From positions 1-29,656 of IMG/VR virus record IMGVR_UViG_3300003323_000029: a stretch of DNA of 29,656 nt; one strand, given 5' to 3'. The DNA comes from a virus. The notes under the pieces are model-generated. The model had not been told where the DNA came from and ran no database searches. It was given only the letters and a program-made list of their open reading frames with translations. The position numbers and the translations under genes are program-made. Positions 1 to 29,656 of the stretch are shown piece after piece; position 1 is the stretch's first letter; every line of letters begins with the position of its first letter.

Positions 1-402
1 CGCCTGAAGAAAGCGGAAGCGGAGCTTGCAGCAATGCGAGAGCAAAAGCCTATCGGCTGGCTCACCGGCTATGGAACTGGTCACGGGAGCGGGAGCCTGG
101 AAGAAATGGCCAGCAACTACGAGTTTGCGAAGGAGCTTTGCTACAAGCGTAACGACGAGGAAATGGAATTGCAAAAAGACCCCGAATTCTATGATCCCGA
201 CTGGAAGCCAGTTGAACCCATCCCTGTCTATGCCAGCCCTATTGCCGCACCAGTACCAGCCACCCAGCCGAAGGCCGAGATAAGCGACGCGCGGATTACC
301 GAAATTGCTTTCGATTTCTATGCGGATAGTAACGATGGGGATGCGATCAATATGGTCAGCTTCGCCCGGGCCATCTTGGCAGAAGCCGGGAAGCAGGAGT
401 AA
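1..402 (+). CDS. Phage hypothetical protein, 5' end cut by window
   Basis: This is the only convincing plus-strand gene. The frame is open from base 1 (it begins RLKKAEAELAA) through to a TAA just before 402, so the real start lies outside the window and the ATG at 34 is internal. The visible part is 133 residues: a charged helical start, a proline-rich linker around residues 75-95 (AAPVPATQPK), and an acidic tail that starts ARITEIAFDFYADSNDGD and ends AEAGKQE. The layout of N-terminal coiled coil, linker and short acidic C-terminal module is common in phage proteins of unknown function. It converges on the lysis genes and shares a bidirectional terminator with them. I do not assign a function. 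Confidence 0.7.
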   Translation, partial: RLKKAEAELAAMREQKPIGWLTGYGTGHGSGSLEEMASNYEFAKELCYKRNDEEMELQKDPEFYDPDWKPVEPIPVYASPIAAPVPATQPKAEISDARITEIAFDFYADSNDGDAINMVSFARAILAEAGKQE

Positions 403-435
403 AAGAAGCCCGCGAAGATGCGGGCTTTTTTCTAT
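401..435. terminator. Bidirectional intrinsic terminator
   Basis: The arms GCCCGC and GCGGGC enclose the loop GAAGAT. T-rich tracts follow in both directions: TTTTTT on the plus strand and TTCTTTT on the minus strand. It lies between the converging stops at 402 and 432 and so ends both the left-edge gene and the long leftward lysis unit. Confidence 0.85.
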
Positions 436-968
436 TTTGCTGGGGTTGATTGAGCAAGAAGCCGCGTCTTCTCCAAGCTGTTTTTCGTACTGCCGTAGAA
501 GTAAGTCACCATCACACCGATAACGCTGGTGATCAGTACACCAAGGATGGTGTCCGCCACGCGCTGGCCAGCGGCCGAAAGAGGAATAAACGTCACCGCA
601 GTGAAATAGACCATGGCGAATAGGGACCAGGCCGAAGCGAACATATACACAAAGCGCTTGCTGAACAGGTCTTCTTGGCCAAGCGCTGCAATCTGCATGG
701 ACCGAGCGCTGGCGATGTCGGCATAAATCTGCTTGTCACGCTCCAACTCAATTTCAGCCATGTGTTGCTGGAACTCCAGAAGCTTGGCAGGATCGGCTTT
801 CAGGACTTCGGCGGCAGCAGATGGTGATTCGGCTCCAGTCACAGCCTGCGCGACTTCTACGACCTTGCCGGCCACCTCTGCTGCCTTGTCGTTGCCGGTG
901 ATGGCCTTGATGATGCCAGGGGCGAACTGAGAGGCCAATTCAATTGCGATAGGGATCAGTGGGGCCAT
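432..968 (-). CDS. GTA-type three-TM holin
   Basis: The 178-residue protein resembles the GTA_holin_3TM family, the holin of three transmembrane segments used for release of gene-transfer agents and phages. It starts MAPLIPIAIELASQFAPGI. A family-typical middle follows, with KAAEVAGKVVEVAQAVTG, LKADPAKL and a charged helix ending in IYADIASARSMQ. Two clear membrane segments lie towards the C-terminus (FVYMFASAWSLFAMVYFTAV and DTILGVLITSVIGVMVTYFY). The start at 968 is chosen because its ATG shares one base with the stop of the upstream muramidase (TGATG), which implies coupled translation; an upstream ATG at 1007 would add 13 out-of-family residues. It is likely to form inner-membrane lesions that let the muramidase reach the wall. 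Confidence 0.85.
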   Translation of the reverse strand: MAPLIPIAIELASQFAPGIIKAITGNDKAAEVAGKVVEVAQAVTGAESPSAAAEVLKADPAKLLEFQQHMAEIELERDKQIYADIASARSMQIAALGQEDLFSKRFVYMFASAWSLFAMVYFTAVTFIPLSAAGQRVADTILGVLITSVIGVMVTYFYGSTKNSLEKTRLLAQSTPAK

Positions 969-1453
969 CAGTAAATCTCCATGTTGCGGATGATCCGGCG
1001 CACCCAACCACGGGAGTTGTCAGGCCAGTTTTTGAGGTTAGCCAGATAGTTCAGACGCAGAGCATTGAACTGCATGACCAGGGCGGACGGCGGCATGTCG
1101 CGTACTGCTGCGATAGTCTTAGCACCAATGATTCCGTCAGCCGATACGCCAGACGCTTGCTGGAGCCAGCGCACAGCGGGACCACCATGATAAGCAGCAT
1201 CCAGTACATGGAAAGCGATTGCTGGCGGCAACTGGTCGCAGCGATTCGGCGTCCAGTAGCAGGCTCGGGCGATCTGCTTTGCAGTGTCGATCGACAAGTC
1301 TTTCATCGGGCCGAGATAGCCCCAGGCACGCGCGACCTTAAGCGTGATTCCGAAGTTTGTCTCCCCCCCCGGGTCCGCCTCATTGCTGCGATAGGAATAG
1401 CCGCCTTCATTCTCCATCAGGCGCGCAAAGGCACCGTCAAAATCAGTGATCAT
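968..1453 (-). CDS. GH108 endolysin (muramidase) with peptidoglycan-binding tail
   Basis: This 161-residue lysozyme-like protein belongs to glycoside hydrolase family 108, which cleaves the MurNAc-GlcNAc bond of peptidoglycan. The N-terminal signature ENEGGYS at residues 14-20 carries the expected catalytic glutamate (Glu16). It is followed by the family motifs DPGGETNFGIT and the W/Y-rich YWTPNRCDQLPPAIAFHVLDA. The C-terminal half (GVSADGIIGAKTIAAV and beyond) matches the PG_binding_3 module usual in this family. There is no signal peptide, so release depends on the neighbouring holins. The gene sits between a two-TM protein and the three-TM holin, a compact lysis cassette. A run of eight G on the coding strand (1363-1370) lies in the DPGGE motif. 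Confidence 0.93.
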   Translation of the reverse strand: MITDFDGAFARLMENEGGYSYRSNEADPGGETNFGITLKVARAWGYLGPMKDLSIDTAKQIARACYWTPNRCDQLPPAIAFHVLDAAYHGGPAVRWLQQASGVSADGIIGAKTIAAVRDMPPSALVMQFNALRLNYLANLKNWPDNSRGWVRRIIRNMEIY

Positions 1454-1455
1454 GG

Positions 1456-1704
1456 TCAGTCCTTCAGGCTCTCGCCGTTTTGCTCCATGCGTTTAAGAAT
1501 CTTGCTCTTGATGTGCAAAATCCTAAGCGTATAGAGTCCAACCAGGCAGCCGATACCAAGTGACAAGCTGCTCAAAATGAAATGAATGTCGCTCATCAGC
1601 CCAGCAGCACCCGAAGTTCCAGTAACCGCAGCGACAACAGTAGACACTTTTGGGTTACTTAGGGCCGTCTCGATTGCCGCCTTTACGTTTTCTTGATCGC
1701 TCAT
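1456..1704 (-). CDS. Small holin-like membrane protein
   Basis: The 82-residue protein has a short polar N-terminus (MSDQENVKAAIETALSNPK), a weakly hydrophobic small-residue segment (about 20-38), a strongly hydrophobic segment (about 41-65) and a basic tail (KSKILKRMEQNGESLKD). This two-TM layout with charged ends fits class II holins or antiholins. It ends two bases before the muramidase start, so the genes are surely co-translated. The ribosome site is weak (GAAGAG about ten bases upstream), which would fit translation coupled to the gene before it. I recognise no specific family, and holin versus antiholin cannot be decided by eye. Confidence 0.75.
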   Translation of the reverse strand: MSDQENVKAAIETALSNPKVSTVVAAVTGTSGAAGLMSDIHFILSSLSLGIGCLVGLYTLRILHIKSKILKRMEQNGESLKD

Positions 1705-1822
1705 TTATTCGTCTCTTCAAAATAAGGTTACGCGCCCACGAAACGAGAACGGCGAACCAGATAGCTCCCCAAAGTGTTAGCATCGTGGCCGTCAACCATA
1801 AATAGTCTTGCCAATTGCACAT
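1655..1822 (-). CDS. Possible nested single-TM small protein
   Basis: A 55-codon frame bridges the end of the upstream membrane protein and the start of the two-TM holin-like gene, out of frame with both. It begins MCNWQDYLW, has one strong membrane segment (about residues 11-30, LTATMLTLWGAIWFAVLVSW) and ends in a very basic tail (RNLILKRRINERSRKRKGG). GGAG lies ten bases before the ATG. The membrane segment plus cationic tail is a sensible protein and would link translation of the genes on either side. Chance hydrophobicity in an overlapping frame of another membrane gene is the main alternative. Confidence 0.35.
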   Translation of the reverse strand: MCNWQDYLWLTATMLTLWGAIWFAVLVSWARNLILKRRINERSRKRKGGNRDGPK

Positions 1823-2123
1823 AGCCCAATATCTCCATGAAAGTGTTGTAAAACACTGGCGGGAGATAGGCCAGGTAGAACGCCCATCCAACAGCGTTCC
1901 CTACAATAGATGCAAGACACAGTTTTTGTGTGTCATCACACAATTTCCCCTCTAACAAATGGGGGGCGCTATAAACCAGAAACAGATCAACCGTTGCCGC
2001 GCTTCCGTGGAATATAAGCATTCCTTCCGGAGTATTTGGGATGGTGCTCGTAGCTTGCAAATGGACATACCATGTAACCAATATGACCAACGCAAATATC
2101 ACACGGAAGCGCAGGATATTCAC
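1728..2123 (-). CDS. Multi-pass membrane protein of the lysis region
   Basis: This 131-residue protein has about four hydrophobic segments (near 6-24, 42-58, 68-88 and 90-110) joined by short loops. I do not recognise the family. The GTG start at 2123 is supported by a GTGA overlap with the stop of the 33-residue gene upstream. Its position between tail fibre and lysis genes suggests a role at the membrane at the end of infection (holin regulation or superinfection exclusion), but this is only inferred from context. The codons look more AT-rich than in the structural genes, a sign that this corner may be exchanged between phages. Confidence 0.6.
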   Translation of the reverse strand: MNILRFRVIFALVILVTWYVHLQATSTIPNTPEGMLIFHGSAATVDLFLVYSAPHLLEGKLCDDTQKLCLASIVGNAVGWAFYLAYLPPVFYNTFMEILGYVQLARLFMVDGHDANTLGSYLVRRSRFVGA

Positions 2124-2221
2124 TTCGTTTTCTTCTTGGTCGGAGAGGTTGGTACAGAGGTTTTCTCTGGCGGACGTTGCTGTCCACCACCGCCACCGGT
2201 TGCCATATTCAATTTATGCAT
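2120..2221 (-). CDS. 33-residue Gly-rich and Lys-rich small protein
   Basis: The frame starts MHKLNMATGGGGGQQRPPEK and ends in a lysine-rich tail (TKKKTK). A good ribosome site (AAGGAAA) lies seven bases before the ATG. The stop overlaps the GTG start of the next gene as GTGA, so the two should be translationally coupled. Tiny proteins with a glycine run, proline and basic tail often follow tail fibre genes in podoviruses; I can name no function. An internal ATG (MATGGGGG) could also be used. It lies in a stretch that longer-ORF calling would leave empty. Confidence 0.6.
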   Translation of the reverse strand: MHKLNMATGGGGGQQRPPEKTSVPTSPTKKKTK

Positions 2222-2235
2222 GTTATTTCCTTTCG

Positions 2236-4488
2236 TTAATTAGTTTGGAATCGGTAACGGAACTGTACCACTCGCGTACCGCCAGCGGCAGCCCATGAAG
2301 AGGTAAAGCAGTTTGTTCCGCCAGTTTGTACGAGACCTATGCCGCCATCGGTCACGGTGCCGCTTACGACTGTGCACGTGCTATTGCGTACAGGCTGGTA
2401 TGGCAGGTTGTTGATGAAGGTTGAGCTTGCGGTACTCTGGGTGGTGCAGGTGCCAGTCGTGGCAATCTGTGCTTCTCCCTCGATGAATGGGCCATCGAAG
2501 CGATAGGAGCCGGTGAAAGTCGCCCCACCAGTGCCATTAACGACAGTCAGGCCGGTCCATGCTGGAACCCACGTCTGCACGCCATTCAGCCCCATGGTGC
2601 CAAGATACTTGCCTACCTTGAACGTCGATGCACTCTCAGGAACGATATTGATGCCGGAAGGCGAATTGTAATCGCCGTTGACGAAGGAGCGCAGGCCGTC
2701 GAAGGTGAAACGGCCAGCCAGATCCACGTTCAGAGCGTTGACCACCGGCGCGCTGCAGTTCACGTTGCTGAACTGGATGCCCAAACAATCGGACTGCACA
2801 TGCAGTGACTTGTTCGACGTGGTGTTGCGGATATCCATGTTGCTGACTTCGACGCCAGCGATGGCGCCGAATGTGTCAAAGCCATATGTCACCGCGTCCT
2901 CGATGATGATGTTGCTCATGGTCACATCACGCAGCAGGTTCACGTTCACAGCGCGGGTATCGCAGACCAGCTTGACGCCGATGTCGCCGCCGCGCGTTTG
3001 TGCATTTGTCAAGGTGAAGTCAGCCAGAGAACTGGTGGCCGCATAGATCAGGATGCCTTGCACGGCAGTGGCCAGGCCGCTGTTGTCGATGAACACGTTG
3101 TCCACATTGCAGCGCAGTGCCGGCGTGCCAGTGACGCCAGAATCCGCCTTGAACGTGAAGCCTGCTTGCGAACAGTTGTAGGCCAGGAAACCATTGCCGT
3201 TGCTGTTCGTAGTTTTCATCACGACGCCCCACTGGCCATTGCGGGCAATCAGGTTCTGGAAGTTGCTCTTGTCCAGACCTTGCAGCAGGAAGTTGTGGAA
3301 TGCGGCAGCCGGATCCTTCAGCAGGCAGATGACATCTTTCACCACGATATTATTGCGGATCGTGCCGGCCGCATCAGTGATCACCAGGGCATCCATGCCG
3401 GTGCCGCCATTGATCGCCGTGCAGACATCGGAGCCACAATCAACGCCGAAATTCTCCATGCGCAGACGGTCGCCGTTCAGTTGCAGCTTGCCTTGAATGA
3501 TCGAGCCGCCAGTCAGTGCGGTGCCGCCGGCGTTATAGCTTGGCATGCCGGCGCCGCGAATCGTCAGGTCGGAGCGCGTCTTGGAGAAGTTCGCCACCAC
3601 AGGAGTGTTGCCGAGCAGCAGGACGCCGCCCACCGGCATATTGTCGATGGCGTTCGCCAAGTTATTACCCCACTGCGCAATGTGGATCACACCGTTATGC
3701 TGTAATTTCCAGCGAGCGCCGTCAGCAGCAACAATAATGGTCCCGCCATTATCAGCACTGGTTGTGTCGGTAGCATCCAGCCAATACATGCCGCCGCCAC
3801 CATCGCCTAGGGCGGTGTAGCCGCACACTGCGGCGCGCGTATACGTGTTCTTCGACAATGCCTTTAGCGCCGCAATGTTATCCACAACACGGATCACGCG
3901 CGACTTGAATTGCTGATCCAGCGTAGTGCCGTCAAAGCCGATCATCGATGCGCCGGCATTACTGGCCAGAAGAATTTGAAGAGCCGTTGCAGACTGCGGG
4001 GTGGCCGCAATAGCAATTGGCCTGCCAATAGCGTCGAAGCCAAGCAGATTGTTGGCACGAAGGCTGGCAACAGGGAGTTCAGCAGTGGCCGAGGCGGAAT
4101 CCGAGGCGGGGAACGTAACAGTTCGGTCCACAACTTCCTGGACCTGCTGCGTAATCATTGTCAACTTATCCAGTGCATCTTCATGCGACTGGGCAGGGAA
4201 ATCATCGTTCTGAACATAATCCGCTTCCTGTGTCTTGGGGACATTGCGGATAATCGTTAGCGTCTGGCCAATTGGCAGGGCGATCGCAAGCGTGACTGAA
4301 CCAGTTGGGTTGCCAGTACCGGCCACCGTGTAATCAGTGTTCAGGACTAGCACATGCTCACCAGTGCCATCGGTACGAATGACGCGTAGGTGCGTCTGAT
4401 CCAGAAAGCGGAAGTTGACCGTGAAAGGCCCGGTTGTGCCCGCGCCAGCATACGGCCCGGACTTGCTGATCGAGGTTTCGACAGTCAT
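2236..4488 (-). CDS. Tail fibre or tailspike, T7 gp17-type anchor plus probable beta-helix
   Basis: The 750-residue protein should bind the cell surface and fix host range. Residues 1 to about 130 follow the T7 gp17 N-terminal anchor (GPYAGAGTTGPFTVNF, LRVIRTDGTGEHVLVLNTDYTV, RNVPKTQEADYVQNDDFPAQ), which attaches to the tail tube. A short linker (LLGFDAIGRPIAIA) leads into a long middle (about 220-640) rich in short beta strands and Asn/Gly turns, like pectate-lyase-type right-handed beta-helices. A separate C-terminal beta domain follows (WTGLTVVNGTGG and on), perhaps for trimerisation. A strong ribosome site (GGGGAAA) precedes the start. Depolymerase activity is possible, but no catalytic residue can be assigned by eye. 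Confidence 0.9.
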   Translation of the reverse strand: MTVETSISKSGPYAGAGTTGPFTVNFRFLDQTHLRVIRTDGTGEHVLVLNTDYTVAGTGNPTGSVTLAIALPIGQTLTIIRNVPKTQEADYVQNDDFPAQSHEDALDKLTMITQQVQEVVDRTVTFPASDSASATAELPVASLRANNLLGFDAIGRPIAIAATPQSATALQILLASNAGASMIGFDGTTLDQQFKSRVIRVVDNIAALKALSKNTYTRAAVCGYTALGDGGGGMYWLDATDTTSADNGGTIIVAADGARWKLQHNGVIHIAQWGNNLANAIDNMPVGGVLLLGNTPVVANFSKTRSDLTIRGAGMPSYNAGGTALTGGSIIQGKLQLNGDRLRMENFGVDCGSDVCTAINGGTGMDALVITDAAGTIRNNIVVKDVICLLKDPAAAFHNFLLQGLDKSNFQNLIARNGQWGVVMKTTNSNGNGFLAYNCSQAGFTFKADSGVTGTPALRCNVDNVFIDNSGLATAVQGILIYAATSSLADFTLTNAQTRGGDIGVKLVCDTRAVNVNLLRDVTMSNIIIEDAVTYGFDTFGAIAGVEVSNMDIRNTTSNKSLHVQSDCLGIQFSNVNCSAPVVNALNVDLAGRFTFDGLRSFVNGDYNSPSGINIVPESASTFKVGKYLGTMGLNGVQTWVPAWTGLTVVNGTGGATFTGSYRFDGPFIEGEAQIATTGTCTTQSTASSTFINNLPYQPVRNSTCTVVSGTVTDGGIGLVQTGGTNCFTSSWAAAGGTRVVQFRYRFQTN

Positions 4489-4529
4489 AGAAATTTCCCC
4501 TGATGAATTTCAAGGGATTCTACCTCTGT

Positions 4530-4547
4530 TGTGGTGTTTACACCACA
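4530..4547 (-). other. Perfect short hairpin upstream of the tail fibre gene
   Basis: TGTGGTG and CACCACA form a perfect 7-bp stem with a 4-base loop in the 76-base gap before the tail fibre. No U-run follows on either strand, so it does not look like an intrinsic terminator. It could be a processing or stabilising hairpin at the 5' end of the fibre message, or an operator-like dyad. Confidence 0.5.
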
Positions 4548-4564
4548 GTGGCGCTAACGCAACA

Positions 4565-7117
4565 CTACTGGCCTACCATTCGTCCAAAGTCCGGCGCGCG
4601 TTGCGGGGCTGTGGTCCCTGGCTGCCAGAAGTAGGTTTGCCCGAACTCGCGCTCCTGGCGCCGCTGCATAGTGTTCAGATATCCAGGAGACATGAATTCT
4701 TGTAATTCATGCACTACAAGATGATCTAGTGCAGCTTTCACATACCAGAGATTTGCGCCAGGAATATTGCCTTTCACGAAGCGCACCAGTTCCGCGCCGA
4801 AATGCGTGTCCTTGCCCTGCGATGCTTCCACGATATTACCCTGCGTCAGCTTGAACACCTCTTCGGCTGCGCCAACCACTGGCCCCAGGAAGGCAGCGGC
4901 CGGCGACGTTTCGTGTCGCGTGGTGCCTGAGAACAGGAAATCACCGTACAAGCCGAAGCCACCGCCTTGCAGGAAGGCTTGTAGCCAGTTCTTGGCAGCA
5001 TGCTTGTCATCGAACAGAGCGCGTGGATCGCGGCCGGCGATCAGTTCTTTTACCTGCATGGCGGCAATACCGAGGCCAAGGGCCAATGATTGGTGCAGAG
5101 CCAGATATCCGACCTTGGCGCCGGTTGTGTTCTGAGACAGGCCGCGCTGCCAATGGCGCATGAAGGCAGCAAGCGGCGTGGTCTTGAACAGGAACACGGA
5201 ACGTGTCAACTCCCCTTTCCATGTGCCGCGTTGCAATCCGCCGCCAGTGGCCGCACGCTCCAATGCCTTTGGCGTGACAACTGCCATATCCACTTCTTCC
5301 GCCACGGCGCCGATGAGTTTCAGAGCGGCATCGCGGCGGATCTTGTCGAGCGATGCCTTGTATGCTGGCGAGCCAGGCGAAGCCCGGGTAGCAAGATCAG
5401 GAATCATGTGCTCGATCGCCGCATCCGGTACGTTGTAAATCGAATCCGGCGTCAAGATAGTTTCATTGCCACCCCACTTCTCGGGCGTGGCCGCGCGCCA
5501 CACGGTCCAATCGGCCTCGGTAATGCCCTTGGACAGCAGAATCTTGTGGTCATCTGCATCCAGCGCGGCAAGAGTTTTGGTGTCGCGGGTCAGATGGCCG
5601 ATACTGTCCATCATGGTCACGCCGAACGCCCGGCGCCGCACGTCGGTAATGGCGTTCAGTCCAGAGGCGCGCATAGTAGCATGGGCCAACTTCGCCGGAA
5701 CCGCCGTGGTCAGATTGTCTTCGCCCCAGCGGTTCAGGTCGCCAATGGCAGTTTCCAGCGCCAGACCAGCGCGGCGCGCCTGACGTAACTCTTCCTTGTT
5801 GGCCAGGTTCATTGCGGCCAGTTCGTTGCGGAATACCTGCATAACCGGCATACGGTTCACGCGCGCAGTGTTAATGATGGTCCCCTCGTCGGCAATGGAC
5901 GAAATCACCGCGCTCCCCAGGCGGGAGGCCACCAGCCAGTTGCGGGTCGCCTCAAACGCACGCGCCATCTTTTCACTGGCCACGGGCTGCTGCTCGCCCA
6001 TGACGACATTCCACAGGTTTGTGAGCTTGGCTACCTGTTCCTCATAGCGGCCAATGTGCGCCGGGTCGGTATCCGCGGCCTCTTTCAGGGCGGTATCGCG
6101 GAAGTATTCGAATGCCGCATTTGGATTCGGACCGAAGATTTCCACCGAGGCCGTGTCACGTGCCATGCCGCCGATGTGGTCCACCATGATTTGTAGCAGG
6201 CCCTTTTCGCCGTAGTTGGCCTGATAGGCCATATACGATTCGGCATCCTTGAAGTGAATCGAGCGCGCCTCGGCGTTGCGGTTAGCCATCATGCCAGTAC
6301 CTTGACGCTGGCCAGGCTTCAGCTTATTGCGGCCATTAGTGGAGATCGAGCGCCACGCCTCACCCAAGAAGCGGCGCACCTGGTCGTCATCCATCAGCCG
6401 ACCATCATCTAGTACATATTGTTTTCGGTCCAGCAGCGGCAGAATGTCGGCAGTCCACTTATCAACACCAGCCTTGGCCACCCGCAATTGAGCGTGGTGT
6501 TGCGGCAGCGCCCAGCTTTCCAGCTTGCCCACCTTGCCGCCTGCGTTGTTGAACTGCTGGCGCATATCCTCTGCTACCTTGAGCCAAGCTTCGGCAGCCT
6601 TCACGACGACTGGATCAATGCCATTGCGCTCACCGAACACCGCGCGGGTGAATGTCGCTACACCCTCCTGGTTCTCCAGAAATCCAAAGAAACGCGGGTC
6701 CAATTGTTCGAACACATCGGACAGCTTGCGCAGGTTGTCCGTGCGGATGGATTGGGCCAGCGTTTCGACCGAGCGGAACGATCCCTTGCCATCGGTGACG
6801 GAAGCCGTCAACCGCTTGAGTGCGTCCAGCCGGCCACCTTCCCATGCGCCGGTTTGACGATTCAGCGCATCATGGGTTTCAATTTGCCGTTGCAGGCGGA
6901 ACTTGGCCAACTTCGCATCGGCCAGTAGGTCAGCAACCGCCGCATCCGCCGCGGCGTCCAGGCGTTGGCCGTCCGACATCTGGCGCCATGCTTCCGGGTC
7001 GCGTCGCGCAAGCTGGTGCATGGCCTTAGAAATCTTCTCCTCGATCTTGGCCGATTCTCCCTGCGTCAGTTCACGACCGATTGCGCGCTGTACCGCGGCT
7101 AAGCATTGTGGTTTCAT
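4565..7117 (-). CDS. Large presumed internal virion or ejection protein (850 aa)
   Basis: The protein is mostly alpha-helical and charged in its first two thirds (for example ESAKIEEKISKAMHQLARRD and ADAAVADLLADAKLAKFRLQ). Its C-terminal part has several glycine-rich hydrophobic stretches around LALHQSLALGLGIAAMQVKE, QAFLQGGGFGLYGDFLF and AAFLGPVVGAAEEVF, which may insert in a membrane. Position and size match the T7 gp16 slot, the largest core protein injected with the DNA. I see no transglycosylase motif here; that activity lies in the 861-residue protein two genes upstream. The ATG follows the preceding stop directly (TAAATG). The specific family is not recognised, and a MuF-like or polyvalent-protein domain cannot be excluded. 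Confidence 0.75.
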   Translation of the reverse strand: MKPQCLAAVQRAIGRELTQGESAKIEEKISKAMHQLARRDPEAWRQMSDGQRLDAAADAAVADLLADAKLAKFRLQRQIETHDALNRQTGAWEGGRLDALKRLTASVTDGKGSFRSVETLAQSIRTDNLRKLSDVFEQLDPRFFGFLENQEGVATFTRAVFGERNGIDPVVVKAAEAWLKVAEDMRQQFNNAGGKVGKLESWALPQHHAQLRVAKAGVDKWTADILPLLDRKQYVLDDGRLMDDDQVRRFLGEAWRSISTNGRNKLKPGQRQGTGMMANRNAEARSIHFKDAESYMAYQANYGEKGLLQIMVDHIGGMARDTASVEIFGPNPNAAFEYFRDTALKEAADTDPAHIGRYEEQVAKLTNLWNVVMGEQQPVASEKMARAFEATRNWLVASRLGSAVISSIADEGTIINTARVNRMPVMQVFRNELAAMNLANKEELRQARRAGLALETAIGDLNRWGEDNLTTAVPAKLAHATMRASGLNAITDVRRRAFGVTMMDSIGHLTRDTKTLAALDADDHKILLSKGITEADWTVWRAATPEKWGGNETILTPDSIYNVPDAAIEHMIPDLATRASPGSPAYKASLDKIRRDAALKLIGAVAEEVDMAVVTPKALERAATGGGLQRGTWKGELTRSVFLFKTTPLAAFMRHWQRGLSQNTTGAKVGYLALHQSLALGLGIAAMQVKELIAGRDPRALFDDKHAAKNWLQAFLQGGGFGLYGDFLFSGTTRHETSPAAAFLGPVVGAAEEVFKLTQGNIVEASQGKDTHFGAELVRFVKGNIPGANLWYVKAALDHLVVHELQEFMSPGYLNTMQRRQEREFGQTYFWQPGTTAPQRAPDFGRMVGQ

Positions 7118-9874
7118 TTATGGTCCCATTCGTGCAGCACATGCTGCGGCTGCATTGTAGCCGGGCGCGTCTTCCTGCGCGGCAGCAATCCCATCATCCG
7201 AGTGTTCCAGCGCCAGACCAGCCGGCATTGATTCGCCGTTTTCAGTTGCGACATGGGCATTTGGCTGGTCGAACAGAACTTGCTCCACCGAGGCATCCAG
7301 CCCCTTGCGCGCGGCGATGTTCTCTGCGGCCTGCTTCACGGCTGCTTCCTGCTTGGCGATCTTCTCTGCTGCTGCTTCTTGCGTGGCAGCGCTTGGGCGG
7401 CGCCGGATTTCGAATTCCCCATTGCGCAGCTTCTTTACCGTGTAGGCGGCGCCGATACCATGCTTGGCAATGTAGGCACGTGCCTTAGCGTCAGTGGCGA
7501 AGGCTTGTCCAGTGTGCGGGTCAACTTCCGGATTATCTGGCTCCAGCTTCGGTGCTGGCTCTGGCTTTGCTACTTTGACCTCAGTGCCATCCAGCGTTGC
7601 ACGCAGCAGTTCGCCGCGAGAGGGTGGCAGCGCATCGAACATGCCGGCCTGGCGCGGGTCGCCCAGCGCTTTAACCTTTTCGTAATAGCCTTGGATCGCT
7701 TCGGCCATTGCCTTTGCAGAACGCCCCCTCTCTTGGAAGTGTTGCATCCACGCCACAGCCTCAGGCCCGACACCAGAGCCGAACATGTCATGTTGCGCCA
7801 GCCACGTGTCCAGCTTCATACCTTCCGCGTTGAGCATGTGCAAAGTGTCGTATGCCTGCAACAGTTGCTGTTGGATATCGAGGTCGTGAAGATCGCCGCG
7901 TGCGATGCCTTGTCGCGTTTCCGCAACAGTCGGAGCAGCCTTTACCATGGCAGACGTCAAGTTGCGCGACAGATTGTCAGTCCCTTCGACCATCCGCGCG
8001 AGTGCAGGTGAGTCACCATAGGCTTTGTACAGAATGCCATTACGCAGGCGCATTTCACCCTGAGGCGACAGTCGCCCCTCAGCGTCAACGAATTCGGCGC
8101 GCTCGCCTTCCGGGGTATCGCGCAGCCATTGCGTCACGAAGTCACGCAGCGAAGCGGAATTCAGGTTGCCGCTGGCCGGCATATCGGGAAGATCCGGCAT
8201 GCGCTCTGCATCGACACGCGCCTGCTCCAATGCTGACATGCGCAGCCCTTGGCTTTCGTTTGACAGGATCGCCGCCAACTTCACATCAACAGGCGCAGTC
8301 AACTGCCGCACCAGCACCGGCTGCGTCATGCCATTGATTTGCTCTTGCGTCAGGCCGAACTCTGTCGCCCGTTGTTCCAACGCAACACGGTATGCCTCGC
8401 CAGTACCGCCAGCGTATGCCTGTTGTATCGCCGCAACACGCCCATTGCCGCCGACAATCTCGCCAGTGGTGGCTAGGGTCGGGGCACCTTCCGCCATGCT
8501 AGGGGATTCACCCAGGCGCCCAAACTCCAGGCTGCCGGCCATCTTGGCGATTTGCAGTTGGGAGGCCATGCGCGCGCGGTCGCGGAATTGGTTGTCGGCC
8601 TTGCCGATCGTTGCCGCCAGAGAGTCCGCCTCCACCACCATAAAGCGCACTGGTTGCCTTTGGTCGCCAATGAACACCTCGCCATCACGGCCGACAATCT
8701 GTCCGGCTAGGTCGCGTGCGCCAGTCGCTTCCAGCGCGTCAGCAGCGTCCTGTAACTTGCGTCCAGTGAACTCGGCCTCATCGGCTGGAGTCAGGCCGCG
8801 CGATTCCACCTGCGCACGCAATTCTTCAATCTCAGCCAAGGTCGTGCGCAGCGGTCCTTCCTCGCGCAGTGCGCGCACCACTTCCGCCTGCATGACAGAG
8901 CGGTTTGGCGCGAACTCGGCACTATCGATTCCTGTCTGCGATACGTCCACCTCGCGCCCGGCAATCAGGTCTTCCATGGCTTTATTGATGGCCTGATTAT
9001 GCACAGCGCGGGACTGAGGATCTACGGGAACGCCTGGTGCGGTCGATACCTGCAAGTGCTGCTGGAGATTGGCTGCCAAAGCTTCATCTGCTAGCGAAGG
9101 TGGGATCGTGGATGCTGCATCGCGCCCAACCTGATAGTGATGCAGGCCACCAAATGCTGCGCCAAGGATCGCGTCCGTGATGATTTCCTGCGTATCGAAT
9201 GCCTTGTACTGCTTGGCCACATCACCATAACCGCGCGATTCCAGCAGCGCAGAGGTAGCACCGCGCTGCGCTACACCCATGGTGACGTTGGAAACAACAC
9301 CAGTGCCAAGACGCGCTGCCAGCGTCGAGCCGAACGCAGCCGGGATCATCACACCGGCGCCAGCAGCTACGCCCTGAATAATGCCGACTGTCGTTGCCGT
9401 GGCAGGATTGACGCCCTTGTCTTCCGCTTCCACTTTGGCAGCATAGCCCTGAATGCTCGAGACAGCGGCTGCACCACCGAGTGGATTGCCGCCTGCTGCC
9501 ACCGTGCCGCCGATTGCCTGCGGAATCACCGTGGCCAAGCCATAGCCAAGCTGGCCAATGCGCCCGATATCAGGACCTGGCATCAGATAGCGCACTGATT
9601 CCGTGGTCTTCAATTGCTCGTTGCGCAGGAATTCCTGCACCGAAGCACCGCCAAAGAACTCGTCAATCTTGCGTGCAGTCGGCATCAATGCGGCAGTACC
9701 AGCGTCAGAGGCCAGCATTGCTGCCTGTGCGCCGGATTGCAGCAAGCCTTGCCCAAAACCTTTAGCGGCACCAGACCACAGCCCAGGCCCCATGTCGCCA
9801 GGGGTAATGGGATTCATGGCGGCATTCTGGCGCGCCGATTCAGTCCCGCGCGGGTCGAGGTCGAAGTAACTCAT
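7118..9874 (-). CDS. Ejection-type protein with ddrB-ParB polyvalent domain (918 aa)
   Basis: Residues about 100-245 are glycine- and alanine-rich with membrane-like helices (YGLATVIPQAIGGTVAAGG, VGIIQGVAAGAGVMIPAAFG). Residues about 408-560 match the ddrB-like ParB superfamily domain of polyvalent proteins: VVEADSLAATIGKADNQFRD, QLQIAKMAGSLEFGRLGE, then the signature GEIVGGNGRVAAIQQAYAGG near 471-490 and NESQGLRMSALEQARVDAER near 539-558. Polyvalent proteins are known as multidomain phage and plasmid proteins thought to be delivered with DNA to counter host defences. The C-terminus is Ala/Lys/Glu-rich and helical. The gene overlaps the transglycosylase gene as ATGA and abuts the 850-residue gene. 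T7 gp15/gp16-like delivery is inferred from position. Confidence 0.78.
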   Translation of the reverse strand: MSYFDLDPRGTESARQNAAMNPITPGDMGPGLWSGAAKGFGQGLLQSGAQAAMLASDAGTAALMPTARKIDEFFGGASVQEFLRNEQLKTTESVRYLMPGPDIGRIGQLGYGLATVIPQAIGGTVAAGGNPLGGAAAVSSIQGYAAKVEAEDKGVNPATATTVGIIQGVAAGAGVMIPAAFGSTLAARLGTGVVSNVTMGVAQRGATSALLESRGYGDVAKQYKAFDTQEIITDAILGAAFGGLHHYQVGRDAASTIPPSLADEALAANLQQHLQVSTAPGVPVDPQSRAVHNQAINKAMEDLIAGREVDVSQTGIDSAEFAPNRSVMQAEVVRALREEGPLRTTLAEIEELRAQVESRGLTPADEAEFTGRKLQDAADALEATGARDLAGQIVGRDGEVFIGDQRQPVRFMVVEADSLAATIGKADNQFRDRARMASQLQIAKMAGSLEFGRLGESPSMAEGAPTLATTGEIVGGNGRVAAIQQAYAGGTGEAYRVALEQRATEFGLTQEQINGMTQPVLVRQLTAPVDVKLAAILSNESQGLRMSALEQARVDAERMPDLPDMPASGNLNSASLRDFVTQWLRDTPEGERAEFVDAEGRLSPQGEMRLRNGILYKAYGDSPALARMVEGTDNLSRNLTSAMVKAAPTVAETRQGIARGDLHDLDIQQQLLQAYDTLHMLNAEGMKLDTWLAQHDMFGSGVGPEAVAWMQHFQERGRSAKAMAEAIQGYYEKVKALGDPRQAGMFDALPPSRGELLRATLDGTEVKVAKPEPAPKLEPDNPEVDPHTGQAFATDAKARAYIAKHGIGAAYTVKKLRNGEFEIRRRPSAATQEAAAEKIAKQEAAVKQAAENIAARKGLDASVEQVLFDQPNAHVATENGESMPAGLALEHSDDGIAAAQEDAPGYNAAAACAARMGP

Positions 9875-12456
9875 TGTGCCCCCTTGATGCGGCCATACGC
9901 GTTATGCGCGTTGTTCAGCGGGGTATTCAGGTCCAGAATGATCGGCCCTTGTGGTCCGTTCAGGTACGCGGCGCCGTTGGTCAGCATATACCGACCGGGG
10001 CCGGCAGATTCCATGCCATAGGCAGAGATGTTGTCGAACGCTGTACCCTTCATGCCGTTGGCAGTCATGGCTTGATTGAAGGCGAACGCGGCGCGATCCT
10101 TGAAATCGCTATCGGATAGGCCCCACGGCTTCATGACTTGGCCCAGGCTGTTGTAGTTGATCAGGCCACCGGTCGCCGCTGCTGTCGCCTCCTTGGCAAT
10201 GCGCGCATCGATCGCATCCGACAGCACGCCCTTACGACTGGCCGCGCCGGCATAGTAAGCCTTGTACGCCTGATATGCCACTGCATAGCCGGTGGCGTCC
10301 GAACGGAATGCCGTGCCTACCGCGTCATTGAACGCCATCGACATGTCAGTTTCCTTCGGCATGGGGAACTTGCCCGGGCGCCCGTCCTGCTGCTTGTCGC
10401 CCTTGCTTGGGTTTAGGATGGCCTCGCCTTCCAGCATCACCGCTGCGACGTTCTTCGGTTGCAACACAACATCAGGACCACCAAACAATCCAGTCGCTAT
10501 CGTCGCTGGCGTCTGCTTCACCAGAATCGACCCAGCCACAGCAGTTACCGGCGAGTCCGGTGCCAACTGGCCCATGACCGAATTGTAGGCACGTGTGTCG
10601 CCAGCCAGCCCGGTGCGTACTTGGTCTAGGTATTGCAACTTAACCTGCGTTGTCATATTGTGCAGCGCCATAGACATTTGCGCTGCCTCGCTATTCGTCA
10701 GGATGCGGTACGGAGTGTTGTAATTTTGCGACATCAGATTTGCCACGCCGACTCGCTGATTCAACTGCGAGCCCAGTTCATCGACCTTTGACATGTCGAT
10801 CGGTCCGGAGCGCGTCAGACTGTTGCGTTGAGCAAACAGGATCGGGTCTTCCTGGCGCTGCTTCATCACTTGCTGCGCGGCTTGCAGGCGTACGTTCTGG
10901 CGCGCATCCGCCGCAGCATAGCCGGCGCCTTCCTTGGGCTGCGATGCGGCCAGGGTAGCGGCAATCTGCGCATCCGTCTGGCCGGCGAAGTTCTGGATAT
11001 CCACTGCCATATCACGACCGCCCTTATAGGCCGCAGCCTTGATAGGGCCTTCGATGGGACCGTAACTCTGTGCGAAGTATTCTGGCGACAGATTGAACGG
11101 GTCCACCTTGCCATCTTTATGCATGGCCAGTGCATCCGCTAGCAGCCGATCGGCATCGCCTTTGCGCTGCGCCTGACCCTGATTCACCAAGCGCTGCGCT
11201 TCATCGATCAACTGGTATTGCTGATGCTGGTCAAGCGCTGCAAAGGTTTTCGGGATGTTGTCAGAAAACGACATTCCAGCATTGGCAGTCAACTGTGGTT
11301 TTTGCGCAACATCACCCGCACCAGCCTTGGCCATAATTGAGCGCACATAGTTCTGCGTCTCGGCAGCATTCTCTTTGCTGGTGATCTTGTCCAGATTCTC
11401 TAACCAACCTTCGCCAAACTGTGCCACCGCCTTACGGACGTTCCCTGGCCCTGCGTTGTACGCCGCCAGCGCCTTTTGAACGTCGCCGCCGAAGGTATCC
11501 AGTTGCTTTGCGAAGTAGGCCGAGCCAAGCGCCTTGTTGTAGTCGGCATCGGTGCGCAGGCGATTTTCGTCCCACGGCAGGCCAGCGAGTTGCGCCGCTT
11601 CCGGCCCGGTGCCAGGCATGATTTGGGCGATGCCGATCGCGCCTGCATTAGAGGTAATCGGCTGTCCATTGGCGCCAGTCTGGCGGCCACCGGATTCCTG
11701 ATTCAGCAGGGCAGCAAACAGGTTGTCACGATTCGGCTCAGTTGCGGCCGGCGCGGCGCCCTCCTGCTGCTTCACGCGCGAGGCAATGAATGCGGCCGGG
11801 TCGCGCTTCATTTCGCCGTATTCAACAGAGCGCGCAGCGTCTTTCAGGTATGCCATGGCGATTTCCGCCCGCTTGCCTTCAGGAATGCGCGATTGTGCGG
11901 AGATGGCGGCAATGCGGCGCTGCGTGATTTCGTCAAAGCGATCGGGCGAAGTCTCCAGCACCTTGTTATCGGCATCCATGCCGAGCTTGGTATCGGCCAC
12001 CACCTTTTCCGTGGTTGCCCGGTCCTGATGGTTGAACAGGTCTTGGTCGATCCGCGAACGCATCCGCTCCGCATGCTGGTCGAACCACATGCGGGACTTT
12101 TCGGTCGGCAATGCTTTGGTTTGCTCTTCCTTCCACTTCTTGAACTCAGCATCGGAAGTCTTGCGCAGGTCTTCCGCGCCTACCGTCCAGCCCTGTTTAA
12201 GCTCAGTCGTGCGCTCATTCCAGTAGGCATCACCCGCCGATAGTGCATTGGCAGCCGATAGAGCGGCCTGATCTTCCTGCTTCTGCTCATTGAGACGCCT
12301 ATTCCTTTCGTCCACGGACATGACCGCCTCTACCCCCGAAGCAATGCCACGGCCAAGCGCAGCCAACCCTTGGCCATCAGACAAATTCACCCGAGCAATG
12401 CCAACGGTGTTGCCTGATGGGCTAATGCGACGTTCGTAAGTTGGAATACCTGCCAT
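9871..12456 (-). CDS. Internal virion protein with lytic transglycosylase domain (861 aa)
   Basis: An SLT/lysozyme-like domain spans about residues 243-380. It has the catalytic glutamate in LLNQESGG (Glu254), the family signature AGAIGIAQIMPGT (271-283), the AALAAYNAGPGNV-type motif (329-340) and a closing ETQNYV. The N-terminal 240 residues are coiled-coil-like, with repeated Arg/Glu/Lys helices, and the C-terminal 480 residues are helical and Ala/Gln-rich. This matches podovirus ejection proteins that open the peptidoglycan locally during DNA entry. In T7 the domain sits at the N-terminus of gp16, whereas here it lies in the protein just after the gp14-like one. It is flanked by the gp14-like gene and the ddrB-ParB gene, with an ATGA overlap to the latter. 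Confidence 0.9.
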   Translation of the reverse strand: MAGIPTYERRISPSGNTVGIARVNLSDGQGLAALGRGIASGVEAVMSVDERNRRLNEQKQEDQAALSAANALSAGDAYWNERTTELKQGWTVGAEDLRKTSDAEFKKWKEEQTKALPTEKSRMWFDQHAERMRSRIDQDLFNHQDRATTEKVVADTKLGMDADNKVLETSPDRFDEITQRRIAAISAQSRIPEGKRAEIAMAYLKDAARSVEYGEMKRDPAAFIASRVKQQEGAAPAATEPNRDNLFAALLNQESGGRQTGANGQPITSNAGAIGIAQIMPGTGPEAAQLAGLPWDENRLRTDADYNKALGSAYFAKQLDTFGGDVQKALAAYNAGPGNVRKAVAQFGEGWLENLDKITSKENAAETQNYVRSIMAKAGAGDVAQKPQLTANAGMSFSDNIPKTFAALDQHQQYQLIDEAQRLVNQGQAQRKGDADRLLADALAMHKDGKVDPFNLSPEYFAQSYGPIEGPIKAAAYKGGRDMAVDIQNFAGQTDAQIAATLAASQPKEGAGYAAADARQNVRLQAAQQVMKQRQEDPILFAQRNSLTRSGPIDMSKVDELGSQLNQRVGVANLMSQNYNTPYRILTNSEAAQMSMALHNMTTQVKLQYLDQVRTGLAGDTRAYNSVMGQLAPDSPVTAVAGSILVKQTPATIATGLFGGPDVVLQPKNVAAVMLEGEAILNPSKGDKQQDGRPGKFPMPKETDMSMAFNDAVGTAFRSDATGYAVAYQAYKAYYAGAASRKGVLSDAIDARIAKEATAAATGGLINYNSLGQVMKPWGLSDSDFKDRAAFAFNQAMTANGMKGTAFDNISAYGMESAGPGRYMLTNGAAYLNGPQGPIILDLNTPLNNAHNAYGRIKGAQ

Positions 12457-12458
12457 GA

Positions 12459-12908
12459 TTAACCCCCCGCCGATGCGCCGTATGCTTTCGCCGCACCCTG
12501 TGCCAATGACCCCGCTGCCGAAAGGTAACTATTCGACTTGGCCGACTTACCGCTCGCACGTGATGCCTTGGCCTGATTGAGGAACCCTGTCGATCGGTTG
12601 CTGCCCTCGTAGCGAATCTGCATTGCGTCCGACTCCGCATTAAACAGTGATTGCCGTAAGAGATCCGCAGCAGAACCATTCAACTGTGTTCCGGATTCTG
12701 CACCGGCAGCGATTTGCGTACCGATGGCCTGCCTTGCCCGCGCACGCTGCTCATCCTCTTGCACAGAACTGATCTGTGCCGCCTGCTTGGCATTCTCTTC
12801 GCCCTGGGCCGCCTCGTAGTTTGCCATTGCCTCTTGCGCTTGGCCTTGGCGCACCATCCCGACAGCACTTAACGCCAGTCCGGCAAGTGCAATATATGCC
12901 ATTGTCAT
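12459..12908 (-). CDS. Internal virion protein B-like (T7 gp14 family)
   Basis: The 149-residue protein begins with a hydrophobic helix (AYIALAGLALSAVGMVRQGQ) and continues as a long Ala/Gln/Glu-rich helix (QAQEAMANYEAAQGEENAKQ and on). A Ser/Ala/Gly-rich end follows (SYLSAAGSLAQGAAKAYGAS). This layout and its place directly before the transglycosylase protein match the gp14-like core proteins, which are injected and insert in the outer membrane. The first ATG has GAGG five bases upstream and overlaps the cupin gene stop (ATGA). An internal ATG two codons later is possible but badly spaced. Confidence 0.82.
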   Translation of the reverse strand: MTMAYIALAGLALSAVGMVRQGQAQEAMANYEAAQGEENAKQAAQISSVQEDEQRARARQAIGTQIAAGAESGTQLNGSAADLLRQSLFNAESDAMQIRYEGSNRSTGFLNQAKASRASGKSAKSNSYLSAAGSLAQGAAKAYGASAGG

Positions 12909-13396
12909 GATTTCATTTCCTCAAAGATATCTTCTGCTTCGGTCAATTCGTTCTCGATCGCGTCCGGGTCTGTCAACGTGGTGACATGGGTCGTAATGAA
13001 CACCGTGTCAGCGTGCGCAGTGATTACGCGCTTCGTTCCTGGGTGCGTGATGAAGAAGTGGAAGCCGGTCAGTCGCTTCTGCGCGCCATCGGTCCAAATT
13101 GTGCAATCGCCCAGAACCATGATGAAGTGCTTCTTCTTGTGGGTCTTAGTCACCGCCAACTGGCCGGCCGGCATGACATAGCGCCGTGCGCATTGCCCAT
13201 CAGCGTAAAGTGTCTCCACCTGCACAGGGCGGCGCGGTAGCCCTGCACCATCGGCAACGGCCACCATTTCCGCTTGCAGTTCTCGCATGGCTTCCAGTGG
13301 AATGCCTGGCCCGCAATCGTGGATAATCGACCGTGCAACCATATCGGCTGTCTGTTCGCCAAGCTGATGCATCGCTTCGGAAAGTGTCATGTTCAT
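12905..13396 (-). CDS. Cupin-fold phage protein
   Basis: The 163-residue protein has an N-terminal helical part (MNMTLSEAMHQLGEQTADMV) and a C-terminal half that reads as a small cupin barrel: RRYVMPAGQLAVTKTHKKKH, FIMVLGDCTIWTDG, LTGFHFFITHPGTKRVITAH, ADTVFITTHVT. The spacing of His and turn residues is cupin-like, but the metal site is incomplete by eye (KTHKKKHF, then PGTKR). It lies between gp13-like and gp14-like virion genes with ATGA overlaps on both sides, so a role in virion assembly or a minor virion component is likely. AGGAG is well placed before the start. Small cupin proteins are seen in this slot in other podoviruses; the biochemical role is unknown to me. Confidence 0.7.
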   Translation of the reverse strand: MNMTLSEAMHQLGEQTADMVARSIIHDCGPGIPLEAMRELQAEMVAVADGAGLPRRPVQVETLYADGQCARRYVMPAGQLAVTKTHKKKHFIMVLGDCTIWTDGAQKRLTGFHFFITHPGTKRVITAHADTVFITTHVTTLTDPDAIENELTEAEDIFEEMKS

Positions 13397-13833
13397 TTAT
13401 CAAGGCTCCTGATCTTTGCCCAGATTGTACAGTTACCGCCATCAGGACGATACGCCCGGGCAAGACCTTCATACTCAAACCCCAGCAGTTCAAGCAATCT
13501 CTCTCCAGGCATGAAACCCACGTCAACTGCTGATTCAATCCGACGCCACGGCGCCACGTGGTCAATGTAGCCACGCAGCGCACGGACAATGCCCACCATG
13601 TTGCGGCCGGCATCGCAGGACAGAAGCGCCCATGCCTGAGCGCATCCCTCCCACCGCTCTTCGAATCCAGCGCAGATCAGAACTTTCCCCGCGTCATCCA
13701 TTGCGGTAAATGCCGTGCATTTCTCCAGCATGGCGCCGTAGCCATCCTGGCATAGCACACCCAGCATATGAGATTGCGCTGGCTGCAAGCAGATTCGCCC
13801 AAGGTGCTCAGCAGAAAACGGGATGATCTTCAT
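13393..13833 (-). CDS. T7 gp13-like protein, GNAT fold
   Basis: The 146-residue protein follows the phage gp13 family (formerly DUF2833), which has an acetyltransferase-like fold. It has an N-terminal strand (MKIIPFSAEHLGRICLQPAQ), a middle strand pair (AFTAMDDAGKVLICAGFEER), WALLSCDAGRNMVGIVRALR as the helix after the central strand, and a late LLELLGFEYEGLARAYRPDG strand-turn typical of GNAT ends. T7 gp13 is needed for proper virion core assembly but is not abundant in the virion. Order relative to the gp12-like and gp14-like genes supports the call. An acetyl-CoA site is not evident, so catalysis is doubtful. Confidence 0.8.
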   Translation of the reverse strand: MKIIPFSAEHLGRICLQPAQSHMLGVLCQDGYGAMLEKCTAFTAMDDAGKVLICAGFEERWEGCAQAWALLSCDAGRNMVGIVRALRGYIDHVAPWRRIESAVDVGFMPGERLLELLGFEYEGLARAYRPDGGNCTIWAKIRSLDK

Positions 13834-14075
13834 CGGTTCATTGGCCGGTTATTCAGTGGGTTATACATGCCACCACCACCGACAACTGTTGTCCCGCCAC
13901 TCTGCGCAACGCCGGCTATCGCCTTAAGCTGCTCCACTTTGGCTGCCTTCGCCTCTGCAAGAGAGCCGTATTGACCTAGAGACGATCCTTCATTCATAGC
14001 GGAATCGCCAAGCGTTCCTTTCTTCTCGCCTGCTACGCCCGAAAACCCCAGCACATCAACGATCAAGTATCTCAT
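13830..14075 (-). CDS. Small phage protein of the tail module
   Basis: The 81-residue protein starts with a hydrophobic strand (MRYLIVDVLGFSGV) and has a central Ala/Lys/Glu helix (SLAEAKAAKVEQLKAIAGVA). It ends in a glycine-rich, asparagine-rich tail (GGTTVVGGGGMYNPLNNRPM). It overlaps the tail tube gene before it and the gp13-like gene after it by ATGA, so it is translated with the tail block. No family is recognised. The position suggests a minor virion or assembly protein. Confidence 0.65.
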   Translation of the reverse strand: MRYLIVDVLGFSGVAGEKKGTLGDSAMNEGSSLGQYGSLAEAKAAKVEQLKAIAGVAQSGGTTVVGGGGMYNPLNNRPMNR

Positions 14076-16294
14076 CGTGCATCCTGGGTCACGATTTGTG
14101 GATATACACCCTCCAGCGTGACAGCGGTAGGCTGGTCGTTGATGTACTGCACATAAGCTTCCACCTCGTAGCCTTTCGGCCAGGATACCAATTTGTCACC
14201 AGTGAACAACGGGACCGGTTGATCCATCGGCTGCCCCTGGCCAAACATGAAGTTGTCCATGTGGCCATCATCTGGGCCATACGTTCCGCCGCCCGTATTG
14301 AGGAAGCGGAAGACCATCTTGTGCATGCGCTTAGTTTTGCCCTGGGCCGTCCCATCCGATGCGCCGGCTTCCATGCGCATAGTGCGCAGACGACACGGCG
14401 CCGGCAGGCCGATTGCCACGATAGTATAGGGGCGCTGCAATGTGATGGCGCCACCAGTTACCACGCGTTGAGGGTGTGGCGCTCCATTGGTCAACACATC
14501 AACAGTTTGACCTTCCAGGTGACCAAGTCCACTGATAGACGTTGTCGCGACTCCGTTATAGGTCAGCCCGCAATCGACATAGAACTGCGAGGACTGGGCA
14601 TCGCCATCTCGATAAGAGCGCTCCATGTACTCGACGTAGCGCCGCGTCACACCGTTGATAGTGCGCCGGACGATCATCCACACTTCGTTACGGTCACCTT
14701 CGGCAGCCGGCATGGTGGCCACCGATTCCACGAAACCATTGCCGCCAATTGGATGCTTGTGCCAGCCACGGACGCGCTGTTCCGTATTCCAGGTCAGGCA
14801 AACCAACTTGCCATCGGCACGCACGGCCCACACCAGCGGGTCAGGCTCCTGAGCGAAATCGAAATCCAGAATACCTGATTGTGTAATGTGGTCTGAGTCT
14901 ACTGTCGCGTCCGAGGACGAGTAGCCCGACACTTCATCGTAGGCAACCTCGCGGCACTTCAGACCGGCGCGCTGCACGAACAGGACAGATGCTCCAGCTT
15001 GGGCGGGGACGATGGCGCGTGACCCGAAGTTCGATTGCGGCCGCACGCGAACATTACCAGGCGCCAGCGGTGTACCGTTCGAATACTCGCCGATCACGAA
15101 TTCCGACCCAGCCGTGCCGACGATCAATTCCTTGTCGGCAATCATCCACTGAATTTTGTTCAGCGTCCCAGAGGCAATCGTCAAAGTAATAGCCATGTCA
15201 TCGGTGACAGCGCCGAAGTTCAGACGCGAGAAGTCATCAAAGCCACCTGACACGGAACTCCACAGGGTGTAGTTGCGTGCCATCCATAGACGCTCGCGGA
15301 AGAATGCAACGTCAGTCGGCCAGCCTTCTGTGCTAGACCAAGCCGCTGCGGCCCAGCGTGTTGTGGCATTTGGCGCCCCGACGCAATCCTGTGGAAGTCG
15401 CTGAACCACTGTTACGTTGACAACCGTCGATGATACGAATCCAGTAATCATGACGTATCCGTAACCAGCATCACGGAATTCCCATAGCACACCGGTGTCG
15501 CCGTCATAGCGCGCACCAGTGTCATGCACTGGCTTTACGGCGCCCGTTGTTGCATTGTTCAAAGCCTCATAGATCTTGGCATCTGACTTGCGGCGATTGC
15601 CTGCAACGATCGCTTTTGCTGGCTCCCAGGCAGTGACTGAGGATGTGTTCTTTGCCTCCAGGTAAAACGGCGTTCCAACCATCGCCGCTGTAAAAATTCC
15701 GGTACTGGCGGTCAATGTCGTGGATCCAGTCTGCGCGCCTGCATACACCGTTGTCGCCGTAAGCGGGTCGATATCCTTGAACGGCCCCCACTCTGGCGTG
15801 AATTGAGTGAGTGTGAAGGATGTCGGCGAAGTGCGTTTTAATATTTGGGGAGCGTGGTCTGGATGGGTGATGTAGAGGAAATCTCCGGACTGCGCAAACC
15901 GCAACTTACAGGTGCCATCCGTATTGAACATGCCAGCCACATCATATGGCGTTACGACTTCGACCGGAGTTCCCGGAGGGTTCTCCAGCCTGCCGCGCAC
16001 AAGCGTTGTGGTGTCCCAAGTGTAGAAGCGAATGTATAGATCACCGAACTCAAGGATATATGCTTGGTCAACCGAGTACTCAAAGCGCTGCAACCAAGAG
16101 CGCTTGCTGGAATCTTTCGTCTCCTTGATGAAGCGTGTTCCGCCGCGACGACGCGCAGGTCCCTGCACCGTTGGAATGAAGTTCTCCATAATGGAGCAGC
16201 CAGACGGATATTTACTGTAGTCGGTGCGCGCATCAAGCGAGCGTGACAACTCGCCACTGTTAAAGGAAACTTGCGCCGGCGAACTTTTTCCCAT
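14072..16294 (-). CDS. Tail tubular protein B-like (T7 gp12-type nozzle)
   Basis: The 740-residue protein carries typical gp12-family openings: SSPAQVSFNSGELSRSLDAR and NFIPTVQGPARRRGGTRFIK. Later come beta-propeller-like repeats with RLRFAQSGDFLYITHPD-type blades (here TCKLRFAQSGDFLYITHPDH), FFRERLWMA, GFDDFSRLNFG and IVGTAGSEFVIG. This protein forms the tail nozzle below the gp11-like ring. It lies directly after the gp11-like gene with a nine-base gap and its own start ATG. The length is close to gp12 proteins (about 700-800 residues). The assignment is firm from motif order and synteny. Confidence 0.9.
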   Translation of the reverse strand: MGKSSPAQVSFNSGELSRSLDARTDYSKYPSGCSIMENFIPTVQGPARRRGGTRFIKETKDSSKRSWLQRFEYSVDQAYILEFGDLYIRFYTWDTTTLVRGRLENPPGTPVEVVTPYDVAGMFNTDGTCKLRFAQSGDFLYITHPDHAPQILKRTSPTSFTLTQFTPEWGPFKDIDPLTATTVYAGAQTGSTTLTASTGIFTAAMVGTPFYLEAKNTSSVTAWEPAKAIVAGNRRKSDAKIYEALNNATTGAVKPVHDTGARYDGDTGVLWEFRDAGYGYVMITGFVSSTVVNVTVVQRLPQDCVGAPNATTRWAAAAWSSTEGWPTDVAFFRERLWMARNYTLWSSVSGGFDDFSRLNFGAVTDDMAITLTIASGTLNKIQWMIADKELIVGTAGSEFVIGEYSNGTPLAPGNVRVRPQSNFGSRAIVPAQAGASVLFVQRAGLKCREVAYDEVSGYSSSDATVDSDHITQSGILDFDFAQEPDPLVWAVRADGKLVCLTWNTEQRVRGWHKHPIGGNGFVESVATMPAAEGDRNEVWMIVRRTINGVTRRYVEYMERSYRDGDAQSSQFYVDCGLTYNGVATTSISGLGHLEGQTVDVLTNGAPHPQRVVTGGAITLQRPYTIVAIGLPAPCRLRTMRMEAGASDGTAQGKTKRMHKMVFRFLNTGGGTYGPDDGHMDNFMFGQGQPMDQPVPLFTGDKLVSWPKGYEVEAYVQYINDQPTAVTLEGVYPQIVTQDAR

Positions 16295-16303
16295 TTCAGT
16301 TCC

Positions 16304-16951
16304 TTAAATGATGGTTACGCCGGACGGGAAGTCGATCACATCACCATCCGATGCATTGCCAGCGACACCACCCTCGCGCGCATCCAGCCAGCTCCCCCAC
16401 GGCATTTCGTCCGGCGTTGTCTCGATGGCGTCCTGGCGCTGGGCCTCGGACAGAGCGAACTTGTATTCGTCTGCCGCACGGGCGCGCTTCGTTTCCGATT
16501 GGGTCAGCGTCTCGGCTGCTTCCATGGCCAATTTGCACGCCAGTGCTTCCACGAATAGCGGATCGAACAGGCCCGTATTGGTAATGCGCGCCACGTAGCG
16601 GATCTTGAGCGGCGCCGGCAGATCAGTCAGCAGCAGGCCACCTTCCAGTGCCCACGGCGCGCGCTGCTTGGACATGGGGCGCACGTAGAAATCGTTGACT
16701 TGAACCAGTCCAAGGAAGTCGGATGGCAGCGGATATTGCTTGGAGAAGCCCCAATTCGGCGCATCGACCAGCGCCACCAACTGCGCGCGCATCAAGGAGA
16801 ACTTCCAGCGGGAGCGGCGCAACTCAGCATCACGCACCTGATCGAAAATGCGGTTGAGCAAGCGCGCTGGCTTAGTGTCGTCTGTCAGCAACAAAACTGG
16901 CTCTTCGCCAAGTTTGGACAGCGCGTAATTTGAAAGTTGGGTCTTGTCCAT
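16304..16951 (-). CDS. Tail tubular protein A-like (T7 gp11-type adaptor)
   Basis: The 215-residue protein has the gp11 family signature: LSNYALSKLGEEPVLLLTDD, then ARLLNRIFDQVRDAELRRSR with WKFSLMRAQL, and YPLPSDFLGLVQVNDFYV. A C-terminal helical pair follows (VEALACKLAMEAAETLTQSE). It should form the dodecameric ring joining portal and nozzle. The start has AAGGA eleven bases upstream. It is the first gene after a strong terminator (16997-17023) and so may be transcribed from its own start point, although I could not identify a convincing promoter in the 45-base gap. Confidence 0.9.
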   Translation of the reverse strand: MDKTQLSNYALSKLGEEPVLLLTDDTKPARLLNRIFDQVRDAELRRSRWKFSLMRAQLVALVDAPNWGFSKQYPLPSDFLGLVQVNDFYVRPMSKQRAPWALEGGLLLTDLPAPLKIRYVARITNTGLFDPLFVEALACKLAMEAAETLTQSETKRARAADEYKFALSEAQRQDAIETTPDEMPWGSWLDAREGGVAGNASDGDVIDFPSGVTII

Positions 16952-16996
16952 GGCGATGATTATCCTTGATGTGTTGCGTATTTACCACTCAGCATA

Positions 16997-17023
16997 AGAA
17001 AAAGGAGCGCTCGCAGGCGCCCC
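16997..17023 (-). terminator. Intrinsic terminator between head and tail genes
   Basis: On the minus strand the arms GGGGCGC and GCGCTCC (one G-T pair) enclose a six-base loop (CTGCGA). The run TTTTTTCTT follows. It lies 25 bases after the stop of the 90-residue gene and 46 bases before the tail adaptor gene, so it separates head and tail messages or lowers the level of the latter. Confidence 0.8.
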
Positions 17024-17047
17024 TTCTTTTGCCCGGTCCGTGCTGGA

Positions 17048-17320
17048 TCAGGTTTCGGCTACAGATGGTCCACGGCGGCGCCCGGTGGTAGGCTGTGATT
17101 TCTCGGACTTGCCAGGAATAACCCGAGCACCGGACGCTGACTGATGCGGGGTTGCCGCATCGATCTGCGCCAGCATGTCGGACTGTGCCCGCTCAGCCTT
17201 CGCCACCTCTTCCGACACCTTGTCGGCCCAGGGTTCCAAGGTAGGCCAGTCGAATACCTGGCCAGCCTTGACTAGTCCCTGAGTCGGAAGCCAGCCAATT
17301 TCACGTGCGCGCTGCTTCAT
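17048..17320 (-). CDS. Small head-region protein
   Basis: The 90-residue protein has a start with basic and aromatic residues (MKQRAREIGWLPTQGLVKAG), a middle helix (WADKVSEEVAKAERAQSDML) and a disordered Ser/Arg/Gly tail. It follows the cement gene after a three-base gap and is the last gene before the 16997-17023 terminator. No family is recognised. A minor head completion or scaffold-like role is suggested only by position. Confidence 0.65.
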   Translation of the reverse strand: MKQRAREIGWLPTQGLVKAGQVFDWPTLEPWADKVSEEVAKAERAQSDMLAQIDAATPHQSASGARVIPGKSEKSQPTTGRRRGPSVAET

Positions 17321-17323
17321 GTC

Positions 17324-17788
17324 TTAGCTGATGCTGAAGCCAGACTTGTACGCGGTGAACGCTTGTGCATCCTTCACCAGGAACGCATCGAACGTACCAG
17401 CAGTCAGTGGACCGTTTGCCACGGTGAAACGCACGCCGAGATAGCGCTCATAGTTGCCAGCAGGCAGCTTGATCTTCACCAAGTTGGTATTCGCTGGGGA
17501 GAACGTCGCGAATGCCAAGGTGGCGCTGGTGTAGTGCACGGTTGGCGAAGACAGGCTGGTGTTGTCATCCGACTCCAGCGTAATCACCAGCGTTGCATCG
17601 GAACCAGTGTCGGTAGCGGCGGTAATGGTGTTCACCACCAAGTAGATGTTCTCGCCAGTGCCAATATCGCGGGTCAGGTTGGTGACCTGGTTATTGCCAA
17701 GCGGGTAGAGATCTACCACGTTGGTGGAAATCGCGGTCGCAGTAACTGCCTGCGCATCCGAGAATTCCAGGAATTTATCCATAATCAT
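17324..17788 (-). CDS. Bbp16-like capsid cement protein
   Basis: The 154-residue protein resembles the Bbp16 cement protein of Bordetella phage BPP-1. It starts IMDKFLEFSDAQAVTATAIS, then ISTNVVDLYPLG, RDIGTGENIYLVVNTITAAT, TLVITLESDDNTSLSSPTVH and an AGNYERYLGVRF strand near the C-terminus, all typical of this beta-sandwich family. In BPP-1 it stabilises the shell at three-fold sites. It lies directly after the major capsid gene, as expected. The first of two nearby ATGs is chosen because AAGGA is better spaced from it. Confidence 0.82.
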   Translation of the reverse strand: MIMDKFLEFSDAQAVTATAISTNVVDLYPLGNNQVTNLTRDIGTGENIYLVVNTITAATDTGSDATLVITLESDDNTSLSSPTVHYTSATLAFATFSPANTNLVKIKLPAGNYERYLGVRFTVANGPLTAGTFDAFLVKDAQAFTAYKSGFSIS

Positions 17789-17816
17789 GATTCAGTTTCC
17801 TTTCGGGTCAGGCGGA

Positions 17817-18833
17817 TTAGGACACGGCCGCTTCGGTGTTCAGGATCTGGTCCACGATGCGGACCGGGATACCGTTGAACTTGGTTTCGAAGATGGTCTG
17901 ACCGAACTGATTCAGCGCCGTTTCGATGGTTACAGCGGTGTTGGATTTCTGCAACGCCATGATGCGCAGCAGGGACAACACGGTGCGATTTGCGTAGAAC
18001 ACAGGCTTGATGCCGCCCATGTTTGGCAGGCGGTCGATGGCACGCGACATCAGCTTGATCAGCTCGGTCGATGCGGTCGATGCCTGGGTGCCGGTCAGTG
18101 CCAGCAGGTCGGAAACGTTGACGTTCGCGATACGCACGGCATAGCGCCAGTCACGCAGGGCCAGGCCGACTTTCCACTGGAACTTGTCGTGGTACGCCTC
18201 GTACTTGCCGCCCGATGCGTCGGTGACAACTTCCAGGCCGCGATCGGTGTGTTGCAGACCGGCAGTGGTGCCCTTCGGGTAGATGCCGTGGATGGTGTTG
18301 TCGCCCCAGCCGACCAGCCACACGGAGGTGTTACCGGAGGCGCCGCCTGCGGACAGGATGTTCTGACCGTTCGCCGCCGACAGGGACGAGTAGCGCAGTG
18401 CCAGGCCGGTGAAGGCTTCTGGCTCATTGGTGCTGTTGCCGTAGATCAGAGTCTGTGCGAACTCCTGATTCATGCCTTCCAGGAAGCTCGACGCTTCGGA
18501 CATGCGGAACATGTCGACGTCGCCGTTCAGTTCGGCCAGGTCTTTATCGACCACGGACCATGCTTCCAGCATGCCGCAGGTGTCATCCACTTGCACGGTG
18601 GTGGATTTGGATGGCTGTACGCCGTAGTTGAGTTTGCGCCATGCCACATCAGGCAGGCCGGTACGAACAGTGGTGCGATGACCGGTTGGCAGATTGCCTT
18701 CCTTCATCACCATGTCCATGATGATTTCGTTGGACTGCGACAGCATCTCAATGATGCGTGCCGGCTTACCGTCGGGATCTTGGCGCTTGGCCCAATCAGC
18801 CAGCGTCAGGTTATTGGTCGCAAGGGTTGCCAT
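17817..18833 (-). CDS. Major capsid protein (BPP-1 / GP7-type)
   Basis: This 338-residue HK97-fold capsid protein belongs to the podovirus group with Bordetella BPP-1. Marks are the N-terminal ATNNLTLADWAKRQDPDGKP, the E-loop region GHRTTVRTGLPDVAWRKLNY, the helix DKDLAELNGDVDMFRMSEAS with SFLEGMNQEFAQTLIYGN, and the C-terminal domain around RIANVNVSDLLALTGTQAST and FNGIPVRIVDQIL. GGAGG stands four bases before the ATG. It has a likely promoter of its own at 18890-18918, after a terminator that ends the scaffold message, which fits the need for many copies. There is no sign of a propeptide by eye. Confidence 0.92.
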   Translation of the reverse strand: MATLATNNLTLADWAKRQDPDGKPARIIEMLSQSNEIIMDMVMKEGNLPTGHRTTVRTGLPDVAWRKLNYGVQPSKSTTVQVDDTCGMLEAWSVVDKDLAELNGDVDMFRMSEASSFLEGMNQEFAQTLIYGNSTNEPEAFTGLALRYSSLSAANGQNILSAGGASGNTSVWLVGWGDNTIHGIYPKGTTAGLQHTDRGLEVVTDASGGKYEAYHDKFQWKVGLALRDWRYAVRIANVNVSDLLALTGTQASTASTELIKLMSRAIDRLPNMGGIKPVFYANRTVLSLLRIMALQKSNTAVTIETALNQFGQTIFETKFNGIPVRIVDQILNTEAAVS

Positions 18834-18889
18834 GTGGCCTCCAGGTAATTGATGTCACCCGGAATCAGGCGACCCCGGAATGTGAGGCG

Positions 18890-18918
18890 AATATACAACA
18901 CTTGTCGTTTAAAAACAA
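18890..18918 (-). promoter_or_regulatory. Likely sigma70 promoter for the major capsid gene
   Basis: On the minus strand a -35-like TTGTTT (18913-18918), a 17-base spacer and a -10 TATATT (18890-18895) lie just after the scaffold terminator and about 57 bases before the capsid ATG. The -10 box matches five of six consensus bases, the -35 only the TTG. Confidence 0.5.
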
Positions 18919-18923
18919 CGGAT

Positions 18924-18954
18924 AAAAAAATACCCTGAGGATTAATTCAGGGTA
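18924..18954 (-). terminator. Intrinsic terminator between scaffold and capsid genes
   Basis: TACCCTGA and TCAGGGTA form a perfect 8-bp stem with an 8-base loop. On the minus strand it is followed directly by seven T. It lies between the scaffold stop (18999) and the capsid start (18833), inside what would otherwise be one head operon. Confidence 0.85.
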
Positions 18955-18998
18955 AAAGTTGCAACGGGAAGCGGGATTTGTTGCGTTTAAACCACGAC

Positions 18999-19685
18999 TC
19001 AGCCGTAGAGCACTTTATGGGTTGGGGGGCGTTCGCCCTGATCTGCCTGTTGGCGCGCTTGACCGTTGGCGTCATGCTCACCCAGACCGGCGCCAATACC
19101 CATGAAGAATTGCATGGTTGCTTTGTAGCCGAGTTTGTCTTCGATGGCAGTGATGATGTCGGCAGCTTGCTCAGTGCCGGCGAACTGGCGTACGGCACGC
19201 TTCGCCAATTCCATTTGGCTATCGAAGCGGTCGCCCAGTTCGGTTTTCAGTTCAGCCTGCTCAGCCTTGTTCTTCGTGTCCAAGGCAGCAATACGCTGCT
19301 GTTCAGCGGCTTGCATGCGCGCCTCGGCCTTCGCCATCAGATCATTTTGCAGCCCATTGGCTTGATCTTTGGTCAGCCCGTATTTGTGCATAACGTCGGC
19401 TACCTCGCCAACGAATGCCGGGTCTTCACCATCGCGCACCTTCAAGCCGTAATCAGCCGACTTCTCTGGGCGACCGATCTTGCCGTAGAACTCGGCCCAT
19501 TGCTCAGGAGTAGCGTCTTTGCCAGGCAGGCTCAGCGCATCAACGGCTGGCGCTGGTGCTTCTGCGGCTGGCGGCGTTGTCGCAGCAGGAGCGGTGATGG
19601 CAGGTGGCGTGCCTGCCAGTGCAGCGGCAGCGCTGGTGGCTGCTGGGGCGTCAGTCGTGGTCGTGGTGGTAGCTACGTCGCTCAT
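18999..19685 (-). CDS. Putative scaffolding protein
   Basis: The 228-residue protein opens with a long disordered Ala/Pro/Thr tract (residues 1-50). It then has ALSLPGKDATPEQWAEFYGK and IGRPEKSADYGLKV, a motif set common in phage scaffold or capsid assembly proteins. A long charged helix follows (NDLMAKAEARMQAAEQQRIA to QMELAKRAVRQFAG), and the C-terminus is short and polar. Position directly before the major capsid gene supports the call. It overlaps the Bbp19-like gene by ATGA. No protease motif is seen. Confidence 0.8.
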   Translation of the reverse strand: MSDVATTTTTTDAPAATSAAAALAGTPPAITAPAATTPPAAEAPAPAVDALSLPGKDATPEQWAEFYGKIGRPEKSADYGLKVRDGEDPAFVGEVADVMHKYGLTKDQANGLQNDLMAKAEARMQAAEQQRIAALDTKNKAEQAELKTELGDRFDSQMELAKRAVRQFAGTEQAADIITAIEDKLGYKATMQFFMGIGAGLGEHDANGQARQQADQGERPPTHKVLYG

Positions 19686-19957
19686 TTTTCGATTTCCTCA
19701 TCATGGCGCAGCTTTAGAAGTTGCGCATCGGTTAAGTTCAGGGTTTGCTGTATGCGTAAGAATACCTCACGGCGCCCTTCTGCGACAGCAGTCGCATGCG
19801 TATCAACGCGTCCATCTTTGCCGAAGATCACGCAAGAGCGATCGGCGCGGCAGAATTCGGCCAGGTCATCCAGTGCCATCCTGCCGCCCTGCGCATCGCC
19901 AGCCACTAGTGCCCGGTAAGCGGCGCGCAGGTTGAAGAACCTCAGGTAGTTGCTCAT
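19682..19957 (-). CDS. Bbp19-like small phage protein
   Basis: The 91-residue protein matches the BPP-1 Bbp19 family: SNYLRFFNLRAAYRALVAGD, LDDLAEFCRADRSCVIFG, and EGRREVFLRIQQTLNLTDAQ near the C-terminus. It is conserved between portal and scaffold genes in many podoviruses with T7-type portals. The function is not known to me. It may assist capsid assembly. Both ends overlap neighbours by ATGA, so it is translated together with portal and scaffold. Confidence 0.82.
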   Translation of the reverse strand: MSNYLRFFNLRAAYRALVAGDAQGGRMALDDLAEFCRADRSCVIFGKDGRVDTHATAVAEGRREVFLRIQQTLNLTDAQLLKLRHDEEIEK

Positions 19958-21618
19958 GCAGGCAGCACCTGCGGAGCAGCTTGACCCTCAGCAGTCGAAG
20001 CAATGGCGCCGGCTTGAGCCAGATCCTTCGCCGCGCTGGCTGCTACTGGAGCCGCAGCCAATACCTGTTGCGCCTGAGCTTGTGCCGCATTCTGTTCGTC
20101 AATACCTTCCATTTCCTCGTCAGAGTACAGCGCCTTAGCAGGGAAACCGTTGACATCGGCTAGGATCTTGACCGCCTCGCTCATGTTGAAGCGCTTGAAG
20201 GTTTCCTGCGGTCCAAGTACCTGAGCTATCGGTGCCAATTGTTCGAACGTGCGAAGGATGGCCACACCCTCACCGGAGCGGCGCGCCAGTGCCAGCGGGT
20301 TTTCGAACTTGATTGCGTAGATACCTCCGCGATCCAGCAGCGCTTGCGGCATTGGTGGCAGCACGCCAGCAGCGGCCAGGATATCAATCTCACGCTCGAT
20401 CATCGGTTTGAGGAATTCATCCTCAATGCGCGCAGCGGCCGGCGCCAGCAGTGCCCCCTTCTCCTGAGCACGGATCATGGCCTCGGTTGCGGTCATGGTT
20501 GGCGTGTCTACCAGGATCTGGAATAGGGTGTTCCACAATGCATCCTTGACCACGTTGCGCTTTTGTTCGCGCATCTCCATGCCGATTTCCACGTGCTGAC
20601 CGAACTGCATTGGCTGCACCAGCTGGCGCCCGTTGTCGTCCACCCCGCCGTAGTTGATGGCGGCTGGCGTCAGGCGGATGGCGTCGAGGATGCCATCTTT
20701 GTGCGCCAGCAATGGCGGCAGCGTGGCCAACTGTGCAGCCTGAATCGTGGTGCGCTCCATCTCGTTGAGCATCTTGATGTCTGGCAACACGGTCATGCAG
20801 GCTGAGCGCCCATACACCTCATTCGATGCCACAGACGCACGGCCTACGCTGATCGGGAACGTGCGATAACCACCCACCGACACAATCTGTCGGAAGTCTG
20901 GCGCGATGACATACGAGGCGTAACGCATGCCACGGTAATCCATGCGGCCAGAGACAAGATCCTCATTCGGCTTGTAGCAGCGGATGAAGGTGAATTCCGT
21001 CTCTGGCTGGCGCTCTGCGGCAGTGCGAATCGCTTGCGGCAACGAGTTGAGACCAAACTCTTTAGCTGCCTGGCGCGCGGTCATGTTGTGCTGGCGGTGT
21101 ACCTTGTCGACCATGCCGTATTGGTTCTCTGCCATGTACAGTTGCTCGATACCGATCGAGTCGTAGTACAGTCCGCGCCCTAGACGGTCACCAATGAACA
21201 TCGCCATCGTGCCGGCCCAGCCGTGGTCGTAGTAGCACTCAGTCGATTGCGTGCTGAAATTGGCAGCATAGCGTGCGGCGAACACGCGGCGCGTCACTTC
21301 ATCGAGGTAGCGCTGCACTTCGGTGTTGTCGCGGAGGTCTTCGTCCACAGCTTCCAATCGGTGCCACTCTTGGCCGGATGGTGTTGAGAGCGATTGCACA
21401 GCAGCGGCATAGCGGTCCAGTGCAAGGGCCGGCGTGGAATCGAAGATGCGCTCCGTCTTGCGCTGCCCCTTCTCCTGATTCGGCGCGCCCTTCCCTTGAA
21501 ACATATTCTTGCGAGGAATGACGCGCTCGGAGATCTCCGACCATTGCTGCTCAAACGTATTGCGTTGCGTGACCATGCGCCCGTGGTCGCGCAGGATATC
21601 TTCGGCGCGCGAGTCCAT
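19954..21618 (-). CDS. Portal (head-tail connector, T7 gp8 type)
   Basis: The 554-residue portal belongs to the Head-tail_con family. Marks include RNTFEQQWSEISERVIPRKN, FDSTPALALDRYAAAVQSLS, TPSGQEWHRLEA and RTFPISVGRASVASNEVYGR, then LATLPPLLAHKDGILDAI and FENPLALARRSGEGVAILR late in the sequence. It forms the dodecameric ring for packaging and tail joining. I place the start at MDSRAEDILRDHG (21618), one base after the stop of the preceding small gene (TAATATG). An upstream ATG at 21690 would overlap that gene by 71 bases and add 24 residues not typical of the family. The ribosome site is weak, which fits coupled translation. Confidence 0.92.
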   Translation of the reverse strand: MDSRAEDILRDHGRMVTQRNTFEQQWSEISERVIPRKNMFQGKGAPNQEKGQRKTERIFDSTPALALDRYAAAVQSLSTPSGQEWHRLEAVDEDLRDNTEVQRYLDEVTRRVFAARYAANFSTQSTECYYDHGWAGTMAMFIGDRLGRGLYYDSIGIEQLYMAENQYGMVDKVHRQHNMTARQAAKEFGLNSLPQAIRTAAERQPETEFTFIRCYKPNEDLVSGRMDYRGMRYASYVIAPDFRQIVSVGGYRTFPISVGRASVASNEVYGRSACMTVLPDIKMLNEMERTTIQAAQLATLPPLLAHKDGILDAIRLTPAAINYGGVDDNGRQLVQPMQFGQHVEIGMEMREQKRNVVKDALWNTLFQILVDTPTMTATEAMIRAQEKGALLAPAAARIEDEFLKPMIEREIDILAAAGVLPPMPQALLDRGGIYAIKFENPLALARRSGEGVAILRTFEQLAPIAQVLGPQETFKRFNMSEAVKILADVNGFPAKALYSDEEMEGIDEQNAAQAQAQQVLAAAPVAASAAKDLAQAGAIASTAEGQAAPQVLPA

Positions 21619-21619
21619 A

Positions 21620-21835
21620 TTAACCGCCCAGCAGGGTAGTGGCCGACACGGAACCAGTGGTGCCGGTTGGCGTACCAGTAGTCGGAGCACTGGAAGTCAG
21701 ATCAGTAGCAGCGCGGCCACGACGCTTGCGCAGTAGGTCGGCTTGATTGCGGTCTACTTGGACCTGGTCAACCATTGGTTGCGGTGCTGCTGGTGTCACA
21801 GTGGGAGCTTTTGGCTTTGAGAAGAGGGCGGCCAT
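21620..21835 (-). CDS. Small phage protein between terminase and portal
   Basis: The 71-residue protein has a conserved pattern for this slot: MAALFSKPKAPTVTPAAPQP, a basic helix (DRNQADLLRKRRGRAATDLT) and a Gly/Thr/Ser tail ending in TLLGG. Such short proteins are found between the large terminase and the portal in many podoviruses and may aid connector assembly, but no biochemical role is established to my knowledge. AGGA lies close before the ATG. The stop sits two bases before the portal start. Confidence 0.75.
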   Translation of the reverse strand: MAALFSKPKAPTVTPAAPQPMVDQVQVDRNQADLLRKRRGRAATDLTSSAPTTGTPTGTTGSVSATTLLGG

Positions 21836-21840
21836 GATAT

Positions 21841-23286
21841 CTATCCTAGAATTGAGTAATCGGCAACTGCTTGGCGTGGTAATTTTGCCACATCACGCAC
21901 CGGATAGGCAAAGCTCAGCACCAGCGCATCGGCCCGGTTCGGCGATGGGATACCTCGGGCCTTCATGTCTTTCTTGCTTTCGATCTGTATCTTGCCGTCT
22001 ACCCTTGGTACGGTCTCAGGTGCTTGTAGCTCGTCACGCAAGACAGGATCTTCCGGAAGGCTTCCACCAGCTTTGAGCCAGTCGCGCGCCAGCTTGTACA
22101 TTTCAGCCCGCTTATTCAAGCAGCCTGGATCGGACGATTCGCCAGCGAACCACACCAATTGCCAGCGGCGCCCCATGCCTTGCCCAGCAGAGACAATGCC
22201 GGTGCCATAGCCCCCATCGATGAACACAGCTTGCGCGCCCTCTTCATCCTCGTAGCGCGCCACGATACCGGCTGCAATCAGGTCGTTGTCATTCTTGGCC
22301 ATGCGATGCAGCACACGGAACACCAGTCCTTGGCGCAGGCCGATGACAAACTCGTCATCCCCCTCCCATGCTGGATCGACCGTCAGAATCTTTGGCGCGA
22401 ACTCGTATTGCTCAGGACGAACGAAGCGGCCATAAGCGGCAGATACATCGGTCTCACTGATGAACTGGCGCGATGACATTGACGGAAACATGCCACGCAC
22501 GCGGATCTTGAAGAAGTCGGAGTCAACGCCGTAGTCTTCCTCCCACTTGGCTATCTGCTCCTTGTTCGTACCATCGACCGTGCGACTATCGATCTGTCTG
22601 ACCAGCCAGCGGTGTTTGAAGCGGCGGAAGCACTCACGGAATCGGCCTGTGTTCCTGGTTGGGTTGCCGAATGCAATCCAGATGATTTCCGTATCCTCGT
22701 CGGTCAAGGCGCCCTCTGCCACCTCCCATACCTTGTCGCTAATAGCCGACGCTTCATCAAAGATAAGCACGATGCGCTTGCCCTTGTTGTGCAGGCCGGC
22801 GAATGCTTCGGTGTTGGTATCGGACCACGGCACGAAGTCAGCGCGCCATGTCTTGGCGTGATCTTTGTCCTTCGATGCAATGCTAGTGGCCTGAGCGTCG
22901 AACCAGTGCGAGGTGATGGATAGACGTTGCCACTTGCCCACCTCCGGCGAAGTCTTGGTGCGAAGCTGAGTGTCCGTATTAGCTGTAATGACAACCTTGC
23001 AATCGTCGCAGGTGGATAGCGCCCAGTTCACCAACATGCCGATGCCGGCCGACTTGCCGATACCGTGACCAGATGCCCGAGCAATCAGCAATGGTTGAAA
23101 GCGTTTGGCCGGATTGGATAGATGGTCCCGCACCTCTGCGAACATCTCGTCTTGCCATTCGCGCGGCCCGCTGTAATCGGCAAGCTCACCTTCGCCCCAG
23201 TCATACGCATGATCGACCCAACGCTTAGGATCAGTCGCGCAATCAGCGGCAAGCTCAATCAACTGATCTTCAGTATCATCCTGCAT
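21841..23286 (-). CDS. terL: Terminase large subunit (TerL)
   Basis: The 481-residue packaging motor has an ATPase Walker A RASGHGIGKS (near 70-79), Walker B IVLIFDEAS (172-180) and a coupling motif near WIAFGNPTRNTGRF. The RNase H-like nuclease domain shows the three acidic sites TVDPAWEGDD (Asp304), AVFIDGGYG (Asp357) and NRADALVLSF (Asp454). ATP drives DNA into the capsid and the nuclease cuts concatemers. The start MQDDTEDQL at 23286 is chosen over one 33 bases upstream because AAGGA lies seven bases before it. It overlaps the small subunit gene by 11 bases. Packaging type (pac, cos or repeats) cannot be read from this alone. Confidence 0.95.
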   Translation of the reverse strand: MQDDTEDQLIELAADCATDPKRWVDHAYDWGEGELADYSGPREWQDEMFAEVRDHLSNPAKRFQPLLIARASGHGIGKSAGIGMLVNWALSTCDDCKVVITANTDTQLRTKTSPEVGKWQRLSITSHWFDAQATSIASKDKDHAKTWRADFVPWSDTNTEAFAGLHNKGKRIVLIFDEASAISDKVWEVAEGALTDEDTEIIWIAFGNPTRNTGRFRECFRRFKHRWLVRQIDSRTVDGTNKEQIAKWEEDYGVDSDFFKIRVRGMFPSMSSRQFISETDVSAAYGRFVRPEQYEFAPKILTVDPAWEGDDEFVIGLRQGLVFRVLHRMAKNDNDLIAAGIVARYEDEEGAQAVFIDGGYGTGIVSAGQGMGRRWQLVWFAGESSDPGCLNKRAEMYKLARDWLKAGGSLPEDPVLRDELQAPETVPRVDGKIQIESKKDMKARGIPSPNRADALVLSFAYPVRDVAKLPRQAVADYSILG

Positions 23287-23854
23287 TGCGCTTCCTTGCG
23301 CGTGCCAGTCGATCGGCAACAGGATTCGACACGTTCATGTCCACAGTCTGACGGTCCCCGTATTTCTTTGGAACCATCTTTGAGAGTATCCACTTGCGGG
23401 CATCTACGCGCAGGCGAGAACGGCTAATCCATTCCGAATTGGGCTTATAGCCCTGGTCTGTGTAGACAGTGTCATTGTCCGTTTCATCCGCGATTTCTAG
23501 GATTTCTTCGAATAACCCATCAGCCCGTTGCTCCATAGCATTCTCGTATTGCTCACGAAATGCCTGCTTTTCAGTCACCCAACGAAGGATTGTTCCAGCA
23601 GGCGGGATAATGTCGTCCCTGCAAATGGCCCTGAGGCTCTCACCATTTGCAATCCTGTCGCAAATATGATCTGCCAATTCCTGTGTAAAGATTGTTGGTC
23701 TTCCCAATTTAACAATTGGTGGCGAGGATTCCGTCTGCTGTCCGTCGTTTTCTTGTCTCAGGCCCGCGTTTTCTGAGACTTTATCGTTCTCGCCAGAAAC
23801 ATTGTTACGTGATTTGCGGGTCTTGGCGCCTGTCTTGGCCTTGTCGGTATCCAT
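23276..23854 (-). CDS. terS: Terminase small subunit (TerS)
   Basis: The 192-residue protein has a disordered charged start (1-48). A helix-turn-helix region follows at about 50-92 (LGRPTIFTQELADHICDRIA, then GESLRAICRDDIIPPAGTIL). A long helical pair comes next (QYENAMEQRADGLFEEILEI) and a C-terminal part with RLRVDARKWILSKMVPKKYG, a motif of Sf6/BPP-1-type small terminases. It should bind the phage packaging site and regulate the large subunit. The start has GAGG eight bases upstream. Order with TerL supports the call. Confidence 0.9.
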   Translation of the reverse strand: MDTDKAKTGAKTRKSRNNVSGENDKVSENAGLRQENDGQQTESSPPIVKLGRPTIFTQELADHICDRIANGESLRAICRDDIIPPAGTILRWVTEKQAFREQYENAMEQRADGLFEEILEIADETDNDTVYTDQGYKPNSEWISRSRLRVDARKWILSKMVPKKYGDRQTVDMNVSNPVADRLARARKRNAG

Positions 23855-23914
23855 GGCTTCCCTCTGTGTGACGAATGTCGCAATGATGCCACAACAGGAT
23901 GCTTTCGGCTATGG

Positions 23915-24553
23915 TTAGGTGCGCTCTTCCCACCACCAGTCATAGACGCCGACAGCGGCTTGAGAGGATGGGTTTTCCAGCTTTGCGTGGTAGACGCCTG
24001 CTGCCAGTCCGCGCAACCCGGCGTTCTGAACCACGGAGGCAGAGCCGGCGCCAACACCTGCCGCAATACGCATGATGTCTACAACAAATCCACCTGTTGC
24101 TGCGTTTGGGTCGGTGCTAGTTTCGATTATGCTGCCAGACGTAAAGAGTGGGGATGGCTGTTCAGTCATCTGATTTCGGCGGCGCATCGTTGCTACTGTC
24201 CAGGGGCCAGGAGAAGTAGCCATTGCGGCATTGGCGGTCCATCGAATCGACCCGGACTCAATGCTCACGCGCTGGTCGTGCAAGATGAAGTTCTTAGTAA
24301 TGGTGTGGCGGACCCACAACACTCCGCCAGCAGGGATATTGAACTCTACGAACATGCGGAATTCCCGGCCCTCGTAGAATCCCGTGCTGCCTTCGTCAAC
24401 CCTAAGGCGCGGGCGCTTGTCGGCATAGATCCCGGTAAGCAGGAATGATGGCGGATGAGCCAGGTAGCGCTCCGCATATGTGCCATCGCTCATATCGACG
24501 TCAAGACGCACTACACCTGCATCATTCTCGTCTCGTACAAGCCTGTCTGCCAT
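23915..24553 (-). CDS. Unknown protein at the head of the late operon
   Basis: The 212-residue protein appears mainly beta: RLDVDMSDGTYAERYLAHPP, FRMFVEFNIPAGGVLWVRHT, ITKNFILHDQRVSIESGSIR, and a C-terminal part with LAAGVYHAKLENPSSQAAVG. The order of strands and an R-rich hinge (TVATMRRRNQMTEQP) suggest a virion or decoration-type protein. I do not recognise the family. GGAGG stands seven bases before the ATG. It is the first gene after the early terminator and lies 60 bases before the small terminase gene, so it is probably the first late gene. Confidence 0.75.
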   Translation of the reverse strand: MADRLVRDENDAGVVRLDVDMSDGTYAERYLAHPPSFLLTGIYADKRPRLRVDEGSTGFYEGREFRMFVEFNIPAGGVLWVRHTITKNFILHDQRVSIESGSIRWTANAAMATSPGPWTVATMRRRNQMTEQPSPLFTSGSIIETSTDPNAATGGFVVDIMRIAAGVGAGSASVVQNAGLRGLAAGVYHAKLENPSSQAAVGVYDWWWEERT

Positions 24554-24580
24554 GATTTAACCTCCGTTATTGACCAACAG

Positions 24581-24611
24581 TATAACGGCTGAGTGTGGAG
24601 TATTTACAACA
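24581..24611 (-). promoter_or_regulatory. Possible late-operon promoter
   Basis: On the minus strand TATACT forms a good -10 box, with TTGTAA 19 bases upstream (spacing longer than ideal). It lies after the early terminator and before the first late gene. The 6-bp dyad CGTTAT/ATAACG (24565-24570 and 24582-24587) overlaps the -10 region and could be an operator. Confidence 0.4.
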
Positions 24612-24630
24612 AAATTGTCTGCTGGTGAGC

Positions 24631-24657
24631 AAAAAAAAATCCCCGCAGGCGCGGGGA
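24631..24657 (-). terminator. Strong intrinsic terminator of the early/tRNA unit
   Basis: TCCCCGC and GCGGGGA form a perfect 7-bp stem around AGGC. On the minus strand nine T follow at once. It ends the transcript that carries the structured RNA, tRNA and 48-residue gene. Confidence 0.92.
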
Positions 24658-24691
24658 CAAATGGCTTCATGGAGGGAAGAGAAACTTGGAG

Positions 24692-24838
24692 CTACTTCGA
24701 TTTCTTGGCTGGCTTACCTTTTACACCTTCTGCTGCGAGTTTCTTTGCAGTTTCTTGCGGAATGCCAGCGCTCTTGGCGATCTTTGGATTATGAGCAGCC
24801 ATGCGGAAGAGTCTGTTTTGCTTTTCTGTATAGGGCAT
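24692..24838 (-). CDS. 48-residue conserved-type phage protein
   Basis: The frame starts MPYTEKQNRLFRMAAHNPKI and ends in a lysine-rich tail (KGKPAKKSK). The pattern of aromatic start, PKIAKSAGIPQETAKKLAAE helix and basic tail is a familiar small phage protein type of unknown role. The ATG has GAGGTG six bases upstream; the longer open frame to 25039 merely reads through the tRNA gene. It is placed between the tRNA and the terminator. Confidence 0.75.
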   Translation of the reverse strand: MPYTEKQNRLFRMAAHNPKIAKSAGIPQETAKKLAAEGVKGKPAKKSK

Positions 24839-24849
24839 TGAACACCTCT

Positions 24850-24944
24850 TTTGAAATCTGGAGCGGGCGGCGGGACTTGAACCCGCGCCATCAAACTTGG
24901 AAAGATTGCGCTCTGCCGACTGAGCTACACCCGCTTTGAAATCT
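24850..24944. repeat. 10-bp direct repeat flanking the tRNA
   Basis: TTTGAAATCT occurs at 24850-24859 and at 24935-24944, on both sides of the tRNA gene with an 85-base period. This is what a collapsed tandem tRNA array or a recombination insertion of a tRNA unit would leave. Confidence 0.7.
24859..24934 (-). tRNA. tRNA-Gly (anticodon TCC) with encoded CCA
   Basis: The minus strand folds into a full cloverleaf. The acceptor GCGGGTG pairs with CGCCCGC (one G-U), followed by T and an encoded CCA. The D-stem is GCTC/GAGC. The anticodon arm CAATC-TTTCCAA-GTTTG has one T-T mismatch, the variable loop is ATGGC, and the T-arm GCGGG-TTCAAGT-CCCGC is intact. Anticodon TCC reads GGA (and GGG) glycine codons, and the 3' strand is identical to the E. 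coli tRNA-Gly ending CGCCCGCTCCA. It probably supplements host decoding. The gene follows the structured RNA within two bases, so the two should be one transcript with RNase P cleavage between them. Confidence 0.95.
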
Positions 24945-25380
24945 TGCCGGACTCTGCCTCCGGCTTGATGGCTTGCAGTACCATGGCTTTCGTTGTGGCG
25001 GCGGGTGCTAATCTCCCGCTTGTGGCCTCGGCCCACCAATCCTTAGCCGAATTTCACGGTATCAAGATTGCGCGTCAGCCCGCGAATCGCCACACAACTG
25101 CCGCCTACTTAGCGCCCAATCCTGAAAAGCGGGCGTGCTGTCAGGATCATAAGCAGCATGTGTGTGGCGCCTGTCTTTGCAGGCCGTCATCGTGGTTTTC
25201 TTCCCAGGTAGCCACCTTTGCAGGGCTTAGCTACACGAACCTGTCGGCTCTTTACTGCTGCTATTCTGTTCGCCGGGCTTTCACCGGCTCCGCGCTTATC
25301 CCGAAGTTACGCGCTTTGAGGCTTCCGCTTTCGCTGGCCGGGACTCGCCTGCCTCTGCCCGTTTTCCTAACCACAGGAGA
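24936..25380 (-). ncRNA. Large structured noncoding RNA candidate upstream of tRNA-Gly
   Basis: About 445 bases hold no convincing gene, yet the minus-strand RNA has many helices. From its 5' end: GTGGTT/AACCAC (25369-25374 with 25192-25197); GAGGC/GCCTC (25351-25355 with 25318-25322) enclosing a GAAA tetraloop (25325-25337); GCGC/GCGC around GTAACTTCGGGATAA; GCCGG/CCGGC (25284-25288, 25272-25276); GTAGC/GCTAC (25230-25234, 25208-25212); a GCCTG/CAGGC hairpin; a perfect 9-bp long-range CGCCACACA/TGTGTGGCG (25161-25169, 25088-25096); ATCCTGA/TCAGGAT (25141-25147, 25119-25125); GCGGG/CCCGC; AATCTTG/CAAGATT (25063-25069, 24940-24946); and GCCGGA/TCCGGC (24959-24964, 24946-24951). Size, density and tRNA neighbourhood recall the ornate phage RNAs GOLLD and ROOL, but homology is not shown. 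Ends are inferred from the promoter and the tRNA. Confidence 0.65.
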
Positions 25381-25386
25381 GATTTC

Positions 25387-25415
25387 ATTCTATGTCTTAC
25401 GGAGCTAGGCAGCAA
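25387..25415 (-). promoter_or_regulatory. Possible promoter for the structured RNA and tRNA
   Basis: On the minus strand TTGCTG (25410-25415), a 17-base spacer and TAGAAT (25387-25392) give a -35/-10 pair. The -10 matches five of six bases, the -35 only three. The predicted start near 25380 is just after the end of the 137-residue gene. Confidence 0.4.
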
Positions 25416-25818
25416 GCTTTCGTTGCGCTTCCAGAAACAGCGAAGCAATCTTACCAATCTCCATTTGCGGGATCGCTCGCAGATAGTACTGCAATGCGTG
25501 CCGGATGGCCTGGTATTCGGTTGTGGTCAGGTCGAGCAACTCTGTCGGGCGCTGGCAAGCTTTACCCATCGCGAGCCACGCCTTCACCGCACGATCATAC
25601 AGAGGCCTGTTGCCCATCCTCGACCACATCAGTACACCGACCATCAAATGCTCACTGAGCGTGTTTGCGAGGCTATTTGGGCACTTCCCGCGCTTTGCTG
25701 CGTCCAAAGCAGTCAGCACTACCCAATGGATCTTGTCTACCGACTCCTGATCCGGCTTATTCTTGGCAGCGATCAGCATTAGAGGGTTGATGACGGAGCT
25801 TTTCTTCGGCTTAACCAT
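25405..25818 (-). CDS. Helical phage protein of unknown function
   Basis: The 137-residue protein is almost fully helical (SVDKIHWVVLTALDAAKRGK, ANTLSEHLMVGVLMWSRMGN, DRAVKAWLAMGKACQRPTEL, QAIRHALQYYLRAIPQMEIG) with a basic start MVKPKKSS. Proteins of similar shape occur in Bordetella and Burkholderia phages before the late genes, but I know no function. A perfect AAGGAG seven bases before the ATG at 25818 fixes the start; the frame upstream of it is open but overlaps another gene. It is the last coding gene before the structured RNA. Confidence 0.75.
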   Translation of the reverse strand: MVKPKKSSVINPLMLIAAKNKPDQESVDKIHWVVLTALDAAKRGKCPNSLANTLSEHLMVGVLMWSRMGNRPLYDRAVKAWLAMGKACQRPTELLDLTTTEYQAIRHALQYYLRAIPQMEIGKIASLFLEAQRKLAA

Positions 25819-25984
25819 TTGATTGCTCCTTGTATCCAAGTTGGCGTAGTTTTTCAGCAATCTCTGCCAGAATTGAATGCTCCCATCGGCAACCAATATC
25901 CTTATCATATTCGACATATGCAGAATATCTAGCCCGATCAATCAGAAGCTGGTTTATCTTTCGCTGTTTCAGCCACTTAAACAT
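25811..25984 (-). CDS. 57-residue small protein
   Basis: The frame starts MFKWLKQRKINQLLIDRARY and ends EKLRQLGYKEQSNG. It is a charged, helical small protein. GGAGG lies eight bases before the ATG, and its ATG shares one base with the stop of the gene before (TAATG). Its 3' end overlaps the next gene by eight bases and contains that gene's AAGGAG site. The double overlap and good ribosome site make it convincing despite its size. The function is unknown. Confidence 0.7.
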   Translation of the reverse strand: MFKWLKQRKINQLLIDRARYSAYVEYDKDIGCRWEHSILAEIAEKLRQLGYKEQSNG

Positions 25985-26112
25985 TATTTTCCCTCCCGCT
26001 TGCTATCCCGGTAATCAAGTATTTTGTTGCCCAGCCATGCCCCGAAGAAGCAACCAACCAAGCTCCCCATGGCGTATGCACCGAGAAAGATAATGAAATT
26101 GCTATCGGACAT
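25984..26112 (-). CDS. 42-residue single-TM protein
   Basis: The frame starts MSDSNFIIFLGAYAMGSLVG, continues with a hydrophobic Gly-rich membrane segment (about residues 6-29), and ends in a charged tail (DYRDSKREGK). GGGAGGAG stands just before the ATG, which shares its A with the stop of the upstream gene (TGATG). Its own stop is coupled to the next start by TAATG. A glycine-containing single TM with charged tail is typical of small phage membrane regulators; no function can be given. Confidence 0.7.
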   Translation of the reverse strand: MSDSNFIIFLGAYAMGSLVGCFFGAWLGNKILDYRDSKREGK

Positions 26113-26294
26113 CACTCCTCCCTGTTCTGCTGGCGCATGCTGGCCATGTCAGCGTATAGCTGCACTGCCATTGGAACAAGTTGCCAACCCAAGTATGCCA
26201 GCAGGCCGAAAGCCGTTACGACAGCCGATGCAGCAATGTACGAAGCCGCGTCCCACTGCTGAATGTTTTGGAATACATCGAGGAATTGTTTCAT
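26112..26294 (-). CDS. 60-residue membrane protein
   Basis: The frame starts MKQFLDVFQNIQQWDAASYI, with a strong membrane segment at about 18-42 (IAASAVVTAFGLLAYLGWQL) and a polar tail (MASMRQQNREE). I choose the ATG at 26294, with AAAGG about eight bases upstream, over one at 26330 that would overlap the preceding gene. The stop is coupled to the next gene by TGATG. This and the next protein may form a membrane pair (superinfection exclusion or similar), but this is inference from position only. Confidence 0.68.
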   Translation of the reverse strand: MKQFLDVFQNIQQWDAASYIAASAVVTAFGLLAYLGWQLVPMAVQLYADMASMRQQNREE

Positions 26295-26304
26295 CTCTGA
26301 CCTT

Positions 26305-26616
26305 TCAGCAAATAGACGGAAATGCAACACGCTCAGCGCGGATCTGCTCCAAGCGCTCAGCCATCAGCGGGCGCGGTGCCAGCGGCTTGTGGTGGACTTT
26401 CTCCAGCGCCCGAGCTTCATTGGCCAATTGAGCGTCGCTCGGTACATAAAATGTCAGTGCAGAGTGCGTGCCAGCCTTGCGGATCTTGCCGCTGTTCGAC
26501 AGTTCAGCCAGTTGCTTGCGCGTTTCACCTAGGCTGTAGCCAGTGCGCTTGCTGATGACCGTTGGCGATAGGTACTCGCCGCGGTGTTCGTTCAGGTACT
26601 CCATGATTTCGGACAT
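26305..26616 (-). CDS. Winged-helix-like phage protein
   Basis: The 103-residue protein starts MSEIMEYLNEHRGEYLSPTV. The pattern ISKRTGYSLGETRKQLAELS followed by NSGKIRKAG and a short hairpin (SALTFYVPS) reads as a winged helix-turn-helix (residues about 4-58). A helical tail with ANEARALEKVHHKPLAPRPL follows. AAGGAG lies eight bases before the ATG. It could regulate transcription in the early operon. DNA binding is inferred from the fold pattern only, and no specific family is recognised. Confidence 0.68.
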   Translation of the reverse strand: MSEIMEYLNEHRGEYLSPTVISKRTGYSLGETRKQLAELSNSGKIRKAGTHSALTFYVPSDAQLANEARALEKVHHKPLAPRPLMAERLEQIRAERVAFPSIC

Positions 26617-26634
26617 GTTGTTTTCTCCTTGTGG

Positions 26635-27237
26635 TTAGCTCTCAATCTGCAACTTCTTTGCGCTTTCCAGGCGCAGTACTTCCTTGCACTTCGCCATGTC
26701 TCCGACCAAGCGCGGCGGCTGTAATGGCTGGCCATTGGCGGCATTGTGGGCGTTCGCAACACCGATCAGGCGCGCCGGATATTCAGGCTGCTGAGTTTTC
26801 TGCTTGTAGCCCCTGTAGCGCGTCTTGAACTCCTTGCCGACGAAGGGCCACGCCTCATCATCCTTGTCGCCCAGAACGATCCAACCGCCCATGTCTTGCA
26901 GCACAGCATGAATAACCGGATCATCAAACACGACGTCGGCATACACGCCCACTTGCCGGATTGCCTTGTCCACCTTCGACCATGCAAGCTCTGCCTGGTC
27001 TTGCGTGCTGCCCTCAAGGTATTTGGTGATGTCGGCAATTTTAGGAAACCAACGGCCATTTTCGTCTGGTGATGCCATGTGTAACTGGCAAGCCTTGCTG
27101 ATGGCGTCGAAGTCGTATTGCTTCAGGCCCTCCCAGTAGATGCCGGCGAGCGCCTTGGAAACTTCCTTGCCGTAGTACTCAGATAATCCTGTCAGCAATG
27201 TGGCAAAGCGCTTCTTTTCTTCGATGGAGTCAATCAT
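26635..27237 (-). CDS. DUF6475-type phage protein, replication region
   Basis: The 200-residue protein matches the DUF6475 family seen in many proteobacterial phages: RFATLLTGLSEYYGKEVSKA, GLKQYDFDAISKACQLHMAS, RWFPKIADITKYLEGSTQDQ, AELAWSKVDKAIRQVGVYAD, VVFDDPVIHAVLQDMGGWIV and WPFVGKEFKTRYRGY. Phage proteins of this kind are often found in replication modules and have a helicase-loader-like outline, but no activity is established to my knowledge. It overlaps the zinc-binding protein gene by eight bases. The ribosome site is weak, so translation is probably coupled. Confidence 0.82.
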   Translation of the reverse strand: MIDSIEEKKRFATLLTGLSEYYGKEVSKALAGIYWEGLKQYDFDAISKACQLHMASPDENGRWFPKIADITKYLEGSTQDQAELAWSKVDKAIRQVGVYADVVFDDPVIHAVLQDMGGWIVLGDKDDEAWPFVGKEFKTRYRGYKQKTQQPEYPARLIGVANAHNAANGQPLQPPRLVGDMAKCKEVLRLESAKKLQIES

Positions 27238-27454
27238 TTTCTGGCTCGCCCTTTGAGAACATCGGATTCAATGCAGTAACCCAATATCCGTGCCCATTCT
27301 TTGCCATTTTTTTACCCTCCATTTCTTCAGGAGTCAGGCAACGTCTATCAATCCCATACTCGCCAACACGATGCTTATCGAAGGCAGCAGATGAATTAAA
27401 CAATTCAGCACATCCTGCACATTGGTTGCGATCACCACTAACTTTCATCTTCAT
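27230..27454 (-). CDS. Small zinc-binding phage protein
   Basis: The 74-residue protein has CAGC (residues 12-15), then FNSSAAFDKHRVG with a histidine, and RRCLTPEEME with a further cysteine. This C-x2-C...H...C arrangement is typical of a small zinc knuckle family of phages that contains FDKHR and RRCLT. It is followed by MAKNGHGYWVTA. GGAGG stands four bases before the ATG, inside the end of the gene before it (ATGA overlap). A role in binding nucleic acid is likely but unproven. Confidence 0.75.
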   Translation of the reverse strand: MKMKVSGDRNQCAGCAELFNSSAAFDKHRVGEYGIDRRCLTPEEMEGKKMAKNGHGYWVTALNPMFSKGEPEND

Positions 27455-27948
27455 GCTTCCTCCATCCAGTCATGCAGATTGTGTGCGGTGGCTTGCCCCT
27501 TGGCTCCCAGCGAGGATAGGACAGGACGCCCTGAGTTTGTAGGAGCAGCCTTACCACCGTAGCCCCATCCGGCCTCATTTTTCAGCGCGTATAGGTCTTG
27601 CCAGCTATTCTCGATGGATTGATTTAGGATGGCTTCAGGCGGCAATCCACGCTCACGGAATTGAGCCAGCTTCGTGATAAGCAATTTCTGCGCGTATTCA
27701 GTAGCTGGCTTGCGGATCTTCTGGCGCATGGCAAGGAACGCTTCCCAGGCTTCCAGCGGCAGCCAGGTTGGCAGTTCGACGTCAACCAGCGCGGCTTTCT
27801 TCGCCGCCGCCTTGCGCTTCGGCTGTGTGGCTAGCAGCAGGGCGTCGTAGTCGTTCAGCAATGTCTGAAGATCGGCGCGATCGACAACAACCTTGTTGCC
27901 TTGGATCGTATGGAACGCGGCCACGCGCAGCGCATCATGATTGCTCAT
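27451..27948 (-). CDS. Replication-type phage protein (C-terminal domain of O/DnaC-like proteins)
   Basis: The 165-residue protein starts MSNHDALRVAAFHTIQGNKV. Its middle and C-terminus follow the C-terminal module of phage replication proteins: LPTWLPLEAWEAFLAMRQKI, RKPATEYAQKLLITKLAQFR and GLPPEAILNQSIENSWQDLY. That module is thought to contact replication partners. The initiator DNA-binding domain usual in front of it is not obvious, and residues 1-45 are short and unlike it. GGGAGG lies four bases before the ATG at 27948; upstream in-frame starts would overlap the antirepressor further. Confidence 0.72.
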   Translation of the reverse strand: MSNHDALRVAAFHTIQGNKVVVDRADLQTLLNDYDALLLATQPKRKAAAKKAALVDVELPTWLPLEAWEAFLAMRQKIRKPATEYAQKLLITKLAQFRERGLPPEAILNQSIENSWQDLYALKNEAGWGYGGKAAPTNSGRPVLSSLGAKGQATAHNLHDWMEEA

Positions 27949-28646
27949 ACTGCCTCCCGAACTTTGAACTTGGCCCACTCGCCAGCGATCCACTCCACGC
28001 CCTTAGCAGTGAACTTAGCAGCGTTGTAAGCATGACCGTTACCTTCCGATGTGCCAGCGCGCACCTCAAAGCGGCCAGCGTCCAGATGCTGCGCAAATGG
28101 CATCCATTCGCCGCCAAGCTTGTACATGATTTGCTCGTCGTGCAGGAAGGCGCGGAACTCCGGCTCTTTGGCGCCAAGCAGCTTGCAGACCTGGCGGAAG
28201 CCTTTACTGCCTGAGGTGGACTCGACGTATTTATCAACAAACGCTGCCTTCGGCGCCGCTATGGCCAGTTGCTGGGCCTGGGTCTCGATAATCTCCGCTT
28301 GTTCAGCAGCAAGGCGAAGTGCGCCAGAAAGCGTAGTAGGGATGACGAATTGAGGGGCTGGAGCAGTTTCCAATTCCTGCCACCGCCGGATTACGGCCAT
28401 GCGCGCCTTTGCGTTATAGCCAGTCAGCAAGCAAATTGTTTCCTCGTAAGGCAGCCTGTAACCGGATTGCTCGCGCTGGTAGCTGTCCAGATAGATGTAT
28501 CCAAAACTGGATGCATCTTTTTCGAGCACGTCCAACATGTTTGCAATGTCGCGCTTCACGTGCCCATGCTCCTTGCCAGTCAACTCGGCAATGTCAATAC
28601 TGGTCATCGTGCGAACTTCGGATTTGCCGATCAGGAGTGAGTTCAT
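27945..28646 (-). CDS. Rha-ANT antirepressor
   Basis: The 233-residue protein has an N-terminal Rha domain (MTSIDIAELTGKEHGHVKRD, IYLDSYQREQSGYRLPYEET and GYNAKARMAVIRRWQELE, about residues 14-93). A linker with coiled-coil-like LRLAAEQAEIIETQAQQLAI follows. The C-terminal domain is an ANT/KilA-C type (STSGSKGFRQVCKLLGAKEP to AAKFTAKGVEWIAGEWAKFK, about 145-229). Proteins of this design act as phage antirepressors or block growth in some lysogens (Rha). It is the second gene of the leftward early operon and overlaps the 89-residue gene by ATGA. A good AGGGGG ribosome site precedes it. Confidence 0.88.
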   Translation of the reverse strand: MNSLLIGKSEVRTMTSIDIAELTGKEHGHVKRDIANMLDVLEKDASSFGYIYLDSYQREQSGYRLPYEETICLLTGYNAKARMAVIRRWQELETAPAPQFVIPTTLSGALRLAAEQAEIIETQAQQLAIAAPKAAFVDKYVESTSGSKGFRQVCKLLGAKEPEFRAFLHDEQIMYKLGGEWMPFAQHLDAGRFEVRAGTSEGNGHAYNAAKFTAKGVEWIAGEWAKFKVREAV

Positions 28647-28912
28647 TTCACCCCCTGCGCAATGCGGCGCATGATTGCTGCGCCAGCCAGGCAGTAATTT
28701 GCCTTCGACTCATTCCCGCTGCGCATGCCCTTTTCTTGCAGCTTGGCAGCCAGAGTGCGCGCGATTTCATGGGTAATTTCTTGGCCGCCATGCTTTTCCA
28801 GCCATCCGGATTGCAAGGGATACTTGATGCCGAAAGCTCGAGCTTCCAGAACTGTCACGATGCGCGGACCAGCTTCACCGTATTTCTCTTCAAGGTATTC
28901 GATAAGTTTCAT
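28643..28912 (-). CDS. Small early phage protein
   Basis: The 89-residue protein starts MKLIEYLEEKYGEAGPRIVT and includes VLEARAFGIKYPLQSGWLEK and HEIARTLAAKLQEKG. The run of EKYGEAGPR, an AFGIxYPL motif and a Trp in GWLEKHG matches a common phage protein type next to Rha or replication genes; its function is unknown to me. AGG in AGGCAAG lies seven bases before the ATG. It is the first firm gene of the leftward early operon, 430 bases after the promoter. Confidence 0.72.
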   Translation of the reverse strand: MKLIEYLEEKYGEAGPRIVTVLEARAFGIKYPLQSGWLEKHGGQEITHEIARTLAAKLQEKGMRSGNESKANYCLAGAAIMRRIAQGVK

Positions 28913-29185
28913 ATCTTGCCTATAGTTAAGTTTAAGGTTACTTCTACTGCTTTTCGTTACTGCCTAGAGCTCAGATCCGGCTCCGTTCCCTCACAACCCC
29001 CCATACCCCCCAAAGGAAGTAAAGAGAGTTGGATACTGCCTGTGAGACGAGTCACGGACACTTATCCCTCGAGCAAACCCCGGCATTTCAGCCAGCCACA
29101 AACTACCGTGACCACCACCCGCCTTGCTCAACGCGGCGCGCCTTGTGGGATGTTACCGGCGCTTCAGATCAGCAAGTACAGACGG
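28913..29185 (-). other. Untranslated leader with G-rich tract
   Basis: No convincing gene is seen on either strand. Two short frames of 31 and 15 codons lack ribosome sites. A G-rich tract on the minus strand (28988-29011) has two runs of six G and one of three, which could form a two-layer quadruplex. The 273-base stretch would be the untranslated leader between the attenuator and the first early gene. Confidence 0.45.
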
Positions 29186-29292
29186 AAAAAAGCCCAGTAA
29201 TTTTAGGAGTGCCGGGCCGGCAAGCCTCGGTATGCAAGTGGGTGACTAGCACTCACATCCGATTTTGTCGGCACTCCTAAAACAACTGGGCT
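29186..29292 (-). terminator. Very long stem-loop terminator or attenuator in the early leader
   Basis: Arms of 24 bases (29269-29292 and 29191-29214) pair at 22 positions; the outer 8 bp are AGCCCAGT/ACTGGGCT and the inner 14 bp contain TAGGAGTGCCG/CGGCACTCCTA. On the minus strand a run of six T follows at once. The 54-base cap holds another hairpin, GTGAGTG/CACCCAC with loop CTAGT. This is much longer than a usual terminator stem and lies between the early promoter and the early genes. Confidence 0.75.
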
Positions 29293-29322
29293 ACTACGGT
29301 CACCAAACTTTTCTTTCGTCAT
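29203..29322 (-). CDS. Possible leader peptide across the attenuator
   Basis: A 39-codon frame starts MTKEKFGDRSS and stops inside the 3' arm of the long stem. Its ATG lies about 20 bases after the predicted transcript start. A ribosome that reached the stop would open the stem, as in translational attenuation. There is no clear ribosome site (only AAGTG), and the protein sequence has no recognisable features, so this is tentative. Confidence 0.2.
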   Translation of the reverse strand: MTKEKFGDRSSPVVLGVPTKSDVSASHPLAYRGLPARHS

Positions 29323-29339
29323 CAGCACTTGCCGGTACT

Positions 29340-29374
29340 GATAGGAGGAATTATTTCCTATCGCAATTATTGCG
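29340..29374. promoter_or_regulatory. Two abutting operator-like dyads over the early promoter
   Basis: GATAGGA (29340-29346) and TCCTATC (29356-29362) form a perfect dyad that brackets the -10 box. CGCAAT-T-ATTGCG (29362-29374) forms a second perfect dyad over the spacer and the edge of the -35 box. The dyads share one base and cover the promoter nearly completely, as repressor operators would. Confidence 0.55.
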
Positions 29375-29378
29375 TCAA
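29350..29378 (-). promoter_or_regulatory. Strong early promoter, leftward
   Basis: On the minus strand TTGACG (29373-29378), a 17-base spacer and AATAAT (29350-29355) form a near-consensus sigma70 promoter; five of six bases match in each box. The start is predicted near 29342. It should drive the leader, the attenuator and the early genes from 28912 leftwards. Confidence 0.72.
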
Positions 29379-29391
29379 GTAATATTTGCAA

Positions 29392-29568
29392 CTACCACAA
29401 CGATAGTGTGTTGTCGGATACGACTGTCCACAGACCGATAACAGGCAGCCAGCAGCAGACAGCCAGGAGCCAGCCGGCAGCGCGCTTCCATTGGTTGCGG
29501 CGCTCGCGGAGGATGCGCTTTGGTTGATGCGGGTCCAGGATGTAGCTGAGCGTGTCTAGCAGGTTCAT
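29392..29568 (-). CDS. 58-residue single-TM protein
   Basis: The frame starts MNLLDTLSYILDPHQPKRIL, has a very basic stretch (RERRNQWKR) and then a strong membrane segment (AAGWLLAVCCWLPVIGLWTV, about residues 30-50). It ends in a short polar tail. GAGG stands ten bases before the ATG, which overlaps the stop of the cut gene upstream (ATGA). The basic-inside rule predicts N-terminus in the cytoplasm. The function is unknown. It is the last gene before the early promoter, so it belongs to a unit entering from outside the window. Confidence 0.65.
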   Translation of the reverse strand: MNLLDTLSYILDPHQPKRILRERRNQWKRAAGWLLAVCCWLPVIGLWTVVSDNTLSLW

Positions 29569-29656
29569 GGCTTAGATTCCTCAGCGTCCATTTCGGCAAC
29601 CGTCACATACGCTGTGCGCGTAGTGCCAGGGACCATGATGCATTTTTTACCTTTTC
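29565..29656 (-). CDS. 3' end of a phage gene cut by the window
   Basis: About 30 codons are visible, with KGKKCIMVPGTTRTAYVTVA, then EMDAEESKP and a stop overlapping the next ATG (ATGA). The frame is open to the window edge. Too little is present to name it. The overlap with the membrane gene shows a shared transcript. Confidence 0.5.
   Translation of the reverse strand, partial: KGKKCIMVPGTTRTAYVTVAEMDAEESKP

Follow-up and report, generated by a model that had tools for sequence, protein, structure and literature searches.

A modular structured RNA upstream of a phage tRNA-Gly gene, with a conserved cloverleaf-like core found in P1, D3 and HK620

What does a phage encode in a stretch without any supported gene that lies next to one of its tRNAs? 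The question is raised by the window analyzed here, the whole 29,656 bp of IMGVR_UViG_3300003323_000029, whose minus strand carries terminase, portal and major head genes. About 450 bases are flanked there by a gene ending at 25405 and by tRNA-Gly (24859-24934). A 154-aa plus-strand ORF and small minus-strand ORFs extend over this region, none of which matched a family in PHROGs or Pfam; on this basis a protein-coding explanation was rejected, as expected from the original prediction, which had seen no sensible gene here. The folding energy of the minus strand was better than that of shuffled sequences (z = -2.34, with 1 out of 100 shuffles as good), and that of the plus strand was not (z only -0.96). 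Judged by comparison of the loci, the minus strand from 25380 to 24940 encodes a modular structured phage noncoding RNA upstream of tRNA-Gly. The large structured RNA that had been proposed is thus borne out by folding energy and by covariation in relatives, where compensatory changes, suggested as a check, are present in the stems of homologs; its proposed sharing of a transcription unit with the tRNA agrees with the presence of tRNA-Gly (TCC) on the same strand.

Direct comparisons gave little beyond the tRNA. No match was obtained when 22.7 kb of the window was compared with cultured phages by megablast, and plasmids gave no match either; distant blastn with the RNA matched tRNA-Gly only, and its conserved sequences were not found printed in the published literature. 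The suggested membership in GOLLD or ROOL fails, because Rfam finds only tRNA: neither GOLLD or ROOL nor any other large RNA was matched by a covariance model when cmscan was run on the window (E cutoff 1) or on the 601 bp from 24850 to 25450 (E cutoff 10), and this identity was rejected. The features of the locus are compiled in Table 1. The promoter-like boxes of the window fall below the threshold of the scan tool, and two relatives (L090 and L098; loci are designated by L numbers) carry better boxes at this position (TTGCCA-N17-TAAAAT). The RNA of L098 ends in a terminator similar to that at 24639-24658 in the window.

Table 1. Features of the RNA locus in the window, listed 5' to 3' along the minus strand.
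Feature	Position	Strand	Remarks
Weak promoter-like boxes TTGCTG-N17-TAGAAT	25387..25415	-	read from the sequence; putative
5' hairpin UCCU-GUGGUU-AGGA, close to where the RNA probably begins	25365..25378	-	kept in L090, L098 and L092
Element A, UUCG-capped hairpin GCGC-GUAACUUCGGGAUAA-GCGC	25292..25314	-	29 viral loci; 16-mer also in 23S rRNA H62
Element B1, T-loop-like hairpin GCCGG-UGAAAGC-CCGGC	25272..25288	-	100% of cells paired; double changes in 4 of 5 pairs, 19 loci
Element B2, hairpin GCCUG-CAAAGA-CAGGC, immediately before the 9-bp pair	25169..25184	-	recurs in L090, L002 and L181
S1, 5' strand of the 9-bp pair (CGCCACACA)	25161..25169	-	can pair with S2; covarying counterpart in about half of the loci
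Core cloverleaf-like domain, R1 match	24989..25097	-	49.1 bits, E 7.7e-12; window absent from training
S2, 5' strand of the closing stem, also S1 partner	25088..25096	-	S2-S3 covariation
Hairpin D, CGCG-GGCUGA-CGCG	25071..25084	-	GCUGA of the loop (25075-25079) pairs with loop E
Variable arm, third arm of the junction	25020..25070	-	sequence differs in nearly every relative; cassette sharing only
Hairpin E, GCGGG-AGAUUAGCA-CCCGC	25001..25019	-	UUAGC of the loop (25007-25011) pairs with loop D
S3, 3' strand of the closing stem, CGCCACA	24994..25000	-	
F1 hairpin AUGG-UACUGCAAG-CCAU	24968..24984	-	kept in L098 and L092; compensated in L090 (GUGG/CCAC)
F2 hairpin GCCGG-AGGCAGAGU-CCGGC	24946..24964	-	kept in L098 and L092; compensated in L090 (CCCUG/CAGGG)
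tRNA-Gly (TCC)	24859..24934	-	ARAGORN; Rfam 65.9 bits; downstream of the RNA, same unit
48-codon ORF, phrog_16759, unknown function	24695..24838	-	
Intrinsic terminator, candidate end of the unit	24639..24658	-	scan: 1 found vs 1.2 expected by chance

Scans with other conserved pieces led to the core domain, and 26 loci, the window not among them, were used to train a covariance model (R1). The aligned core reads TTGTGGTG-AAT-GCGCAGGCTGATGCGC, a variable part and GCCGGAGATCAGCACCGGC-CACCACAA, and describes a four-way junction composed of the closing stem, an AAU linker, hairpin D, a variable arm and hairpin E, the latter abutting the closing stem with 0 nt between them. The closing, D and E stems contain 52 double-change cells, in 14 of 19 pairs, versus 13.8 in shuffled alignments, and none of 500 shuffles reached this number; the counts lean towards the model because the alignment was fitted to R1. 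Slid controls gave far fewer double changes than the real core alignment. In the phages D3 and ZC03, both absent from the training set, the closing stem is wholly rewritten (GGAGTG/CACTCC and AATGCAGGTG/CACCTGCATT, respectively). The predicted folds of many members retain the closing stem and hairpins D and E.

A pairing between the loops of hairpins D (GGCUGA) and E (AUCAGC) was predicted from the consensus and then tested in variant loci, which were picked solely by an altered D loop, with the E loop left unspecified. Nine loci were returned, all of them R1 members. Full compensation of the consensus pair GCUGA/UCAGC was found in L240, L248 and L246 (GUCGA/UCGAC), L243 (UGCGA/UCGCA) and L245 (GUUGA/UCAAC); pairing is kept via G-U in L247, and one mismatch occurs in L241/L244 and in L242. 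The window loops (GCUGA/UUAGC) form 5 out of 5 pairs, including one G-U, and the close relative L090 combines GAUGA with UCAUC, again compensated. Across 14 representative loop pairs, 67 of the 70 pairs match, which beats reassigned E loops (p = 5e-5). Comparison of the loci shows the core (25097-24989) to be a conserved four-way junction with a D-E loop contact of 5-6 bp, a contact that offers a clean compensatory-mutation experiment.

The cloverleaf may not be the sole state of the RNA, because an S1-S2 helix competes with the closing stem. The perfect 9-bp pair already described (25161-25169/25088-25096) was confirmed, and many relatives have a covarying counterpart of it. The 3' strand of the 9-bp pair is also one half of a universal helix, TGTGGCG/CGCCACA (24994-25000), that had been missed. 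Since S2 (25088-25096) is complementary to both 25161-25169 and 24994-25000, two mutually exclusive helices are possible. A perfect or near-perfect S1 with matching changes was found in about half of the loci, such as ACCACATCA/TGATGTGGT in L088 and CACAACT/AGTTGTG in L202. No obvious S1 strand was seen in D3 and ZC03, and S2-S3 is therefore regarded as the universal pairing. Over all loci, the S1-S2 mean shows only a modest excess (7.1 vs 6.2 in shuffles), so the S1-S2 switch is treated as a lead. The competition of S1 and S3 for S2 could correspond to a conformational switch, to ordered folding or to pairing between molecules.

Elements A and B1 form another module. The 16-mer GTAACTTCGGGATAAG (25295-25310) was found in 29 viral loci, in most of which it is bordered by flanks that are complementary but different in sequence, and followed by a second hairpin. 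The stems of A+B1 in 19 loci have 98.9% of their cells paired and 33 double changes, compared with 8.5 after shuffling; none of 500 shuffles reached 33. The TTCG-type hairpin noticed before, located at 25292-25314, proved to be conserved with strong covariation. We take the hairpin of element A to be a UAA/GAN motif capped by UUCG. A scan of bacterial and archaeal genomes with the A+B1 pattern matched almost exclusively 23S rRNA genes, which makes the pattern unusable for counting prophages. The counterparts in 23S rRNA are presumably helices H62-H63, which have the identical 16-mer loop, a similar second hairpin loop and the same order as A-B1, although the phage RNA is not an rRNA and the correspondence comprises two hairpins only. 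This resemblance (window 25272-25314; 23S rRNA in L117-L178) may reflect either mimicry or convergence on a stable UUCG-capped motif, both of which are possible. Regarding other loci with element A, the L095-type ones were considered as E. coli prophages, an idea that was discarded when no E. coli genome or phage record matched. An AT-rich phage contig also contains two copies of GTAACTTCGGGATAA within 52 nt (L106 1357-1408), apparently without relation to the rest of the family.

The layout outside the core is modular. The four nearest relatives (the window, L090, L098 and L092) have in common the promoter region, the 5' hairpin, A+B1 and the 3' hairpins F1/F2, and the middle of the RNA varies among them in length and content, in the manner of a cassette-like exchange. 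An insertion of about 45 nt between the 5' hairpin and element A (window 25316-25360) is absent in L090, L098 and L092. Among the helices of the original prediction, the 9-bp pair and the UUCG hairpin stand, whereas both pairs proposed to close domains are unsupported: the 6-bp pair 25369-25374/25192-25197 is present in L090 and has no obvious equivalent in L098 or L092, and relatives do not retain the 7-bp pair 25063-25069/24940-24946, a stretch that falls in the variable arm. The repeat CCTGCAAAG exists as described, one copy being part of the recurrent hairpin just 5' of the 9-bp pair. T-arm-like hairpins and degenerate tRNA-like pieces (GGTTCRANTCC) were also observed in variable arms without a full tRNA call (L090, L101, L102, L098, L066, L088 and L215). 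Outside called tRNAs, 5 perfect T-arm-like hairpins were seen versus 0.1 expected, with none in the background, an enrichment based on 5 of 46 loci.

R1 gave 61 matches in 72 phage loci, and also matched P1, HK620, D3, Burkholderia phage CSP3, Pseudomonas phages ZC03 and YA3, and Aeromonas phage 2_D05. A BLAST query with the consensus retrieved 242 cultured-phage records, including P1, P7, D3, HK620, the N4-like IME11 and phages of Klebsiella, Aeromonas and Burkholderia. No RNA is annotated for the core domain in those records, and it has no Rfam family; a conserved unannotated domain is present in P1, D3, HK620, N4-like and hundreds of other cultured phages. On the basis of a single match under strict filters, obtained in a class-level R1 search of 274 bacterial genomes, the core domain is read as mainly phage-borne.

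Eighteen of 53 loci have a tRNA no more than 1 kb away, in every case on the strand of the RNA, compared with about 2% at control positions; in many loci the tRNA lies 2-100 nt downstream of the RNA. The core domain is located inside a ten-tRNA array in ZC03, between tRNA-Met and tRNA-Gly in D3, and between tRNA-Thr and tRNA-Ile in P1. In several phages the RNA sits between the antiterminator Q and the lysis genes; in HK620 it is flanked by the late promoter/qut and by tQ, an annotated terminator. Other copies occupy moron-like units opposed to structural genes, and the RNA unit of HC6 has its own tRNA and terminator. Two annotated ORFs that overlap the conserved RNA may be misannotations: P1 plp (L231 1655-2032), which is on the opposite strand and also overlaps tRNA-Thr, and D3 orf86 (L233 1405-1719).

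In enteric members, a tmRNA-like element was observed just upstream of the domain, at L231 near 1127 (P1), L232 1795 (HK620), L210 2819 (IME11), L212 2664, L215 2774, L227 1292 and L228 1549; no RNA annotation was seen for it in these loci, and the window lacks it. All 128 copies found have exactly ten codons, from GCA AAC GAN to stop; ANDDLMMVAA, ANDDVVLMAA and ANEEMYLAVA are among the encoded tags. Of the 17 single-base differences between tags, 11 are synonymous. The tag is preceded by the conserved sequence AGAAACNGANCA...TAAATGCAAACGA. The element matches 479 cultured-phage records and scores sub-threshold with the Rfam tmRNA models; the upstream tRNA-like half of a standard tmRNA was not recognized by motif.

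As drawn from these alignments, the topology of the core domain resembles that of a tRNA, and our main reading, to which we assign a probability of roughly 40%, is that of a putative trans-acting mimic of the translation apparatus. Transcription would start just upstream of 25380 and end at the terminator 24658-24639, so that the RNA would be made together with the tRNA on one late or moron-type transcript. It would then be excised like a tRNA, by tRNA-processing enzymes, and would act in trans by occupying part of the host tRNA/ribosome machinery, the candidate targets being a processing enzyme, a translation factor, the ribosome or a tRNA-attacking defense, with a benefit to the phage late in infection. 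Action in trans is favored because the RNA opposes neighboring structural genes in several moron-type loci, and because the HC6 unit has its own tRNA and terminator. In favor of a mimic we count the R1 match, the covariation, the D-E contact, the same-strand tRNAs, the T-arm hairpins and the H62-H63 plan; against it, the non-canonical loop E, the lack of a tRNA score and of a CCA, and the two thirds of loci without a tRNA within 1 kb. More tentatively, and with some doubt, these RNAs could constitute a modular class, carried by phages of Proteobacteria, that imitates several parts of the translation apparatus. The window would have two of its modules, a tRNA-shaped domain bearing Watson-Crick kissing arms and one like 23S H62-H63, and sister loci of enteric phages a tmRNA-like 10-codon tag (ANDDxxxxAA-stop); such a class would redirect or shield translation during infection.

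The same domain could instead be the stable scaffold of a base-pairing sRNA of the STnc100/PasD kind, whose variable arms or flanks would pair with host or phage mRNAs. Indeed, the STnc100 model and R1 score the same stretches of P1 (L231 2263-2382, with 33.4 and 30.2 bits, respectively) and of plasmid L228 (2846-2991), both share GGUG-AAU ... E hairpin-CACC, and the variable arms differ freely; according to a preprint, the prophage sRNA PasD is structurally homologous to STnc100 and has distinct target seeds (PMC13192938). We nevertheless regard an sRNA as unlikely, as the STnc100 model does not score the window, the best-conserved parts are tertiary contacts rather than exposed seeds, the window RNA is long and multi-hairpin, without a nearby poly-U terminator of its own, and the association with tRNAs would be left unexplained. 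That association, together with the many hairpins, the loop-loop pairing and the occurrence in phages and prophages, is shared with ROOL and GOLLD, which form cages (PMC12286853). An RNA-only assembly of this type, with modules pairing between molecules and an oligomer holding or shielding tRNAs or ribosomes, could make use of S1 and S3, each complementary to S2, for pairing between molecules. It is improbable, however, given that there is no sequence or model similarity to either RNA, that the core is a stand-alone domain of about 110 nt, far below their size, and that the D-E contact is explicable inside one molecule.

Position offers a different argument, since the RNA might be a cis-acting leader or spacer that aids transcription, antitermination or maturation of downstream tRNAs and genes. 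The Q-lysis location, that between late promoter/qut and tQ in HK620, and the closely following tRNAs would all fit; on the other hand, most loci have no tRNA within 1 kb, others lie in units opposed to the late genes or, as in HC6, contain their own tRNA and terminator, and no downstream feature is common to all loci. This role appears to us quite improbable as well. A chance structure in a decaying intergenic region, compatible with a whole-region energy z of only -2.3 and with an RNA middle that differs between relatives, is hardly credible, and for the core domain and A+B1 it is refuted by the covariation and by the successful loop-loop prediction. Whether as a trans-acting mimic of the translation apparatus, as we favor, or otherwise, the role of large RNAs beside phage tRNA genes is now directly testable, because the domain occurs in P1, D3 and HK620, phages in routine laboratory use.

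Known RNAs with which the domain can be compared include tRNA, for its topology, and STnc100, the nearest known family. The tRNA plan consists of an acceptor stem, a two-base linker (three bases in the core domain if its D stem is counted as 5 bp), a D arm, a third arm and a T arm stacked on the acceptor, with the D loop touching the T loop; the four-arm order and stacking, as well as the contact of the two outer hairpin loops, have their counterparts in the core domain. In contrast to a tRNA, the domain has no canonical D or T loop (loop E lacks UUCRA) and no free CCA end, and its variable arm measures 35-120 nt or more; ARAGORN and the Rfam tRNA model (RF00005) called only 24859-24934 and left the core domain unscored. 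T4 rnaC and rnaD, whose function is unknown, are stable RNAs encoded within a phage tRNA cluster, and rnaC has a T-arm-like hairpin, but they were rejected as members, R1 having matched nothing in that cluster up to E 10. GOLLD and ROOL are also large structured phage RNAs, often near tRNA genes, from which the window RNA differs in having no Rfam match, other modules and a smaller core.

STnc100 (RF02076, with PasD) is a phage/prophage RNA with a GGUG-AAU-hairpin-arms-5-bp hairpin-CACC plan. Its printed consensus is UGGUG-AAU-hairpin-arms-CCGGGAGGCACCCGG-CACCA, and the window alignment has the same plan, GGUG-AAU-D hairpin-arms-E hairpin abutting CACC. STnc100 differs, however, in its E loop (AGGCA vs AGAUCAGCA in the phage domain), in showing no 5-bp D-E complementarity in its consensus, and in being a sRNA of about 206 nt with its own terminator. 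STnc100 or STnc100-like copies share their noncoding regions with the cloverleaf domain in L215 4335-4549 (Klebsiella phage Madison), L231 2260-2387 (P1) and L228 2846-2991; the scores are sub-threshold in P1 and L228, and above threshold in L215, elsewhere in that phage. STnc100 RNA has been detected in vesicles of E. coli strains (PMC12370729), which supports the expression of such domains and says nothing on the window. Common descent of STnc100 and the R1 domain is likely because the P1 and L228 copies score with both models, and the window RNA is placed beside STnc100, not inside it, because the STnc100 model does not match the window region even at E values as high as 10. The window RNA thus belongs to a family that is different from GOLLD and ROOL, centers on the domain of about 110 nt at 24989-25097, and has the sRNA family STnc100 as its nearest neighbor.
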